From Nitrososphaerota archaeon (lineage in GTDB: Archaea > Thermoproteota > Nitrososphaeria > Nitrososphaerales > Nitrosopumilaceae), in assembly GCA_028866895.1 (NCBI GenBank), contig JAGWHF010000008.1:1-64000 (forward strand): a stretch of 64,000 nucleotides of DNA, written 5' to 3'. Under the pieces are notes generated by a model that had not been told where the DNA came from, did not search any database, and worked only from the letters and a program-made list of their open reading frames with translations. Position numbers and translations under genes: made by a program. Numbering within the stretch: the first letter of the stretch is position 1; each line of letters opens with the position of its first letter. Positions 1-64,000 of the stretch are shown here, piece by piece.

Positions 1-417
1 GGGTGATCCAAAGCATTTTTCATTAAATGATTTTTAGAACAAGGTAAAATCAGGGTAGGAAATATGCCCATCTCTCAGTTATTTTGATGCCAAAACCGCC
101 AGAAAAGGAGGCGGTTTTGGGCTCTATGGAAACTGGAAACCCACCAGTCCACCTTCTCTGTGTATAGGGACAGGTCACAGTCCGCACCCGTTTTTCTCCA
201 CTACTGCCTTGTTTTTTGGCAAAGTCACACAAATAACGAACGACACCAAAATTAACAGAACAAAAATTATTTTTATTACAAACTCATGCCATAACGACAA
301 GATTTAGTTGGGTTCAGACCTGTAAGAATCCGGATCTTCGAGGTATCAGGTTGATTCTAACCTAGTCGTATCCACTATCCTAGGAGGGAGGATATGTTTT
401 TTAACATCTAAGAGAGA
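1..417. other. Intergenic region, no gene recognised
   Basis: No convincing gene lies here. The only open frame (minus strand, about 60 codons) runs through a perfect hairpin and has no recognisable composition. Stretches such as the cccaccagtccacct-like segment near 140-155 weakly resemble the region after 2990, so this may be the remnant of a dispersed element. An 8-base palindrome tcctagga at 378-385, about 35 bases before the first gene, could be a regulator site, but that is speculative. Confidence 0.5.
90..120. repeat. Perfect 11-bp inverted repeat (hairpin)
   Basis: Bases 90-100 (ccaaaaccgcc) pair perfectly with 110-120 around a 9-base loop. It may be the terminator of a gene that ends outside the window, or part of a dispersed repeat. 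There is no clean T-tract on either side. Confidence 0.6.
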
Positions 418-1134
418 TTGGCGTTAGAAAGAGAAATGATCAATCTTATTCCATACGTTGTAGGAGCAGGCGTAGTAGGCATATTGCACATGTCAGCTCC
501 TGATCATTGGGCCACGCTCTGCCTGCTCGCCAAAAATAAACAATGGGTTCCAAAGAAGCTTTTTGGAATATCACTTATGACTGCAATCGGTCATGTATCT
601 TTGTCTATTGTCATGGGTCTTGCGGTAGTAGCAGTCGGGCTAGTAGTTTCTCATTTGATCTCATATTATCTTGATACGGTAATAGGAATAATCATGATTG
701 TAGCCGGATTATTCTTTGGATTAAAACCACTTGTCATAAAAACAGGACATCATCATGAACACGGTGATCACGAACACCATCACGCTCATGAACATGGAAG
801 CCATGAGCATCATCATGACCACGATGTAAAAGAGAAGAAAACCCTGAGCAAACTTACGGGGGGATTGGGGTATTTTGTAGTCCTCGGGGCGGCTTTATCG
901 CCTGATCCTACAATTATACCGATTTATCTGTCTGCAATATCAGCAGGATTTTATTTTGCACTAGAATTATCGGCAGTTTTTGCCGTAGCGTCAATCTTGA
1001 CCCTCTTGCTTTTTGTTCACCTTGGAACCTTGGGTCTAGCAAAAGTTTTCGAGAAGATCCCTGAAAAATATACTGATTCATTGGTGGGTTTTGTGATTGC
1101 TGCCATAGGAGTTTTTGTTCTTGTTACAAGATAG
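418..1134 (+). CDS. NicO/RcnA-like nickel-cobalt transport permease
   Basis: Predicted integral membrane protein of 238 residues with about six hydrophobic segments. The first segment carries an H-x4-D-H motif (HMSAPDH, residues 24-30), the metal-selectivity signature of nickel/cobalt permeases. A cytosolic-type loop at about residues 109-135 is extremely rich in His, with Asp and Glu, as in RcnA-type exporters. It is followed by a metal-sensor-like repressor and a CDF exporter gene, so a role in Ni/Co/Zn export is inferred; uptake cannot be excluded. The TTG at 418 gives the longest frame and an ATG at 436 is an equally good start. Confidence 0.75.
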   Translation: MALEREMINLIPYVVGAGVVGILHMSAPDHWATLCLLAKNKQWVPKKLFGISLMTAIGHVSLSIVMGLAVVAVGLVVSHLISYYLDTVIGIIMIVAGLFFGLKPLVIKTGHHHEHGDHEHHHAHEHGSHEHHHDHDVKEKKTLSKLTGGLGYFVVLGAALSPDPTIIPIYLSAISAGFYFALELSAVFAVASILTLLLFVHLGTLGLAKVFEKIPEKYTDSLVGFVIAAIGVFVLVTR

Positions 1135-1175
1135 AGTTGGACAAACTATCCAATTAGATAAATATCTCATGTTAG

Positions 1176-1448
1176 ATGAAAAACATCGTGACTCATCATA
1201 AGCTTCCCGAAGTGAAAAAAAGATTGGCAAGGATAGAAGGTCATGTCAAAGGCATTGAAAAAATGATTGATGAGGGAAAGGGCTATCCTGAGATTGTTCA
1301 ACAGATCACGGCAGTTCGAGCCGCTTTAGATGCTGCACTAGGAGTAATAGTTGAGGACTTGGCGGACCATGTCAGCAAATGCACGACTAATGACAAAGGC
1401 AAAAAGGCAGTCACAGAACTTAGAGACACGGTATCACGAATACTTTGA
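1176..1448 (+). CDS. CsoR/RcnR-family (DUF156) metal-sensing repressor
   Basis: Small all-helical protein of 90 residues matching the CsoR/RcnR/FrmR family along its length (RLARIEGHVKGI near the start, QQITAVRAAL in the second helix). Family members bind DNA as tetramers and release it on binding Cu, Ni/Co or formaldehyde. The usual first ligand Cys is Tyr37 here, and the canonical second and third ligand positions fall on Leu62 and Val66. A His65-x3-Cys69 pair lies one turn later, and His7-His8 at the N-terminus could contribute, as His3 does in RcnR. It sits between two metal transport genes, so it probably controls them, but its inducer cannot be assigned. Confidence 0.85.
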   Translation: MKNIVTHHKLPEVKKRLARIEGHVKGIEKMIDEGKGYPEIVQQITAVRAALDAALGVIVEDLADHVSKCTTNDKGKKAVTELRDTVSRIL

Positions 1449-1454
1449 GGATTA

Positions 1455-2366
1455 TTGGTTTTAGAAAAAATGTCTGAAACAAGAAAAAAACTATCATCGC
1501 AGAGAATATCTTCACTCAAAGTTGTACTAATTCTCACATCTGTATATTTTGTTGTCGAAATTATCGGGAGCCTGTTAACTGGAAGTCTTGCCTTGATTGC
1601 AGATGCAGGTCACATGCTTACTGATGTGGGAGGTCTCGCACTATCCCTTCTTGCAATTAGTTTTACACGAAGAAAGCCTACGCCACAGAGGACATATGGC
1701 TTTTACAGGATGGAAATTCTTGCATCTCTTGCAAATAGTGTTGCTCTAATACTATTATAAATCTACATTTTCTACGAAGGTTATAGACATCTCTTCCAAC
1801 CGCCAGAGATCCAAAGTATACAGATGACAATAATTGGAGTTGTTGGACTGGCAGTAAACTTGTTTAGCATAAAGACACTGGGTGGTCACTCACACGATCA
1901 TGATGAGCATGATCATCATGAAGAAGAAAATCTCAACATCAAGGGAGCAAGATTGGAGGTACTGAGTGATACAATAGGTACAGTAGGTGTCATTGTGACA
2001 GGAATTATCATGTTTACAACAAAATTCTATCTTGCTGATGCAATCTTTAGCATTGGTCTTGCCATATTCATACTTCCTAGAACATGGACTTTGCTTAGAA
2101 AATCAATCAACATCTTGATGGAAGGTGTTCCAGTTGGCATAGATTATGAGAACGTGAAAAATGCAATACTAGATGTAAAAGGAGTGACAGGATTGTTTGA
2201 CTTGCATATATGGAGTATAACCACTGGAATGAATGCCCTGTCAGCACATGTAGTGATAATGGATCAATCTAAAGGACAGTCGATTTTAAAGGAAATAACT
2301 GGCATATTGGAAAACAGATTCAGAATAACTCGTTCAACTATTCAAATTGAGACTTACCACGAATAG
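1455..2366 (+). pseudogene. CDF-family cation exporter (CzcD-like) with one in-frame stop
   Basis: The two halves, 1455-1760 and 1824-2366, lie in the same frame and together give a complete CDF exporter. The first half has the HxxxD metal motif of TM2 (GHMLTD) and the second has a His-rich loop, TM5 and the C-terminal cytoplasmic domain. They are separated only by a TAA at 1758-1760; the codons after it continue a family-like sequence (IYIFYEGYRHLFQPP). TM5 has Glu where the family usually has the first His (LEVLSD). Translation may start at TTG 1455 or ATG 1470. It could be a recent nonsense mutation, a sequencing error, or two pieces restarting at ATG 1824. It follows the CsoR-like gene by 6 bases, so the two look co-transcribed. 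Confidence 0.85.
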
Positions 2367-2383
2367 TAACTTTGAACATCTGA

Positions 2384-2455
2384 AAATAAAAATTGGGGAG
2401 GATTTGGGTTTACCCAAATCACCTTCTGATTTTACGTAGCGGACAGGACCCAATC
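2384..2455 (+). repeat. Direct repeat copy 1 (about 70 bp) flanking hicAB
   Basis: This segment is about 90% identical by eye to 2946-3013: an A-rich lead, ttgggg-aggatttggg, the hairpin, accttctgattttacg and a gcggacaggaccc-like end. The two copies bracket the HicAB pair in the same orientation. Confidence 0.7.
2401..2420. terminator. Perfect 8-bp hairpin between convergent genes
   Basis: GATTTGGG-TTTA-CCCAAATC forms a perfect stem with a 4-base loop between the CDF gene and the oppositely oriented hicA. Its position suits a bidirectional transcript end, but it is also the core of the direct repeat that recurs at 2965-2984. Confidence 0.55.
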
Positions 2456-2466
2456 TGATATGTGAC

Positions 2467-2682
2467 TCAGACTTCTTTTAGAAATTCTTCCCTTGGTATG
2501 TTACAATCTCTTAAAATTACCCCAAGTAACCCTACGCGAATTTCTTTTAGTGGAACTGTAACGTATATGGTGTCATTTGTTAGGGTGACATGACTTCCTT
2601 TCTGTCTTATTGCCTGAAAACCAAATTTGTTACAAAGAATTCTAACAAGATCTTTTCCGTGTATCGGGGAAAGTTTTCTCAA
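2467..2682 (-). CDS. hicA: HicA-family mRNA interferase toxin
   Basis: Protein of 71 residues of the YcfA/HicA family. It has the short dsRBD-like fold with the conserved G-F-x-x-x-R-Q-K-G-S-H block (residues about 21-32), whose His is the catalytic residue of this family, followed by a VTVPLKE-like strand. HicA toxins cleave mRNA and are neutralised by the partner HicB. The ATG overlaps the hicB stop by four bases (ATGA), so the pair is translationally coupled, antitoxin first. This order is opposite to many bacterial hicAB loci but is common. Confidence 0.85.
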   Translation of the reverse strand: MRKLSPIHGKDLVRILCNKFGFQAIRQKGSHVTLTNDTIYVTVPLKEIRVGLLGVILRDCNIPREEFLKEV

Positions 2683-2876
2683 ACCGTAATAATATCTTCT
2701 GTGGCTTTATCGTGTAATACTGCTAAATGAAGCTTGACAGCTTTAAGATATCTCTTTTTTGCATCTTGCAAGTTTTTACCAGTACTATACACTCCTAGCG
2801 CAGAACACGCAATAGAGTAAGTTCCATCATCTTCTTTAATTACTTTGGCCTTGACATCTTTCATCTTGACTGACAT
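2679..2876 (-). CDS. hicB: HicB-family antitoxin
   Basis: Small protein of 65 residues with the HicB fold: two strands (KAKVIKEDDGTYSIAC), then the characteristic alternation G-x-x-x-x-A-x-x-x-x-x-x-A-x-x-x-H of the helix region (NLQDAKKRYLKAVKLHL). It lacks a separate C-terminal DNA-binding domain, so autorepression may be weak or absent. It lies directly upstream of and overlaps hicA. Confidence 0.8.
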   Translation of the reverse strand: MSVKMKDVKAKVIKEDDGTYSIACSALGVYSTGKNLQDAKKRYLKAVKLHLAVLHDKATEDIITV

Positions 2877-2945
2877 ACTATAATCAAATATTGGTTTTAA
2901 TTATTTAAGTTTCTTTACATTGCATCCCTTCTACAAAAGCGATTA

Positions 2946-3013
2946 AAATAAAAAATTGGGGGAGGATTTGGTTTCACCCAAATCACCTTATGATTTTACG
3001 GTGCGGACATGAC
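2946..3013 (+). repeat. Direct repeat copy 2 flanking hicAB
   Basis: Second copy of the segment at 2384-2455, with hairpin core 2965-2984 (7-bp stem GATTTGG/CCAAATC). It lies just upstream of the hicB promoter region. Immediately after it is another hairpin, GGACTGTG (3025-3032) with CACAGTCC (3045-3052). The 2877-3428 interval holds these structures; its 81-codon plus-strand frame is not credible. Confidence 0.7.
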
Positions 3014-3428
3014 CCTGTCTCAAGGGACTGTGAGCTGAGACACCCACAGTCCACCTCTTATTGTCTGGAATCTCTCATCTGGCAGCCCTACCCGCGCAGG
3101 AATATCTTAAACGCGGACCCAAATCTGTTGGCATGCCAGGTGGACAAGACTTCTCTAAGGCGTGATCAAAAAGAAGTCAGACAAGATCTCATTTTTGATA
3201 ATCATCTTCTTCCATTAAATAAAAACAATGCCTAACTGATGCATGACAAGAGAACACCCCATAGTTTGTACTGGGGAAGTCCCCTCATTTGCAACCCACA
3301 CCATCGATTTCCACGGAGATGTTTCTGAATCTCAAAAATATTATCAAATGCCTGTAGGGTCAAAATGAGCCAATCCGACGAAGTTAAAATATGCATTAAG
3401 ATTTCTCAAGGGAAGTTCTAGGGTTGCC

Positions 3429-3755
3429 ATGACTGCAAGAATAAAGGATCTTGGAAATTTGGGCAAAGGCCTGTTGAAAAAGATCGGAAGGTTTGACCAT
3501 AGATCGATAATAGGATTCTTCCTTTTGCTCTCTCCGTATGTGGTTGGGGTAGTAACACGCCAGGCCGCTCTGCTTGACACCCAACTCCCAAAACGCTTTC
3601 CCCACTGCGACACCTTCATCCATAATTTTTGCATTCCGACCGCCTTCATCCCCATACCGATAGGCATGGGGTATCTTGTCATCAATCTCACCTCTTTTCT
3701 CCTAAGTGCCACGTTGTTTCTTGCGGGTTTCTTTCTAGTGAAGAAAAAATCCTGA
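3429..3755 (+). CDS. Small two-helix membrane protein, unknown
   Basis: Frame of 108 codons with an N-terminal basic amphipathic stretch, one hydrophobic segment at about residues 27-43 and a longer hydrophobic region at about 70-103 ending in a KKKS tail. No family was recognised. The composition looks like a real membrane protein, and the gene stands alone between the HicAB region and the beta-propeller gene. Confidence 0.5.
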   Translation: MTARIKDLGNLGKGLLKKIGRFDHRSIIGFFLLLSPYVVGVVTRQAALLDTQLPKRFPHCDTFIHNFCIPTAFIPIPIGMGYLVINLTSFLLSATLFLAGFFLVKKKS

Positions 3756-3924
3756 GCCTCCTACTTACAGGGAACCTCGTTGGCAAAACTTGAAGGTTCG
3801 GGCAACTGGATTTTGAACAACCGCGAGATCTGTTATCATTCTACCTGCAACTAATGCTTGGAGGCCAAATATCTGAACTTTAGCTGGGTTCACATATCCG
3901 TTCCACCAATTATACACAATAGGG

Positions 3925-5013
3925 ATGCCAAAAATCTCCTCTAAAAATCGGCAGAAAGACCATGGACGCATCATTCTTCCCTCTCTTGCCGTCCTTTTCC
4001 TCTTGTTTCCACTCTTACATGCCGCAATGGCAGAGGATCTACCTTTGAAAGTAAAGGTAGGAGACATCCCGTACGGACTTGCATACGATTCTGGGAAAGG
4101 CGAGATCTTTGTGTCAAATGCAGGTTCCAACAGCGTCTCCATAATTTCCGACGCTGAAGACAAGGTCATAGGAACGGTTCCGGTCGGAATCGCACCTCAT
4201 GGAATGGCCTACGATCAGGCCAAGGGCCAAATCTTTGTCGCAAACTTAGGTTCCAACAATGTCTCTGTAATATCCGATGAAAGCAACGATGTTGTTGCTG
4301 AAATTCCGGTTGGGCTTGGGCCGCATGATGTTGCATATGATTCCGCAAGGGGCCATCTATTTGTCGCAAACGAGAAATCCGGGACAGTATCAGTCATCTC
4401 CGACAGCACAGACAGCGTAGTCGCAACCATTCCTGTCGGCAGTTATCCGTTTGATATTGCCTACGACCAAATGGCTGGCAAGGTGTTCGTCACAAGCACA
4501 AACTCCACAGTATCAGTCATCTCCGACAGCACAGACAGCGTAGTCGCAACCATTCCTGTCGGCAGTTATCCGTTTGATATTGCCTACGACCAAATGGCTG
4601 GCAAGGTGTTCGTCACAAGCACAAACTCCACAGTATCAGTCATCTCCGACAGCACAGACAGCGTAGTCGCAACCATTCCCGTGGGCCTCTACCCGTACTA
4701 CATTTCAAGCGGTCCTGAGGGGGAAATGCTTGTTTCCAGGTACAATTCCGGAGTGATAACGGCGGTCTCTGGAGATGAATATAGGGTGGTCGCAACCATT
4801 CCTGTTGGCAAGTCCCCCTTTGGAATTGCATATGATGTGGGAAGGGACAGGATTTTTGCAACCATGCACAATTCCGATACAGTTTCCATGGTACCGTATC
4901 CTTCCTCAAACGTCCCAGAATTCGGCCCGCTCACAATCCTTGGAATCTCACTCTCTTTTGTGGGCCTGATAATCATCTCAAAGTCAGGCAGAATCCAAGA
5001 CCATATTTGGTGA
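3925..5013 (+). CDS. Secreted YVTN-type beta-propeller with PEFG-type C-terminal signal
   Basis: Protein of 362 residues. A basic N-terminus and hydrophobic stretch (about 15-36) form a signal peptide ending near AMAE. About seven repeats of roughly 41 residues follow, each with IPVG-x-x-P-x-x-I-A-Y-D and a FV-x(2-4)-N-S-x-V-S-V-I-S core, the YVTN/NHL beta-propeller pattern. The C-terminus has PEFGPLTILGIS, a hydrophobic segment and a basic tail, the PEFG-CTERM signal known in thaumarchaea and thought to be processed by an archaeosortase. It is presumably exported and cell-surface attached; its ligand is unknown. Repeats four and five are identical at DNA level. Confidence 0.85.
   Translation: MPKISSKNRQKDHGRIILPSLAVLFLLFPLLHAAMAEDLPLKVKVGDIPYGLAYDSGKGEIFVSNAGSNSVSIISDAEDKVIGTVPVGIAPHGMAYDQAKGQIFVANLGSNNVSVISDESNDVVAEIPVGLGPHDVAYDSARGHLFVANEKSGTVSVISDSTDSVVATIPVGSYPFDIAYDQMAGKVFVTSTNSTVSVISDSTDSVVATIPVGSYPFDIAYDQMAGKVFVTSTNSTVSVISDSTDSVVATIPVGLYPYYISSGPEGEMLVSRYNSGVITAVSGDEYRVVATIPVGKSPFGIAYDVGRDRIFATMHNSDTVSMVPYPSSNVPEFGPLTILGISLSFVGLIIISKSGRIQDHIW
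4384..4679 (+). repeat. Perfect 123-bp tandem duplication (2.4 copies)
   Basis: Units at 4384-4506 and 4507-4629 are identical base for base, and 4630-4679 repeats the first 50 bases. Each unit encodes one 41-residue propeller blade. The neighbouring blades are clearly diverged, so this is a recent in-frame duplication or conversion. Confidence 0.9.
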
Positions 5014-5056
5014 CCTTCGGAGCAAGCATTATCTGCAAGGTCCACGAAAGGATGGT

Positions 5057-5236
5057 ATGAGGTTGGTGGTCTTTTGCGAGCAATGCCGTTACGAGTACGG
5101 TGTAGTTGCCTATCTCAAGTCGAACGTCGAGGACGGGGGTCTTTCCAAATGCCCAAAATGCAAGGAAAGGAACAGGATTGCTTACATCCTTCATGGCAAT
5201 GCCATGCCCATGTGCGGGCCGGTCTTTGACGGCTAG
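5057..5236 (+). CDS. Zinc-ribbon microprotein (59 aa), unknown
   Basis: Short frame starting ATG at 5057 and ending TAG at 5234-5236. It has C-E-Q-C near the N-terminus and C-P-K-C about 25 residues later, a four-cysteine zinc ribbon, and a single later Cys. The gap to the propeller gene upstream is 43 bases on the same strand. Stand-alone zinc ribbons of this size are frequent in archaea and often bind nucleic acid or partner proteins; no specific role can be given. Confidence 0.65.
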   Translation: MRLVVFCEQCRYEYGVVAYLKSNVEDGGLSKCPKCKERNRIAYILHGNAMPMCGPVFDG

Positions 5237-5443
5237 GCCATATTGATGGCGGCAACACGCTGGTGCTAGCAAACTGGAAAGTATTGCACTACGGATAGGC
5301 ATACGGACCCTCGGCCCTAAAAACCTCAACAGGCCTTGAAATTATTACGGGCATGCCTACAAAATGTCTGTAGGGGATTGGTGCCTTCAGATTGCTACCT
5401 GCCAGTCTGGTTGCTCGCCCCTGAAAATCAGGAAGGGCTACAC

Positions 5444-5809
5444 CTAAGGACTCTTGAACTTGGAGCCTGTCCTGAGCCGCTCAGCAAGGCTGCTGAATAT
5501 CTCGTTGTGGCTTACGTCCGTAAAGTTGACCGCACCGCCCTCTCGTATTACCTGCCGTTCAAACTTGTCCTTTATTGCAAAGGTTACAGAGGAGTAGTGT
5601 ATCCTCCCCTTGAGTTTCTCCTGGACTGTAGTCTCAGTGTCTGGAAAGGTTGAGAAGTGAAATGCGATCCCGCCAGCCCAAAAGATCGTGGGGATGCCGC
5701 CACCAGCGGACCTTGCAGTGGCAATTACCTGGGTCACCCAGTCGTCGAATCGCAATTCCAAGACCTCATGTATGACCAACTCCTTCCACGGATCAATTGT
5801 TATCTCCAA
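5444..5809 (-). CDS. Conserved-looking hypothetical protein, 121 aa
   Basis: Minus-strand frame starting TTG at 5809. The protein has a globular, mixed alpha/beta composition with a glycine-rich segment (SAGGGIP) at about 34-40 and a hydrophobic/aromatic stretch (TIFWAGGIAFHFS). No family was recognised. The overlapping plus-strand frame at 5336-5653 is much less protein-like, so the minus-strand reading is preferred. The 5237-5443 interval before it contains nothing recognisable. Confidence 0.55.
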   Translation of the reverse strand: MEITIDPWKELVIHEVLELRFDDWVTQVIATARSAGGGIPTIFWAGGIAFHFSTFPDTETTVQEKLKGRIHYSSVTFAIKDKFERQVIREGGAVNFTDVSHNEIFSSLAERLRTGSKFKSP

Positions 5810-5898
5810 ACCTATTTTGAGAACGTGTGTTTGTTTTATTTAAAGAGGGATGTGAATGGGGGGAAGGGCTGAGATCAGGTGCATCCATGAAAGATGGA

Positions 5899-5906
5899 TT
5901 TAAATA
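5899..5906 (+). promoter_or_regulatory. TATA box for the 34-aa membrane microprotein
   Basis: TTTAAATA lies about 40 bases before the ATG at 5942, giving a short leader of roughly 12-15 bases if transcription starts 26 bases downstream. Confidence 0.5.
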
Positions 5907-5941
5907 CTATGTCAGTTTGTGAATAGCTAGGTAATTAAGAA

Positions 5942-6046
5942 ATGCAAGATTGGAGTCAAGCAGGTGTGTACATACCATTGGCGGTCGGTTTAATCCCGGG
6001 ATTCGTGTACTGGTGTGTCATCACTGCAATGAAGAAACACAAGTAA
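5942..6046 (+). CDS. Single-span membrane microprotein, 34 aa
   Basis: ATG at 5942, TAA at 6044-6046. The product begins MQDWSQAG, has one hydrophobic helix (about residues 9-29, including PLAVGLIPGF and VYWCVITAM) and ends with a basic KKHK tail, the layout of a small structural subunit of a membrane complex with the N-terminus outside. A TATA box precedes it and there is no closely linked gene, so it appears to be an independent transcript. Function unknown; accessory subunit of a respiratory or other membrane complex is a guess from shape only. Confidence 0.6.
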   Translation: MQDWSQAGVYIPLAVGLIPGFVYWCVITAMKKHK

Positions 6047-6168
6047 ATTACCAAATACCTTTTATTCTTCTTTTTGTAGCGTACGCGCGCGATAATCCTA
6101 GGTAAAAGCTTCCAATCCACGTTGTATAGATTATGATATGTCGTATATGATTAATCACTTATGCAGAT

Positions 6169-7254
6169 TTGGAAAGTATGAGGATGGCAATCCTTTCTGC
6201 CCTGTTTTTGGGGTTACTACTATCAACTGATGCAGCGCTGGCCGCAAGTTCGGCACAGCAACCATGTGTGCCTGCAACCGCACCGGGAGGTGAAAACCTG
6301 CCGTCCCCGACCTCGATCAAGGTGCTTGTCTGCTCGTCATACAGCTACAAGGCCCCAGACGGCAGGACGGTCGTGCTTGGCGAGATTCAGAACAACAATG
6401 ATTTCCCAATCACTGGTTTGAAAGTAGGAATCACATTTGAGGATGCCAACAGCAACGTGCTTGAATACAAGACAGGAACCACGCTTCTCCAAGTTGTGGA
6501 GCCAAACTCGTTGGCACCTTTCTCCATCTCCTCGACAAAGGCCGACCCGTCCATTACACAAGTCTCGGTAAACCTTGCCGGCTTTACTTCTGCGTCTCCC
6601 AAGGACCAGATACTAACCATATCGCCAGGCCCTCTCCAGTTCTCCGACACGCTGACACTGGCCGGAACTATAAAGAACGGGGGGAAAACGGCCTCTACAA
6701 ATACCAGGCTCTACCTAATCTCGTACGATCCGTTCCAGAGAGTGGTTGCCATTGGCAATGAGACGCTACCTGCAATCGGCCCGGGTGAGACTGCAAACTT
6801 TACGCTAACATCCATGGCAAGCAGCAGGGCCAAGACTTTCGAGGTCCTGGCCGAGTCTGACGACTACCAGTCACTTCCTACTGATGTGACAAAAGTGCTG
6901 GCATCACTTCCGGTAATTGTGGAGGGAACAAATGTCACAAACCCTTCAGGGGCATCATATCCTACCATACCTGTCGATGCGCCAGTCAAGATAACCAGTT
7001 CATTGAGATATTTGCTTGACGCGCCCCAATCTTACACCTATTATGTACAGATAAAGAAGTTCGGGGGTCAGGTGGCCTTTATCGGAAACTCGACGGGTGT
7101 ATTTTTGGGAGGAAATGATAATGAACACACGGAATCTGTATCATGGACCCCCACCTCGGCAGGCTCATACTATGTCGAAACCTACGTGTGGGATTCCAAC
7201 GGGGTGCCGCTTGCCTCCGCAGGGACGAGGGTTAACATAGTGCTGGTAAGGTAG
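6169..7254 (+). CDS. Secreted protein with FxLYD/CARDB-like beta domains
   Basis: Protein of 361 residues with a signal peptide (MAILSALFLGLLLSTDAALA), then beta-rich domains. A first domain with a KVLVCSSYSYKAPDGRTVVLGEIQNNNDFPI segment resembles the FxLYD fold, and a middle and final domain resemble CARDB/Ig-like folds (SVSWTPTSAGSYYVETYVWD). There is no membrane anchor after residue 25, so it should be released or loosely attached. Start could be TTG 6169 or ATG 6178; the latter gives a more typical signal peptide. Role on the cell surface is unknown. Confidence 0.7.
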   Translation: MESMRMAILSALFLGLLLSTDAALAASSAQQPCVPATAPGGENLPSPTSIKVLVCSSYSYKAPDGRTVVLGEIQNNNDFPITGLKVGITFEDANSNVLEYKTGTTLLQVVEPNSLAPFSISSTKADPSITQVSVNLAGFTSASPKDQILTISPGPLQFSDTLTLAGTIKNGGKTASTNTRLYLISYDPFQRVVAIGNETLPAIGPGETANFTLTSMASSRAKTFEVLAESDDYQSLPTDVTKVLASLPVIVEGTNVTNPSGASYPTIPVDAPVKITSSLRYLLDAPQSYTYYVQIKKFGGQVAFIGNSTGVFLGGNDNEHTESVSWTPTSAGSYYVETYVWDSNGVPLASAGTRVNIVLVR

Positions 7255-7414
7255 GAACCTTTTCCTTGTAGGTCATAGGGCGAGGAACACGCAGGCAAGG
7301 GTGCCAACCATCTCGATGGAGGCAGGTCATCTTACGGTATAAACTGGGAGTGAAAGGAACACCATGAAAGCGGCTTTCTGAAATGGTATATTTCCTGCTG
7401 CCTGATCATGGTAT

Positions 7415-7894
7415 GTGATGAAAAGATATGTGCTTGTCGCACTTGGGGGCACCTTTGACCTCATCCATAGGGGCCACATGGACTTGCTAAGGCGGGGCTT
7501 TGAAATATCTTCCAAGGTAATAATCGGACTTGCAAGCGATGAGTTTGCTAGAGGGAGGGGAAAGAGACCGCTCCATAGTTATCAGGAGAGGCTAAAATCG
7601 CTTGAAACGGTAATCGAGAAAAACTTCAAGGATCCTGTATATGAGATAAGCAAGCTGGATACCGACTTTGGGCCCGCCGTGCTTGAAAAGGGATTGGAGG
7701 CATTGATAGTAAGCGAGGAAACGGCCTTCAAGGGGGTTGAATTGAACAGATTGCGGAGAATCCGAAACTCGCCTGAGGTTGACATCATTGTAGTACCCAT
7801 GACACTTGCAAAGGACGGAAAGAGGATATCCACCACAAGGATTCGCAACTCCGAGATAGATGAGGATGGAAACATACTCCGGATTGACAAATAG
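7415..7894 (+). CDS. coaD: Phosphopantetheine adenylyltransferase, archaeal type
   Basis: Nucleotidyltransferase of 159 residues that adenylates 4'-phosphopantetheine to dephospho-CoA in CoA synthesis. It has the GGTFDLIHRGH signature (residues about 10-20, HxGH motif) and a C-terminal ISTTRIR motif equivalent to the ISSTxxR nucleotide-binding signature. The length fits the archaeal/eukaryotic PPAT family. GTG 7415 and ATG 7418 are adjacent possible starts. A short unknown gene follows on the same strand. Confidence 0.9.
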   Translation: MMKRYVLVALGGTFDLIHRGHMDLLRRGFEISSKVIIGLASDEFARGRGKRPLHSYQERLKSLETVIEKNFKDPVYEISKLDTDFGPAVLEKGLEALIVSEETAFKGVELNRLRRIRNSPEVDIIVVPMTLAKDGKRISTTRIRNSEIDEDGNILRIDK

Positions 7895-7943
7895 ATTGCC
7901 TATAATTGAGTAACCGCGCTAAAGCCCTGGAATGTCTTGAAGG

Positions 7944-8279
7944 TTGTTGAAAGAGATAACAGACGCCATGCTCAACAAGATGTCCTCAGACATTAGCAGC
8001 CTAAAGGATGGGCTTGATCCTGACAATATTGCATATTGGTATAAAAAAATAATTGCAGAGGCAAGGGAGATGGCTCCACCATGGCTGGTTGACAAGATAA
8101 ATGTCAGGCAGGATCCGGTGCTTTATCTGAAGTTCAACTTGGGCGTCTCAAAGAGAGCTGTGAGATACCTCATGATGGCAATTGGAAACAACTTGGACGA
8201 AATGCCCTACTCGACGCGGCTTTATTTCCTCAAGGTGCAGGACATGGTCTCGCAAGAAATGGACAAGTCATTGGTATGA
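7944..8279 (+). CDS. Conserved-looking hypothetical protein, 111 aa
   Basis: All-helical, charged protein of 111 residues with no recognised motif. Starts at TTG 7944 (a second TTG follows at once). It lies 49 bases after coaD and converges with the next minus-strand gene, leaving 3 bases between stops. Composition is typical of a folded cytoplasmic protein. Confidence 0.65.
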   Translation: MLKEITDAMLNKMSSDISSLKDGLDPDNIAYWYKKIIAEAREMAPPWLVDKINVRQDPVLYLKFNLGVSKRAVRYLMMAIGNNLDEMPYSTRLYFLKVQDMVSQEMDKSLV

Positions 8280-8282
8280 AAA

Positions 8283-8570
8283 TCATTCCTTGGTAATCTC
8301 CACCGCGTTTCCCGTGACCTCTGTGCCGACTAGACTGTTCCTTTTTTCTATCACCGACTGGATGAAATCCGCAAAGGATTCGGCCTCGGATTTGTCCTTT
8401 AAGAGAATACTGTGTGCGGACTTGTCTTTGAGCAATATCACAAGCTCGTTCTCGATTATTTCCAGTATGCCCGTTATGAAGGTCTCCTTTTCATCCCTCA
8501 CGTAAATGAGGCTTGCAAGCTTTTGTGCCTCATACTCATCCTCACAAGATATGCTTTTTTGTAACCTCAT
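8283..8570 (-). CDS. Hypothetical protein downstream of trpS, 95 aa
   Basis: The start is placed at ATG 8568-8570, four bases after the trpS stop, rather than the upstream ATG inside trpS. The protein is alpha/beta with an N-terminal 'SCEDEYEAQKLASLI' helix, a central strand-rich part (ETFITGILEI) and a serine/lysine-rich tail. No family recognised. It is almost certainly co-transcribed with trpS. Confidence 0.65.
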   Translation of the reverse strand: MRLQKSISCEDEYEAQKLASLIYVRDEKETFITGILEIIENELVILLKDKSAHSILLKDKSEAESFADFIQSVIEKRNSLVGTEVTGNAVEITKE

Positions 8571-8574
8571 GCCG

Positions 8575-9702
8575 CTAGTCGAAAAGGAACCTGTCGACAA
8601 GGTCCTTTGCCCTTTCTCTTCTCTTCTTAAAGTCTGCAATGAAAGGCTTGGTGGCATCCTTTAGGTTGCACTTGCATTCGCCGCAAAGCAGCTCTCCCGC
8701 CCTGCATTTCCTTGCCCTCTCATCCGACTCCTTCTCGGTATCAAAAAAGTACCTAAGGTACCAAAAAACGGGGCAAATGCTGTAATTTGCCCCAAGCTTC
8801 CTCTGAAGGTCCACGGTAGGCTGGCCGCCTGTAAATGCAGATGAAATTTTTTTGTCGATTGCCTCGTCCGTGTCGGTAGTAAATATTGCAGTCTCGGGAA
8901 TGGATGACGACATCTTTCCCTGCATTCCAAGGCCCGGAAGGAACTTGGAATGTATCTGTGTCGGCTTTGGAAATCCTATCTTCTCTGCAATGTCCCTTGT
9001 AACACGCCAATAGGGATCCTGGTCTATCGCGGCTGGAATGAGCACGGGTGTAGGCTTTCCCTCTAGAATGGACGGAAGAAAGCAGGGAGCGGCCTGTATT
9101 GGGGGAAACCCTATCATTCCGATGTTGGTTGAATTCTGGAAGCCGAAGACCGCCCTGACCGTGGAGAAAGTGATGCGTTTTGCTATCTCGAGTGCTATTG
9201 GATATATCCTCTTGATGTCCTTTGTGTCTATCAGGATCTTCGTCTTCTCGGGGTCAAAGCCGACAGCTATGATGTCGTATATGTTCTCTTTTGTGTACTT
9301 TGATACATCATCAAGGGATCTTTCGTCGTTGTAAAGAAACTTCTCGTCATCGGTAATCTGAAAGATCAATTTTACGTCGAACTTTTCTTGCAGGTATTTG
9401 GTAAACATCCAGGGCAGAAGATGGCCCATGTGGATTGCCCCGGAGGGTCCGCGCCCAGTATAGAGGTAGAACTTGTTTCCTTTTTCATACTCTGTCAGTA
9501 TCCTGTCTAAATCCCTGTGACTGAAAAAATAGCCTAGGTTCATCATGGGATGTACCCTTCCGGTAATGCTTGCCATCCTAGCCTTTAGGTCGTCCGAGAT
9601 TTTTTCGGTGCCGAATTTCTGGATTAGTTTTTCGTAATCAATCTCCCCCTCCACACTCCAAGGAGTGACTGTAAAGTCCTCGGACGACATCATGTTTTCC
9701 AT
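8575..9702 (-). CDS. trpS: Tryptophanyl-tRNA synthetase, archaeal/eukaryotic type
   Basis: Class I synthetase of 375 residues. It charges tRNA-Trp, whose intron-containing gene lies at 17.1 kb. The Rossmann signature GPSGAIHMGH (about residues 85-94, HIGH motif) and KMSSS (about 265-269) are intact, and the protein has the archaeal/eukaryotic TrpRS layout with the N-terminal extension (TPWSVEGEIDYEKL). A cysteine cluster (CRAGELLCGECKC) near the C-terminus is noteworthy and may bind metal. A TATA-like tttttaaac precedes the ATG on the minus strand. Confidence 0.95.
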   Translation of the reverse strand: MENMMSSEDFTVTPWSVEGEIDYEKLIQKFGTEKISDDLKARMASITGRVHPMMNLGYFFSHRDLDRILTEYEKGNKFYLYTGRGPSGAIHMGHLLPWMFTKYLQEKFDVKLIFQITDDEKFLYNDERSLDDVSKYTKENIYDIIAVGFDPEKTKILIDTKDIKRIYPIALEIAKRITFSTVRAVFGFQNSTNIGMIGFPPIQAAPCFLPSILEGKPTPVLIPAAIDQDPYWRVTRDIAEKIGFPKPTQIHSKFLPGLGMQGKMSSSIPETAIFTTDTDEAIDKKISSAFTGGQPTVDLQRKLGANYSICPVFWYLRYFFDTEKESDERARKCRAGELLCGECKCNLKDATKPFIADFKKRRERAKDLVDRFLFD

Positions 9703-9777
9703 AGGTTAACGTTTAAAAAGTCTTTATGGTAAACTGGCAATTTCTTGGAAGATTGATACTATGGAAATCTACGTCAG

Positions 9778-9787
9778 TTTTTTAAAG
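9778..9787 (+). promoter_or_regulatory. TATA box, leaderless gene at 9811
   Basis: TTTTTTAAAG is centred about 27 bases before the TTG at 9811, the spacing expected for a transcript starting at its start codon. It supports the TTG as the true start. Confidence 0.55.
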
Positions 9788-9810
9788 TTTAGAAGCAATA
9801 AAAACATGTT

Positions 9811-10839
9811 TTGAAAATTCTGCATCTTTCAATGATGGTAATCATAATGCTTTCTGTAATGAGTTATCCAGCATGGGCCTCTGTGGGCCTCTCTGCCTAC
9901 TTGCCATCTTCTGGTGAGCCTATACCAACACATTTCAAATTTAAAAAATGGGTAGTCATAAGATATCCAAACGGTGGAAAACTCAGGTCGCTACTTGAAG
10001 ATAAAAATATGAATATCTCATTTACGGCAAATTCTGATAATAATACGAATGTCAGACAACTGTTGCAACAGTTGAACGGTAATCTTTTAGTGAACAAAAC
10101 AACTGTAGCACATTTTACCAGCCTCACAGTAAATTACAAGACAACTGTACAAGGATATCAAGACCATGCAAACATTGACTTTTCCATTACATTGAGCCCA
10201 ACCTTGGAAAATTATGTCATAAATAGAACTGATGACGCCGCCACGCTAGACATGAACTGGATTGCACCTGTCATACCAAATCCAGTTGTGATACATTCGC
10301 AACAATTTGGAGATTTGGAAGTGAACTATCCACTGAATCTAATCAAGAATCAGATCCCTGAGGTCTATGATATTATTAATGGAACCACGGCGAATATTGT
10401 TCTAAGACAGGAATTAATTAATGCGACCAGTCTTGGAAAAAGTTTTGGTAGTTGGGAAAAGCTTTTCGACCCAGCATATGTGTTAACCAGATCTTGTGAG
10501 TGTAACCAAGGAGGACAAATTGCACCTCTCACAACATTTTCTGTTGGTGGAACTGCGCCTGCAGGTGGGTGGCCAGAAAATGACATCAAGTTTACTGCAG
10601 ACACTGGCTATTACATAGGAACAAACCATGATTTTATTGGACCTGATGTTAAAGTTGAAGGTCTTGCTAGCACGCATATCGCTGGAGACAAGTGGATAAT
10701 TTCGACGACCAAGGTAGCAAGAAGTGACTGGATAGTGGTTAAACCATGGTACGGTTTGTGGTGGGTTGATAGCACTATAGGAGCTGTGGCAGTAATTGTG
10801 GCTTGGTTTTTCTTATTTCGTCGTTTCAAGGAGAGTTAG
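9811..10839 (+). CDS. Exported, C-terminally membrane-anchored protein, unknown
   Basis: Protein of 342 residues. A signal peptide covers about residues 1-24 (ends near AWASVG). The ectodomain is beta-rich with many N-x-S/T sites, as expected of a glycosylated archaeal surface protein, and a Cys pair (SCEC) near residue 228. A final hydrophobic helix (TIGAVAVIVAWFFLFRRF) is followed by a basic stop-transfer tail. No family recognised. TTG 9811 is chosen because of the TATA box 27 bases upstream. Confidence 0.7.
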   Translation: MKILHLSMMVIIMLSVMSYPAWASVGLSAYLPSSGEPIPTHFKFKKWVVIRYPNGGKLRSLLEDKNMNISFTANSDNNTNVRQLLQQLNGNLLVNKTTVAHFTSLTVNYKTTVQGYQDHANIDFSITLSPTLENYVINRTDDAATLDMNWIAPVIPNPVVIHSQQFGDLEVNYPLNLIKNQIPEVYDIINGTTANIVLRQELINATSLGKSFGSWEKLFDPAYVLTRSCECNQGGQIAPLTTFSVGGTAPAGGWPENDIKFTADTGYYIGTNHDFIGPDVKVEGLASTHIAGDKWIISTTKVARSDWIVVKPWYGLWWVDSTIGAVAVIVAWFFLFRRFKES

Positions 10840-10922
10840 GAAATGAAATCTCCACTCCTTCACTAGTTCGATTTTAAACCACAAAAAAAACACATGATTT
10901 ATCGTATTTCGGCGTCTTATTC

Positions 10923-10930
10923 TTTTTATA
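10923..10930 (+). promoter_or_regulatory. TATA box for the second HicBA pair
   Basis: TTTTTATA centred 27 bases before ATG 10954. It places the transcript start at that ATG and argues against the longer frame starting at 10894. Confidence 0.6.
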
Positions 10931-10953
10931 GAGCGTTTAACATTATACCACGT

Positions 10954-11181
10954 ATGCAACATTCAACCTCTACAGTATCTAAAAAAACATATCAAGTAAT
11001 TTTAGATAAAGATGAAGATGGCATGATATTTGCAAGATGCAATGAACTTCATGCTAATGCAGAGGGAAAGACCGAAGCCGAAGCAAAAAGCAGCATCAAA
11101 GAAACAATAGAATTGATGGTGGAAGATCTAGGCAAAGATAAAGGTTATAGTCTTAAATTTATTCGCAAGTATAGTGAGTAA
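10954..11181 (+). CDS. hicB: HicB-family antitoxin (second locus)
   Basis: HicB-like protein of 75 residues (the frame is open from 10894, but the TATA box spacing favours ATG 10954). It shows the strand-strand-helix HicB core: KTYQVILDKDEDGMIFARC followed by GKTEAEAKSSIKETIELMVEDL. It overlaps the downstream hicA start by 8 bases, so expression is coupled. It has no separate DNA-binding domain. It shares only family-level similarity with the HicB at 2.7 kb. Confidence 0.8.
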   Translation: MQHSTSTVSKKTYQVILDKDEDGMIFARCNELHANAEGKTEAEAKSSIKETIELMVEDLGKDKGYSLKFIRKYSE

Positions 11182-11419
11182 ACTCCCTAGAGTTTCTGGT
11201 AATGTCTTGATAAAATATCTTGTTAACAAGAAAGGATTTAGAATATCACATCAAAAGGGAAGCCATGTTTCATTGCGTAATGAGGAACTGAACAAATTTA
11301 CCTCTGTGCCTGCAAAAAATGATGAATTGGGATCTGGTCTGACTAAACAAATTCTGGATGATTGTGGAATAACAAGGGATGAATTTACCCTAGATTATCA
11401 GAATGGGCTGATCAAATAA
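11174..11419 (+). CDS. hicA: HicA-family toxin (second locus)
   Basis: HicA-like protein of 81 residues starting GTG 11174. The family block G-F-R-I-S-H-Q-K-G-S-H-V-S-L is present at about residues 20-33, including the catalytic-type His. It ends with a DDCGITRDEF segment, closely parallel to the RDCNIPREEF of the HicA at 2.5 kb, so the two toxins are related paralogues. Confidence 0.85.
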   Translation: MSKLPRVSGNVLIKYLVNKKGFRISHQKGSHVSLRNEELNKFTSVPAKNDELGSGLTKQILDDCGITRDEFTLDYQNGLIK

Positions 11420-11471
11420 AACCATAGATATGAAAATTCAATAACCGTATTTTAAACCACAAAAAGCATAC

Positions 11472-11479
11472 TTTAAAAA
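11472..11479 (+). promoter_or_regulatory. TATA box for pheS-pheT
   Basis: TTTAAAAA centred 27 bases upstream of the pheS ATG at 11502, indicating a leaderless pheST transcript. Confidence 0.6.
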
Positions 11480-11501
11480 GTCTATTTGGCTGTGTCTCAT
11501 A

Positions 11502-12929
11502 ATGTCGCAAGTTTTGCATCCAATAGAGCAAAAGATTCTGCATGCACTGCTTGATAAAAGCGACATCACCCAAGAGGATCTTTCCGTTAAGACCCAACTC
11601 TCTATTGACCAGGTAAGACGGGGTATAGAGTGGCTTAGGTTCAAGGAAATGGTTCAAGTAAAAGAGTCAGAAAAGAATTACGTCAAACTTGCAAAAAGGG
11701 GACTGGCTGCCTTTGAATCCGGGCTTCCTGAGAGGCAGCTTGTGAACTATCTGAGAACAATACCAGTCTTCTCATGTGAGATGGATCAGGCAAGATCGCA
11801 CCTCAAGGACGAGTTCGGACCCGCAATCGCAAACGCCAAGAAAAACGGCTGGATAGAGATATACCAAAACAGGATCTTGCTAAAGGGATATCATGATGCC
11901 ACTGCTGAGGAACGGGCAATCAAGCTCATAGCTACAAAGGATCCTCCAATGGCTACATCGGATGAAATAGGGGACGCCGATGCCATAGAATCACTCAAAA
12001 AAAGGCCTGAATTTATCACGGTTGCCTGCACCAAGAACGTGCTTGTTGCCCTTACCGAGAAGGGAACACAGGCAGCTCAAAGCACGCCAGTCTTTCAGGA
12101 TTCTGTTAACAGGGCCATCGACGTTGAGGCGCCTGCACCTCTGGTCTTTGCAGCAAGAAGCCATCCTCTTGCCGACGTCATAGACGAAGTCAGGGAGATA
12201 TTTGTCAGTCTGGGATTCTCCGAACTGGTAGGCAGGAACGTCCAGTCTAGTTTCTGGAACTTTGACGCCTTGTTCATTCCGCAGGACCACCCTGCAAGGG
12301 AGATGCAGGATACCTTCTACCTGCGCAGCTTGTCCTCAAAGTCGGTTGCCAGCCCGCGTCACGTGCGCCAGGTATCGAAAGCACACCAGAAGGGTTGGGG
12401 GTATGGTTGGAGGCTGGAGGCCGCAAAGAGGATGGTTCTTCGGACTCATACTACATGCGTTACAATAAAGGAGCTGGCTGATCGCCAGTATGAGGAGGCA
12501 AGGCTGTTCTCCATAGGCAGGGTATACAGAAATGAGAAGGTAAGCTACAAACATCTAGTCGAATTCAATCAGGTCGAGGGCGTCGTCGTCGGAGAAAAAG
12601 TGACATTACGCGATCTGATGGGCCTTCAAATGGAATTTTATCGCAAGATGGGCATTACCAAGGCAAAGTTCTGGCCTACCTTCTTCCCGTATACTGAACC
12701 GTCCCTCCAGTCGATGATTTACAATGAGCGGCTGGGCAAATGGGTAGAGCTATTCGGAATGGGAATCTTCAGGCCCGAGGTCACAAGGCCGCTGGGAATT
12801 AAGAACAGGGTTCTTGCATGGGGAGGGGGCATCGAGAGGATAGCGATGCTGCGGTATGGTCTTGATGACGTGCGCGAGCTTTATCAGAATCGGTTGGGTT
12901 GGCTTAGGAGCGTGCCAAAATGCCAGTAA
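11502..12929 (+). CDS. pheS: Phenylalanyl-tRNA synthetase alpha subunit
   Basis: Class II synthetase catalytic subunit of 475 residues, archaeal type. An N-terminal winged-helix region (about 1-170) precedes the catalytic core, with FWNFDALFIPQDHPAREMQDTFYL (motif 1/2 region), HTTCVT, the RVYRNEK motif-2 arginine loop and GGGIERIAML (motif 3) near the C-terminus. It pairs with PheT, encoded immediately downstream with a 10-base overlap, to form the heterotetramer that charges tRNA-Phe. A TATA box 27 bases before the ATG indicates a leaderless mRNA. Confidence 0.96.
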   Translation: MSQVLHPIEQKILHALLDKSDITQEDLSVKTQLSIDQVRRGIEWLRFKEMVQVKESEKNYVKLAKRGLAAFESGLPERQLVNYLRTIPVFSCEMDQARSHLKDEFGPAIANAKKNGWIEIYQNRILLKGYHDATAEERAIKLIATKDPPMATSDEIGDADAIESLKKRPEFITVACTKNVLVALTEKGTQAAQSTPVFQDSVNRAIDVEAPAPLVFAARSHPLADVIDEVREIFVSLGFSELVGRNVQSSFWNFDALFIPQDHPAREMQDTFYLRSLSSKSVASPRHVRQVSKAHQKGWGYGWRLEAAKRMVLRTHTTCVTIKELADRQYEEARLFSIGRVYRNEKVSYKHLVEFNQVEGVVVGEKVTLRDLMGLQMEFYRKMGITKAKFWPTFFPYTEPSLQSMIYNERLGKWVELFGMGIFRPEVTRPLGIKNRVLAWGGGIERIAMLRYGLDDVRELYQNRLGWLRSVPKCQ

Positions 12930-14554
12930 TCACACTTTATTTTTCCAGGCTTGCAAGGCTCATGGGACGCAGAATCCCGCGAGAAAGAATTGTTTCCACG
13001 CTGCCGTTTCTGGGTCTTGACATAGAAGAGGAGGCATCTGATCACATCAGCGTGGAGTACAGCCCCAACAGGCCAGACTTTTCAACCGATTATGGGGTAG
13101 CGGCAGGCTTGGAGGGGCTGCTCGGAATAAAGACGGGGATTCCGGTACTCAAGATAAAAAAAGGAATCGATTCAATACGGGTAGAACCGTCGGTCGGAAG
13201 AGTCAGGCCTTTCATTGTTGCTATCGAGGCACTCAATGGGCGTCTGGATGATGAGACAATAAGGCAGATGATTGCAATGCAGGAGGATCTGCACAACGGC
13301 ATTGGTCGCAGGAGGAAGAAGGCCTCGATTGGCATCCACGATCTTGAAAAAATAAAATTTCCTCTTGTTTACGGGACAGTTGAGAGGAACCACAAGTTTG
13401 TACCCCTAGGTTCAAATGACACGATGAGCGTATCGGAGATACTTGCCAATACTGAAACGGGAAAGGCATACGGGCACCTACTTGAGGATTCCAAAAAAGT
13501 CCTGGCAATAATGGATCATGAAAAAAATACCATTTCGTTGCCGCCAATAATAAATTCGAAACTTACCGAAGTTACAACCAGGACGAAAAACCTTCTGGTA
13601 GAAGTAACTGCGCTAGACAAAATTATTGCCGAAGACACCCTGTCCATAATAGCGCAAATGTTGCAAAAGGGAGGATTCAAGATTTCCTCCGTCCGCATCA
13701 GCGGGGCAAGAAATTCCACGCCATTGCTATCGCCCAGAAAGATGTTGTTGGACCCAGCACTAGTAAGCGGCGTCCTAGGGCTTGATATCTCGCCCTCCGA
13801 AATGATGAGGTCTTTGAAAAAGAGCAGACTCGACGCAAAAATGAGGGGAAGGCAAATTCTTTGCACCATACCAAGGTATAGGACCGATCTGTCCTCTCCG
13901 ATAGATCTTGTAGAGGAGGTAATGCTGGGTTACGGTATTGCTGACATATCGCCCACTATACCGAAGGCGGGATCGGCAGGCCAAAAGAACCGAGTAACTG
14001 CAGCGCTAGGAGCCACAGGGGAGATAATGGTAGGACTTGGGTATCAGGAAGTCATGAACTTCAGCCTGGTTGGGAGGAAGGAGCAATACGAATTACCCGG
14101 GCGGGACGCCTCCGGTGCGCTCCCCGTGGCCGACTCTAAAACGCAGGAGCATGAAATATTGCGCGACGCAATACTGCCAGGACTGGTTGATACGCTCTCA
14201 AGAAACATCCACGAGTCGTATCCACAGAACATTTTCGAGACTGGCATCGTATTTCTGAAGGGAAGTCCGGTGAGCGAGGAGACACATCTTGCATGCGTAA
14301 GCGCGCACAACGACGCAAACTTTACCGAGATAAAATCCGTCCTACAGGCCATCCTCAAGTCGGGGTTTGGGATGACATGCACAACCAAGGTATCTCATAA
14401 CCCGATGTTTCTCGAGGGAAGAACCGCAGATGTACTTGTTGCCGGCAGGAGGATCGGAGTGGTCGGCGAAATTTCAGAGCACCTATTGTCCAGCTATAAG
14501 ATGCGTGTCCCTGCGGCGGGGTTTGAGATAAACCTGTCAGGCCTCATTTTCTAG
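12920..14554 (+). CDS. pheT: Phenylalanyl-tRNA synthetase beta subunit
   Basis: Protein of 544 residues, the size of archaeal PheT (no bacterial-type EMAP and anticodon-binding extensions). It has the B3/B4-like editing region in the N-terminal half, the B5 domain around residues 270-350 (PRKMLLDPALVSGVLGL) and the catalytic-like domain with HNPMFLEGRTADV near the end. The start ATG overlaps pheS by 10 bases. Both subunits are needed for aminoacylation. Confidence 0.96.
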   Translation: MPVITLYFSRLARLMGRRIPRERIVSTLPFLGLDIEEEASDHISVEYSPNRPDFSTDYGVAAGLEGLLGIKTGIPVLKIKKGIDSIRVEPSVGRVRPFIVAIEALNGRLDDETIRQMIAMQEDLHNGIGRRRKKASIGIHDLEKIKFPLVYGTVERNHKFVPLGSNDTMSVSEILANTETGKAYGHLLEDSKKVLAIMDHEKNTISLPPIINSKLTEVTTRTKNLLVEVTALDKIIAEDTLSIIAQMLQKGGFKISSVRISGARNSTPLLSPRKMLLDPALVSGVLGLDISPSEMMRSLKKSRLDAKMRGRQILCTIPRYRTDLSSPIDLVEEVMLGYGIADISPTIPKAGSAGQKNRVTAALGATGEIMVGLGYQEVMNFSLVGRKEQYELPGRDASGALPVADSKTQEHEILRDAILPGLVDTLSRNIHESYPQNIFETGIVFLKGSPVSEETHLACVSAHNDANFTEIKSVLQAILKSGFGMTCTTKVSHNPMFLEGRTADVLVAGRRIGVVGEISEHLLSSYKMRVPAAGFEINLSGLIF

Positions 14555-14916
14555 CTAATTCGTCAGGTGGGCGGGCTGTTTTGCTCACTGGGTTAATATT
14601 TGACCAAAGGATAACGTACTACGCCCCAAATGCACGCAGACGGACTATGAGGATAAAATATGATTTTTGGTCCACCCAGCCGTGCGACATGGGCACCCCG
14701 GTATGAGAACAAGACGAGGGTTTTGGCTAAAATCACCTATGAATCTCTGTGAGTCAGAACCGGGGAACATAGTTAATTTTTTGATAAAATCTGAAAATAC
14801 CGGCCATTTTTTTATCTTTGGTCGCAAAATGATCTTTTTCATCATTAATCCCGCGGCAAATGATGCAGCGCAACAACCATAGATCTATTGATATATTTGA
14901 CTTGTATAGATAACAC
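14555..14916. other. Intergenic region of 362 bp, nothing recognised
   Basis: Between pheT and the RAM-domain gene. No tRNA-like fold, no convincing frame on either strand and no strong inverted repeat were seen. A TATATT-like element at about 14891-14897 precedes the next gene. Confidence 0.5.
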
Positions 14917-15156
14917 ATGGCAACCGCATACGTGTTAATTAATTGCGAACTCGGTTCGGAGGAAGCAATAATCTCCCAACTGAAAGCAATCAATGGTGTA
15001 AAGGAGGTCCACGGCACATTCGGAGCCTACGACATCTTGGCCAAAATTGAGTCTCCAACCGTAGAAGCCCTAAGGGAGATTATAACTTGGAAAATACGTA
15101 AAATTGAGAAGATCCGTTCGACTCTAACTTTGATGGGTATAGAAGGTCAAAGTTAG
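14917..15156 (+). CDS. Stand-alone Lrp/AsnC effector (RAM) domain protein
   Basis: Protein of 79 residues consisting only of the alpha-beta RAM domain that forms the C-terminal half of Lrp/AsnC regulators: YVLINCELGSEEAIISQLK, a central GVKEVHGTFGAYDILAKI and RSTLTLM at the end. There is no helix-turn-helix. Free RAM domains can bind amino acids and form mixed oligomers with full-length Lrp proteins, so a modulating role is plausible. Confidence 0.85.
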   Translation: MATAYVLINCELGSEEAIISQLKAINGVKEVHGTFGAYDILAKIESPTVEALREIITWKIRKIEKIRSTLTLMGIEGQS

Positions 15157-15255
15157 CTTCGCTCTTTTCTAATTCTTCCTGCCAATTTTTGATCCAATTA
15201 CCATTTTTAGTTTTTTGTGCAAAGAATTTTTAACCGTGTTATTTCCTGAGCAGGT

Positions 15256-15822
15256 GTGCTTCTCCACTTCATATTCTTGGTAAAAGAGGATGAGCTGGAA
15301 GCGCGCAAGTGGGAGTTTGAGTACGTTGAGAAGATGGCAAATTTCTACAAAACTTGGATTGAAAAGGTATTCTCGCAAAAGGTTGATGTCCAGTCCGATG
15401 AAATGATAGTACGATCGGGCGGCAGGTTCAGGTTGATGGACACATCGATACTTCTGGAGGATCACGAGGGCCGTGGCAGGAATATCTTTCATTTCTATCT
15501 GTCTTACTTCAGGCCTCTGTGGACAGACTGCACCTGCGAGGGATATTTTGCGGAAAATTTCGGAATGGTCTGGTGGCAAAGGAGTCCTCAAAAAGACGAT
15601 GTCGCTTTCCTGAGGGATAAGAATTGTTCCAGAGTATCACATGTGCTTGCACATGAGTTCCTCAGACAGTCAAGATACAAAAATTACAAGGAAATTGTGC
15701 ATGAGATTTGGGACAAACACCTGTTCGCATCCCTGCCTTTTGAATACTATGATCAACACCACAAGCGCACGGAAAAGGATCCGCTTTTTGCGACGCTTGA
15801 CACGACAAGCATCAGATTGTGA
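15256..15822 (+). CDS. Hypothetical protein, 188 aa
   Basis: Starts GTG 15256. The protein is rich in aromatic and charged residues. A central block (YFRPLWTDCTCEGYFAENFG) is followed by a WWQR segment and a CSRVSHVLAHEFLR helix with two His and a Glu. The His-x3-His-Glu arrangement recalls metal-dependent hydrolases, but there is no HExxH motif, so no activity is claimed. The last 11 bases overlap the end of the oppositely oriented next gene. Confidence 0.65.
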   Translation: MLLHFIFLVKEDELEARKWEFEYVEKMANFYKTWIEKVFSQKVDVQSDEMIVRSGGRFRLMDTSILLEDHEGRGRNIFHFYLSYFRPLWTDCTCEGYFAENFGMVWWQRSPQKDDVAFLRDKNCSRVSHVLAHEFLRQSRYKNYKEIVHEIWDKHLFASLPFEYYDQHHKRTEKDPLFATLDTTSIRL

Positions 15823-16090
15823 TGCCGTCCCTGTGCGGTGCCGCTAACACGGTTGACTTTGAGTTGAGCAAGCCTGCGCAGCTCTTGCAAAGTTTGTGTC
15901 TGAAGAGCTGTTCTGCGTCGGTAAATCGCACATGCTGCATGTCAGACGGGTCTACAGTATGATTTCCGCAAAGAGTCTGCCATTTGCCTGGAGGCAGGTA
16001 GTGATTTTTTACCACGCCGAAATACCTCCCTCGTTTGTAATAGAACCAACCGAAATTCCTCCGTCCTGTTTCTATGGCTTCCATTGTCAT
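15812..16090 (-). CDS. Small His/Cys-rich hypothetical protein
   Basis: Minus-strand frame of 92 codons. It contains C-G-N-H at about residue 41, several further His, and C-K-S-C at about 68-71, a pattern consistent with a zinc site. Convergent with and overlapping the 188-residue gene by 11 bases. Moderate confidence that it is a gene. Confidence 0.5.
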   Translation of the reverse strand: MTMEAIETGRRNFGWFYYKRGRYFGVVKNHYLPPGKWQTLCGNHTVDPSDMQHVRFTDAEQLFRHKLCKSCAGLLNSKSTVLAAPHRDGITI

Positions 16091-16164
16091 GATTTTAAGG
16101 GTGATAACGAATAATGCTTGAAATACATTGCGTAGCTTTTCTACTATCCCGGTTTGAAATCTGG

Positions 16165-16170
16165 TATAAA
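16165..16170 (+). promoter_or_regulatory. TATA box for the 38-aa zinc-finger microprotein
   Basis: TATAAA is centred about 25 bases before a GGAG at 16191, with the ATG at 16202. Both a promoter and a Shine-Dalgarno-like element are therefore visible. Confidence 0.5.
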
Positions 16171-16201
16171 AGACTATAAGTGAGTATTATGGAGTTTTTT
16201 C

Positions 16202-16318
16202 ATGCCAGAATTTATCTGTCCTGACTGTGGACATAAGATGTTTCATGAGAATGAAACCACGTTGACAGTGGAAAAACAGGTCCACGCGAAATTCTGTCCG
16301 GCAAAAAAGAAACACTAG
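16202..16318 (+). CDS. Zinc-finger microprotein, 38 aa
   Basis: ATG 16202 to TAG 16316-16318. The product has C-P-D-C-G-H near the N-terminus and an H-x3-C pair (HAKFC) near the C-terminus, a C2HC-type zinc knuckle, then a lysine-rich tail (PAKKKH). A TATA box and a GGAG element precede it. The shape suggests a nucleic-acid-binding microprotein; no family name can be given. Confidence 0.65.
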   Translation: MPEFICPDCGHKMFHENETTLTVEKQVHAKFCPAKKKH

Positions 16319-16381
16319 CTAATTTATGAGCCAACGTCAGAGTTGTGGATTCTACCTACCCTAAAATTTTAGGGCTGAGAT

Positions 16382-17014
16382 CTAGCACTTTGTTACGGAG
16401 TAAATCCTGTTCTCAAAACTTGCCGTCTTGAAGTCTATCTTGTTCTGAGGGTCTTTTTTGCGCGCCTTGCTGAGCTTCTCAAGGGTGACCAAAGCTTCAC
16501 CATCAAATCCCACTGATGATCCAATCACTCCTTCAGATAGCTGGTTTCCATGCTCGCCCATCTTGATATCGTCTACAAGATCGTAGAACTTGACTGCCTC
16601 TCTCTTTGAGATTGGACCGCCGCTTGACTTGTTGAGGCCGACTGCTATGTACATGCCGTTATTCTTGACCGCAATGGGTACCTTGTGAATCTTGCCAGAG
16701 TTTCCTGGGATCTTCTCATTGAGCAGAATCTCGCACTTGTGAAACATGCTTGACATGTATGCAAAAAAGCGGTAATCTGCAAATGTGCCATCGGAATTTT
16801 CCTCGCAATCGACAAAAACCTTGTGCAACAGTTCAAGGGCAGCGTCATTCATGCTTTGCAGCCTCTCTTCTATTCTGCCCTTTCTTATCAGTTCGGATTT
16901 GCAATCCGTCGCGATCTTCTCAAGGATAAAGGGAGGCAGGTTGTAGTTCTTTAAAGTGGATACATATGTCCCAGTTTTTGAGGCCCCAAATGTTGGAAAG
17001 TTCCCGCGGCTCAA
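16382..17014 (-). CDS. Hypothetical protein beside tRNA-Trp, 210 aa
   Basis: Minus-strand frame starting TTG 17014. Contains a positively charged N-terminus, a helical middle (AALELLHKVFVDCEEN) and a final alpha/beta part (GPISKREAVKFYDLVDDI, GSSVGFDGEALVTLEKL). No family was recognised. It lies just beyond the 3' end of the tRNA-Trp gene on the same strand, a common spot for acquired genes, but no duplicated tRNA end was found. Confidence 0.6.
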   Translation of the reverse strand: MSRGNFPTFGASKTGTYVSTLKNYNLPPFILEKIATDCKSELIRKGRIEERLQSMNDAALELLHKVFVDCEENSDGTFADYRFFAYMSSMFHKCEILLNEKIPGNSGKIHKVPIAVKNNGMYIAVGLNKSSGGPISKREAVKFYDLVDDIKMGEHGNQLSEGVIGSSVGFDGEALVTLEKLSKARKKDPQNKIDFKTASFENRIYSVTKC

Positions 17015-17123
17015 TTTACTCCCCCCACTCCGTTGAAATTAGTGTAAGTCATCCCCATCTTGAACACAATTCTATGGTCGCTTTTTCCTTATAACTGTTC
17101 TCTAAAACCTACGATCAAAAAAA

Positions 17124-17279
17124 TGGTGGGGCCGACCGGAGTTGAACCGGCGACACACGGGTCACTACAGCTCCAAACTGTACATCATCCTTTCGTCAGT
17201 GAAGCTATTGAACCACTGGAGCCCTTAGCGGTGATCATGTGATGTATCCTGTCGCCATGCCTGGCTAGGCTACGACCCC
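17124..17279 (-). tRNA. tRNA-Trp (CCA anticodon) with two introns, CCA end encoded
   Basis: Read on the minus strand from 17279. Exons at 17279-17251, 17224-17216 and 17162-17127 join to a 74-base tRNA. Acceptor GGGGTCG pairs with CGGCCCC, the anticodon stem ACGGG pairs perfectly with CCCGT, loop CTCCAGA gives anticodon CCA, T-arm GCCGG-TTCAACT-CCGGT, A73, then encoded CCA at 17126-17124. A 26-base intron interrupts the 5' anticodon stem (position 28/29) and a 53-base intron lies at or next to position 37/38. Without splicing out both, no legal anticodon stem forms. Exact cut sites may shift by one base at the second intron. Confidence 0.8.
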
Positions 17280-17430
17280 ACGTCTGGTCAATAAATCCAC
17301 CCGAATTTTAATTTACTTGACTTCTGAAGATTTATTGGAGACGTGATATGCTCTCAAATGAGTGTATATTCAAAGACCAGATTGCCGACTCTGTGCTTAC
17401 CAATCCCAGCCGGAGCATGGTTGAGAGGCC

Positions 17431-17964
17431 ATGGCAAGACCAATAATCCTCATTCTTGCGGCCATACCTATCCTTGCAGCTATATTCATTGTAGTGCCAC
17501 AGTTGACAAGGCCTGAGATCTCAAGCTCGACCATAAATTCGCAGGATGTCCTGACGTTGCAATATACAAAGGAACACCTGCAGAAGGTCTCCTTTGGGGT
17601 CACCCAAAGCATAGGTGCCGATACTGCCGAAGTCTTGACTATCCAAAAGGATGGCACCGCGGTATACAGCCTTACAAAAAACGGCTACTCTAATCCAGAC
17701 ATAAAATATCAGTTATCACCGGAGGAGTTCAAGGAATTAGAGTCGCTAATCAAGGAGACGGGATTTGTTGAGATTCCTGACGCCGTATATGCTGCAAAGC
17801 CTGGGGCAACAAATTACGAGAAATACGGCCTCCAAGTAACCCTTGACGGAAAGACAGTAACCCTGCAGTGGGCAGACCAGAATGCAAGCCAGCAGTTCGT
17901 ACCTCCTATCATAACGGAAGTGCAGTCAAAGCTTGATGCCATTATCAACGAAATAACAAAATAA
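17431..17964 (+). CDS. Membrane-anchored extracytoplasmic protein, unknown
   Basis: Protein of 177 residues with an N-terminal hydrophobic anchor (about 4-24, IILILAAIPILAAIFIVVP) without a clear cleavage site. The remainder is beta-rich (DGTAVYSLTKNGY; LQVTLDGKTVTLQW) and resembles small exported domains of unknown function. It precedes pdxS by 25 bases on the same strand, but a functional link is not evident. Confidence 0.7.
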   Translation: MARPIILILAAIPILAAIFIVVPQLTRPEISSSTINSQDVLTLQYTKEHLQKVSFGVTQSIGADTAEVLTIQKDGTAVYSLTKNGYSNPDIKYQLSPEEFKELESLIKETGFVEIPDAVYAAKPGATNYEKYGLQVTLDGKTVTLQWADQNASQQFVPPIITEVQSKLDAIINEITK

Positions 17965-17989
17965 ATAGTCCTCGAGGCGATCAGACTGT

Positions 17990-18958
17990 ATGATTCCGCT
18001 CTCGGGGGATATCGGCAACGCAAAGGGTATCATTAGGGAAAATCTGGGAACCGTGGAAACCAGAAGAGGTACTACCACACTTAAGAGGGGTTTTGCACAC
18101 ATGCTGAAAAACGGCGTGGTCATGGACGTGACTACTGTTGAACAGGCCCAGATTGCAGAAGATGCGGGTGCGGTGGCGGTTATGGTCCTTGACAAACTTC
18201 CCGCAGACGTAAGGAAGGCGGGCGGAGTGGCAAGAACAGCTAGCATTAGGATAATTGAGGAGATAATGGACTCGACCACCATACCTGTAATGGCAAAGTG
18301 TAGGATTGGTCATGTATATGAGGCGCAAGTTCTGGATGCAACGGGCGTTGACATGATTGACGAGTCGGAGGTCCTAACCCCCGCCGATGAGTTTCACCAC
18401 ATATGGAAATGGGATTTTACCACCCCATTTGTTAATGGGGCAAGAAACCTGGGTGAGGCTCTTCGAAGAATCGAGGAGGGTGCAGCTATGATAAGGACGA
18501 AGGGGGAGCCGGGAACGGGCAATGTGGCAGAAGCTGTAATTCACATTAAAAATGTCAATACTGAATTGAGGCGCATCAAGTCAGTTTATGATGCGGGTGA
18601 CGAACAGGATCTAATTAGCTTGGCGCGCGAGCTCAAGGTTTCCTACGGACTAGTTGAAGAGACGGCAAGCCTTGGCAGACTGCCTGTTGTGAATTTTGCG
18701 GCAGGCGGGATCTCCACACCGGCAGACGCTGCATATCTCATGACGCTTGGATGCGATGGCATCTTCGTGGGATCAGGAATTTTCAAGTCTGATGATGCAA
18801 AGGAGAGGGCTCAAGCCGTGGTGCTTGCAACCACATTCTGGGAGGATCCGCTAAAAGTAAAGGAGGCACAAAAGATGGTTGATGAAAGACAATCAATGCT
18901 GGGGCTTGATACAAAGAATCTGGAACTGAGGATGCAAGAAAGAGGAAGCACTGCATGA
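17990..18958 (+). CDS. pdxS: Pyridoxal 5'-phosphate synthase, PdxS lyase subunit
   Basis: TIM-barrel protein of 322 residues that builds PLP from ribose 5-phosphate, glyceraldehyde 3-phosphate and ammonia. Key residues are visible: MDVT (catalytic Asp), MAKCRIGH with the lysine that forms the first imine, and [10 protein letters not shown] with the second lysine and phosphate loop. Cys replaces the usual Ala after that first lysine (MAKA in most homologues). The C-terminus is slightly extended. It overlaps pdxT by four bases (ATGA); the two proteins form the PLP synthase complex. Confidence 0.97.
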
Positions 18959-19575
18959 CAGGGCTTAACATTGGGGTCCTTGCAGTTCAAGGCGATGTCA
19001 TGGAAAACCTTTCTGCAACAAGGTTGGCAATGGATGACCTTGGCGTAGAAGGGGTTGTGACCGAGGTCAAAAGCCCAGACCAAATCTCCGAACTTGACGG
19101 TCTTGTCATCCCGGGGGGTGAAAGCACTGTAATCGGAACACTCTCCCTCGTAAATGGCTCATTGAAGAAGATAAAGGAAAAGATTGCCTCTGGAATGCCC
19201 GTACTAGGCACCTGTGCGGGGATGATATTGCTTTCAAAAAAGGCAAAGGACAGGATTGTGGGCGATATGGAACAACCACTGCTGGATTACCTAGACATCA
19301 GGATTGAAAGGAACGCTTTTGGCAGGCAGAAGGACTCGTTTGAGGCAGACATCTCACTTGAAAAAATCGGCATACCAAAGTTTAGGGGAGTATTCATAAG
19401 GGCACCTTCAGTAAGCGAGGCGGGCAGGGATGTGGAGATACTATCCAAGATAGATGGTAAGATTGTTGCCGTGAAGCAAGGAAACATAGTGGGAACATCG
19501 TTTCATCCTGAACTAACTTCAGACCTCTCGGTTCACAAATATTTCATAACAATGGCGCAAAAAGGGAAAAGGTAG
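18955..19575 (+). CDS. pdxT: Pyridoxal 5'-phosphate synthase, PdxT glutaminase subunit
   Basis: Class I glutamine amidotransferase of 206 residues that feeds ammonia to PdxS. It shows [13 protein letters not shown] at the start, [10 protein letters not shown], the nucleophile Cys in GTCAGMIL (about residues 82-89) and the His-Glu dyad in SFHPEL near the end. It is coupled to pdxS. An 8-bp hairpin follows the stop. Confidence 0.97.
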
Positions 19576-19579
19576 TAAA

Positions 19580-19611
19580 AAACCGGCGTTTTTCAAACTA
19601 GAAGCCGGTTT
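19580..19611 (+). terminator. Hairpin after pdxT
   Basis: AAACCGGC (19580-19587) pairs with GCCGGTTT (19604-19611) around a 16-base loop five bases after the pdxT stop. Likely end of the pdxST transcript; the T-tract after it is short. Confidence 0.5.
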
Positions 19612-19751
19612 CTGAGTTAGGCCCGTAATGGTTCCAAGACCCAAAGAACGGTGCAAGAGCGGATCATTTTAGATCTTATCCAGGCCTGGCTCAGGCTTAA
19701 AAAATTACGGATTGTTACTCTATAGAGTTAAATTCTGATCGTGGTGAATGT

Positions 19752-22040
19752 ATGGTGATGGATATAGCTACGACTCCAGATCTTGTATCGGCAGTTTACG
19801 ACAAATTGGAGGAAAACATATCCAAATACAGAAAGGTTTCAGATAGGCCGCTTTCACTTGCGGAAAAAATACTCATAGGGCATCTTGAAGATGTCGACAC
19901 CGAACATGACCTGCAGGCTGGAAAATCCTATGTCTTGCTCAAGCCGGACAGGGTGGCACTACAGGATGTAACGGGGCAAATGGTGATACTGCAATTCATG
20001 CAATCAGGGTTAAAACGTGTATCTCTTCCAACGACGGTGCATTGCGACCACCTGATTCAGGCACGGGTGGGAAGCGTTGAGGATACCATGCTTGCACTGG
20101 ATGAGAACAGCGAGGTGTACAAGTTTCTCGAGTCAGCTTCAAGAAAGTTCGGCATGGGATTCTGGAGGCCAGGGGCAGGAATAATACACCAAGTGGTTCT
20201 GGAAAATTATGCGTTTCCCGGGGGCCTGATGATTGGTACTGATTCGCACACGCCAAATGCGGGGGGATTGGGCATGGTGGCTGTGGGCGTAGGAGGGCTG
20301 GATGCCGCTGAGGTAATGGCTGGTTTTTCATGGGAACTCCTCTATCCGAAAAGGATTGGCGTTTACCTTAAAGGCGAGCTAAACGGATGGACTGCACCAA
20401 AGGACATAATTCTTTACGTCGCTGCAAAGCTTACCGTCTCAGGAGCAACCAACGCAATAGTCGAATATTTCGGCCCCGGCTCCCGTACCATAAGTTGCAC
20501 GGGAAAGGCCACCATAACCAACATGGGTGCGGAGATTGGGGCAACATGCTCGATTTTTCCATATGACAAAAAGATGGAGGAATATCTTAGAGCAACGGGG
20601 CGCGAAAAAATTGCAGACATTGCAAACTCACGCATGGACCTGCTGGTGGCTGACCCTGATGTAGAACAGCACCCCGAAAAATATTTTGATAAGGTGATTG
20701 AGATTGATCTTTCTACGCTTGAGCCATACGTGGTAGGACCGCACACTCCGGATCTTGCTAGGCCCATATCGCAGCTTGCAGAGGACGTAAAGAAAAACAA
20801 CTATCTGGACACAATCTCGGTTGCCCTCATTGGCAGCTGCACCAACTCATCCTACGAAGACATGACCAGGGCCGCGAATGTGGCCGAACAGGCAAGGGAA
20901 AAGGGACTGAAGGTAAGGATTCCTCTGCTGGTAACTCCAGGCTCTGAGCAGATCAGAGCCACCATAGAGAGAGACGGGCAGATGGAGACGTTGAAGGAGA
21001 TAGGAGCAACCGTCTTGGCAAACGCATGCGGGCCTTGCATAGGGCAGTGGAGGAGGCCAGAGCTCAAGGCGGGAGAGCCAAATACGATAGTTACGTCATT
21101 TAATCGGAACTTTCCGGGCAGAAATGACGGTCGGAGGGAAACAATGAATTTCATAGCAAGCCCGGAGATTGTTGTCGCACTTGCATTGGGGGGGAGTCTG
21201 TCCTTTAACCCCATGCGGGATCAGGTGGTCGGGGCTGACGGCAAAAAGTTTGCGCTCCTGCCACCTAGGAAGGCACCCGAGGTCCCTCTGAAGGGCTTCC
21301 AAAGCGTAAAGGATGTTTATATTCCACCATCGGATGTCCCGGATCTTGTTGCGGTGGCAATACCGGTGAACAGTGAGAGGCTCCACAAACTAGAGCCTTT
21401 CCCAAAATGGGACGGCGTGGATTTCGTGGACCTGCCGGTCCTTTTGAAGGCAAAGGGCAAGTGTACGACGGATCACATCTCCCCAGCTGGTTCTTGGCTT
21501 AGGTTCAGGGGAAACCTCGACAGGATTAGCGACAACATATTCCTAGGTGCTGTAAACGCTTACACCAACGAGGTGGGCAGGGGGAAGAACCTGATAACCA
21601 AGGAGGTGGATTCCTTTCCCTCCATAGCAAGACGGTACAAGGAAAAGGGACTAAGGTGGATAGTGATTGGGGATAGCAACTATGGGGAGGGAAGCAGCAG
21701 GGAACATGCAGCCATGTCGCCCAGATACCTTGGGTGTGCGGCCGTGATTGCTAGAAGTTTTGCGAGGATACACGAGACCAACCTGAAAAAACAGGGGGTC
21801 CTTGCCCTGACTTTCGCAAATCCCGCCGATTATGACAAGATCCGAGAGACTGACAAGATAAGCATCATCGGTCTTTCCAAAATGGAGTCCGGGCAGCAAA
21901 TACAAGGAATCATACATCATGAAGATGGCTCAAGGGAGAGTATTCTCCTAAACCATTCCTACAACAAGTACCAGATTAGGTGGTTCCAGGCAGGATCGGC
22001 ACTCAACATACTCCGTGAAAAAGAAAACCTGATACATTAG
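19752..22040 (+). CDS. acn: Aconitate hydratase, mitochondrial-type
   Basis: TCA-cycle enzyme of 762 residues converting citrate and isocitrate through aconitate. The three cysteines for the [4Fe-4S] cluster are present in GSCTNSSYEDM and ACGPCIGQW. Other family marks are GTDSHTPNAGGLG, DHISPAGSWLRFRG and the swivel-domain GSSREHAAM near the end. The domain order and length match the mitochondrial-type (AcnA-like monomeric) enzyme. Single gene, preceded by a 176-base gap with no strong TATA-box assignment. Confidence 0.96.
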   Translation: MVMDIATTPDLVSAVYDKLEENISKYRKVSDRPLSLAEKILIGHLEDVDTEHDLQAGKSYVLLKPDRVALQDVTGQMVILQFMQSGLKRVSLPTTVHCDHLIQARVGSVEDTMLALDENSEVYKFLESASRKFGMGFWRPGAGIIHQVVLENYAFPGGLMIGTDSHTPNAGGLGMVAVGVGGLDAAEVMAGFSWELLYPKRIGVYLKGELNGWTAPKDIILYVAAKLTVSGATNAIVEYFGPGSRTISCTGKATITNMGAEIGATCSIFPYDKKMEEYLRATGREKIADIANSRMDLLVADPDVEQHPEKYFDKVIEIDLSTLEPYVVGPHTPDLARPISQLAEDVKKNNYLDTISVALIGSCTNSSYEDMTRAANVAEQAREKGLKVRIPLLVTPGSEQIRATIERDGQMETLKEIGATVLANACGPCIGQWRRPELKAGEPNTIVTSFNRNFPGRNDGRRETMNFIASPEIVVALALGGSLSFNPMRDQVVGADGKKFALLPPRKAPEVPLKGFQSVKDVYIPPSDVPDLVAVAIPVNSERLHKLEPFPKWDGVDFVDLPVLLKAKGKCTTDHISPAGSWLRFRGNLDRISDNIFLGAVNAYTNEVGRGKNLITKEVDSFPSIARRYKEKGLRWIVIGDSNYGEGSSREHAAMSPRYLGCAAVIARSFARIHETNLKKQGVLALTFANPADYDKIRETDKISIIGLSKMESGQQIQGIIHHEDGSRESILLNHSYNKYQIRWFQAGSALNILREKENLIH

Positions 22041-22176
22041 TCCCATATGCTTTCTTGCGCCCTGTGGATGTAAAATTTTGAATCCAGATGCCGTGATCCC
22101 AAGAAATTCTTTCAGTGAGGATGTGGGAACAACGGCGTCAAGCATCTTAAAATGTTCCGGAGTGAATAGTATAGTC

Positions 22177-22413
22177 ATGATGAGCCACAGGTTCGATCCA
22201 AACGAGCTCTACAACAGGATAGTTCATTATTATATAGATAAGAAGGGTTATTCGAAGGAAAAGGCAAACCAGATAGCCCAGAGGGTCGTACAACGGGAAA
22301 CATACAGGCGCACATGTAAGAATGCAAATTGTGGACATTCGATGGATGATCACATGAGGACAAGGGAGACATGCCTAGTCATAGATTGTGACTGCAGGAA
22401 ATTCGTCAACTAG
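22177..22413 (+). CDS. Small Cys/His metal-binding protein, 78 aa
   Basis: The frame is open from 22078, but a TTAAAAT element near 22147 is 27-30 bases before the paired ATGs 22177/22180, so a leaderless start there is preferred. The N-terminal half is helical (FDPNELYNRIVHYYIDKKGYSKEKANQIA); the C-terminal half has a C-x4-C-G-H cluster then C-x5-C-x-C, a likely zinc site. Convergent with the MDR gene, with an 8-base overlap. Confidence 0.65.
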   Translation: MMSHRFDPNELYNRIVHYYIDKKGYSKEKANQIAQRVVQRETYRRTCKNANCGHSMDDHMRTRETCLVIDCDCRKFVN

Positions 22414-23404
22414 GAATCTTCAAGATGATTTTCCCAAACTGGGAGCTCGCCTCCATCCTGCTGTGTGCAGCCCCTGCGTCTTTTAGGTCAAACACGCTGT
22501 CAATTATGGGCCTGATCTTTTTCAGCCTCATGAATCTGTGCAGGGAGGCAAGCTGCTCTCTGCTTCCGAGATATGCTCCCAATATGGAGGCCTCCTTGCT
22601 GTACAAGGCCCTGATGTTTACCGTTGCCTCGGGGCCTGAGGTTGTTCCACAAGTCACCATCCTTCCACCCACACTCAAGACCTCTATGCTTTCGTGCCAT
22701 GTTTTTGCACCTACGTGGTCTATGACTGCATCAACACCGACCTCGGAAGTATGCCTCAGTGTTTCCATCATGACATCATCCTTGCTACGGTCAATCACAA
22801 AATGTGCCCCGATTTGTCTTGCCCTCTCGGCCTTCTGCTTGCCAGAGGCCACCGCTATTATCCTGAAGCCCAAGGCTCTGGCTAGCATTATTGAGGCGGA
22901 TCCGACTCCTCCGCTGGCACCCCAAATTAGGACGGTGTCTCCTTTCTTGCAGCGGGATTTTTGCAGCATGTTCCACGCGGTAAGATACGAGACATTAAGC
23001 GCACATGCTTCTACATCGTCTAGCCATGCCGGCTTTTTTATGATGTTTTTCTTGGGCACCTGAACCATCTCGGCGTACCCTCCATCGTACTTGCTAAAGC
23101 CTCCTATTATGGAGAGTAATACCCTGGGAGAATCCGGTTCAACTGCAGGATAAACCACGACCTTCTCTCCTCTCTTGAATCCTCCAAAACCCTTCAACAA
23201 GGTCCCCATTATGTCGCACCCAAGAACATGTGGGAAATCCAACTGCTTGCCGGCAATTCCTTTTCTGACCCAGGTGTCCAAGCGGTTTACCGCGCAGTAT
23301 CTCACCTTTACTATTGCATGTCCCTCTCTTGGTTCAGGTTCTGGGATCTCTTCGTATGAGAGGGCCTCAGGTCCACCATGATTCCTGATTACCACTGCCT
23401 TCAT
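22406..23404 (-). CDS. NADPH:quinone reductase-like MDR oxidoreductase
   Basis: Medium-chain dehydrogenase/reductase of 332 residues. A GroES-like domain (about 1-130; EGHAIVKVRYCAVNRLD, VLGCDIMG) is followed by the Rossmann domain with GASGGVGSASIMLARALG and IDHVGAKTW. The zinc-binding cysteine and structural zinc loop of classical alcohol dehydrogenases are absent, so it belongs to the quinone-oxidoreductase/crotonyl-CoA-reductase side of the superfamily. Substrate unknown. The gap to valS is 55 bases, on the same strand. Confidence 0.85.
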   Translation of the reverse strand: MKAVVIRNHGGPEALSYEEIPEPEPREGHAIVKVRYCAVNRLDTWVRKGIAGKQLDFPHVLGCDIMGTLLKGFGGFKRGEKVVVYPAVEPDSPRVLLSIIGGFSKYDGGYAEMVQVPKKNIIKKPAWLDDVEACALNVSYLTAWNMLQKSRCKKGDTVLIWGASGGVGSASIMLARALGFRIIAVASGKQKAERARQIGAHFVIDRSKDDVMMETLRHTSEVGVDAVIDHVGAKTWHESIEVLSVGGRMVTCGTTSGPEATVNIRALYSKEASILGAYLGSREQLASLHRFMRLKKIRPIIDSVFDLKDAGAAHSRMEASSQFGKIILKIPS

Positions 23405-23459
23405 GGCATCGTTACTACTAATTCACTATTAAACAGCATGAATTTTCTAACTGTAAGGA

Positions 23460-25778
23460 CTAGGGATTGAGGTTGTGCATTGCCTTCAGATCCTTTGCAA
23501 ATTCTTGCAGGTCTGCGGGAATCTCCATCTCAATCGGGTCCTTGAGGGACAAGTTTTGTTCCTTCTTCTTGTTCCAAACCTTGGAATTGAACTCTGTAAT
23601 TGCTTTTGTATGTCTGCTCCAGTCCTCAACCTCTTCCGGCTCCGGAAACCTTTCAGTGTGTATTGTCCTGTCCGAATATAGCTGCTGCCAGAGGTAGTCT
23701 GTAATAAACGGCGTAATCGGGGCAAGCAGTAAAAGCAGAGTGGAAAGCACCTTGTGCAATGTAAAGATGGACGATTCCCGTTCCTCTTCCGTAAAGCCTT
23801 CTCCGTATGCACGGCCCTTTACCATCTCGATGTAGTGAGCCGCAAATATGTTCCATGTAAACTCGCGCAGGCTGGTTGAAGGAACAAAAAAGTTGTAATC
23901 CTCAAACCCGCTCTTGCATTCTGTTACGACCCTGTTCAGCTCTGATAATATCCACCTGTCGGCGGGAACAGTCGCAGCGGACTTGATAACTGGGAACCCG
24001 GACAGGAACCTTGAGACGTTCCAAAGCTTGCTTAGGAACTTCTTCGTCGTCTCTATCTTTTGCTCTGAACACCTGAAATCGTAACCCACGTTGATCTCGC
24101 TTGCGCTCCAAAACCTGAAGGTGTCCGCACCAAACTTGTCGATTATGGGTAGGGGATCAATGACATTTCCCTTGCTCTTACTCATCTTTGCACCGTGCTC
24201 GTCGACGCCGTATCCCATGATCCATGCCTCCTTCCAGGGCGAGATGCCTGTGAGTTGCTCGCACCTCAATATGGTGTAATACAGCCATGTCCTGACAATG
24301 TCCTTTGATTGAGGCCTTATTGTCGCGGGGTACGTTTTTTTGAAAAATTCCTCGTCGAGTCCGTATCTTGAGATGTACAAGGGGGAGACGCTCGAGTCCA
24401 TCCATGTGTCAAACGTCCTCTCCTCTCCTACAAACTCTTTCCCACCACATTTTAGGCACTGCTGTATGGGGCTGGGATCCTGCCACGGCCTGTAGTATTT
24501 TCCAGGCTCAGGAACGTGGGGCTGGGAGCAATTCTTGCAATACCATATTGGAATTTCAGTCCCGTAAAACCTCCTTCGCGAGATGGGCCAATCGATTGTT
24601 ATGTTTTCGAGCCAGTTCATCAAGATCTGTTTGTGCATGGGCGGATGAAAGGCTATCTTGGATCCAATTTCCTTTATTTTTCCAACGGCATCCCTCTGTT
24701 TTAGGTAGTATTCCTCCATGGGTATGATCTCTATGGGCGCCTTACTCCTTTCCGAGATTGGCGTTCTGTGATTGATGTTCTCTACCTTCTCCAGAAGGGC
24801 TTGATTTTGGAGATCCTCGGTTATCTTTTCCCGCGCCTGTTTTACCTTGAGCCCTGAGTGGGGACCTGCAACCTCAGTCATGCGTCCGTTCTTTCCTATC
24901 GCCACAATCTCTTGCAGCCCAAGTTCCCTGAAGAGAGCGACGTCATTATGATCGCCGTAGCTGCAGACCATTACCGCCCCCGACCCAAACTCCTTTTCTG
25001 CAGACGGATGCGACATTATGGGAACCACTCTGTTTATGAGAGGGATCACTGCGCTCTTTCCCACGAGGCCTGTATACCTCTCATCCTCGGGGTTTACGAT
25101 GATTGCCTGGCAGGCACACAAAAGTTCGGGCCGCGTACTTGCTATTGTCAAGACGTGGGCTGAATCCTTTACTTTGAACCTCATGTAAACCAGCTTGGTG
25201 GGCAGATCCTCGTACGCTATCTCGGCATCGGCTATTGTAGTGCCGGTGATCCAATCATAATTGTTGGGGCGGTTCGCAATGTAGATGAGGCCCCTCTTCC
25301 ACAACTCTATGAATGTTGCCTGTGTCAGGGAGCGGTACTTCTCAGAATCTGTCCTGTAGTAATCTGAGAAATTTCCGCTCAGCCCCAGACTTTTCATTAC
25401 CTGTATCATCTCGGCCTCAAGGTCATCGAGGGCTGTCGCGCATAGGTTCAGAAATTCTGACCTGTCAGTCTCATGCATTCTGATGCCGTGCTTTTTTTCC
25501 GTGTACATCTCTACTGGAAGGCCGTTCCTGTCTATTCCTATTGGAAACAATACGTTTTTTCCCTTCATTCTGGCAGTCCTCGCAATCATGTCTATCTGCG
25601 CGTAATGCGCTGCCGCGCCTATATGCCAGGGCCGTCCGGACGGGTATGGGGGAGGAGTATCGATTACAAAGGTCTCACTATCGGACCTGAACTCATAAAC
25701 CCTAGAATCCTCCCACTGTTTTAAAATACGCTTTTCAATCTCTGGATTCCATGTGGTCTCCTTTATCTTGGGTTCCAT
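23460..25778 (-). CDS. valS: Valyl-tRNA synthetase
   Basis: Class I synthetase of 772 residues. HIGH motif in PSGRPWHIGAAAHY (about 48-60), the CP1 editing domain with LTIASTRPELL, DWPISRRRFYGTEIPIWYC, FDTWMDSSVSPLYI and KMSKSKGNVIDPL (about 535-547). The PISRRR, FDTW and 'INVGYDFRCSEQKIETTKKFL' regions point to Val rather than Ile or Leu. It is shorter than bacterial ValRS, with only a short C-terminal anticodon region and no coiled coil, as in several archaea. A zinc-ribbon (CKNC, CLKC) is inserted. Confidence 0.9.
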   Translation of the reverse strand: MEPKIKETTWNPEIEKRILKQWEDSRVYEFRSDSETFVIDTPPPYPSGRPWHIGAAAHYAQIDMIARTARMKGKNVLFPIGIDRNGLPVEMYTEKKHGIRMHETDRSEFLNLCATALDDLEAEMIQVMKSLGLSGNFSDYYRTDSEKYRSLTQATFIELWKRGLIYIANRPNNYDWITGTTIADAEIAYEDLPTKLVYMRFKVKDSAHVLTIASTRPELLCACQAIIVNPEDERYTGLVGKSAVIPLINRVVPIMSHPSAEKEFGSGAVMVCSYGDHNDVALFRELGLQEIVAIGKNGRMTEVAGPHSGLKVKQAREKITEDLQNQALLEKVENINHRTPISERSKAPIEIIPMEEYYLKQRDAVGKIKEIGSKIAFHPPMHKQILMNWLENITIDWPISRRRFYGTEIPIWYCKNCSQPHVPEPGKYYRPWQDPSPIQQCLKCGGKEFVGEERTFDTWMDSSVSPLYISRYGLDEEFFKKTYPATIRPQSKDIVRTWLYYTILRCEQLTGISPWKEAWIMGYGVDEHGAKMSKSKGNVIDPLPIIDKFGADTFRFWSASEINVGYDFRCSEQKIETTKKFLSKLWNVSRFLSGFPVIKSAATVPADRWILSELNRVVTECKSGFEDYNFFVPSTSLREFTWNIFAAHYIEMVKGRAYGEGFTEEERESSIFTLHKVLSTLLLLLAPITPFITDYLWQQLYSDRTIHTERFPEPEEVEDWSRHTKAITEFNSKVWNKKKEQNLSLKDPIEMEIPADLQEFAKDLKAMHNLNP

Positions 25779-25783
25779 GTCTC

Positions 25784-26605
25784 TTACGATCTTGAGATTT
25801 TTGAGATGATGTGGGCGCCCTTGTTATAACCCTCGTAAATGTATACCCCTACCGCCTCTATGTTCTTTGGCATCCTCGGAACGAGCAATCTTATAATCTC
25901 CGTCGAGAGATTTTCCACAGTAGCTTCGCCTTCCAAAAGATAGGTGGTGTTCTTCGGCATCTGGAGGTCAAACCTGCCCTTAGGTCCGTCAAAGGCTATG
26001 TTGTAGTGAAGGCCGTCCTCCCTTGCAAGGTATTTCCTGTTGATGAAGAACTTGTGATCAAGAACGGCAATAACTTCCTTGATTATCTTCTTTGCCTCTC
26101 CAAAATCAACGAGGAGGTTGTTCTTCATCTCTCCTACAAGCTCCACCATTACGGATGAGGTATGGCCGTGAAGAATGGAGCATTTTTCAACCAAGGGGAG
26201 TATGTGAGCGTAATCAAAATCAAAGGAGGGATCCTCGATGAAAATGGACCCTGTCTGCACCTCTTCTGTTTTGTACAGTACCACATCGTCGAGTTCTTTT
26301 AACTTGGCGGCAATCTTTGGCTGACCGATTGCAATGATTCTGGCATCCGGGCTTTCCTGTTTCAACTCCTTGAATTTTTTAATATCGTTTTCATCATCTA
26401 TCACCTCTATGATGCCCTTGTCGGTTTTGAAGTCCACATGAAGTGTCCTGCCATCCTTTAGGATGATGGGTGCATCGTATTGGTAATCTGTGCCAAGGAA
26501 GGCAAGCATTTCTGCAATGGAAAGCTCCGTCCTGCTCCTCAGAAGGTTTCCCTTTTTGTCAATATATCTAAAATCTGAGTCTAGAATTGCGGAACCGCTT
26601 GGCAT
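25784..26605 (-). CDS. Fusion of nuclease-like domain and 6-pyruvoyl-tetrahydropterin synthase-like domain
   Basis: Protein of 273 residues. The C-terminal half (about 125-273) has PTPS/QueD hallmarks: DFDYAH, the Cys and zinc His pair in EKCSILHGHTS, LVDFGEAKKIIKEVI, LDHKFF and a final GVYIYEG. The N-terminal 115 residues resemble a PD-(D/E)xK-type fold (SRTELSIAEMLAFLG, HVDFKTDKGIIEVID). PTPS-family enzymes make tetrahydropterin or queuosine/archaeosine precursors. A pterin carbinolamine dehydratase gene lies 59 bases upstream on the same strand, hinting at pterin chemistry. The role of the N-terminal domain is unknown and its catalytic status uncertain, because the ExK half of the motif is not clear. 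Confidence 0.75.
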   Translation of the reverse strand: MPSGSAILDSDFRYIDKKGNLLRSRTELSIAEMLAFLGTDYQYDAPIILKDGRTLHVDFKTDKGIIEVIDDENDIKKFKELKQESPDARIIAIGQPKIAAKLKELDDVVLYKTEEVQTGSIFIEDPSFDFDYAHILPLVEKCSILHGHTSSVMVELVGEMKNNLLVDFGEAKKIIKEVIAVLDHKFFINRKYLAREDGLHYNIAFDGPKGRFDLQMPKNTTYLLEGEATVENLSTEIIRLLVPRMPKNIEAVGVYIYEGYNKGAHIISKISRS

Positions 26606-26664
26606 CTGGAAAATTTTAGGTTGACCGTATATAAATTCTGTAGGGACTGTTTTTCTGCCGGGGT

Positions 26665-26961
26665 CTATTTTTCAAGAGAATTGAGCGTTCTGGCAAGGGC
26701 TACATCGTTCTGTGTAATTCCTCCCGCATCGTGAGTCACAAGTTCCACCCTTATCTTGTTGTATACATTAAACCACTCTGGATGGTGATTCATCTTTTCT
26801 ATATGGATGGCAGCCCTTGCCATGAAGCCAAAGGCCTCGATAAAATCCGCAAACGCAAAATCCTTGTGTAGCTTGCCGTTGACTATGCTCCAGCCTTGCA
26901 GTCCGTCCATCTCCTTTCTTATCTGATCATCGGTCAACCTTGCGGGTACCACATTTTCCAC
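26665..26961 (-). CDS. 4a-hydroxytetrahydrobiopterin (pterin-4a-carbinolamine) dehydratase
   Basis: Protein of 98 residues of the PCD/DCoH family, which dehydrates 4a-hydroxytetrahydropterin. The active-site region [18 protein letters not shown] has the E-K-x-N-H-H-P-E motif with three histidines, and LTDDQI, LQGWSIV and THDAGGIT match the family. It is divergent from the PP-loop gene and adjacent to the PTPS-like fusion gene, with which it may form a pterin unit. Confidence 0.92.
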
Positions 26962-27008
26962 CCGCGAACCCTATATTTAACTCTCATAGGAAAACTAGAT
27001 TATAGAAA

Positions 27009-27770
27009 ATGCCATCACTCCTTTCAAAATTGCATGAACAGGTGGTTTCCGCGATAGGAAATACCGCAAAGCCGCAAAGGATTGGAATCGCCTTTTCGGG
27101 CGGAGTTGACAGCTCGCTTTTGGCAAAGGTATGCTCAGACCTAGGATTTGAGGTAATTTTACTCACTGTTGGTTTTGAGGGCTCGCACGATATCGAATTT
27201 TCAAAAAAAATTGCCAGCATTCTAAAACTGAAGCATGTCATCTATCCAATAACTGGGGGAGAGTTTCATGATGTTGCAAGCGAGGTCAGGGGGGCGATAG
27301 GCACGGACAATCTTTCCTGGAATGAAAACTGTATAGCGTTTCATTACGTGTCAAAACTTGCAAAAAAGCATGGCATAAGCATGGTTCTCACGGCAAACGG
27401 GATAGACGAGCTCTTTTGTGGGTACAACGCGTACAGGGAGGTCGTGGAGGAGGGCAAGGAGGCAATAATGGAACTCATGGAATCGAAACTTGCAAACGAG
27501 GTGGAGATGATGAAGGCAGTAAACAGGATCTCCTCAAAGTATTATGTGAAAATCCTGCAGCCCCTGCTTTCTGCAGGGTTTGTCGAGTTTGCAAAGTCGG
27601 TTCCAATCAAAGAAAAAATAAGGGGCAGAGATGATCTTGTCCGGAAACACATAATACGACAATTGGCACTTTCCGTAGGTGTGCCAGAAGAGGCCGCATT
27701 GAAGAGAAAAAAAGCATTGCAGTACGGCTCACTTATTCACAAAAACTTGCTCAGGCTTGGGAAAACCTAG
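27009..27770 (+). CDS. PP-loop ATPase of the asparagine synthetase C-terminal type
   Basis: Protein of 253 residues with the PP-loop SGGVDSS (about residues 31-37), then TANGIDELFCGY, the aspartate- and Gly-containing loop typical of the asparagine synthetase synthase domain. There is no N-terminal glutaminase domain, so it must use ammonia or a partner glutaminase. The substrate could be asparagine formation or another adenylation-dependent amidation. Its end overlaps the convergent purB gene by 20 bases. Confidence 0.85.
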   Translation: MPSLLSKLHEQVVSAIGNTAKPQRIGIAFSGGVDSSLLAKVCSDLGFEVILLTVGFEGSHDIEFSKKIASILKLKHVIYPITGGEFHDVASEVRGAIGTDNLSWNENCIAFHYVSKLAKKHGISMVLTANGIDELFCGYNAYREVVEEGKEAIMELMESKLANEVEMMKAVNRISSKYYVKILQPLLSAGFVEFAKSVPIKEKIRGRDDLVRKHIIRQLALSVGVPEEAALKRKKALQYGSLIHKNLLRLGKT

Positions 27771-29118
27771 CGCACGACCTTTTTACAATGCCATAAACGT
27801 TCTTGATTATTTGGTCCGAGGCTCCAAGATGGTTTTCAGGAACAAAAATCTCGTCTATCTCTTTTTCTCCGAGATGGGAAGAGATTGCAGGATCGGCTTT
27901 TACAGCGTCCCTGAAATCCATCCTGTTTTCGGATGCCGCAAATGCTACGCGCTGAATATCCCTGTATGCTTCAAACCTGGGAACTCCTTTCTTGATTAGC
28001 GCCTCCAAAACAAACTCTGCAAAAATCTGCCCCATTGTTATCTCCAAGTTCTCCCTTATCCTGTCCTCGTTTACGCGCAGTTCTTTTAGAATTCTCGTCA
28101 TGGCCTCTAGCATCTCGTCCAGCAGTATGGATGTTGTCGGGAGGATGAATCTCTCGTTTGCAGAATTGGAAAGATCGCGCTCATGCCAGAGCGGTATGTT
28201 CTCAAAGGTCGCAGATATCTGGCTGCGCAGCAGCTTTGAAAGCGACGTAACGCGCTCGCTCTTTACGGGGTTCCTCTTGACGGGGACAGCACTGCTTCCC
28301 ATCTGTCCGCTCCTAAACGGTTCTGACACCTCGCCTATCTCCGTTCTCTGGAGGTTTCGTATCTCTACCGCCATCTTTTCAAGTGTTGAGCCTATCAGCG
28401 CCATGAAAAAGACATACTCGGCGTATCTCTCCCTTGGGACTACCTGCGTTGTAACTTCGGCAGGAAAAAGCCCGAGCCTTTTTGCCACTCTTTTTTGGAC
28501 TTCGAGGGCCTTGGCACCCATGAGGGAGCCCGTGCCAACCACGCCGAGGGTTTTGCATATCAAGACCCGCTTTTTCATCTGCTCTAGCCGCTCTATGTGT
28601 TTTGACATCTCGAGGGCAGGATTTGCAAACTTTAAGCCGAACGAAATGATGCTTGCATGCTGTCCGTGCGTCCTGCCTACTGCGGGCATGTCCTTGTATT
28701 TCATTGCCAACTCGGCCAGAATCAAGGCCAGCCTTGCAACCTTGGGCTGGATTATCCTGAGGGCGTCCCGCATCTGCAGGGAGTTACCAGTGTCGACAAG
28801 ATCATTGCTTGTCAATCCGTAATGAATCCACGGCCTGGAAGTGGGCTTGCATTTCTCGCTTAACGCCTCTACAAGTGCCGCGGTGTCATGATCGCTTTTT
28901 GCTTCCAGCTGTTTTACTCTCTTTACCGTTACCTTTCCTGACTTGGCAACTTGGTAGATGCCTTGAGCGGCGTTCTTTGGTATCATTCCTATCTCTGATT
29001 GTGAAAGGGCGGCAGCCGCCTCTATCTCCAACTGGTATGTTATCCTTTTTTGTTCATCGAAAATTTCCTTCATGGCATAAGTTCCATAGCGTCCTGCATC
29101 AATGGGAAGTATTGGCAT
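27751..29118 (-). CDS. purB: Adenylosuccinate lyase
   Basis: Fumarase/aspartase-superfamily enzyme of 455 residues acting twice in purine synthesis (SAICAR to AICAR and adenylosuccinate to AMP). Key blocks: KSDHDTAALVEAL with the His-Asp-Thr motif, GLTSNDLVDT, the H in TRTHGQHASI-like VGRTHGQHAS, and the signature SSAVPVKRNPVKSE loop. Its partner enzyme, adenylosuccinate synthetase, is at 45.6 kb. Confidence 0.96.
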   Translation of the reverse strand: MPILPIDAGRYGTYAMKEIFDEQKRITYQLEIEAAAALSQSEIGMIPKNAAQGIYQVAKSGKVTVKRVKQLEAKSDHDTAALVEALSEKCKPTSRPWIHYGLTSNDLVDTGNSLQMRDALRIIQPKVARLALILAELAMKYKDMPAVGRTHGQHASIISFGLKFANPALEMSKHIERLEQMKKRVLICKTLGVVGTGSLMGAKALEVQKRVAKRLGLFPAEVTTQVVPRERYAEYVFFMALIGSTLEKMAVEIRNLQRTEIGEVSEPFRSGQMGSSAVPVKRNPVKSERVTSLSKLLRSQISATFENIPLWHERDLSNSANERFILPTTSILLDEMLEAMTRILKELRVNEDRIRENLEITMGQIFAEFVLEALIKKGVPRFEAYRDIQRVAFAASENRMDFRDAVKADPAISSHLGEKEIDEIFVPENHLGASDQIIKNVYGIVKRSCARFSQA

Positions 29119-29184
29119 ACATGAGGGACTTCACCTAGGAAAATAAATCTACTTGATGGAAGTGAGCTTGCTGTCAGGCACCAA

Positions 29185-29193
29185 TTTTTTATA
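29185..29193 (+). promoter_or_regulatory. TATA box for the 39-aa microprotein
   Basis: TTTTTTATA centred 26 bases before ATG 29216. Confidence 0.55.
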
Positions 29194-29215
29194 CCTTGGG
29201 ACAGATTGGTAGTGC

Positions 29216-29335
29216 ATGGCTGACAGGAAAGAAAAACTGAAGGGCAAGACTGAAGAAAAGGAAGAGGCAGAATCGGTCCTTGACGGAAAAGGACTGCACG
29301 ACTTGTATCGTCATACGACCAAGATGATAAAATAA
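29216..29335 (+). CDS. Highly charged microprotein, 39 aa
   Basis: ATG 29216 to TAA 29333-29335, preceded by a well-placed TATA box. The first half is a Lys/Glu-rich helix (ADRKEKLKGKTEEKEEAE), followed by SVLDGKGLHDLYRHTTKMIK. No family recognised. It lies 60 bases before rtcB, but its own promoter and the space between suggest a separate transcript. Confidence 0.55.
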   Translation: MADRKEKLKGKTEEKEEAESVLDGKGLHDLYRHTTKMIK

Positions 29336-29394
29336 GCGGCAAAAGCCTTCTATTGATTTAAATTGTGTCGAAGTGTCCTTTCTCGCAGTAAGGG

Positions 29395-32334
29395 ATGACT
29401 TCATTGACTCCAAAAAAAATTGGGAACATGGAATATCGGATAGAGGCAGATCCTTCCAGGGGAATGAAGGTCCCGGTTACAATTTACGCAGATGAATCGC
29501 TGTTGCAAAAGATGCTCACAGACAGGACTATAACCCAAGCGGTAAACGTGTCAACCATGCCGGGTGTTGTAAAACACGTTGTGGTACTTCCGGATGGCCA
29601 CGAGGGATATGGTTTTCCTGTAGGCGGCGTGGCAGCAATGGATGCTGAGGAGGGAATGATAAGCCCCGGGGGCGTAGGCTATGACATAAACTGTCTTCAT
29701 CCATCCACTCGAGTCTACACTGAAGATGGCAGTTGGAAAAAGATAGTTAGTATTGCAGGCAATGAAACTACTCTGTCATTTGATGTACAGAGTAAATCTA
29801 CCATTAAGACAGGGCCAATACTGTTTCTTAAGAAAAAACAAGGTGGTGGCATACTCAAGATAACCACCAAATTTGGCAAAGAACTACTGGTCACTAAAGA
29901 TCACCCATTGCTTACTGACAAAGGCATGGTAGAAGCAGGTCTAGTAGTTAGCGGAACCAAGGTAGTTTCTCATGGATTTGAGGGATTGGAACAGCTAGAA
30001 CCTACGGATGAGGTAGTATACGATATCAAAGATCTGAACAGGGCTATGGATGAACTGAACATAAGTAACAACGGGAATGCCAGATTGCAGATTTTAAAAC
30101 AACTTGAATGTCTAGGACTTGATAAACTAAAGACTACAAGCACCAAGCTTCCGAAGATACTCAAGCTACTTGGCATAATACTAAGTGATGGAACAATTCC
30201 TCCAGGAAACAGGTATGTATCAATTTACGGAAAATTAGAGGACCTCAAATCAATAGAGAATGATTTGATTTGGTTGGGGATAAACTCTATCATCACTTCT
30301 CGCAAAAGATCTCACAAGATAAAATCTCATTATGGTGAAGCTAGTTTCGAGACTGTAGAACATTCGATAAAGATTTCATCAAGAGGATTCAGGGTTATCT
30401 TGCATGCAATGGGTATTCCTTCAGGAAATCGGTCTGCACAAAGATACCGAATACCTCTCTGGATAAAATCACTCCAACCTTGGCAAAAGAGATTGTTTGT
30501 TGCGGCATATTTTGGGGGTGAACTTGGTAAGCCAATAACAACCAATGGTTACAATTTCAATATGCCTACCTTCAGCGTAAGCAAGCTAGATACAATGTTA
30601 GAAAATGCATTCGAGTTAGTCAATGACATTAAGGAAATCTTGGAATCGTTGGATGTTAAGACATCTAAACCAATGTTAGTAGGCGATTATTCATATGGCA
30701 GCAAAAAGGGAATGACAAGTGCAGTACGCCTTGGAATAGAATCCAATGCAGAAAACATGTTTAGATTTCTCAATACTGTAGGATATGTTTACAACAAGGA
30801 AAAGGAAGTATTGGCCAGCATAGCTTCGCTGTATTTGGGTTTCGTCCATAGCGTCAGGGAAGAACGAGAGAATGCAATAAAAACATCCCGGGAAATGTAT
30901 TCGACCGGAACAAGTTCAGGACAGATTATTTCTATCCTGAAAGGCGAGTACTTTACTCAAAGCTTCGTCGAACATTCTTTATGGTCTGAAAGAAAATCTG
31001 CAATGGTAGGGGATGTTATACGCTTCAACGAGTTTATGCTGCAAGTGTCAATTGGAGATGGATACGCATGGGATCAAATAGAAGACATAGAAGAAATTGA
31101 TTATGATGGCTATGTTTACGACCTGACCATAAATGATGACAACCATAATTTCATTGCAAATGGGATAGTAGTATCAAACTGTGGTGTTAGGCTGATTCGC
31201 ACCAACCTGAGTGAACAAGATGTGAGGCCAAGGCTCAAAGACTTGGTACTTGATCTCTTCAAATCTATTCCATCCGGAGTGGGATCAAAGGGCGCTGTAA
31301 GACTGAGCCCGTCAGATCTTGACGAAGTGCTTGTGCGCGGAGTCCAGTGGGCAGTTGACCACGGATATGGATCGAAGGATGACGCAGACGTATGTGAAGA
31401 AAATGGCCAAATAAAAAATGCCGACCCCTCAAAGGTTTCACAGACCGCGCGCAAGCGAGGCTCTCCTCAGCTTGGGAGCTTGGGATCGGGCAACCATTTT
31501 CTTGAAATCCAGCGCGTTGACAAGATTCATGACGAGGAGGCCGCAAAGAGGATGGGCATCTACAATGAAGGGCAGATTACGGTCCTGATACATTGCGGTT
31601 CCAGAGGATTCGGGCACCAGGTGTGTAGCGACTACCTCCGCGTATCTGAACAGGCACTCCAAAAATACAGGATAAGTCTTGTTGACAGGGAACTTGCATG
31701 CGTTCCAAACTCTTCTGAGGAGGGGGAGTCATATAGAAAGGCCATGTTTGCCGCGCTCAACTTTGCATGGAGCAACAGGCAGATGATAACGCACTGGACA
31801 AGAAAGTCATTTGAACGGGTTTTCAAACAGTCAGAGCAGGATCTTGATATGAAGCTGATCTACGATGTGGCCCACAACATTGCCAAGGTTGAAAAACACA
31901 AGGTGGAAGGAGAACTTCGATCCTTGGTGGTACACAGAAAAGGAGCCACTAGGGCATTCCCAAAGGGAAGGGACGAGATTCCGCAGAAATATCGGGACTT
32001 GGGACAGCCTGTTTTCATACCGGGATCTATGGGGACCGGAAGCTGGATTCTCTTGGGCAAGCCTCACTCGATGGACCTCAGCTTCGGTTCAACGGCGCAC
32101 GGGGCTGGCAGGATGATGTCAAGATCCGCCGCAAGGCGAAGTTTTACCGAGAACCAGGTTCAAAAATCTCTAGGAGATAGGGGTATTTTCGTAAAAGCGC
32201 TTACCAGTGAGGGTGTTGTAGAGGAAACCCCCGAGGCTTACAAGGATGTTGACGCGGTAGCAAATGTGTCTCACGAGCTTGGCATCGCAACCAAGGTGGC
32301 AAAATTGGTTCCAATCGGAGTAATCAAGGGATGA
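29395..32334 (+). CDS. rtcB: RtcB-type 3'-phosphate RNA ligase with an intein
   Basis: Frame of 979 codons: a 483-residue RtcB interrupted by a 496-residue intein. RtcB joins RNA ends bearing 2',3'-cyclic phosphate or 3'-phosphate to 5'-OH and is the archaeal tRNA-splicing ligase, which fits the intron-bearing tRNA-Trp in this window. N-extein residues 1-99 end GGVGYDIN and the C-extein starts CGVRLIRTNL; the Cys is the metal ligand of the active site. Later marks: SGNHF, LIHCGSRGFGHQ, and AHGAGRMMSRS with the His that is guanylylated. The gene overlaps the PDCD5-like gene by four bases. The neighbouring archease gene is not seen. Confidence 0.95.
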   Translation: MTSLTPKKIGNMEYRIEADPSRGMKVPVTIYADESLLQKMLTDRTITQAVNVSTMPGVVKHVVVLPDGHEGYGFPVGGVAAMDAEEGMISPGGVGYDINCLHPSTRVYTEDGSWKKIVSIAGNETTLSFDVQSKSTIKTGPILFLKKKQGGGILKITTKFGKELLVTKDHPLLTDKGMVEAGLVVSGTKVVSHGFEGLEQLEPTDEVVYDIKDLNRAMDELNISNNGNARLQILKQLECLGLDKLKTTSTKLPKILKLLGIILSDGTIPPGNRYVSIYGKLEDLKSIENDLIWLGINSIITSRKRSHKIKSHYGEASFETVEHSIKISSRGFRVILHAMGIPSGNRSAQRYRIPLWIKSLQPWQKRLFVAAYFGGELGKPITTNGYNFNMPTFSVSKLDTMLENAFELVNDIKEILESLDVKTSKPMLVGDYSYGSKKGMTSAVRLGIESNAENMFRFLNTVGYVYNKEKEVLASIASLYLGFVHSVREERENAIKTSREMYSTGTSSGQIISILKGEYFTQSFVEHSLWSERKSAMVGDVIRFNEFMLQVSIGDGYAWDQIEDIEEIDYDGYVYDLTINDDNHNFIANGIVVSNCGVRLIRTNLSEQDVRPRLKDLVLDLFKSIPSGVGSKGAVRLSPSDLDEVLVRGVQWAVDHGYGSKDDADVCEENGQIKNADPSKVSQTARKRGSPQLGSLGSGNHFLEIQRVDKIHDEEAAKRMGIYNEGQITVLIHCGSRGFGHQVCSDYLRVSEQALQKYRISLVDRELACVPNSSEEGESYRKAMFAALNFAWSNRQMITHWTRKSFERVFKQSEQDLDMKLIYDVAHNIAKVEKHKVEGELRSLVVHRKGATRAFPKGRDEIPQKYRDLGQPVFIPGSMGTGSWILLGKPHSMDLSFGSTAHGAGRMMSRSAARRSFTENQVQKSLGDRGIFVKALTSEGVVEETPEAYKDVDAVANVSHELGIATKVAKLVPIGVIKG
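29692..31179 (+). mobile_element. Intein with LAGLIDADG homing endonuclease in rtcB
   Basis: In-frame insert of 496 residues that splices itself out of the protein. It begins CLHPSTRVYTEDGSW (block A), has VTKDHPLLT (block B, T-x2-H), two LAGLIDADG-like helices (LLGIILSDGTI and FVAAYFGGELG), VYDLTINDDNHNFIANG (block F) and ends VVSN before the extein Cys. The penultimate residue is Ser instead of the usual His. Its codons look more A/T-rich than the flanking rtcB, consistent with horizontal spread. In the second LAGLIDADG helix Glu is at the catalytic acid position but the final Gly is Leu, so nuclease activity is uncertain. Confidence 0.93.
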
Positions 32335-32759
32335 CTGAGGAAGACAAGGAGCTTGAACTGCTCAAGGCAAAACGGCTACTTGAGATGCAAAAAAACATCT
32401 CCCAGAAACAGAAGATCGAGGATTTGAAGGCAAGAAAACAGACCTCTCCACAAATCACACCGCGAGAGGTCGTGGTCAAGCAGCTTGGGTATAGGGGACT
32501 TGAGGTTCTGGAAACTGCAGAGGCCCAGTTTCCGGCGGAGACTGCGTTGGTAGTATCCAAACTTGCAGAACTGATTATGTCTGGCGAGATAAATGAAATC
32601 ATTGATGGCGGCAAGCTACTCGCACTCTTCAGGTCAGTTGGAATCAGGGTGAAGGTGCAGACCACCATAAAGGTGGAGCAGGATGGCAAGCTGGTCTCTT
32701 GGTCAGACAAACTGAAAGGGGAGACGCCAAAAGAGGAGCCCGGCCCCGAGACAGGCTAG
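32331..32759 (+). CDS. PDCD5/TFAR19-like DNA-binding protein
   Basis: Protein of 142 residues with the archaeal PDCD5-like layout: a charged N-terminal helix (ELELLKAKRLLEMQKNISQKQK), a helical bundle (ETALVVSKLAELIMSGEINEIIDGGKLLALF) and a C-terminal extension with a short beta segment (IRVKVQTTIKVEQDGKLVSW) before a Pro/Glu-rich tail. Members bind DNA or chaperonin/prefoldin-related partners in eukaryotes; the archaeal role is unclear. It overlaps rtcB by 4 bases (ATGA). The family call is moderately supported. Confidence 0.7.
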   Translation: MTEEDKELELLKAKRLLEMQKNISQKQKIEDLKARKQTSPQITPREVVVKQLGYRGLEVLETAEAQFPAETALVVSKLAELIMSGEINEIIDGGKLLALFRSVGIRVKVQTTIKVEQDGKLVSWSDKLKGETPKEEPGPETG

Positions 32760-32928
32760 CCTGATCTCTCTCAACCATTATCTTGCCTGCATCTTGTAAA
32801 AACATCATTATGATAATCCTGCAAAAATCCTTCGTTTCTTCCCTACAATCGGTGATTTGGGCCAAATTTTATAATTATGCCACCGTTAGAAAAATGCAAA
32901 TGAATCTTATCGCATCACGTACGGTGAA

Positions 32929-33258
32929 ATGAATATGGCTTCTCGGTCCACCCTGCTGGAAATTGCAACCACCGACTATGAAAACCACCTGGGGTCTATA
33001 TCCTCTGCCATGACTGAACTCCAAACCCTCTGCGGCGTAACTGACGGCTTTCTCATCAGCGAACCCCTCCACAGGTTTGGCTGGACTTTCTTCAAGATAT
33101 TGCTGAAAAATGAACTATGGACCGCCATTCCGCTCAAATTGCCGGACAAGATTCAGGAATCCAAGGGAAAGAGCTACGAAGAAAAGCTTGTCAGTTTCAT
33201 GACAAAGTTTTTCGAACAGAAAAATGCAAAAGTAAAGGTAAAATTTATCGAGGTCTAG
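32929..33258 (+). CDS. Hypothetical protein, 109 aa
   Basis: All-alpha/beta protein starting at ATG 32929 or 32935. It contains a hydrophobic core segment ([22 protein letters not shown]) and ends with the charged [12 protein letters not shown]. No family recognised. Convergent with the uS11 gene (4-base overlap). Confidence 0.65.
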
Positions 33259-33659
33259 ACTCTACGTCCCCTCTTGCCACCCTTCTTGCGGGTAGTGTCG
33301 TGGGGTATGGGTGTGACATCATCTATCCTTCCTATCTTGAAACCGCCTCTGGCCAGCGCCCTGATGGCAGCCTGGGCTCCAGGTCCTGGAACCCTAGATC
33401 CAACTCCGCCTACTGCCCTCACCCTGATGTGCAGTCCGGTGAATCCCTTGTCGTGGGCGGCCTCAACCACTGCTGCCGTGGATTTCATTGCAGCGTATGG
33501 TGAGGACTCGTACCTGTCGGCGTTTACGTGCCTTCCACCAGAACTTATTGCCACCGTCTCACCGCCTGAGACGTCGGTTATGTGAACAATGGTATTATTG
33601 TAACTGCTATAGATGTGCGCAATGCCCCATTTATCCTTGGTTTCAGGTTCTGACAACAT
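33255..33659 (-). CDS. rps11: Ribosomal protein uS11
   Basis: Small-subunit protein of 134 residues, with start at ATG 33657-33659 rather than the longer open frame that extends to 33833. Family marks: [57 protein letters not shown] and the basic C-terminal tail [10 protein letters not shown]. uS11 is usually next to uS13, uS4 and RNA-polymerase genes in archaea; here it stands alone beside thiL. Confidence 0.95.
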
Positions 33660-33796
33660 CTCAAAACCCGATAAGGGGACTAAAAAACATTTGTTCGGAG
33701 ATGTATGGATTATGGTTTGATATCTGACTGGCATCATCTTGCGAGGTTGGCGTATTTTATCCCCAGTCCATGGCACACTTTGAAATGGAATTGCAA

Positions 33797-34762
33797 TCAG
33801 TGGGATCTTGACCGGAAATGGACCCAGCCGCAAGGCCTCAGAATCGTTTTGTGCCTACCGTGTATCATCATGACATTTTTGCCCTCTCTTACAAAACCAA
33901 TCGCATAAAGGGGGACGCCAAGCCTGGCCGCAATTCTCGCTACAGCGGGCAGGTCCGCTTTTGATAACGTTGCCACAATCTCATACTCCTCCCCCCCGCA
34001 GAAGACAAGATCCATGAAACCAAGGCAGTTTTTTTCCGCAAAAAATGCTATCTCTCGTTCCGTGGGAATCCTTGTTATGATGAACTGCTTTTTGCTAATT
34101 CTGCTCATGTCATTTAGCGTCAGTGACAGCCCGTCGCTTGAATCCATCGACGAAGTAAAGTACCTTGATGCCCTAAGGCCAAATTCCAGCCTAGGTCTTG
34201 GGTACAGTACTGATTTTTTGCACTTCTTTGCAAACGCAGGGTCAGACTTGCATCCGTGGAGAAGCATCTTCAAACCTGACGAATGGTATCCGAACGGTCC
34301 TGATGTTACTATCACATCGCCGCTTCTTGCACCTCTTCGTCTTACCATCCTGCCTCCAGTCCCAAACATGGAGACATCAATGACGGTTTCCTTCCCTTGA
34401 TTTACGTCACCGCCTACTATTTTCACGCTAAATTCTCTCGAAGCTTCCGCAAAACCGTCTGCAAGCTCATGTATCATTTTCCTAGTGAATGCCTGAGGGA
34501 TTGCAAGCGATATGACTGCATATCTTGGCTTCACCCCCTTGCACGCAAAATCGCTTACACAGGAAACAATGCTCTTCCTTGCAGCTTGCTTCAGGCTCAT
34601 CCCGGGAGGCATGTCGGTGCTTTGGACCAGCATGTCGGTCTTGACCATGAATTTTTTTCCCGAGGTGGGAAGAATCTCGAGGTCCTCCGGGACAAAACTT
34701 GCCCCGCGCCCGAATTTTTTCTGAAAAATCCTAATGATCTCTATCTCGTCTAGCTTCTTCAT
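33797..34762 (-). CDS. thiL: Thiamine-monophosphate kinase-like protein
   Basis: AIR-synthase/ThiL superfamily protein of 321 residues that would phosphorylate thiamine monophosphate to thiamine diphosphate using ATP. Conserved blocks: [24 protein letters not shown]-like [44 protein letters not shown] and [13 protein letters not shown]. The N-terminal GDDAA element of typical ThiL is reduced to VPEDLEIL. It overlaps the end of the phosphohexomutase gene by 32 bases. Confidence 0.88.
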
Positions 34763-36044
34763 AACACTTGCCGACCAATTCGACCATTTCTTTTTCCATT
34801 CTCTTTATTGTTTTCAAATCCTTAGATTCCGAAGAGATTCTGATGCTGTGTTCCGTGTTTGACGGCCTGACAAGAACCCAGCTGTCCTCATCTATTATCC
34901 CTTTTATGCCATCGATCGTGGTAACCTCGCTGAATCTTTTCTTCGCATCCCTGGCAAGCAACACCATGATCCTTTTGTGAAATCTTGAATCCGCACCTGC
35001 CTTTATCCTTCGCTGGATATATGACTCCATAAACTTTGTCACGTCTGAAAAATTGGCAGATCCTATCATCGAGGCTATGAGGCCGCTTGTCAGCAGTCCG
35101 TCCCTGCACATGTTGAACTCAGGCAGGATGAAGCCTGCACTGCTCCCTTCACCGCCCGCCTGGGAATTCGTTCTTAGCATCAAATCAACCACGTTTGCCT
35201 CTCCCACCTTTGACCTCCGCACCTGCCCACCTTCCTGCCTGATGAACCGCTCAACTGCAATGCTGGTGTCTATGCTCAGGACGAATCTCCTGTATCCCAT
35301 ATCGAGTGCTTTTGCGATTCCAAGTCCCAGCGTTACATCAGGAGCCTGTTTTCTCCCCTTGCTTACTACGACCAGCCTGTCCCCGTCTAGGTCAAATGCA
35401 AATCCAATGTCGGCATCCTTGGAAATTCTTGCAAGTCCGGTAAGTTTTTCAGCCGTAGGATCGGGCCCACGCGTAGATTTTGCCGGTACGTTATTTATCT
35501 TCCTTATCCTGCAACCCAGTTTTTCCAAGAGGTGCGGGGCGACGCTGTAGGCAGCACCTCCACCTATATCGATTGCAATCTTTGGTCTCCCCTTGATCTT
35601 GCCAATGAATTTTATTGCATCGTTGGTGTAATTTTCAGCTATTTCCATCTCTGTACCAATCTTGCCCTTTGGGCATTTCTTTTCCGCCAAGAGGTTTTTG
35701 AGCTCCGATTCGTTGATGCCCCTCCCACCAACGATGAACTTGAGACCGTTCCACTCCAAGGGGTTGTGCGATGAGGTCACTATGAGGCCGCCACCGTATT
35801 TTCTAGATTCCCTGAACGCCACAGGGGTGGGGGATATCCCCAAATTATATACCGCGATGCCCCTCTCCATCAGCGAGGCAGCTGCTACTTGGGAAATAAT
35901 CTCGCTTGAAGGCCTTGTATCTCTGGCCAAAACGCACTTTCTTGTTTTAATAAGGCCTGAAAAATTGCGACAAAACCAGATGATGTCCTTGAGATTAAGA
36001 TCCTCGGCAAAAACTCCACGCACTCCTGAGATGGATATTTTCAA
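34731..36044 (-). CDS. Phosphoglucosamine/phosphomannomutase
   Basis: Alpha-D-phosphohexomutase of about 437 residues. Motifs: active-site serine loop VTSSHNPLEWNG (about residues 85-96), metal loop FDLDGDRLVV (about 227-236), and the C-terminal phosphate-binding RPSNTEHSIRI. The frame runs upstream to 36086, but a TTTATAAAAA TATA box at 36065-36074 is 26 bases before TTG 36044, so a leaderless start giving MKISISGVRG is chosen, which matches the family N-terminus. Likely supplies aminosugar or mannose phosphates for glycan synthesis; the isomer preference cannot be told from sequence. Confidence 0.9.
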   Translation of the reverse strand: MKISISGVRGVFAEDLNLKDIIWFCRNFSGLIKTRKCVLARDTRPSSEIISQVAAASLMERGIAVYNLGISPTPVAFRESRKYGGGLIVTSSHNPLEWNGLKFIVGGRGINESELKNLLAEKKCPKGKIGTEMEIAENYTNDAIKFIGKIKGRPKIAIDIGGGAAYSVAPHLLEKLGCRIRKINNVPAKSTRGPDPTAEKLTGLARISKDADIGFAFDLDGDRLVVVSKGRKQAPDVTLGLGIAKALDMGYRRFVLSIDTSIAVERFIRQEGGQVRRSKVGEANVVDLMLRTNSQAGGEGSSAGFILPEFNMCRDGLLTSGLIASMIGSANFSDVTKFMESYIQRRIKAGADSRFHKRIMVLLARDAKKRFSEVTTIDGIKGIIDEDSWVLVRPSNTEHSIRISSESKDLKTIKRMEKEMVELVGKCYEEARRDRDH

Positions 36045-36064
36045 TATGTCAAACGCGCAAAGGC

Positions 36065-36074
36065 TTTTTATAAA
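36065..36074 (-). promoter_or_regulatory. TATA box for the phosphohexomutase gene
   Basis: TTTATAAAAA on the minus strand centred 26 bases before TTG 36044; it decides the start. It lies in the 50-base space between the divergent gene and tRNA-Thr. Confidence 0.6.
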
Positions 36075-36097
36075 CTCTGATGGCATTGCGAACCAAT

Positions 36098-36171
36098 GCC
36101 TCGATAGCTCAGCCTGGTAGAGCGAACGCCTCGTAAGCGTTAGGCCGCGGGATCGAATCCCGTTCGAGGCT
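36098..36171 (+). tRNA. tRNA-Thr (CGT anticodon)
   Basis: Acceptor GCCTCGA pairs with TCGAGGC, D-arm, anticodon stem AACGC/GCGTT with loop CTCGTAA, T-arm GCGGG-ATCGAAT-CCCGT, T73; no intron and CCA not encoded. Seven T's follow (36171-36177), a typical archaeal tRNA terminator. Confidence 0.95.
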
Positions 36172-36229
36172 TTTTTTAATTTTTAATCGAAAGATCCTAT
36201 GATGATCCTGCACAATGGTACGTTAAATC

Positions 36230-36346
36230 TCAGTAATTTTTTTTGTCTTCTCGAACGTCATCAATCGTCTCTATGTCCAGTTCCAATTCTTTTGCAAGTC
36301 CCTTCCACCATGCTGATACTTCTGTCACACTACTCCCCTTAGACAT
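36230..36346 (-). CDS. Microprotein, 38 aa, unknown
   Basis: ATG 36344-36346 to TGA 36230-36232 on the minus strand. The product is a single amphipathic helical peptide (SAWWKGLAKELELDI then ETIDDVREDKK). TATA-like elements (TATAAAG at 36361-36367 and TATAAAA at 36381-36387) lie upstream. Evidence is positional and compositional only. The rest of the 36172-36557 interval holds only a 10-bp inverted repeat. Confidence 0.45.
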   Translation of the reverse strand: MSKGSSVTEVSAWWKGLAKELELDIETIDDVREDKKNY

Positions 36347-36427
36347 ACAGAAATCTACACCTTTATAGATCTGTCGGTTGTTTTATACTAAATCTTTTAG
36401 ATCCGGCAATCACATCAGAAAATTTGT

Positions 36428-36461
36428 ATGGATGGAAAAACAGGAAATGTCTTCCATCCAT
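36428..36461. terminator. Perfect 10-bp inverted repeat
   Basis: ATGGATGGAA (36428-36437) pairs with TTCCATCCAT (36452-36461) around a 14-base loop, between the winged-helix gene (36558-36839, minus) and the microprotein. It may end the winged-helix transcript. Confidence 0.5.
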
Positions 36462-36557
36462 TTCGAAAATTGTTCTATCGCCTTCCGTAAAACCTTGCAA
36501 CCTTCAACTGTGAAAAACCTAACTAAAGAGCGGACTAGATCTTGAAAATCTGGAGGT

Positions 36558-36839
36558 CTAGAGCTCTAGACCGAAAGAGTCTGCCAAACTCTGGAACTGC
36601 GTGTATGTCTCCAAGTATTGCCTTCCCTTTGGGGTTATGACAAATGTGTTCTTGCCGTCGAACTCTATCTTGTTTATAAGGCCTGCTCCGGTAAGATTCT
36701 CGATAAACTTGGACAGTCTTGAATGTGATAGGTTTGCCTTTGTCAGGAGGGCCGTTACATTGATTCCTTTGGCTCCACTCTGTTCCGTCACGGTAAGCAG
36801 ATCGCACACTATCTGCATGCTTGTTCTATAAGATACCAT
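36558..36839 (-). CDS. Small winged-helix transcriptional regulator
   Basis: Protein of 93 residues that is essentially one winged helix-turn-helix: recognition region TKANLSHSRLSKFIENLTGAGLI, wing KNTFVITPKGRQYLETY, and the tail SLADSFGLEL. It is clearly related to the protein at 43412-43678, which shares the S-H-x-R-L-x-K and F-A-D-S-F-G-L endings. An inverted repeat CTTATA/TATAAG at 36848-36870, overlapping its TATA box, may be its own operator. Confidence 0.85.
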   Translation of the reverse strand: MVSYRTSMQIVCDLLTVTEQSGAKGINVTALLTKANLSHSRLSKFIENLTGAGLINKIEFDGKNTFVITPKGRQYLETYTQFQSLADSFGLEL

Positions 36840-36847
36840 GTTCGGTA

Positions 36848-36870
36848 CTTATAAGGTGAGGTGATATAAG
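36848..36870. promoter_or_regulatory. Inverted repeat over the winged-helix gene promoter
   Basis: CTTATA (36848-36853) and TATAAG (36865-36870) flank two GGTGA direct repeats (36855-36864). The minus-strand TATA box is within the right arm, about 29 bases before the start codon, so a bound regulator would block transcription. Autorepression is inferred, not shown. Confidence 0.4.
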
Positions 36871-36948
36871 GGTATTACTCCTTTCTCGCCGCTGGGATGC
36901 CATCAACGCTGCTAAACACATTTTATTCAAACCATGCAATAGGTAACA

Positions 36949-37506
36949 TTGGACTTTTACTGTGTGGACGGCTGTAGCAAATGCTGCATAGAAAGAGAGT
37001 ATTATCCGTCAATAAAGTTCGGCAAGATTGGGGTACTAATTCTGCCTTCGGAGATGGAAAAAATAGACCTGCTTGCAAGGAGGCACTCTATATCAGTAAC
37101 AATCCTGCCTAGGGTGGGGATCTCAAGGAAGCCTGATCGCCCTGAAAAGATTCTGGCCTATCAGCTGATGGGACGGGAATCCAACGGCAACACTTGCCCC
37201 TTCCTTGACACCGAAAGCGACGAGAGATCGCCACATGGGGGCCACAAGTGCAAGATATACCAAGATCGGCCCCTTGCATGCAGAGCTTATCCATTGATTG
37301 ACTCTCTACCGCCTACACTGGATCCAAAATGCAAGTTTTGTGAAAAATGTTCTACTGCGGATGGGAACATAAATTCCGAGATAGAGTCACTCTCCCTGAT
37401 ACAGGGCGAGATGAATGCGGGAGGGCGGTACATCTGGCGTTATGCTACTGGCATAGGCGAACCATCGCACAAAAAACAGGTGGAAACAGGCTGGTTCCTA
37501 GCTTGA
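36949..37506 (+). CDS. YkgJ-type CxxC iron-sulfur/zinc cluster protein
   Basis: Protein of 185 residues starting TTG 36949. Cys pattern C-x3-C-x2-CC at the N-terminus (CVDGCSKCC), then TCPFLD, CKIYQDRPLACRAYPL and CKFCEKC, matching the YkgJ/UPF0153 family of metal-chelating proteins. Function of the family is unknown; metal binding (zinc or Fe-S) is inferred from eight or more conserved cysteines. Its end overlaps the opposite zinc-finger gene by 9 bases. Confidence 0.85.
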   Translation: MDFYCVDGCSKCCIEREYYPSIKFGKIGVLILPSEMEKIDLLARRHSISVTILPRVGISRKPDRPEKILAYQLMGRESNGNTCPFLDTESDERSPHGGHKCKIYQDRPLACRAYPLIDSLPPTLDPKCKFCEKCSTADGNINSEIESLSLIQGEMNAGGRYIWRYATGIGEPSHKKQVETGWFLA

Positions 37507-37701
37507 CTTGTTGACCCTCTCGTGGCTACCTGGGTAATGCTCGGAGATCTTTTTTGAATAGCATTTGCCGCACAGCGATCCATTCAGATTCCATGATTCC
37601 ATTGGATGGTACACGTGATCCAAGGGACCGTTGCATAAGGTACACGTGCCGCTTGATTCTTCCAAGTTGTCATGGCTTTCATTTTTCGTTATAAAAATCA
37701 T
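37498..37701 (-). CDS. Zinc-finger (HNH-like cysteine pair) microprotein, 67 aa
   Basis: Start placed at ATG 37699-37701 rather than the longer open frame, because the upstream 23 codons are hydrophobic and unlike the rest. Four cysteines in two pairs, C-T-L-C and C-G-K-C, separated by about 26 residues containing a D-H-V-Y-H-P-M segment. The pattern and spacing resemble small HNH-type zinc proteins, though the active-site His/Asn cannot be confirmed. Confidence 0.6.
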   Translation of the reverse strand: MIFITKNESHDNLEESSGTCTLCNGPLDHVYHPMESWNLNGSLCGKCYSKKISEHYPGSHERVNKSS

Positions 37702-37812
37702 GTTAAATACTACCAATATTGTACAATATGACAGCGGTAGACTGGATGGCCAGATGTGGACCTCCTGCAAGAGACCTGTCGGTCACCCGTCTGCCGCCAC
37801 CCTTGTTAGTTT

Positions 37813-39567
37813 TCAGAAGAGGTCCTGCACTATTTTTTGAATGACTGTTATCTCGTCTTCTTCCTGCTTTATCTTCTTCTCTATCACTCTTATCATGGAA
37901 TCGAGCCACACGTGATGCGAGAAAAAGTTATGGTATGTGTTTGCCGCGGTCATCTCATCGTCAACAACAGTGTCTTCCAGAAATTTTGTCACAATGGTAT
38001 CTGTCAACTTCAAGATCCTCTGGTTTAGCTTCACGCTCTTGAAGACAGGTTCTAGTTTTGCAATATCCTCCTTGAAATCCCCCCTTGTAAGAAGGATTTT
38101 CTCGTGTAGCACCTTGAAGTAGACTGCGACAAAAAACAGGGTTGCATACCTCTTCGTCTTGTGTCCGCCCTTCTTCCCATAATTCAAGATCTTCTTCGCA
38201 TATTCCTTTACAAGATACGGATACAACAACAGCCTAAAGTCGTCCTTAAGCTTCTCATCAAATACCTCGTCATACTTGCTCCCTCTAGGAAGGAACTGCG
38301 CAGGAGAGCTGTAAGATTCCGTGGGTCTCTGCTCAATCCCTGCCACGAATGCTTGTATTGCGTCTTTGCCCACTATGACCTTCTTGTGATTCTCGGGCAG
38401 ATACTTGTTGTAAATAGGATCGCCAACATATTCAGATTGCTGCGATTTTGTTTTGCTATCGAACGACCCCGCCTGAATCTCATAAAAGTAGCCGCAGTTT
38501 TCCATCTGGGACTTGATGGACTTGTGGAAGTCCATCAGGGAAACCAGGTCCTTTCCCCTAACAGCATTCTGGGAGTTCCTGTACTTTGTAATGTTGTTTT
38601 GATCCATCTCGTCTTCTGCCTTGATGATGGTAACCGTAATGCTTCCCTCCAGATTGTGGGTACGTTTTGCATGATCAAGAACTGAGTTTGAGGTCTGGGC
38701 ACCGTTAACTATCTGTGGTGCATGCAAAACAATCGAGTTCTCCTCCATCTCCTCGAAATCATTTACTACTATTGTTATTCCATTGTTATAGTAGAAGAAT
38801 TTGTCAGGAGATTCCTGCAGTGTCTCACGCAGTCCCTTGTTTACCGTTGTCTTGAACTGCATCCACTGCCTTATGTTTGATTCAAAGACGTAATCGCGGT
38901 TTTTTGTAACAAAATTTGTCAATTCCCGAAGCTTCAGGATGCCAAGGAGGGTATTTCGGTATCTGAGCTTGCTTTCGAGTCTTATTGCAGCCTTCTTGCC
39001 CACTGCCGGCTTTTTTATTCTGTCCCACAGCCTCTGTATTATTGCATCAATGTCAAAGACCTCTATGCCATCATAATTCTCCTCCTCGACCTTTTGGTCT
39101 GTAACATAAACACATTCAATTTTCAGGTTCTTTTCTTGGATTTGGGTAACCAGGTATGCGATCTCGGGGCGCATCTTAGCTATTTCCTTGCCTCCCAAGC
39201 TTTGAACATCATGCCTGAACTTTGCTATGGCTTCCATGGAGTGCGAGCTGCCATATTTTGACTGGAAGAGGTAGATCTTGTCTTCGGAAAAATCCACAGG
39301 CAGGTATGCGTCTATTCCCAGATCGTTTGGGCCGTCCACTATTGCGTCAGTGGCGTCGTCCTCTGTTGCCTCGAAAACCCTTGTCAGCACCCATTGGAGG
39401 AAGTTGTGTCCCTTCTCTACCTCGTTCTGGGAATCCTCTACATGTTCTCTTAGGCTGTCCCTTATATTCTGAGCAAAGCCTTCCAGTGGCTGCCCATTGG
39501 ATGATTGTTGTACAGGGGGCTTTGCCCCAGGTATGTATTCTAGCAAACCGTTCGTCTTTTCAGTCAA
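37813..39567 (-). CDS. AIPR-family (abortive phage infection) protein
   Basis: Protein of 584 residues starting TTG 39567. The middle holds the AIPR signature: IRQWMQFKTTVNKGLRETL, FFYYNNGITIVVNDFEEM and HAPQIVNGAQTSNSV. The N-terminal part has a Mrr/PD-(D/E)xK-like segment (DGPNDLGIDAYLPV then YLFQSKYG, a D...QxK arrangement). AIPR proteins are linked to abortive infection of phages and restriction systems. It starts 58 bases beyond the 3' end of tRNA-Cys, a common site for acquired genes. There are no methylase genes nearby, so this is a stand-alone defence candidate. Confidence 0.85.
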   Translation of the reverse strand: MTEKTNGLLEYIPGAKPPVQQSSNGQPLEGFAQNIRDSLREHVEDSQNEVEKGHNFLQWVLTRVFEATEDDATDAIVDGPNDLGIDAYLPVDFSEDKIYLFQSKYGSSHSMEAIAKFRHDVQSLGGKEIAKMRPEIAYLVTQIQEKNLKIECVYVTDQKVEEENYDGIEVFDIDAIIQRLWDRIKKPAVGKKAAIRLESKLRYRNTLLGILKLRELTNFVTKNRDYVFESNIRQWMQFKTTVNKGLRETLQESPDKFFYYNNGITIVVNDFEEMEENSIVLHAPQIVNGAQTSNSVLDHAKRTHNLEGSITVTIIKAEDEMDQNNITKYRNSQNAVRGKDLVSLMDFHKSIKSQMENCGYFYEIQAGSFDSKTKSQQSEYVGDPIYNKYLPENHKKVIVGKDAIQAFVAGIEQRPTESYSSPAQFLPRGSKYDEVFDEKLKDDFRLLLYPYLVKEYAKKILNYGKKGGHKTKRYATLFFVAVYFKVLHEKILLTRGDFKEDIAKLEPVFKSVKLNQRILKLTDTIVTKFLEDTVVDDEMTAANTYHNFFSHHVWLDSMIRVIEKKIKQEEDEITVIQKIVQDLF

Positions 39568-39624
39568 GTCTACGGTATTGTAGGGACGGTATTTTTTGTA
39601 CTGTAGGTTATTATATTATAATCA

Positions 39625-39696
39625 AGGTGAGGAAGGGATTCGAACCCCTATAGATTCGCTCTGCAGGCGAACGCATAGCCGCTCTGCCACCTCACC
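39625..39696 (-). tRNA. tRNA-Cys (GCA anticodon)
   Basis: On the minus strand: acceptor GGTGAGG/CCTCACC, D-arm GCAG...TGC, anticodon stem TTCGC/GCGAA with loop CTGCAGA (GCA), T-arm AGGGG-TTCGAAT-CCCTT, discriminator T73 as expected for cysteine. No intron; CCA not encoded. Confidence 0.94.
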
Positions 39697-39737
39697 GCAA
39701 TCAGACGGTTTCTCTTTGAACAATTAAACCTTTTAGA

Positions 39738-39959
39738 TTAGAATTTTGAAAATTGTTTTGCTGCCAGCCTTACATCCTCCGCCTTTATTGTTTTCCGACC
39801 TGCATGGGTTGACATCTCAACCGCACTCTTGGCAATGGAAGTTCCAACCTCCTCCAGTATTCTTCTTAATTCATTTGCAGATTCATCGCTTACCCTGTCT
39901 GCTCCTGCTTTTTTGAGGATTCTATACATGACTGAAAGGCCAAATTCGGAAGTTGTCAT
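39738..39959 (-). CDS. Archaeal histone
   Basis: Histone-fold protein of 73 residues: alpha1-L1-alpha2-L2-alpha3 with the ends GADRVSDESANELRRILEEVGTSIAKSAVEMSTHAGRKTIKAEDVRLAAKQF. The RKTIKAEDV loop before alpha3 is the classical L2/alpha3 signature. It packs DNA as dimers and extended multimers. The N-terminus is short with no tail, but it has TTSEFG before the fold. Thaumarchaea are known to carry histones in addition to Alba-type proteins. Confidence 0.95.
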   Translation of the reverse strand: MTTSEFGLSVMYRILKKAGADRVSDESANELRRILEEVGTSIAKSAVEMSTHAGRKTIKAEDVRLAAKQFSKF

Positions 39960-40055
39960 AGTATAACTCCAAACACCTGTGATAAAAGACTTTTAGGGAC
40001 TTTCCAGAAGGCGGGTATCAATTTATAGGTGCATTCGGCCTTACTTTGTAGGACC

Positions 40056-40811
40056 TTGAACTGGTTATACGATGCCCACATTCACTTATCGGACGATGAA
40101 TTCAAACCAGACCTGCCTTTGATACTTTTGACGATGGGGAGGCTGAAAATAAAGGCATGCTGCGTCTCTATGGACTATAGTAGCTCGGGGGCCACGCTTG
40201 CACTTGCGGAAAAAAGCAAGCTTGTCCTACCCTTCCTTGGCATGCATCCGGAAAGAGCTGGCGAGGATCCCGAACCGATTATAAACCTCATAACAAACAA
40301 CTCCACCCGCGTATCGGGCATAGGAGAGATAGGGCTTGACAAGACGTACGTCTCAGACGAGGAAGGGTTCAGAAAACAAGTTAGCGTGTTTGAGAAGATG
40401 CTGTCCCTTGCAGAAAAGATACGCAAGCCAGTATCCGTCCATTCTAGAAGGACTCTGGAGGAGATATTTGCCATCCTGCCTTCCTATAGAATCAACGGTA
40501 TTCTCTTGCACTGGTTTGCAGGATCCAAAAAACAACTACAGAGATCTATGGATATTGGCTGCTATGTCTCCTATGGGCCTGCAATGGTTTATTCCAAAGA
40601 CAAACAAGTCCTCTTTTCTTGCACCATGCCTGAAAGATTGTTACTTGAGACAGACGGACCAGTGAGATTCTCGAAATGTTTTGGCCAGAAAACCGCCCAA
40701 GTAACTTTTCTTCCAAGCGTACTATTTACAGCATCACACATTCTAGGCAAGGGTTATGACGAAACACTTGAGATGCTTGAAAGAAATGCAAATTCCTATC
40801 TGGGAATATAG
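40056..40811 (+). CDS. TatD-family metal-dependent hydrolase
   Basis: TIM-barrel amidohydrolase-like protein of about 251 residues. TatD marks: N-terminal YDAHIHLSDD (metal His pair), GMHPERAGE, GIGEIGLDKTY, PVSVHSRR, HWFAG and LLETDGP near the end. Family members are 3'-5' DNases or related phosphoesterases. The frame is open from GTG 40029, but TTG 40056 follows a TTTATAG element by about 31 bases and directly precedes the NWLYDAHIHL strand, so it is preferred. Confidence 0.9.
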   Translation: MNWLYDAHIHLSDDEFKPDLPLILLTMGRLKIKACCVSMDYSSSGATLALAEKSKLVLPFLGMHPERAGEDPEPIINLITNNSTRVSGIGEIGLDKTYVSDEEGFRKQVSVFEKMLSLAEKIRKPVSVHSRRTLEEIFAILPSYRINGILLHWFAGSKKQLQRSMDIGCYVSYGPAMVYSKDKQVLFSCTMPERLLLETDGPVRFSKCFGQKTAQVTFLPSVLFTASHILGKGYDETLEMLERNANSYLGI

Positions 40812-40812
40812 G

Positions 40813-40820
40813 TATAAAAT
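40813..40820 (+). promoter_or_regulatory. TATA box for eS17
   Basis: TATAAAAT centred 27 bases before GTG 40843; it fixes a leaderless GTG start for eS17 although the frame is open upstream. Confidence 0.65.
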
Positions 40821-40842
40821 ACCCCTTCTGCCCCTTGTTAAT

Positions 40843-41100
40843 GTGAATAGAGTCAGGCGGATTTCCACACAGCTGATGGCAGCTTATAAAGGAAAATTTG
40901 GCGTTGACTTTGAGTTAAACAAGAAGGTAATAGATGAGGTGGCAGTTGTCAGATCAAAGGGACTGAAAAACGAGATTGCGGGTTACATCACCACGCACCT
41001 GAGGCGGGAACTAGAGGAGCAAAAGGAAAGAGAGTCGGTACAAAAAAACGCGGAGGTCTCTGACGAGGCTGAAGCCATGGAAGAGCAGATTGTAAGCTAG
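40843..41100 (+). CDS. rps17e: Ribosomal protein eS17
   Basis: Small-subunit protein of 85 residues from GTG 40843: NRVRRISTQLMAAYKGKFGVDFELNKKVIDEVAVVRSKGLKNEIAGYITTHLRRELEEQ, with the family F-x-x-D-F-x-x-N-K and S-K-x-L-x-N-x-I-A-G-Y blocks. An acidic tail (residues 66-85) follows. It overlaps nothing and is not in a ribosomal operon here. Confidence 0.95.
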   Translation: MNRVRRISTQLMAAYKGKFGVDFELNKKVIDEVAVVRSKGLKNEIAGYITTHLRRELEEQKERESVQKNAEVSDEAEAMEEQIVS

Positions 41101-41161
41101 GAATCCGACAGAAATTCTACAAAACATAAATTCCTTATTTGGTAGGCGTTTCTCATAGGTC

Positions 41162-41941
41162 ATGATTACGGTAAAGCTTCTTGGCGGCTCCAAGCGATCC
41201 TTCGGATCAGATAAAATCGAGTTTGACAAAAAATCGCTAATACTATCCGACCTATTATCACTTCTTCAAAACATGGTCCAGGATGGGAGGCCATCCATTG
41301 ATACCGGGAATATCATAATAGCTATAAACGGCGTGGATTCTTCAGTGTTGAACGGAAACAAGACTCTTGTAACGGACGGGGACGTTATTAGCATAATCCC
41401 GGTTGTGCATGGAGGAACCAAACTGAGCATCTCCTTCAGAATCTCAAATTCTAGGGTTGAATTATTTAGGTTGGGGAAGAATCGGGTTTCTCACAGGCGC
41501 CTTCTTGATGACATGCGCGCTAGGTATCCAAGTCTTTTAATTCAAGGGGTCAGGGCCAAGTATGTTCTTAGTTCCAGACATGCCAGGAGAGTGATCGAGG
41601 TTTCCTTGGAGGCCCAACGGGTAGGAACAATGCTTTCTAAAAAAACTGAGACCGACATGCTTATGCGGTTTGCGGCAACGAGGCAGATTAGTGGTGCCAT
41701 AGATAAGGCTGGCATGAGGGAAGGCGAGGATTCAATACTTATCGTCATTGGGAAAAAACCGCTTGTCAATAAACTCTGCTCAGAGATTGGTCATGCCTTG
41801 AAACCTGTCGAGCCATTTCCTAAAAATGACGCCTTCCTGAAAAAGGAGTTTGGCATACGACGAAAAGAACTCGGATGCGTTCTCTCGGCCAACCCAATTG
41901 AGGATCTGCTTGTGGAACGATCCTCCGTGCTAATCAGATGA
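41162..41941 (+). CDS. Ubiquitin-like (MoaD/ThiS-type) domain fused to Cgi121 of the KEOPS complex
   Basis: Protein of 259 residues. Residues 1-85 have the beta-grasp pattern of MoaD/ThiS/Urm1 proteins (MITVKLLGGSKRSF, ILSDLLSLL, IIIAINGVDS, LVTDGDVISIIPVVHGG) ending in Gly84-Gly85, the motif that is adenylated at a free C-terminus in this family. Residues 86-259 match Cgi121 (VELFRLGKNRVSHRRLLDDMRARYPSLL, SSRHARRVIEVSLEAQ, RFAATRQISGAIDKAG). Cgi121 binds Bud32 and tRNA in the KEOPS t6A complex. Sua5, which makes the substrate for KEOPS, is encoded at 42.4-43.0 kb. Whether the fused Ub-like domain is ever processed at Gly85 is unknown. Confidence 0.8.
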   Translation: MITVKLLGGSKRSFGSDKIEFDKKSLILSDLLSLLQNMVQDGRPSIDTGNIIIAINGVDSSVLNGNKTLVTDGDVISIIPVVHGGTKLSISFRISNSRVELFRLGKNRVSHRRLLDDMRARYPSLLIQGVRAKYVLSSRHARRVIEVSLEAQRVGTMLSKKTETDMLMRFAATRQISGAIDKAGMREGEDSILIVIGKKPLVNKLCSEIGHALKPVEPFPKNDAFLKKEFGIRRKELGCVLSANPIEDLLVERSSVLIR

Positions 41942-42451
41942 GTCTCGTTTGACCTTCATGGTGCTTACTATGTCCCCAGACCTTAGTATGGAAACGCCGG
42001 CAATATCGCCCAAAATCTCAATCACAATGTTCCAATCGAATCCCTCCAATGAAACCTTGTTATTTATCGTGTCTGCTACCGCCTCCACAAGATCCTTGGT
42101 CGACAAGTCGGATCCTCTCTTCTCAACGGTAATCCTGTATGTATCCTCAGGTTGTAATAACTCCAGATGTCTGGCCACTGCAGCGATAATCTCCGAAATG
42201 GAGGCTCGGGTAGATTCCTGGACGGGGATAAACCTGTGGCAATACCTGATACTCCATGGCTCGTCAAGTATCTTCGCCCTGATCTTGGCAACTGTGTGGA
42301 AGGCGTCGAGGGATGTGGTTACCATCAGTAGGCCTGAGAACCTGCTATGATCCGCCCTTGCCATGGGATCGCCAAACTCACTGAGGATCTTTGTCATCTC
42401 TCCTGATGCCTCCTCCTCAAGATGCCTGCTGCACGTCACTATCAAATTCAA
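41930..42451 (-). CDS. THUMP-domain protein (Tan1-like)
   Basis: Protein of 173 residues consisting largely of a THUMP domain: IRAKILDEPWSIRYCHRFIPVQESTRASISEIIAAVARHL then TYRITVEKRGSDLSTKDLVEAVADTI and VIEILGDIAGVSILRSGD. In yeast Tan1, the THUMP domain recruits the tRNA acetyltransferase Kre33. Archaeal stand-alone versions may act similarly on tRNA ac4C; that is inference. It overlaps the end of the Sua5 gene by 4 bases and the end of the Cgi121 fusion gene by 12 bases, so all three are tightly packed. Confidence 0.85.
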   Translation of the reverse strand: MNLIVTCSRHLEEEASGEMTKILSEFGDPMARADHSRFSGLLMVTTSLDAFHTVAKIRAKILDEPWSIRYCHRFIPVQESTRASISEIIAAVARHLELLQPEDTYRITVEKRGSDLSTKDLVEAVADTINNKVSLEGFDWNIVIEILGDIAGVSILRSGDIVSTMKVKRDSSD

Positions 42452-43047
42452 ACCAGCGACATTATCTCCTTCTCATCAATCTTCCCCTTGCGCAGGATGC
42501 CAACCTTGCCTCCGGTCACCTCCACGATGGTGGACTCGGCAGGATTTGGTATGTCGCCTCCGTCCAAAAGGACGTCGTATCCCTCCAGCTTTCCTACCAC
42601 ACCGGATGCATTTGTTGCCGGAGGTTGGCCAGAACGGTTTGCGCTTGTCCCAATTAAAAGTCCGCAAATCCTGAGCAGTTGCAGCAGGCAGGGATGATCG
42701 GGTACGCGAACTGCAATCTTTTTGTCCATGCCAAGGGATCTGGAGATTTCTCCTCCCTTTACGGGGAGGACCAATGTCAATGGCCCGGGCCAGAATCTTG
42801 ACGCAATACGCAGTGACAAATCATCAAAAACGGCAATTTTTGCGACTTCCGAAAAAGAGTACCCAAGTACCGGAAGCTGTTTTGACTCCTCTCTTCCCTT
42901 TATTTTGTAAATCTTTCTGACAGCATCCTGATTGAAGGGGTCGCAACCTATCCCGTATACCGTGTCTGTGGGGAAGATGAGGATTCCGCCGTTTTTGATT
43001 GTGGCCGACGCTTTGGAGATTCCTTCATGATCGCAGTGGACAATCAT
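42448..43047 (-). CDS. L-threonylcarbamoyladenylate synthase (Sua5/TsaC)
   Basis: Protein of 199 residues, single YrdC/Sua5 domain: IFPTDTVYGIGCDPFN, KIYKIKGREESKQLPVLG, FWPGPLTLVLP, KIAVRVPDHPCLLQLL, GTSANRSGQPPATNAS and ESTIVEVTG. It makes threonylcarbamoyl-AMP, the donor used by KEOPS for t6A at position 37 of tRNAs. Same-strand overlap with the THUMP gene and proximity to the Cgi121 fusion make a tRNA-modification cluster. Confidence 0.95.
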   Translation of the reverse strand: MIVHCDHEGISKASATIKNGGILIFPTDTVYGIGCDPFNQDAVRKIYKIKGREESKQLPVLGYSFSEVAKIAVFDDLSLRIASRFWPGPLTLVLPVKGGEISRSLGMDKKIAVRVPDHPCLLQLLRICGLLIGTSANRSGQPPATNASGVVGKLEGYDVLLDGGDIPNPAESTIVEVTGGKVGILRKGKIDEKEIMSLV

Positions 43048-43108
43048 GATTAACCTGTAAATTATGGCAAATTATTTCTTCTTCTACCCTGCCGTCCGCC
43101 TAAAAACG

Positions 43109-43114
43109 ATATAT
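43109..43114 (+). promoter_or_regulatory. TATA box for the 37-aa microprotein
   Basis: ATATAT centred 26 bases before ATG 43138. Confidence 0.45.
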
Positions 43115-43137
43115 GCGAGAATAACGTATACTATGCC

Positions 43138-43251
43138 ATGGAAGAACAGATCCCTCAATGCAAATGCCCGCCTGGCGCGGCCACCTATGAAAACGAGGAT
43201 GGGATGACCATCTGCGTCTCCTGTGGTGGATGGGTAGCAGCCGTGGTGTGA
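43138..43251 (+). CDS. Cys-rich microprotein, 37 aa
   Basis: ATG 43138 to TGA 43249-43251. Contains C-K-C near the N-terminus and C-V-S-C further on, a likely zinc knuckle, ending GGWVAAVV. Preceded by a well-spaced TATA box. There is a nearby in-frame-incompatible ATG at 43133. Similar in style to the other small zinc proteins of this window; no family name. Confidence 0.55.
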   Translation: MEEQIPQCKCPPGAATYENEDGMTICVSCGGWVAAVV

Positions 43252-43283
43252 TGTAGTCTGGGAATGCATAGTACTTGCAAGTC

Positions 43284-43290
43284 TTTTATA
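43284..43290 (+). promoter_or_regulatory. TATA box for the acidic microprotein
   Basis: TTTTATA centred 27 bases before GTG 43314, supporting that start rather than TTG 43305. Confidence 0.55.
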
Positions 43291-43313
43291 GGAAAATATT
43301 TTCTTTGATATCT

Positions 43314-43415
43314 GTGTCTGAAGACTTTGAAAATGATTTTGAGGATGATTTTGAAGATGAATTTGATGACGACGTGGAGGACGAGTATGATGACAATAGT
43401 GGGGATTCGGACTAG
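43314..43415 (+). CDS. Ultra-acidic microprotein, 33 aa
   Basis: GTG 43314 to TAG 43413-43415. Twenty of 33 residues are Asp or Glu and none is basic. Hydrophobic residues recur at exact four-residue spacing: F5, F9, F13, F17, V21, Y25, giving a one-face aromatic stripe if helical. A TATA box is properly placed 27 bases upstream. Highly acidic small proteins can act as DNA mimics or partners of histones and basic ribosomal proteins; the role here is inference. Its end overlaps the stop of the next minus-strand gene. Confidence 0.65.
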   Translation: MSEDFENDFEDDFEDEFDDDVEDEYDDNSGDSD

Positions 43416-43678
43416 ATTCTTAAACCAAAGGAGTCCGCAAATTCCCTGAAACCCCGGTAAGCTTGGAGGAATTCCCTTCCCCTCTCGCTGATCTTGTATT
43501 TGCATGCCCTCTCTGAGGAAGTCTGCTCCAGCAATCCCTGTTGTACAAGGGTATCGAGTATCTTTGCCAGCCTGCCGTGGGATATGTTTGCCTTTCTGAT
43601 AAGGTAGGTTACACTTGAACCCGACTCATCAGGAGACTCGTCTCTGGTTGTGGTAAGAATGTCGCCTATAATGCTCAT
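43412..43678 (-). CDS. Small winged-helix regulator, paralogue of 36558-36839
   Basis: Protein of 88 residues with one winged helix: TYLIRKANISHGRLAKILDTLVQQGLL, KYKISERGREFLQAYRGF and EFADSFGLRI. Strong match in pattern and tail to the regulator at 36.6 kb. It lies 7 bases downstream of the membrane-protein gene on the same strand, so the two are probably one transcript. Confidence 0.85.
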   Translation of the reverse strand: MSIIGDILTTTRDESPDESGSSVTYLIRKANISHGRLAKILDTLVQQGLLEQTSSERACKYKISERGREFLQAYRGFREFADSFGLRI

Positions 43679-43685
43679 GTGGGTC

Positions 43686-44339
43686 CTATAGACTGCCGCC
43701 AGGCCTCACACCTCCCCTTAATGGAACTTGGGATATGGGAACGAATAGAGCTCCAAGCCCAGCTATCTTAGTAGAAAGAGATACGAGGTACAGTACTGAC
43801 TTTGGAAATATTACCGAATACCACCCTAGGAACTCTCCGAGAGCGAGCAAACCCAATCCTGCCGCAACGAAGATTGTGCTTCTCTTTCTACTCTCCATAT
43901 ACGACATTATTGTCTCAATTGTCCCATATACCAATAGGATAAAAGAAATTGACCTTATAATGTGCTCGAGTGAATTTCCTGGTATGATGAAAAGGGGCAA
44001 AATTATGGACTTGAAATAACGGGATTTTGGAAAGAAGGACTTGATTCCATGTGAAAATGCGATGAAAAAGTACCCTACGGTTTGTATTCCTATGCCTAAC
44101 GTCTGGATCCAGCCTGAGATTCCTCCGTAGCCCAGCACGAAATACTCGACGATGAACCCAAAACCAACGACACCGAAACCTATCCCGATTGAAAAAAAGG
44201 AAATATTGAGTCTAAATAGTGTGGGACTGCCAGTGTTCTTGAAACCAATGTAGGAAAAAATCCCCAAGGCTAGTCCAACAACGAGGCCGAGCAGGTTAAG
44301 AGCAATCTCGAGGATAACCGGCTCTGATACAACTACCAA
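43686..44339 (-). CDS. Seven-helix-like integral membrane protein, unknown
   Basis: Protein of 217 residues with about six or seven hydrophobic helices (VILEIALNLLGLVVGLALGIFSYIG and others), a short charged loop (FPKSRYFK, MESRKRS) and a Pro/Gly-rich C-terminus. The start is a TTG at 44339. No transporter family recognised. It is transcribed with a winged-helix regulator, so it may be a regulator-membrane sensor pair. Confidence 0.65.
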   Translation of the reverse strand: MVVVSEPVILEIALNLLGLVVGLALGIFSYIGFKNTGSPTLFRLNISFFSIGIGFGVVGFGFIVEYFVLGYGGISGWIQTLGIGIQTVGYFFIAFSHGIKSFFPKSRYFKSIILPLFIIPGNSLEHIIRSISFILLVYGTIETIMSYMESRKRSTIFVAAGLGLLALGEFLGWYSVIFPKSVLYLVSLSTKIAGLGALFVPISQVPLRGGVRPGGSL

Positions 44340-44390
44340 CTATCCGCACTACAATTTCGAAATTAATTAAGTCTTGTAGTAGCTTTTTTT

Positions 44391-44615
44391 CTACCACTCA
44401 TCTAGAGTTTCTACCGTGTTTCCTTCGGTGCCAGCTGCATAATCGCCGAGTATATCTGAATACCTTGCATCCTTGTAGGCGACAAATTTTACATATTCTC
44501 CGTAGGTCATATCCAAATCGCATTTTGGACACTTTACATACGAGAAATCATCCCCCAACTCCGCGGCATCGTCGCATTTGGGGCACTTGATCCTCATACT
44601 CTGTAATACGCCCAT
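44391..44615 (-). CDS. Zinc-ribbon protein, 74 aa
   Basis: Two CxxC pairs, CPKCDD near the N-terminus and CPKCDL about 20 residues later, form a zinc ribbon. A C-terminal part rich in acidic and aromatic residues follows. The start could be ATG 44615 or ATG 44597; the latter begins right before the ribbon. No family assigned. Confidence 0.65.
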   Translation of the reverse strand: MGVLQSMRIKCPKCDDAAELGDDFSYVKCPKCDLDMTYGEYVKFVAYKDARYSDILGDYAAGTEGNTVETLDEW

Positions 44616-44748
44616 TTCCCTAATATCTCTTCTTGAAGAAAGATCTGGGAATTGTTCGGGATTTGAAAAAAGAGGACTGAAATGTCAGAAACCACGAATA
44701 ATTTCCAACTCTTTAAAGAAATAAATTGCTACATTCTGGTGCACTGGT

Positions 44749-45024
44749 ATGGCAAGAACCTGTACCAAGTGTAAGAAGGAGATCCCTGATGACATGCAAC
44801 TCGATCCTGTGGCCGCCTCCTATCCTTGCTGCAATACGTGCTGGGAGGAGTGGAAGCAATATAGGGTAATGGTCATGAATGAGATGCGACTTGACATGTC
44901 CATGCCAGAACACCGCAAGGTGGTAAAAAGGTATGAGAAGGTCTTCGTGGGCGTGATGACTCCTGAAGGCGACGTTGTTAATTTTGCCGACGAGAGCAAA
45001 CGAAACCCCGACAAGCCAGCCTAG
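44749..45024 (+). CDS. YggX-like iron-trafficking domain with a CxxC
   Basis: Protein of 91 residues. A region from CWEEWKQYRVMVMNEMRL to MPEHRKVVKRYEKVF corresponds to the conserved core of YggX/Fe(II)-trafficking proteins (W-x-x-W-K, N-E-x-x-L, E-H-R-K). It carries an extra N-terminal C-T-K-C and CC/C cluster not present in bacterial YggX, which could hold a metal. It may supply iron for Fe-S assembly; inference from family only. Confidence 0.75.
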   Translation: MARTCTKCKKEIPDDMQLDPVAASYPCCNTCWEEWKQYRVMVMNEMRLDMSMPEHRKVVKRYEKVFVGVMTPEGDVVNFADESKRNPDKPA

Positions 45025-45482
45025 ACTCCGATATCCTTTTTTGCCCGTTCTGGGATAATTGGCAGGATTCTCTTCCTTTCTCGCTCTTCGAGCGAATCTA
45101 GGATTTTCTTGATGGTGGAGGAAATAGTCTTCCTCTGTTCCTCCGGAAGCATGAGGTAGATTTCCAAAATCCCGTCCAGATTGAATGGCACTATCTTTGC
45201 AGGGTTTTGTACGATCTCATCAATATATGCACCAAACATCATCATCCGCTGTTCCTCGGAAAGAATGCACAAAATCTCAAGCCATGTTTTAAACAACGTA
45301 CCGAATCGATCAAACTGTATGGCAGGTCCTGCCAGCAGCGCATTGTTTACGATCTCCGTCCTATCCTCTCTTGAAAGTGAGAAAAACTCTGACAATCGTT
45401 TTTGCAAAATCGGCCTGCGGAGGAAATCTGGAAGATTTGCAAGTGAAACTATTATGTTGCCTGCATGATTGACCTCAGTCAT
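45021..45482 (-). CDS. Hypothetical helical protein, 153 aa
   Basis: All-alpha protein with repeated LP-x-x-x-R-R/K motifs and long amphipathic helices (LPEEQRKTISSTIKKILDSLEERERKRILP). No recognised family. It overlaps the end of the YggX-like gene by 4 bases and is convergent with it. Confidence 0.65.
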   Translation of the reverse strand: MTEVNHAGNIIVSLANLPDFLRRPILQKRLSEFFSLSREDRTEIVNNALLAGPAIQFDRFGTLFKTWLEILCILSEEQRMMMFGAYIDEIVQNPAKIVPFNLDGILEIYLMLPEEQRKTISSTIKKILDSLEERERKRILPIIPERAKKDIGV

Positions 45483-45562
45483 ACAAGAATGATCTGATTG
45501 TTCTTTGCTAAAATTGTATTGATACGACTTGGCTTAAATAATCCTCATTGCGCTCTTCACAT

Positions 45563-46570
45563 ATGACTTCTATCGTGATAGTGGGTGGCTTCTATGGTGA
45601 CGAAGGGAAGGGAAAAATAGTCTCATACCTTGCAATGAAAGACAATCCGGCAATAGCTGTAAGAGGCGGGGTTGGTCCTAATGCGGGTCATACGATTGAG
45701 CACAAGGGGAAGACCTACAAGGTAAGGATGCTCCCAAGCGCCTTTTTAAACCCGACCACGAGGCTGCTTGTTGGGCCCGGTGTGGTAATCAGTCAGGATG
45801 TGCTGTTAAAAGAGATAAATGAATTTGGCGTGCAGGACAGGACATTTGTGGACTACCAATGTGGAATCATAGAAGAATCCCACAGGGTGGCTGACTCTAA
45901 AGGGAGGCTCAAGGAATCGATAGGAAGTACTGGAACAGGGACAGGTCCTGCGAATGCGGACAGGGCAATGCGGACCTTAAAGTTGGCAAAAGATGTGGAC
46001 TCTCTTGCACTGTACTTGGACGATATCCCAAACGCAGTAAATTTCGCTTTGGAACGAGAGGAAAAGGTTATGGTGGAAGGTACTCAAGGCACTTTTCTCT
46101 CCCTCTGGCACGGGACTTATCCATATGTGACCTCCAAGGATGTTACAGCCTCTGCCATATGCGCTGACATAGGATTGGGACCAAAAAATGTTGATGAGGT
46201 GATGGTAGTATTCAAGTCCTACGTTACCAGGGTGGGAGAGGGACCGTTGAAAAATGAGCTCAGTCAGGAAACGGCCGGTTTGAAGGGATGGAAGGAAACA
46301 GGCACTGTCACGGGAAGGACAAGAAGGGCCGCCGATTTTGACTTTGATCTTGCAAAAAGGGCGGTAATGCTAAACAGCGCGACACAGATTGCACTGACAA
46401 AACTTGACGTGATATATCCAGAATGTGCACACATGCAGTCTTTTTCTGACCTCAGTTCTCCAGCCAAGTACTTTGTTAAGAACATAGAGGAACAGCTGAA
46501 GGTTCCGGTAACACTCATTGGGACGGGGGCGGATGCCGATGACGTCATTGACAGACGTAAAGAGTTGTGA
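45563..46570 (+). CDS. purA: Adenylosuccinate synthetase, archaeal short type
   Basis: GTP-dependent ligase of 335 residues that joins IMP and aspartate. The start is ATG 45563; the frame is open slightly upstream. Key motifs: GDEGKGKI (P-loop), the catalytic Asp in that loop, RGGVGPNAGHTI with the catalytic His, GTGTGPANADR, the KETGTVTGRTRR loop and TKLDV. Shorter than the bacterial enzyme, as in the archaeal 340-residue class. The partner lyase purB is at 27.8 kb. Confidence 0.95.
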   Translation: MTSIVIVGGFYGDEGKGKIVSYLAMKDNPAIAVRGGVGPNAGHTIEHKGKTYKVRMLPSAFLNPTTRLLVGPGVVISQDVLLKEINEFGVQDRTFVDYQCGIIEESHRVADSKGRLKESIGSTGTGTGPANADRAMRTLKLAKDVDSLALYLDDIPNAVNFALEREEKVMVEGTQGTFLSLWHGTYPYVTSKDVTASAICADIGLGPKNVDEVMVVFKSYVTRVGEGPLKNELSQETAGLKGWKETGTVTGRTRRAADFDFDLAKRAVMLNSATQIALTKLDVIYPECAHMQSFSDLSSPAKYFVKNIEEQLKVPVTLIGTGADADDVIDRRKEL

Positions 46571-46606
46571 ATCGCAAGCGACTACTTTTAATGGGGTAGT
46601 TTAAGG

Positions 46607-47272
46607 ATGAATTCTATGACAAAAAATCCGTTTTACATTGAACTGTTTGACCTCACGGAATTCTCAAGGCTGGTCTGTGCCTTGGAGCGGATACCGAGAA
46701 CATGTTTTTCACTCGTTCTTGACGGCAAGGAGGGGATTTCCGTCCAGATGGACCTGCTAAAGGAGCGACCAGTTAATTACTTTGTCCCAAACACGAAATA
46801 CGGTCACTATCTTTCCTACGGCTTCAAGACTGGCAAGGAGGACTGCGACGTCGTAAATACCATCACAAATCCTACATATCTCTACTCTCCAATCATCAGG
46901 ATCAAGGGAATGCCGGAATCCATGAAACCGGTGGCGCCGGTTGATACTGATCCATCCTACGAACCACTGGAGCTTGAAGACCTTGCCAGTTTGCTGAAAC
47001 TAAGCTACGGTTTTGAGGAATCGCCTTTCCCCCTCTTTGCATTTCCTGACGGCTCGACATGGAAGGTGGGCGTCTTTATGAATTTCAACGAATCTGACGA
47101 GGCGTCGTACTTTTGCCATGTGAATCTGGATTATGAGCCTACCAAGCCCTTTCTCAAATACTCCAGCAAGGATGGCATCGAACCTTCGTTTGTTGCAGGG
47201 ATTAGCGAGCATGGTTATTCCTACCTCAAGGTAATAAAACTAAAAGGCAAACATCCACTGGTCAAGCCATGA
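46607..47272 (+). CDS. Hypothetical protein, 221 aa
   Basis: Alpha/beta protein with a conserved-looking core (YFVPNTKYGHYLSYGFKTG; LLKLSYGFEESPFPLFAFPDG). No family recognised. It sits between purA and pyrF on the same strand, overlapping pyrF by four bases (ATGA), so it is probably translated in the same operon and may be linked to nucleotide metabolism. Confidence 0.7.
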   Translation: MNSMTKNPFYIELFDLTEFSRLVCALERIPRTCFSLVLDGKEGISVQMDLLKERPVNYFVPNTKYGHYLSYGFKTGKEDCDVVNTITNPTYLYSPIIRIKGMPESMKPVAPVDTDPSYEPLELEDLASLLKLSYGFEESPFPLFAFPDGSTWKVGVFMNFNESDEASYFCHVNLDYEPTKPFLKYSSKDGIEPSFVAGISEHGYSYLKVIKLKGKHPLVKP

Positions 47273-48021
47273 ACGGATTCAGAGCCCGGATGGCGAGGGC
47301 ATCATCACGCAAGGGTCGGATAATACTTGCCAACGATCTCGATGATGTAGACGTGAAAAGCCTCAAGAAGAAGACGATCTCAAACATAAGGGCCCTTGGA
47401 AGAAATGTCTGCGCCCTCAAGCTAAATTTTCATGTAATCCTACCTCTTGACAAAGGGTCGCTGCTGGCAATAAACAGATCTGCACACAAGGAAGGGTTGC
47501 AAACCATAGCAGACATCAAGCTGAACGATATTGGGAACACCAACATGATGGCTCTCAGAAGGCTGTGGGATTGTGGCTTTGATGCCGTAATAGCAAACCC
47601 GATCATGGGTCCCGAAAATTTGGCCGAGTTGGTGACCTCTGCCCACCGGAAGGGGCGCGGTGTCATAACTCTCGTACATATGAGTCATCCCGGCGCAAAA
47701 ATCGGCTACGGGCTTGAAATAAAGGATCCAAGATCAGGTAGGACAAGGAAACTCCACGACCTCTTCCTAGACTGGTCCTACTCTTCAGGTGTTGACGGCA
47801 TAGTGGTGGGTGCTACCGTCCCTGAGATCATATCCTATGCAAGGAAGAAGGTGGGGGACAGGTGCGATATCTATTCCCCTGGAGTAGGCACTCAGGGAGG
47901 TGATGCAAAAGCAGCCCTTGAGGCAGGATCAAGCTATCTAATAGTTGGCAGGACCATTCTCAGGTCTAAAAATCCGGTATCCACTGCAGAAAACCTGCGG
48001 CAGCTAAGTCTGGAATCCTGA
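47269..48021 (+). CDS. pyrF: Orotidine 5'-phosphate decarboxylase
   Basis: TIM barrel of 250 residues that decarboxylates OMP to UMP. Catalytic set visible: Asp and Lys in ANDLDD and the central ADIKLNDIGNTN (D-x-K-x-x-D-I), HMSHPGAK, and GVGTQGG near the phosphate site. Archaeal subfamily. Its end overlaps the Nudix gene by 18 bases, convergent. Confidence 0.95.
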   Translation: MNGFRARMARASSRKGRIILANDLDDVDVKSLKKKTISNIRALGRNVCALKLNFHVILPLDKGSLLAINRSAHKEGLQTIADIKLNDIGNTNMMALRRLWDCGFDAVIANPIMGPENLAELVTSAHRKGRGVITLVHMSHPGAKIGYGLEIKDPRSGRTRKLHDLFLDWSYSSGVDGIVVGATVPEIISYARKKVGDRCDIYSPGVGTQGGDAKAALEAGSSYLIVGRTILRSKNPVSTAENLRQLSLES

Positions 48022-48420
48022 CTCTCTTACCTTCTTCATTAAATTTTGCGCCGTTTTATACGTCAATTTTTGCAGTGCGTCGTCAAATCTCAACCAAACG
48101 AATCCCTGGTGTTCGTGAGAGATTCTTACCTCCTCGGTGGGGGTTTCAGCCAGGAAGAAGACCACCTCTTTGTGAACGAGTTTGCCGTCGCGCTGGTAAT
48201 GATACTCGACCTTGTTCTCAAAACCATTCACGAAATTCACATCAGTTATGCCCGTCTCCTCCCTCACTTCCCTCAAGACCGTCTCCTTGAACGACTCCCC
48301 CTTCTCTATATTTCCCTTGACAAAGTCCCAGTGGCCCGAGGGGTAATTCAAAAGAAGGTATGTTCTTCCATGCGGGGTGTTCCTATATAGGATGGCGCCA
48401 GCCGACCTCTCCTCTATCAT
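48004..48420 (-). CDS. Nudix hydrolase (Ap4A-type)
   Basis: Protein of 138 residues with an intact Nudix box GNIEKGESFKETVLREVREETGI (G-x5-E-x7-R-E-x-x-E-E-x-G-I) at about residues 35-57, preceded by GHWDFVKG and followed by FLAETPTEEV. The closest known group is diadenosine tetraphosphatase. It is a house-cleaning enzyme for nucleotide derivatives; the exact substrate is inferred. Confidence 0.88.
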   Translation of the reverse strand: MIEERSAGAILYRNTPHGRTYLLLNYPSGHWDFVKGNIEKGESFKETVLREVREETGITDVNFVNGFENKVEYHYQRDGKLVHKEVVFFLAETPTEEVRISHEHQGFVWLRFDDALQKLTYKTAQNLMKKVRESGFQT

Positions 48421-48454
48421 GTAATTGTAACTTTAAAACGGGTATTTTTCTTTT

Positions 48455-49237
48455 CTATTTGCCAAGCCTTCGGCTTCTTTTTTGGAACGTCCTTATCGCC
48501 CTCATGAGATCAATCTTTCTAAACTCTGGCCAGTATACGTCCATGAAAACCAGCTCACTGTAGGCGCTCTGCCAGATTAGAAAACCGCTTAGCCTCTTCT
48601 CCCCAGACGTCCTCAGGATCAGGTCAGGCGAGGATTGGGGAAGGTACGATGTATACAGGCATGATTCTATGACGTCCTTGTCTATCCTGTCCACCTCAAG
48701 GGATCCTTCCTTTATCTTGGAGCCTATCTTCTTTACTGCGTCAACCAATTCGTTCTGACCCCCATAGGCAATCGCTATGTTGAGGTAATGGTTGTCATAG
48801 TCCTTGGTGGCATTCTCAAGTTTCCTGAGTATGTCTACTAGGTAATCGGGCAGCAGTTCTATCCGCCCAATGCCCCTTACATGCATGCGATTTTTGTGAA
48901 TTCGTGGGTCATTGTACAGCTTTTCAAGCCTCTGGTTTATCAGGCCGTAAAGGTATACTAACTCCTCGTCATTCCTCGTGAGGTTCTCTGCGGAAAGGAC
49001 GTATAGGGTGATTATCTTGATATTTAGTTCCTCGCACCAATCCAGAAGCTTTTCCACCGCATCAGCGCCCCTGAAATGTCCGTCCATTTTTACGACAAGA
49101 TTCCTCTTAGCCCATCTTCTGTTGCCATCAAGTATAATGGCAATGTGTTTTGGGATTTCTCCTGACCTTATCTCCTTTTCAAGCTTCTTGGAGTATAATG
49201 TGTAAAAACCTCCTAACTGAAAGGCTCTATCCCTTAT
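48455..49237 (-). CDS. uppS: Cis-prenyltransferase (undecaprenyl/dolichyl diphosphate synthase)
   Basis: The catalytic motif HIAIILDGNRRWAKR lies upstream of the first ATG at 49087, in the same frame back to about 49237-49246. There is no ATG, GTG or TTG between the upstream in-frame TGA and that motif. Candidate starts are ATA 49237 (overlapping the upstream gene's TAA), ATC 49243 or ATT 49246. A start at 49237 gives about 260 residues, the usual family length. Other marks: GHFRGADAVEKLL, LYVLSAENLTRN, IAIAYGGQNEL, DLILRTSGEKRLSGFLIWQSAYSELVF. It makes the polyprenyl carrier for glycan assembly. The start is uncertain. Confidence 0.85.
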   Translation of the reverse strand: MRDRAFQLGGFYTLYSKKLEKEIRSGEIPKHIAIILDGNRRWAKRNLVVKMDGHFRGADAVEKLLDWCEELNIKIITLYVLSAENLTRNDEELVYLYGLINQRLEKLYNDPRIHKNRMHVRGIGRIELLPDYLVDILRKLENATKDYDNHYLNIAIAYGGQNELVDAVKKIGSKIKEGSLEVDRIDKDVIESCLYTSYLPQSSPDLILRTSGEKRLSGFLIWQSAYSELVFMDVYWPEFRKIDLMRAIRTFQKRSRRLGK

Positions 49238-50382
49238 TCCGATAATACTTCACCACCCTTCTTCTTTCTATACTTGTGGAAAAGCAGGGAGGCCGATACA
49301 AGTATTACTGCCAATCCTATGAGCAAGGGTGGGATTAGGGTGAAAGGACTCTGGTCCTTTGTCATCACTGTATTAAACTGCGAAATGATGGGATAGAGTG
49401 TAACGAGCACGATTATTCTCAGTATGTCTGTTATAGATCTAATGCTTCCCTTAAACCAGCTGCTCAGCAGAGATCCTCCGAATATGCAGCCAATTCCCAT
49501 CCAAAGGAAAGGCAGCATGCCCTCTACAAACATCCCAATCGTCTGCTTGCTTCCAAATATCTTGATGATCTCGTCCGGCTTTGTGGTGGATATATGTGGA
49601 GTTACTGCACTTATGCCTGCGGTAATTGAGGCCAGGACAAAAAGTATGCCAGCTACTAGAGTGAAGACCCTTATGAATCCGGCGGGAGTGGGTTTTGTCC
49701 AATGTGACCATGCCCTGTCAATATCAAAAGCTCTTATGAGAAAGGCTCCTCCAAGCACGCTTATCATTACGGCAAAAATTTCCTTGGTGAGCCCAAGAAC
49801 GGTGGCTATGCCGCCAAGTACGAGCAGAATTCCTGGAACACCAAGAAAGAACTTTGAATATTTTGAATCAAAAGCTACTGCCTTCAAATAACGTCCCAAT
49901 ACTGCGTAAGAATATTCAACCGTCCTGCTCACCCTCATAACTACCCGCTTGACAGAAACTATTGGCAAGACATTTTGAATTATGGGGATTACACTCTCGT
50001 CATCCTCTCCGTCAGATACTATCACTGCACCATTTGCCGAAAAGGCTTGGACTATGTTCTTAACCTGAGATACGATCTTTTCGTCTCCTTGAACGCCCTT
50101 GTTTTCCGTTCCGGAGACTACCGCCACCTCAGCTTGGTATCCCTTGCTTATGAGGTCCTCAAATGTCTTGACGGCCGCAAATATGGAGTTGGAATCCGCA
50201 TCTTCAGGGTCCTCAAGGGCAAGCCGCTGCGCAGCCTCGATGCACGCGTTTCTCCCTACTACGGGAGTGGTAACACCTGCCTTGCTCCCTATATCGTCGT
50301 CCCTGTCAACACATATCACCAACAGCCTGCTTGCCTTGGTCTGCGGACCGCTCTTCTGAAGGTCGGCCTCCTTAGTCGACAT
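49234..50382 (-). CDS. DUF373 membrane protein
   Basis: Protein of 382 residues. The N-terminal third is a soluble alpha/beta domain (RLLVICVDRDDDIGSKAGV, DSNSIFAAVKTFEDL, VVSGTENKG, VIVSDGEDDESVIPIIQ), followed by about seven transmembrane helices starting at GVPGILLVLGGIATVLGL. This is the DUF373 family, found in most archaea and of unknown function. It overlaps uppS and precedes it on the same strand, suggesting a shared role in lipid or surface biology. Confidence 0.85.
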   Translation of the reverse strand: MSTKEADLQKSGPQTKASRLLVICVDRDDDIGSKAGVTTPVVGRNACIEAAQRLALEDPEDADSNSIFAAVKTFEDLISKGYQAEVAVVSGTENKGVQGDEKIVSQVKNIVQAFSANGAVIVSDGEDDESVIPIIQNVLPIVSVKRVVMRVSRTVEYSYAVLGRYLKAVAFDSKYSKFFLGVPGILLVLGGIATVLGLTKEIFAVMISVLGGAFLIRAFDIDRAWSHWTKPTPAGFIRVFTLVAGILFVLASITAGISAVTPHISTTKPDEIIKIFGSKQTIGMFVEGMLPFLWMGIGCIFGGSLLSSWFKGSIRSITDILRIIVLVTLYPIISQFNTVMTKDQSPFTLIPPLLIGLAVILVSASLLFHKYRKKKGGEVLSE

Positions 50383-50480
50383 GATATATACGAAATTCGT
50401 ACTTCCTATTAATTAACCTAATTTCTGTCAAATATTGTCAAATTCAAGTAAATTCTTCACATTTCATGCCTTTGACAATC

Positions 50481-50978
50481 TTATGGCCGTGTCTCATTGG
50501 ATTTTAGGATGTAGGATTCTGTCTCGTTCAGAAGGTTCGACATCTTTGAGAGTTCCGCAGAGAGATCTGATGCCGTGGTCCCGCCTTTTACCATGTTGGC
50601 AAGTCCTACGGACTCGGCAAGATAATCGTTGTATTTTTTCAAAGCGTCATCATAATTGAGATAACTCCTGCTCCACGCTGCCGGCGGGTTATACCCCAGC
50701 AGCTCTGATATCAGCGATGATGTTTGGGATGACGAGGTCTGTGCCATGGTGACAAAGTCGTCCGGTGAGATGGTCTTGTTAAGCAAGCCCTGAAGGTTTG
50801 ACTGCATGGTTTCCATGATTACCAAGTGTCTTTCCCTTATGCTCTCAATCTCGTTTCCGTATCCTGACACCGTGGCTGTGTGCTCTGCTTGATGCGGCAA
50901 TATCCACATTATCGAACTTCCGGCTGCTATTCCGACAAGTATGATGATGGTAAGAATGATCCCTTTCTTGGTGGCCAT
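50481..50978 (-). CDS. Membrane-anchored helical extracytoplasmic protein
   Basis: Start placed at ATG 50976-50978 (frame open to 51026), giving about 165 residues. A hydrophobic anchor (GIILTIIILVGIAAGSS) is followed by an exported part dominated by long helices (EIESIRERHLVIMETMQ; LAESVGLANMVKGG; LSAELSKMSNLLNETESY). No family recognised; it may act as a sensor ectodomain or stalk. Confidence 0.65.
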   Translation of the reverse strand: MATKKGIILTIIILVGIAAGSSIMWILPHQAEHTATVSGYGNEIESIRERHLVIMETMQSNLQGLLNKTISPDDFVTMAQTSSSQTSSLISELLGYNPPAAWSRSYLNYDDALKKYNDYLAESVGLANMVKGGTTASDLSAELSKMSNLLNETESYILKSNETRP

Positions 50979-51229
50979 CCAAGTGATTTTTTTTACGGCG
51001 CTTAAAAATATAACTTTGGGTAACAATTTGATGATTCTGTAACCTAATTGTTAAATTCTTCAAGTTGGATCAGTTCAACCCAAGAAATATCAAAAAAGTG
51101 CAATTTTTTGTATAAAATCTTCAGATGTGGCCTGAGAACGACATTGTAAAAATTTAACAGCCTCTAGCGTATAGTGAAATAAATTTTACAGCGCCTTGCT
51201 AAATACCACTTCCTTTGTAAGAAGATGAA

Positions 51230-51373
51230 ATGACTCAAGCCTACTGCGTCAAATGCAGGAAGAAAGTCGAGATCGCAAATCCAAAAGAGGTTAAGCTTAA
51301 GAATGGACGACCTGCGGTAAAGGGCCAATGCCCGAAATGTGGCACTAACGTCTTTCGAATAGGAAAGCCTTAG
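51230..51373 (+). CDS. Zinc-ribbon microprotein, DUF5679-like, 47 aa
   Basis: ATG 51230 to TAG 51371-51373. Classical two-knuckle zinc ribbon: CVKCRKKVEI near the N-terminus and GQCPKCGTNVFRIG near the C-terminus, with the basic NGRPAVKG between. This matches the DUF5679 archaeal/bacterial small zinc-ribbon family in pattern. It lies 46 bases before aIF2-beta, so a link to translation is possible. Confidence 0.75.
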   Translation: MTQAYCVKCRKKVEIANPKEVKLKNGRPAVKGQCPKCGTNVFRIGKP

Positions 51374-51419
51374 AAGACCACTTACTTCTTTTTTGAAACA
51401 TAAATCAATATAGGTAGCA

Positions 51420-51860
51420 TTGCTGGTAAGAGAACAATTGGCAAAAAGCGAGTACGAGAAACTGCTAAAGAAGGTACAGGATAAGGTATCTGAGATAAGG
51501 AAGGATTCCACCTCTAGATTCGAACTGCCAAAGGTGGACATTATGTGGCAGGGTAACAGGACATTCTTCAGGAACTTTTCAGAATTTCCGAAGGTCCTAC
51601 GCAGGGAGCCCGAGAAAATACTGCAATATTTGTCAAAAGAGTTTGCCACTCCTGCCCAACTCGCTGGAGACAAGGCCGTCTTTGTTGGCAAGAAAGAGCC
51701 GCACGAGTTTACCTCCCTGCTTACGAGGTATGTGAAGGAATACGTGGAGTGCCCTATGTGCAAGAGCCCCGATACTAGGATAGAAAAATCAAACAGGGTT
51801 CACTTTCTTGTGTGCGAGGCATGTGGAGCCAAGTCTCCTCTAAAGGGTCAATACGCATAA
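51420..51860 (+). CDS. Translation initiation factor aIF2, beta subunit
   Basis: Protein of 146 residues starting TTG 51420: an N-terminal helix, the central domain (VMWQGNRTFFRNFSEFPKVLRREPEKILQYLSKEF) and the C-terminal zinc ribbon with CPMCKSPDT and CEACGAKS. aIF2 brings initiator tRNA to the ribosome; beta is the smallest of the three subunits. The stop TAA overlaps the next ATG (TAATG). Confidence 0.95.
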   Translation: MLVREQLAKSEYEKLLKKVQDKVSEIRKDSTSRFELPKVDIMWQGNRTFFRNFSEFPKVLRREPEKILQYLSKEFATPAQLAGDKAVFVGKKEPHEFTSLLTRYVKEYVECPMCKSPDTRIEKSNRVHFLVCEACGAKSPLKGQYA

Positions 51861-52156
51861 TGGCCTTTGCAGTAAGAATCGTAAACTACCAACGTAACAG
51901 GATGTTAAACATATGTGATTCGCACCTGATAGGGAGAACCTTGATCCAAGACGACCTTACCATGAATATCACTGAAAGCTATTTTGCAGAGAGAATCGTA
52001 GACGAGAAGGAGGCTGGGCAACTTCTTCAAAACTCCTCCATAATTAACATGGTGGGCGAGGAGACGATAAGCCTGTCAGTAAAACTCGGAATTGGTTCTG
52101 CCAAAGGAGTAAAGAAGATTGAGGGAGTCCCATTCCTTCTAGTTTTCAAATTTTGA
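51860..52156 (+). CDS. DUF424 protein, 98 aa
   Basis: Small alpha/beta protein of the DUF424 family, conserved in archaea next to translation genes: RMLNICDSHLIGRTLIQDDLTMNITESYF, then VDEKEAGQLLQNSSIINMVGEE and PFLLVFKF. Start ATG 51860, overlapping the aIF2-beta stop. Function unknown; position suggests a role in translation or RNA processing. Confidence 0.85.
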   Translation: MAFAVRIVNYQRNRMLNICDSHLIGRTLIQDDLTMNITESYFAERIVDEKEAGQLLQNSSIINMVGEETISLSVKLGIGSAKGVKKIEGVPFLLVFKF

Positions 52157-52203
52157 AAATACAACAATTATATACGTACCGAGCGGATCGGATGTAGAGA
52201 ATT

Positions 52204-52515
52204 TTGGGAAAGCGCAAGGTGTTAAGCGAAAGCGAACTAAAGGAGATGAAAATGCCAGAGGAGGGAGAGATGCTTGGACGCGTGATAAAACTTCTGGGCA
52301 GTGATCACGTTCTAGTAAAATGCACCGACGATAAAACTCGAATGGGGAGAATCCGAGGCAAGTTGAAAAGGAAGATTTGGATCCGAGATAATGATATTGT
52401 TACCATAGCTCCTTGGGATTTCAAGGCGGATGATAGGGGGGACATAACTTGGAGATACACGCTGTCGCAGGTGGACTGGCTGAAAGAACACGGACACCTT
52501 CCGAAGGATTTCTGA
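52204..52515 (+). CDS. Translation initiation factor aIF1A
   Basis: OB-fold protein of 103 residues: EEGEMLGRVIKLLGSDHVLVKCTDDKTRMGRIRGKLKRKIWIRDNDIVTIAPWDFKADDRGDITWRY. It binds the A-site region of the small subunit and aids start-codon selection. Starts TTG 52204. In archaea it often sits in this same cluster with RIO1 and Dim2. Confidence 0.95.
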   Translation: MGKRKVLSESELKEMKMPEEGEMLGRVIKLLGSDHVLVKCTDDKTRMGRIRGKLKRKIWIRDNDIVTIAPWDFKADDRGDITWRYTLSQVDWLKEHGHLPKDF

Positions 52516-52553
52516 CAACGTAATAATTTTTAGCGAGTCTGCTTTAACTGAAA

Positions 52554-53339
52554 ATGTTGACTGATGAACTACAAGGGCGGCTTGCAAAACGGATTGATCT
52601 CAGGATCTTAGAAAAAGAGCGTAAGAAAAAATCAGAAAAGGACGGATTTGGAAAGAACAAGACAATTGATGAGGTGTTTGACAAATCTACCATGATGACA
52701 GTTTCAGGCCTGAAAAATTCAGGAATCATCTCGTACGTTAATGGTGCAGTTGGATCCGGAAAGGAGTCCAAGACCTACTGGGCAGTAGGGCCTTCCGGAA
52801 ACGATCTTGCTCTGAAAATATATCTTGTTTCAACCTCCAACTTCAAGAAGAGACATCCATATCTGTTGGGGGATCAGAGGTTCTCAAAAATAAGGAAGGG
52901 AACAAGGCACCTGGTGGAGATCTGGGCACAAAAGGAATTTGCCAATCTCAAACAGTGCTATGAGGCCGGAATATCCTGTGCAAGACCCATAACTGTGATT
53001 AAAAACGTACTCGTCCTTGACTTTGTGGGAAAAAACGGGGTTCCATATCCGCTCTTAAACGAGTCGGAGGTGGACTATGGGGATTACCAAGAAGCCATAT
53101 CGATAATCGAGGATCTGTACAGGAAGGCAAGGATAGTGCACGCAGATTTTTCAGAGTATAATATTTTCAAGACTGAGAAGGGGCTGATGATCTTCGACTT
53201 TGGCTCATCGATTGACGCAAGGCATGCCAACGCGAAAGAGTTTCTTGAAAGGGACATTAAAAATATAACCAAATTCTTCGTCAAGAGAGGGTTGACCGTA
53301 ACAAATCCAGCTGATATAATTGAGAGGTTAACGAAATGA
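52554..53339 (+). CDS. rio1: RIO1-type atypical serine kinase
   Basis: Protein of 261 residues. Kinase core with AVGSGKESKTYWAVG (glycine-rich region), ALKIYLVSTSNF (ATP-binding Lys), the catalytic loop VHADFSEYNIF with Asp and Asn, and IFDFGSSID (metal Asp, where the family often has D-x-G-Q). RIO1 is needed for maturation of the small ribosomal subunit in eukaryotes; archaeal members are thought to act likewise. The end overlaps the KH gene by four bases. Confidence 0.93.
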   Translation: MLTDELQGRLAKRIDLRILEKERKKKSEKDGFGKNKTIDEVFDKSTMMTVSGLKNSGIISYVNGAVGSGKESKTYWAVGPSGNDLALKIYLVSTSNFKKRHPYLLGDQRFSKIRKGTRHLVEIWAQKEFANLKQCYEAGISCARPITVIKNVLVLDFVGKNGVPYPLLNESEVDYGDYQEAISIIEDLYRKARIVHADFSEYNIFKTEKGLMIFDFGSSIDARHANAKEFLERDIKNITKFFVKRGLTVTNPADIIERLTK

Positions 53340-53908
53340 TCTTTGAAAAGACAATCCTGATCCCCCTAGAAAGGGTAGGGGCTTTAATAGGAAAGTCTGG
53401 GAAGGTAAAGGCAAAGATTGAAAAGATCTGCGGCGTCTCCCTGTCAATTGACGGGCAGACGGGAGAGGTTATTATTAGAGGAACCGGTGATGTCGAAAGC
53501 ATGATGCCGTTCAAGGCCGAGGAGATCGTTCTGGCAATAGGCAGGGGATTTTCCCCTGACAAGGCAATGGGACTTCTTCAAGGCGAAAATTCATTACACA
53601 TAATTGATTTACGGGAATTTGTGGGAAAATCGACGGCGCAAATTGAGAGGGTGAAGAGCAGGATAATCGGCGAAGGAGGCCGGGTGAGGAAAAACGTGGA
53701 GGATTTGAGCGGAGCAAGCATTTCAGTTTATGGAAGGACGGTTGCCATAATAGGGGAGGGGAGACAACTGCGGTCTGCAGTTCAGGCCATAACCGCTCTC
53801 TCAAATGGCAGTACGCATGGCAAGGTATACAATGACCTTCAGGAATTCAGACGGAGGCAGAAGATGGAGAGGCTGCAGTTATGGGAGGGGGAGAATATCT
53901 TTGAGTAA
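53336..53908 (+). CDS. KH-domain ribosome-maturation protein (Dim2/Pno1/Krr1-like)
   Basis: Protein of 190 residues with two KH-type domains: PLERVGALIGKSGKVKAKIEKICGVSL (first, GxxG = GKSG) and RVKSRIIGEGGRVRKNVEDLSGASISVYG (second, GxxG = GEGG). Archaeal Dim2-like proteins bind the 3' end of 16S rRNA and accompany RIO1 in small-subunit maturation, which the adjacency here supports. The top6B start lies inside its 3' end. Confidence 0.93.
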   Translation: MIFEKTILIPLERVGALIGKSGKVKAKIEKICGVSLSIDGQTGEVIIRGTGDVESMMPFKAEEIVLAIGRGFSPDKAMGLLQGENSLHIIDLREFVGKSTAQIERVKSRIIGEGGRVRKNVEDLSGASISVYGRTVAIIGEGRQLRSAVQAITALSNGSTHGKVYNDLQEFRRRQKMERLQLWEGENIFE

Positions 53909-55736
53909 AGAGACATTCAGCCAGATCTCTCCAAGCGAGTTCTTCTACAGAAACAGGGATCTTGCAGGTTTTAGTAATCCCACAAGGTCGCTTTATACAT
54001 CTGTGAGGGAATTTGTAGAAAACGCGCTTGACGCATGTGATCAAAAGAAAATACTGCCTGACATACATATGTCCATAAAGGCTGTTGATGCCGAGCAGTC
54101 TGATCCAAAACACTATATCTTGACAGTCAGGGACAACGGTCCCGGCATTGACCCAAAACACGTTCCACACGCATTCGGAACAGTTCTTTATGGGTCAAAA
54201 TTCGGACTCAAACAGGCTAGGGGGATGTTCGGGCTTGGGGCCACCATGGCAATACTTTACGGCCAGATTACCACCAACAAGCCCGTCACGGTGAGAAGTT
54301 GTGCAGACGGCAAGACAAGCGATGAATTTGTAATGCTGCTTGACATTCAGAAGAACAAGCCCGTAATACTAAAGCACAACCAGAAGGAGGCCTCAAAGAC
54401 AGGGCTTTCCGTAAGCATAGTGCTTGAAGGCGATTATTCAAAGGCGGGATCAAAAATTAGGGACTATGTATCTCAAACCTCCCTTATCACCCCGTATGCC
54501 TCGATTACCTTCGAGGACCCAGCAGGTGAAAAGTTTCACTATCCAAGGATAGTCAAGGATATGCCGCTTCCTCCTACAGTAATAAAGCCGCATCCGCATG
54601 GTGTGGACGTGGAAACAATCAGGAGGATGATAGCGGACACGCATTATCAGATTCCGCCGGTTGATAATAAGATGATAGAAAAGATAGGCAAGGAACTGGG
54701 GCTGAAGAAAAACCTCAATGCAAGTGAATTACTTGAAAAAGCACAGAAGCGCTGGTCTGACCTCTCCAGGCCAGTAAGGACCATCGTATCGGTAATGTCG
54801 TTTTTAAACATCGACTTTGAGGGGCTTCAAAAGATTCGGATCGACGACATCGACGTGGCCAACAAAAAAATTACCTACTGGGATTTTGGCGAGTCGCAAT
54901 CTCACGCTGTGGACCTTGACACTGAAAGCCCGTTCTACAAGCAGCTTGCAAATACAGTCCAAGGTGATACGCTTCTCACCTTTCTTACAAAGAGGTTTCA
55001 AAGGGTGGGTCCCACTACGGCAGAGAAATTCTGCGAGTTTGCAAAGCTGAAACCTGAAAGAAGGATCGGGAGCATGACAAACGAGGAGCTGGTAAGGCTT
55101 GCCGACGCACTGCAGAAATTCGAGGATTTCCTAGCGCCCGATCCGAGCTGCCTGGCCCCTTTGGGCGAGGAACCGCTCTCCAAAGGAATCATGAAGTTCT
55201 TCAATCCTGAATTTGCCTCGGTACTTCAGCGTAGCGCTTCAGCCTACTCCGGATTTCCATTTATTGTGGAGATGGGCGTTGCCTACGGGGGGGATATCCC
55301 GCCATCAGGACTCAAGGTGTACAGGTTTGCCAACCGTATTCCGCTTCTTTATGATGAGGGAAGCGATGTTGTGCTAAAGATTGTAAACGAGATGGACTGG
55401 AGTAGGTACAAGATCAAGGGGGACCCTCCGTTAGTCATAGTTTCACACATCTGTTCTACAAGAATTCCATACAAGACTGTAGGGAAGGAGAATGTTGCAG
55501 ACAGACCTGAGTTGGAACGCGAGTTGAAAAACGCAATCCAGTATTTGGCAAGGAAGCTTGCAGTCCACATGTCAAGGCAGGGGGCCGCCGATATGGCCAA
55601 GAAAAGGGCCAACCTTTACGCAAAGTATGTTCCACTTATATCACAGTTTGCGACTGAACTATCTGGAAGGAAGAAGGAGCCAAATTTCAAACAGCTAATA
55701 AGGTTGGGAAGCGAGATTGAAGAACAAATCCAATAG
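53901..55736 (+). CDS. top6B: DNA topoisomerase VI subunit B
   Basis: GHKL ATPase subunit of about 611 residues. Start TTG 53901 (shared bases with the KH gene stop) gives MSKETFSQISPSEFFYRN, the family N-terminus; the frame is also open upstream. ATPase motifs: EFVENALDACD (Bergerat N-box), RDNGPGIDPKHV (G1), ARGMFGLGATMAILYGQ (G2 region) and the transducer domain. With subunit A it makes a type IIB topoisomerase that resolves supercoils and catenanes. Confidence 0.95.
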   Translation: MSKETFSQISPSEFFYRNRDLAGFSNPTRSLYTSVREFVENALDACDQKKILPDIHMSIKAVDAEQSDPKHYILTVRDNGPGIDPKHVPHAFGTVLYGSKFGLKQARGMFGLGATMAILYGQITTNKPVTVRSCADGKTSDEFVMLLDIQKNKPVILKHNQKEASKTGLSVSIVLEGDYSKAGSKIRDYVSQTSLITPYASITFEDPAGEKFHYPRIVKDMPLPPTVIKPHPHGVDVETIRRMIADTHYQIPPVDNKMIEKIGKELGLKKNLNASELLEKAQKRWSDLSRPVRTIVSVMSFLNIDFEGLQKIRIDDIDVANKKITYWDFGESQSHAVDLDTESPFYKQLANTVQGDTLLTFLTKRFQRVGPTTAEKFCEFAKLKPERRIGSMTNEELVRLADALQKFEDFLAPDPSCLAPLGEEPLSKGIMKFFNPEFASVLQRSASAYSGFPFIVEMGVAYGGDIPPSGLKVYRFANRIPLLYDEGSDVVLKIVNEMDWSRYKIKGDPPLVIVSHICSTRIPYKTVGKENVADRPELERELKNAIQYLARKLAVHMSRQGAADMAKKRANLYAKYVPLISQFATELSGRKKEPNFKQLIRLGSEIEEQIQ

Positions 55737-56817
55737 GCAGAAAACAGCGGAGGCGCGGAAGGAGAGGCTTCTTTCAGCCCTGCAGGACCATGGAATTAAC
55801 ATTTACGAGGACCTTGACAAGGGAAAATTTCCACAGTTTGTGATTCCAAGCAGGTCCGTCAACAACATTGTCTACGACAAGAAGACAAGGCAGTATGTGC
55901 TTGGCAATGCCAGCGCGGTGAGAAGCTCAAGGAACATGTCTCAACTTAGGTCCTACACACAGCTTACCTGGCTTGCATTCTTTGTCAACAGGCTGGTAAG
56001 GGAGGGCAAGTCATCCACACTGAGAGACATCTATTATTCATCACAGGCCTTTAGCATAGATTTTGAGGACCAGCCAGAGTCGGACAATATCATTGTGGAC
56101 CTTGAGGCGGTTACTACGAGCCCCCGTGAGGACTTTCACATCTTTCCGGAGGAAAGAAGCAGCGTATTTGGAGACTTGACAATTGAATATACGGTGCCGG
56201 GTTATGAGGGCAAGCGGGTCAACCTTTCTGATCACCCTGACGGCTACCTTATAGGGCCAAGCCTTAGCAGTGCAGAACTGGTGGATACCAGCGCCGAGGT
56301 GGTCATAGCAATCGAGAAGGGCGGTCTCTTCACAAGGTTCGTTGAGGAAAACGTGCACAAAAAATTCAAGTCCATTATAGTGGATACGGCGGGACAGGCT
56401 CCACGGTCTACTAGGAGCCTCCTGAGGAGGCTGAATCAGGAATTGGGACTCCCTGTGGTAATCCTGGCTGATGGGGATGTGTATGGGGAACACATCGCCA
56501 TGGTCATCAAGTCGGGCTCTGCCAATGCCGCACACCTGCGGGAACTGACTGTCCCAGATGCCAAATGGCTTGGTGTTTGGGCTACGGACATTGAAAAATA
56601 CAAGCTACCTACGATCCCGATGACGGAATCCGACATAAAGCGAATCTATGACCTACAAAAGGATCCTAGGTACCAAGAGGGAAATTGGAAGAAACAACTC
56701 GAGGTCTTCTTAAAGCTCAAGAGAAAGGCGGAACTGGAGGCATTCTCAAAGTATGGTCTTACAAATATTACGGACAAGTATCTCCCAGCCAAGCTGGAAG
56801 AATCAAAGAGCCTCTAA
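55717..56817 (+). CDS. top6A: DNA topoisomerase VI subunit A
   Basis: Catalytic subunit of 366 residues (TTG 55717, overlapping subunit B by 20 bases). The active-site Tyr is in STLRDIYYSSQ (about residues 101-111) and the Toprim acids are in IAIEKGGLF and ILADGDVYGEH (D-x-D). Related to Spo11. The A-after-B order and the overlap are typical of archaeal top6 operons. Confidence 0.95.
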   Translation: MKNKSNRQKTAEARKERLLSALQDHGINIYEDLDKGKFPQFVIPSRSVNNIVYDKKTRQYVLGNASAVRSSRNMSQLRSYTQLTWLAFFVNRLVREGKSSTLRDIYYSSQAFSIDFEDQPESDNIIVDLEAVTTSPREDFHIFPEERSSVFGDLTIEYTVPGYEGKRVNLSDHPDGYLIGPSLSSAELVDTSAEVVIAIEKGGLFTRFVEENVHKKFKSIIVDTAGQAPRSTRSLLRRLNQELGLPVVILADGDVYGEHIAMVIKSGSANAAHLRELTVPDAKWLGVWATDIEKYKLPTIPMTESDIKRIYDLQKDPRYQEGNWKKQLEVFLKLKRKAELEAFSKYGLTNITDKYLPAKLEESKSL

Positions 56818-57303
56818 CTTTTTAATCCTTAGTGTGAGGACACCGTTTCTGTACTTGAAATCGTGAATTCCCATGTCCGGCGTAGTCTCTATGGGGACCT
56901 CCTTTGAAAAGTGACTCGATCCGCGCACATACAAGACCCCGTCAATCAGCCTCACAGTAACCTGATCCTCGGGACCTGGCACCTCGGCCACAAATACTAT
57001 CTCGTTTTCTCCCTTGATGAGGTCGTAAACCCAGTTCTTCGTCTCCGACTCTTTCGGCGCGTATTGCGGCTGGGTTTCCTTTGTCATTTTCTTGAGTACA
57101 CGTACCCAGTAAATCATGATCGCTGCAGTTGTGCCTATCAGGATGAAACTAACATATCCTGCGTCATTCCTAAGTGACAAAACGTAGACTATTCCCAAGA
57201 ATAACAATACCATGAGGGGAATTATGAAATCAAATGACTTGTCGTTAGAGTACCGGCTTTTGTAACTAGTCAATCTGTTCTGTATGAACAACCATTCATC
57301 CAA
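56803..57303 (-). CDS. Membrane-anchored Hsp20/alpha-crystallin-like domain protein
   Basis: Protein of 166 residues (start TTG 57303). Two hydrophobic helices (FDFIIPLMVLLFLGIVYVL, GYVSFILIGTTAAIMIYWV) lead to a C-terminal domain of about 80 residues with the small heat-shock/CS pattern: EIVFVAEVPGPEDQVTVRLIDGVLYVRGSSH and FKYRNGVLTLRIKK, where G-V-L-T-L/I is the signature strand end. Most sHsps are soluble; this one would be tethered to the membrane. It is convergent with top6A with a 15-base overlap. Confidence 0.75.
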   Translation of the reverse strand: MDEWLFIQNRLTSYKSRYSNDKSFDFIIPLMVLLFLGIVYVLSLRNDAGYVSFILIGTTAAIMIYWVRVLKKMTKETQPQYAPKESETKNWVYDLIKGENEIVFVAEVPGPEDQVTVRLIDGVLYVRGSSHFSKEVPIETTPDMGIHDFKYRNGVLTLRIKKLEAL

Positions 57304-57345
57304 ATATAAACACTCGTAGAATTTTCAACCGTGCCGGCCTATCTT

Positions 57346-57921
57346 CTAGTTGTCGATGGACCTCTCCAACGTTCCCCACCTCTTGAAAAGATCATGTTCT
57401 ATACCGAACTGGTCTAGACATTTGCCTACCACATGGTTTATCATGTCATCTATGCTTTTGGGCCTGTTATAGAAGCCGGGCATGGCTGGCAGGATCACGG
57501 CACCCACCCTGGCAAGTTTGAGCATGTTCTCAAGATGAATGCTTGTAAGCGGAGTCTCCCGCGGGACGATGACCAGCCTTCTTGATTCCTTCAGGGTGAC
57601 ACCTGCTGCGCGTGAAACCAGGTTTTCCTCGTATCCGTTTGCTATTCCGGATAGGCTCTTCATGCTGCAGGGGATGATGACCATGCCGTCTGTTTTATGA
57701 GTTCCACTTGAAACACTAGCTGCCATGTTGGAATCGTCGGAAAAACCCGCGGCAAGAGATTTGACATACTTCAAATCAAAATCGGTTTCAAGAGCCAGGC
57801 ATTTTTTTGCCCACTCCGTCATTATCAAGTACGCATCAACCTTCAGGCGTCTTAGCGCCTCAAGCATCCTTACGCCGTAGATAACTCCTGAACTGCCGGT
57901 CATGCCTACTATCAACCGCAT
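57346..57921 (-). CDS. ubiX: Flavin prenyltransferase UbiX
   Basis: Protein of 191 residues of the UbiX/Pad1 type that attaches a dimethylallyl group to FMN, making the prenyl-FMN cofactor for UbiD-type decarboxylases. Marks: GMTGSSGVIYGVRMLEAL at the start, SSGTHKTDGMVIIPCSMKSLSGIANGYEENLVSRAAGV, and VPRETPLTSIHLENM. No ubiD gene lies in the window. Confidence 0.94.
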   Translation of the reverse strand: MRLIVGMTGSSGVIYGVRMLEALRRLKVDAYLIMTEWAKKCLALETDFDLKYVKSLAAGFSDDSNMAASVSSGTHKTDGMVIIPCSMKSLSGIANGYEENLVSRAAGVTLKESRRLVIVPRETPLTSIHLENMLKLARVGAVILPAMPGFYNRPKSIDDMINHVVGKCLDQFGIEHDLFKRWGTLERSIDN

Positions 57922-57999
57922 GATAAGATTTTGCGCGCTCGCTATTTAATTTCATAGTTTTTGGCATTGTTTATTATGCTCAAACCCCATCACGCAGTT

Positions 58000-58359
58000 A
58001 TGAGTGTAAACGCCGATGACGTCGAAGAAAAACTGGCCGCCGAACTTAGGTTGACTCCGATGCAGGCAAGGATATTTCTCTTGGTGGTAAGGCATGGAAA
58101 AAGTTCTGCAGGGAAAATAGGACGGATGCTCGGCGTATCAGACGAGGAGGCGCTTGAAGGAGCCAAGAGCCTTGTTGAACGGGGAGGGTTCATAGAGATC
58201 ACAAACACAGAGTTCGAGTCTACGCATCCTCGATTTGCAGTTGTAAATATGTACAGAAGAATGTGCATGAGGGAGGGGATTCCTTTTAAAAAGAATTTGA
58301 TGGTTGACAACATATCGATTGTCTTGGAAAAACCATATGATGATGCAAGAACTAAATAG
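58000..58359 (+). CDS. Winged-helix regulator-like protein
   Basis: Start placed at ATG 58000 (frame open from 57961), giving about 119 residues. The N-terminal region LAAELRLTPMQARIFLLVVRHGKSSAGKIGRMLGVSDEEALEGAKSLVERGGFIE is a classical winged helix, TrmB/MarR-like. The short C-terminal part is unknown. Divergent from ubiX, which it could control. Confidence 0.8.
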   Translation: MSVNADDVEEKLAAELRLTPMQARIFLLVVRHGKSSAGKIGRMLGVSDEEALEGAKSLVERGGFIEITNTEFESTHPRFAVVNMYRRMCMREGIPFKKNLMVDNISIVLEKPYDDARTK

Positions 58360-58381
58360 AACCAAATATGGAGAACCAGCA

Positions 58382-58780
58382 ATGTCCGTTGATCAGGATT
58401 CCTGCAAGCACGAGATAGTGTACTTTGGAGTTACCAACCTAAACTATGAAAAAAGGACCATAGGTTCAGTGGATACGTGGCGTTGTGTCAAATGCAAAAA
58501 AATGTTCTGCGAGGAGAAGCAGCTGGGGATAGACAGCATTGTCGACTATGTAGGCATGCCCAAAATCAATAATGATCAAAAATGGTCTGTCCTTTTATGC
58601 AACTTGAAAAGACACAAGGACAAGTGGAAACTGGTCAAAATAAAGAAGGATGACGAGATAAGTCACGAGTGTCTGGGTGAAAAGGTCGTCACGCTAAAGG
58701 TAAAGGACTTTAAAATCGAGGATGACAAACACTGGAACTTTTTAATTGAAAACTCGATAAACAAGGCAATAGAGATATAG
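58382..58780 (+). CDS. Small Cys-rich hypothetical protein, 132 aa
   Basis: ATG 58382, 22 bases after the winged-helix gene. It has C-K-H-E early, then a WRCVKCKKMFC cluster (C-x2-C-x4-C) that can bind zinc, and a long charged C-terminal half with IEDDKHWNFLIENSINKAIEI. No family recognised. Confidence 0.65.
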   Translation: MSVDQDSCKHEIVYFGVTNLNYEKRTIGSVDTWRCVKCKKMFCEEKQLGIDSIVDYVGMPKINNDQKWSVLLCNLKRHKDKWKLVKIKKDDEISHECLGEKVVTLKVKDFKIEDDKHWNFLIENSINKAIEI

Positions 58781-58787
58781 AAAAAGC

Positions 58788-59072
58788 ATGGATTTGGAAG
58801 TTCACATAAAGAACGTGACTGGCAGCCAAATAGCGGCAAAAATTACCGGCCTTTTCATAGTTGACGGCCACACCTTCAAGTTCAGCGCAATCGCTTTCGG
58901 CAGGATAGGCGGCCACAATGTAGGGGCAAAGATTTCAAAAGCAGTACAGAAAGAACTTGCAAAACTGGGTTACAATGTGGATGAGATAATTGATGACTTG
59001 CAGCAGAGGCTTGTACGGGGGGACATAAACCTGCCAGAGGGTCTGAAAAAAGAATCTTTTGCAGACAGCTAA
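58788..59072 (+). CDS. Hypothetical protein, 94 aa
   Basis: Alpha/beta protein: a beta-rich N-terminal half ([25 protein letters not shown]) and an amphipathic helical half ([27 protein letters not shown]). The start follows the previous gene by 7 bases, so they are co-transcribed. Convergent with mtnP with a 4-base overlap. No family recognised. Confidence 0.65.
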
Positions 59073-59860
59073 AGGCCGGCCTCTTCGAGAGCACTGCTGC
59101 ACGCGCAGCTTCTCTGCTGCGGTATGATGTCCAATAGTGAACCGAGAAGGTTTTTCGTATTGTGGGCGTTTTTTGCCAGCGTCTCCAAAACCTCTTTTGC
59201 AGTTACGGGTTTTTCAGCCCAAACATCGTAATCCGTCACGGTCGAGACCGAGAGGTAACACATCTGGGCCTCCCTTGCAAGCTGGCATTCCGGAACTAGT
59301 GTCATGCCTATTATGTCTGCACCTATGATGTTCTTGTAAAACTTTGATTCCGCCCTTGTGGAAAACCTTGGCCCTTCTATGCACACGTAGGTTGCATCCC
59401 TGTGAAGGTGCAAGCGTATCTTTTCCGCTGCGCTCTGGACTGATCCCTGAAGCTCTGGGCAAAAGGGATCTGCGACTGATATGTGAATCACCTTTCCCTC
59501 TTCAAAGAAGGTGTACTTCCTTGACTTTGTAAAGTCGATGAATTGGGCTGGAATGACGAAATCTCCGGGTTTCAGCCTCTCTTGGAGGCTTCCGACCGCG
59601 GAGGGGGCGATAATTCTCTTGATTCCCATCTCCTTGAAGGCCCATATGTTTGCCCGAAAGTTTATGAGATGGGGAGGTATGGTGTGCTTTTTCCCGTGCC
59701 TTGGCATGAATGCTACCTTTCTTCCCTTGTAAAATCCCACAGTAATGGAATCTGAAGTCCTTCCAAATGGTGTTTCTATCGTAATCTCCTTGCTCTCGCT
59801 TAACAGGTTTTGATCATAGATCCCAGTACCTCCGAATATTCCGATCTCGGCCTGTTCCAT
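59069..59860 (-). CDS. mtnP: S-methyl-5'-thioadenosine phosphorylase
   Basis: Purine nucleoside phosphorylase-family enzyme of 263 residues that splits methylthioadenosine into adenine and methylthioribose 1-phosphate. Marks: [59 protein letters not shown], and DYDVW near the end. The upstream gene apt recycles the adenine it releases; the 1-base overlap supports one transcript. Confidence 0.93.
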
Positions 59861-60372
59861 CAGTACTTCACCAGAGACTCGTATCTGTAACCCTTTATTG
59901 CCTTGGATCCTTTAAGCTCCGTAAGTTCGATTATGAAGGCAAATCCAGTAACGATTCCACCGATCTTCTCTACCAGTTTTGCTGCAGCTTTTGCCGTACC
60001 GCCGGTCGCAAGCAAATCATCGCATATCAAGACCTTCTCCCCTTTTTTTATGGAATCACTCTGAATTTCCATGGTAGCTGTCCCATACTCTATATTGTAG
60101 GTAAGTCTGTGCGTGGAGCCTGGAAGCTTTCCTTGCTTTCTCACCATTATCATTCCCTTGTTATACCTTAGGGCTAGGGCGCATGCGAGCGGGAATCCCC
60201 TCGACTCTATGCCGACAAATACATCCACCTCATTTGGGTGGATTCGCTTCGAAAACTCGTCCACTACAAGCGAAAGGGCTGAAGGATCTCTTAGGAGCGG
60301 GCCGATATCCCTGAACAGGATGCCTTTTTTTGGAAAATCTGGGATCTCCGCTATCTTTTCCTTTAGGTTCAC
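59860..60372 (-). CDS. apt: Adenine phosphoribosyltransferase
   Basis: Protein of 170 residues that makes AMP from adenine and PRPP. The PRPP loop [19 protein letters not shown] (about residues 120-138) and the flexible hood [20 protein letters not shown] are intact; start ATG 60372. Together with mtnP it completes the salvage of adenine from the polyamine/SAM by-product methylthioadenosine. Confidence 0.95.
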
Positions 60373-60429
60373 AAATGGTTCACTATCTGTGGATGTAAAA
60401 AGTATTTCCCATGGTTAGGATCGGCGAAA

Positions 60430-62592
60430 TTAATGGATCGTTATGGGCGTGGTGACCTTGCCTGCTATGCTTGTTGCTTGGACTGTAAAGGTGCCTGTAC
60501 CGAAGGACTTTGGAATGAGCCATTCCGTACTGTAGTCTCCCCTGTTGGTGGACTGGATCTGCAGTGTCTGGTATGAGGCATTGTTTGCCCCCATAATGTT
60601 GATTATGACACCGACTGACGTTCCTGCGCCACTCCCAGAGATTGTGACAATGTCGCCAGTGTTGTAGTTGGGCGGACTCTTGTCCAACTGTATAGTCATT
60701 GTAGACTCGGACTTTACAATTATGGGCAGGCTCCTGTGGTCTATGCCGCTTGTCGCATCAATCCTCCATGTCCCCGCCATTCCATCATCGGGAATCCTGA
60801 GGTCGAAGGAATGGAATATTCCTGACTTGTCCACAAAGGTCTGTTCTGACTTTATCTGCACGTTGTTTGGATCTGACAGGCTTACCTGTAGCAGGCAGTC
60901 GGGGTTTGCCTTGCCAAACAGAAGGATGGTGTCTCCGGGTAGGTAGGAATCCTTTGTGGCCTGGAGTGAAATCTGGCCACATCCCGTATCAAGTCCCACC
61001 GCAAACTGCAATACAGTCTTGTCACTTCCTCTGGTCAAAGCTAGGGAATAGACTCCTGGGGTAAATGACGTTAAATTAAATGAGTATGTTGCAAAGCCGT
61101 CCTGGCCCAGCAAAATCGAGTCGGAAAATTTTTCCTGATCCGAAGGATCTATTACCACAAGACTTAGTGTGGAACTTGGAACGCCTGAGATGCTGAGGAC
61201 GGGCTTGTCCGTAACCTGGTAGTTGAGTTTGTCAAGATGTGCGCTTATTCCCTGGACTGGTTTCTGGCCAACTCCTATGTACGTGACTATCTGGTCGCTG
61301 CCCTGGGATGCAGTGATAACATAGGTGCCAATAACCGCCGTCGTGTCTACCTGGAAGCTAGCCGAGATCTTGCCATCTGCAGTAACATTGACGTCCTTTG
61401 CATATACCTGGTTAGAGGTGGGATCGGTTACTACTATGGACACTGGCAGGTTGGATATCGAGGTGCCGTTTATCACGACTGTGCCGCCGGGTTGATACTC
61501 CTTCTCCGACGTTTTTATCGTGAGGTTATGGGATGTTACTATGGAATACTCCTTTGAGACCTGGTCTTTTCCATCAGAGACGGACAAATTGTACTTTCCA
61601 AAAGGCATGTCGTTTGGGATTGTCTGTGATGTGGCATAATTTCCATTATTGTCGGCGGTGGCGGTAAAGGTAGTTATGCTTGTTCCATTAGAGTTCAGAA
61701 TCGAGATGGTGACTGTGCTTCCAGGATCCGATGTCCCGCTGATTAGTGTGACGTCGCCTGGGTGCAACACTGGGTCTATGTTGACGGTTAGCGGGATGTT
61801 CTTCACGGTACCCTGACGAGAGGGCGGCGCAGGCTCCAAGGTGGTGGTGAACGTCTTCTGGTCGTTTGCCTGGTCTCTTAGGATAAAGTCCACGTTTCCA
61901 GGCTGTATGCTCTGCGGGATTGTGGCAGTTACAACAAAGTTGCCATTGCCGTCTGATGAGAAGGAACCGATCTTCTGTCCGCCTAAATAAAGATCGAGCG
62001 GAGTTGATGATGTAAAGCTCTGGCCTACTACGCGGACGTCAAACCCGGGGCTTGGTGTTGATGGTATTATTCTGAATGTTGATACGTCTAAAATCCCCTT
62101 TGGTGTGGGTGGCTCGTTATTTTTGTTCTGACCGGTGCTTTGCCCTGAGTTGTTCTGGCCCGGACTGGTAACTTTCTGTATTACTGCCCCAATCTCGCCC
62201 GTGCCAATCTCGTTGTTGTTACTATCAAAGGCGGTCCATATTAGATCGGGATTGGACTGATCTGTGCTTATGGAAAAAGACGTAGAATCTCCAGCCCTTA
62301 CAGGACTTGACGGAAAAAATGCTATGGAAGTAGGGGATGTCTTCTTGCCCGTCCAGCCGTTTTCAAGTGTAAATGAATTGAAGTTTCCGTTCTTTATCTG
62401 CAGGGTAAGCGAGGAGATATCGGAAGCGCCTGATTGGTTATTTGTAACCTGGAGTGTGGTCTTGCCATCTGCATTTGTAGCCGTCACTGACACCGAGGGC
62501 GGCAAAGCATCAACTGCCGGCATGAGAAGAGCAACAAGGCCACATGCCAATAATCCTAAAACAACGGCTGGTCTGAATAACAATATATTCAA
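60430..62592 (-). CDS. Large secreted Ig-like/beta-sandwich repeat protein
   Basis: Protein of 720 residues with a signal peptide (AVVLGLLACGLVALLMPAVDA). About six Ig-like/beta-sandwich modules of roughly 90-110 residues follow, each with a Pro-Gly-x-x-V/T-x-I-x-G start (FDVRVVGQSFTSSTPLDLYL; HPGDVTLISGTSDPGSTVTI; QPGGTVVINGTSISNLPVSI; LPGDTILLFGKANPDCLLQV; NTGDIVTISGSGAGTSVGVI). A low-complexity PGQNNSGQSTGQNKNNEP linker lies at about residue 148. No transmembrane anchor is seen at the C-terminus. Probably a surface adhesin or S-layer-associated protein. Confidence 0.8.
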   Translation of the reverse strand: MNILLFRPAVVLGLLACGLVALLMPAVDALPPSVSVTATNADGKTTLQVTNNQSGASDISSLTLQIKNGNFNSFTLENGWTGKKTSPTSIAFFPSSPVRAGDSTSFSISTDQSNPDLIWTAFDSNNNEIGTGEIGAVIQKVTSPGQNNSGQSTGQNKNNEPPTPKGILDVSTFRIIPSTPSPGFDVRVVGQSFTSSTPLDLYLGGQKIGSFSSDGNGNFVVTATIPQSIQPGNVDFILRDQANDQKTFTTTLEPAPPSRQGTVKNIPLTVNIDPVLHPGDVTLISGTSDPGSTVTISILNSNGTSITTFTATADNNGNYATSQTIPNDMPFGKYNLSVSDGKDQVSKEYSIVTSHNLTIKTSEKEYQPGGTVVINGTSISNLPVSIVVTDPTSNQVYAKDVNVTADGKISASFQVDTTAVIGTYVITASQGSDQIVTYIGVGQKPVQGISAHLDKLNYQVTDKPVLSISGVPSSTLSLVVIDPSDQEKFSDSILLGQDGFATYSFNLTSFTPGVYSLALTRGSDKTVLQFAVGLDTGCGQISLQATKDSYLPGDTILLFGKANPDCLLQVSLSDPNNVQIKSEQTFVDKSGIFHSFDLRIPDDGMAGTWRIDATSGIDHRSLPIIVKSESTMTIQLDKSPPNYNTGDIVTISGSGAGTSVGVIINIMGANNASYQTLQIQSTNRGDYSTEWLIPKSFGTGTFTVQATSIAGKVTTPITIH

Positions 62593-62683
62593 GCTAGGTG
62601 GGTCCTGTCTCTAAATTAAATCTTAATAATAAATCGTTCATTCCTTAATTTTTTCATACCGCGAAAGGCCGTCTGACCGCCCT

Positions 62684-64000
62684 CTATCTGGAATAGGGGA
62701 GAGTGGTCTGTGAAACGAGATTCTGGTTCTGCCTTATCCGTTCGGCTATCAGCCTGTAGAGAGACCTGAATTGGTCCTTGGTCTTGTCTGTCAGAAAGTC
62801 AGCCTCATTTATTGAAATCTTCTCGCAGATATACCTGCAGATTTCCTCCCTCTCGAATCTCTCCCATCCAAGGTGTTGATTCTCCTTCCAGATCTCGTTT
62901 AGGTTGTCGATTATGCTCTTCTTCCCCTTTGCCAGTACGGCTTCCTTTGTAAGGGCTTTGTATCCCTCCTTCCTGAGCTTTACCTCGTACGTCTGGTTTA
63001 CAGCGAACAGGTAATCCTCATCTATTATCAGGTCTTCCAAGAATTGCTTGGTCTGCCCTGAAAGTTCAAAGAATATCATCTGCACCTTTTTGAACTGGTT
63101 CTCCTCAAGCCTCGCAGAAATCCTGACGGATTCTTCAGTATTGTCAAGCAGGACAAAGGTATCATATCCGTGGTTCCGGTAGAATATTGCCAGGGCCATG
63201 ACAGAGTTTTTGCTGTATGCTGGTACGATGTTTAATGGATTCATGGAAAGATTTGGATCCTTTAGGAACTTGTCAAATGCGTTCAGGTACATGCTGTCAG
63301 ACATTGTCTCGACTATTATTACGGGTCTTGAGTTAAATCCAATCTGCCTGTCAACAATAGACTCGGTAAGGCCCCTTGAAAGGCCGTAAAGTACAGGGAT
63401 CAACGTCTGGTCATCCGCATTCCAATAATCGTAATAGATATGACTGAGGTGCTTCCTCTTGTCAAGCTCCACCACCAGAAGGTTTCCAGGAGTGTAGTCA
63501 AAGATCATAAACGGTGAATGCGTAGCATAGAGAATCTGATTGGATCCAGCAAGCCCCTTTAGAAGATCAGAAATTCCACGCTGTTGAGCCGGGTGCAGGT
63601 TTCTTGCAGGTTCGTCCAATAACAATATTGCCTCCTTCAGCTCCGCCTTTTGTGTTTCGGCTGCGAAGTTCACTATGAAGGAGAATGTCCATTTGAATCC
63701 CTCCGCCCTCCGGTTCAAGAGTCCTGTATTTGTGACCGTACCGTCCTTGTGTACGTCGGATATCACGACGCTTAGGATGTTTCCGGGGTTCCATCTCAAC
63801 TCTACATGGATGGGGTCCCCCTTCCATGCTGGATTCAGCCTGTCGCTGAGCTTCCTGCTTGAGGTATGGAGCAGTTTGATTAGTCTTGACGGGCTGTTCT
63901 GTGCCTCCTCAAGTTTTTGCACGTCCAAGTCAGCCAGATAGAAAAGGTTCATCACGGTCTCTGCCTTGTCAAATTCTTCGATGTATTCGAGCCCCTTGGG
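62684..64000 (-). CDS. OLD-like AAA ATPase with Toprim domain, 5' end outside window
   Basis: The frame is open to the window edge, so only the last 439 codons are seen; the Walker A motif is outside. Walker B region ILLLDEPARNLHPAQQRG, the H-loop ATHSPFM, then a Toprim segment (VIIVETMSDSMYL, FVLLDNTEE) identify the SMC-like/OLD endonuclease group of AAA15 proteins. OLD proteins are nucleases that in bacteria defend against phage and partner with GajB-like helicases (Gabija). No partner gene lies in the window; the upstream part is unseen. Confidence 0.8.
   Translation of the reverse strand, partial: PKGLEYIEEFDKAETVMNLFYLADLDVQKLEEAQNSPSRLIKLLHTSSRKLSDRLNPAWKGDPIHVELRWNPGNILSVVISDVHKDGTVTNTGLLNRRAEGFKWTFSFIVNFAAETQKAELKEAILLLDEPARNLHPAQQRGISDLLKGLAGSNQILYATHSPFMIFDYTPGNLLVVELDKRKHLSHIYYDYWNADDQTLIPVLYGLSRGLTESIVDRQIGFNSRPVIIVETMSDSMYLNAFDKFLKDPNLSMNPLNIVPAYSKNSVMALAIFYRNHGYDTFVLLDNTEESVRISARLEENQFKKVQMIFFELSGQTKQFLEDLIIDEDYLFAVNQTYEVKLRKEGYKALTKEAVLAKGKKSIIDNLNEIWKENQHLGWERFEREEICRYICEKISINEADFLTDKTKDQFRSLYRLIAERIRQNQNLVSQTTLPYSR

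Follow-up and report, generated by a model that had tools for sequence, protein, structure and literature searches.

Eukaryotic ubiquitin is made as fusions with the ribosomal proteins eS31 (RPS27A) and eL40, so that the modifier is joined N-terminally, via Gly-Gly, to a translation-linked protein. Archaeal modifiers with a JAMM-cut C-terminal extension are known from Caldiarchaeum, where CsSAMP precursors are substrates of CsJAMM, and CsRpn11 cuts pro-ubiquitin exactly after Gly-Gly; P. furiosus JAMM1 is reported to cleave several SAMPs (PMC6043591), and HvJAMM1 hydrolyses both isopeptide and linear SAMP linkages (PMC4048286). Sulfolobales Urm1 and Haloferax SAMP2 are beta-grasp proteins made free, with an exposed C-terminal Gly; the Sulfolobales Urm1 ends in His-Gly-Gly and adjoins ribosomal protein S17e (PMC2948915, PMC12625751). 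Sulfolobales and Desulfurococcales lack Cgi121, the KEOPS subunit, and in Thaumarchaeota a fusion of a ubiquitin-like domain (Ubl) to Cgi121, in an S17e neighbourhood, was described by Makarova and Koonin in 2010, who found it in all thaumarchaea then available and proposed SAMPylation of KEOPS or a coordinated function (PMC2948915). Within the literature searched, no paper after 2010 takes up the Ubl-Cgi121 fusion. The fusion itself is already known; its proposed processing, the split relatives, the constraint on the diglycine and the association with JAMM proteases were not found there.

The gene considered here is an ortholog of that thaumarchaeal fusion, with a like S17e neighbour. It lies in a window of 64,000 nucleotides (the whole stretch of DNA that was analysed) from the draft genome of a Nitrososphaerota archaeon of the family Nitrosopumilaceae (2.26 Mb, 99.66% complete). 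The locus and its neighbours are as follows.

39738-39959, minus strand: archaeal histone, conserved neighbour (Pfam E 5.1e-12; synteny)
40029-40811, plus strand: TatD-like nuclease, conserved neighbour (Pfam E 4.3e-43; synteny)
40756-41100, plus strand: ribosomal protein S17e, upstream neighbour (Pfam E 2.1e-16; synteny; coordinates of the longest ORF, the true start being probably further in)
41162-41416, plus strand: Urm1/SAMP/ThiS-like ubiquitin-like (beta-grasp) domain, residues 1-85 (profiles, AlphaFold2, Foldseek)
41408-41416, plus strand: His83-Gly84-Gly85, with proposed cleavage after Gly85 (invariance in the family; low pLDDT)
41417-41941, plus strand: Cgi121 domain (KEOPS subunit), residues 86-259 plus stop (NCBIfam NF011465 E 2.8e-31; CCA-contact residues)
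41930-42451, minus strand: THUMP-domain protein, convergent neighbour (Pfam E 1.7e-6; synteny)
42448-43047, minus strand: Sua5/TsaC threonylcarbamoyl-AMP synthase (Pfam E 5.5e-53; TIGR00057 E 2.3e-50; synteny)

The ORF at 41162-41941 (+) is intact and uninterrupted, starts with ATG and encodes 259 amino acids. Pfam ThiS matches residues 17-85 with 28.8 bits (cutoff 22.5; E 1.8e-6) and Pfam CGI-121 matches residues 128-203 with 31.8 bits (cutoff 25); the NCBIfam KEOPS Cgi121 model NF011465 matches the C-terminal part with E 2.8e-31, and the Urm1_like model matches the N-terminal part with E 6.7e-8, at a score under its own cutoff. An AlphaFold2 model built with 66 homologs (mean pLDDT 90.4, pTM 0.67) shows residues 1-80 as a beta-grasp and everything from residue 89 on as a Cgi121 fold, the orientation of the two domains relative to each other being uncertain. 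Foldseek ranks solved Cgi121 structures first (best E 2.8e-8), followed by structures of SAMP1, Urm1 and MoaD (2l52, E 6.9e-5; 2k9x; 2ax5; 1fm0). Profiles, model and structure search thus agree with the sequence-only reading of this DNA, which had proposed a Gly-Gly-ending Ubl fused in front of Cgi121 and had staked the idea on a beta-grasp fold of residues 1-85 and on conservation of the Gly-Gly in homologues; the adjacent THUMP and Sua5 genes that it named are also present.

The C-terminal domain shares its fold and its CCA-contact residues with M. jannaschii MJ0187, P. furiosus PF0523 and human TPRKB, which, unlike the window protein, are single-domain proteins. Gln175, Ile176 and Gly184 are invariant in the family and correspond in the alignment to Gln71, Ile72 and Gly80, which contact the tRNA CCA end in M. 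jannaschii, so that the Cgi121 domain should still recruit tRNA. Since the frame runs on for 174 residues into Cgi121, the primary product has no free C-terminal glycine on its Ubl. Gly85 is directly followed by TK and then LSISFR, and the predicted tryptic peptides are TLVTDGDVISIIPVVHGG (residues 68-85) for an end at Gly85 and TLVTDGDVISIIPVVHGGTK (residues 68-87) for the intact junction.

An artefact of assembly or frame is ruled out: of 150 genomes in the same family, 145 have a match to the fusion, and nearly all matches are full length in a single frame. Conservation was counted in alignment columns for 79 fused proteins of the family. His83-Gly84-Gly85 is invariant in all 79, a figure that excludes contig-search matches because one search pattern itself contained HGG, and it is so at Ubl identities as low as 30%, which bears out the conservation expected of the Gly-Gly. 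The ten residues past Gly85 differ in identity and in number, with indels. The codons are scrambled (GGA26/GGT22/GGC19/GGG12 for Gly84 and GGT28/GGA24/GGC23/GGG4 for Gly85), and the other invariant Ubl positions are N56, G65, D74 and P80. To judge from these patterns, the diglycine is under selection. In the model, pLDDT falls below 50 at residues 83-85 and nowhere else, so folding is no obvious cause of the invariance. Internal re-initiation at a GTG codon (Val82) is ruled out as a general mechanism, position 82 being Ile in 50 of the 79 proteins.

Most of the genomes examined beyond the family, though within its order and class, carry two adjacent genes, a Ubl ending in HGG and a stop, followed by Cgi121. 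The gene order (histone, reverse; TatD, forward; S17e, forward; Ubl-Cgi121, forward; THUMP, reverse; Sua5, reverse) is common to fused and to many split genomes across the class, and this shared neighbourhood supports orthology. Sua5/TsaC catalyses the first step of t6A synthesis. The surroundings also include a gene at 37813-39567 (-) for a protein of the AIPR (abortive infection phage resistance) family (PF10592, E 6.4e-56), near a tRNA-Cys gene at 39625-39696 (-) and possibly a defence element, and two HTH_45 winged-helix regulators at 36558-36839 (-) and 43412-43678 (-).

In about ten split genomes one stop codon is all that separates the Ubl and Cgi121 ORFs, which share a reading frame. 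HGG lies at or near the C-terminal end in all split orthologs examined; eight have 1-9 residues past the Gly-Gly (HGGCL, HGGS, HGGL, HGGQY, HGGMVGV, HGGNNNEL, HGGSPKPA and HGGCLRYDGEVE), tails that would likewise need trimming. The genus Nitrososphaera includes four fused and two split genomes (G227 and G232 among them), and further fusions are found in G219, from another family of the class, and in G050. The Gly-Gly is retained in all four fused Nitrososphaera proteins and in G219. On a tree of 58 Ubl+Cgi121 sequences the fused state has to change six times, and no fewer than four of these changes fall on well-supported branches, which rules out a single ancient fusion. Fusion or fission has recurred, on the evidence of these sequences, every time at the Gly-Gly boundary, the tree being compatible with either direction. 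Relative to the account of Makarova and Koonin, the two domains are thus split in many families, their Gly-Gly is constrained, and processing is proposed.

Two further loci may be mentioned. In G046 an orthologous Ubl that keeps HGG is fused to a phosphoribosyltransferase domain (L038:1276-2133, +; PF00156, E 3.7e-16), with Cgi121 encoded by a gene of its own downstream, so that a third type of partner stands after the same Gly-Gly. In G021 (L031, near 1600) a frameshift directly after HGG gives two overlapping frames, either a draft error or a real re-split.

The complement of related genes has been surveyed in the window genome and in family relatives. Only two Ubl domains are found with the ThiS and archaeal-MoaD profiles, one on Cgi121 and one on an E1, and in the window genome neither has a free Gly-Gly end. 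Searches of that genome with two distinct profiles, one of them run to E 0.5, detected no free Ubl elsewhere, at a completeness of 99.66% at which a short or divergent one could still escape. The one ThiF/MoeB-type E1 retains CSTEGV and the Zn-type cysteines and is fused to the second Ubl (L153:1002-2321, +, on contig 11), with the junction AGG|SELSS..ERYSRQ; we infer that it is cognate to the Ubl of Ubl-Cgi121 as well. Its gene adjoins that of a threonine-synthase-like PLP enzyme (so named from the sequence). In G049 (L162) the second Ubl and the E1 are divided by one in-frame stop directly after the Gly-Gly, and no JAMM was found in that genome.

The window genome also encodes a TtuA/NcsA-like thiolase and two JAMM proteins with complete HxHPx6SxxD active-site motifs, HSHPDSEAYPSPID and HSHPTGVARPSVTD. 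With E1, thiolase and JAMMs present and no free Ubl found, either the Ubl functions have been abandoned or the domains are released; abandonment is disfavoured because the Gly-Gly is invariant. The JAMMs of the tested genomes fall into two clades, the first with P. furiosus JAMM1 as nearest PDB structure (5lda, E 1.8e-14) and the second with AfJAMM (1r5x, E 2.8e-13). The candidate protease is the following.

Window genome (G000), contig 22, 113578-113889: PfJAMM1-like JAMM

Ubls with a buried Gly-Gly, through fusion or a tail, occur in six of nine families with the PfJAMM1-type clade and in none of seven without it (Fisher p 0.010), an exploratory association whose hypothesis was drawn from the same data, whose family counts are not phylogenetically independent and which leaves out two tail-bearing genomes, G041 and G199. 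As statistical proof the association was rejected despite its p value, being post hoc, and a tree-based pair test yielded 1-5 independent pairs and had no power. Three split families (f4, f7 and f17) possess a PfJAMM1-like JAMM and have no buried Gly-Gly; the protease therefore appears to permit rather than to predict fusion. At contig 1, 108141-109280 (-), of G047 some 150 bases separate the PfJAMM1-type JAMM gene and the E1 gene, which links this protease type with Ubl activation in an operon-like manner.

The invariant HGG and the lack of a detected free Ubl suggest that the front domain is cut off and used. The window protein is probably a pro-Urm1 that is cleaved after Gly85 by a JAMM, to yield a sulfur carrier or modifier and a free Cgi121 for KEOPS. 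The sequences show the architecture, the selection on HGG, the gene inventory, the shared neighbourhood and the recurrence; we infer the cleavage, the protease and the fate of the released Ubl as follows. The cut after Gly85 would be made by a JAMM metalloprotease, with the PfJAMM1-like enzyme as the likeliest one, and the freed Urm1/SAMP-type protein would bear a C-terminal Gly-Gly that the single E1 could adenylate and thiocarboxylate. The thiocarboxylated Ubl may then serve tRNA 2-thiolation (with the TtuA/NcsA-like enzyme), lysine conjugation, or both. Cgi121, the second product, would recruit tRNA to KEOPS via the CCA end. The fusion would stand in for a tightly packed gene pair, with the ratio of synthesis fixed at 1:1, like that of ubiquitin to eS31 or eL40 in the eukaryotic fusions. 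Further points against this scheme are that the E1-fused Ubl could cover all needs for a sulfur carrier and that Urm1 proteins are generally said to be synthesised with no pro-peptide (PMC12625751).

Processing might also be partial or regulated, the uncut fusion acting as the principal subunit of KEOPS and the Ubl being freed only under some conditions, which would tie t6A to thiolation or tagging. Such an arrangement accounts for the Gly-Gly constraint together with a stable fusion to a tRNA-modification subunit, it fits the conserved Sua5 and THUMP neighbours, and it would place two tRNA-modification functions on one polypeptide, a kind of linkage suggested by Makarova and Koonin (PMC2948915). 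We nevertheless hold it to be unlikely, as the co-occurrence of fused and split pairs within the genus Nitrososphaera makes the covalent link seem dispensable. That the fusion links KEOPS with a conjugation pathway, one of three readings offered from the sequence alone, is conceivable.

That the fusion is never cut, so that the Ubl stays on Cgi121 for good as a scaffold, chaperone or docking module and HGG is retained for flexibility at a hinge or for binding, is rather improbable. The linker is indeed short and flexible in the AlphaFold2 model, and one fused form without Gly-Gly exists, presumably as a functional scaffold: the G050 protein, with the junction ..LHCSAF, is the only such fusion. 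A hinge would not require an invariant His-Gly-Gly in 79 proteins whose linker changes, and every split relative examined has this motif at, or almost at, its C-terminus. The loss in G050 is moreover the only one, and neither E1 nor JAMM was detected in its draft genome (82% complete); the G050 fusion is a natural negative control for processing. A flexible linker was rejected as proof of cleavage, the G050 junction without Gly-Gly being also poorly ordered (block mean pLDDT 60). Of the three sequence-only readings, protease release after Gly85 is best supported; invariance of the diglycine next to a variable linker speaks against a pure scaffold mimic.

An ordinary operon fusion of no selected role, in which the Ubl is dead weight with an inherited, decaying Gly-Gly and the E1-fused Ubl does the work, would need the loss of just one stop codon, as the in-frame split pairs illustrate, but it is very hard to credit, as the Gly-Gly is not decaying (79 of 79, with synonymous codons scrambled and Ubl identity down to 30%) and N56, G65, D74 and P80 are invariant as well.

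The evidence thus shifts the balance towards a processed precursor. The likeness of the proposed precursor to those of Caldiarchaeum lies in a modifier with a JAMM-cut extension; that extension is short (9 amino acids in CsUb), whereas the one in the window protein is a whole functional protein. It differs from the ubiquitin fusions with eS31 and eL40 in that the partner is a KEOPS subunit and not a ribosomal protein, the origin is independent, and cleavage is here only proposed. It is conceivable, and we put it forward tentatively, that both Ubls of the family are made as N-terminal fusions (to Cgi121 and to E1) and that a PfJAMM1-type protease frees both at Gly-Gly. This would be a strategy like that of the ubiquitin-ribosomal protein fusions, independent and repeated in archaea, coupling Urm1-type chemistry to t6A synthesis.

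The family of the window genome is one of ammonia-oxidising archaea, and the Ubl-Cgi121 fusion occurs in archaea whose numbers are among the highest on Earth. If the Ubl is released, archaea would have invented the precursor trick of eukaryotic ubiquitin, with a JAMM as the cutting enzyme, and one polypeptide could supply two branches of tRNA modification, that of the wobble uridine and that of t6A, in a fixed ratio.
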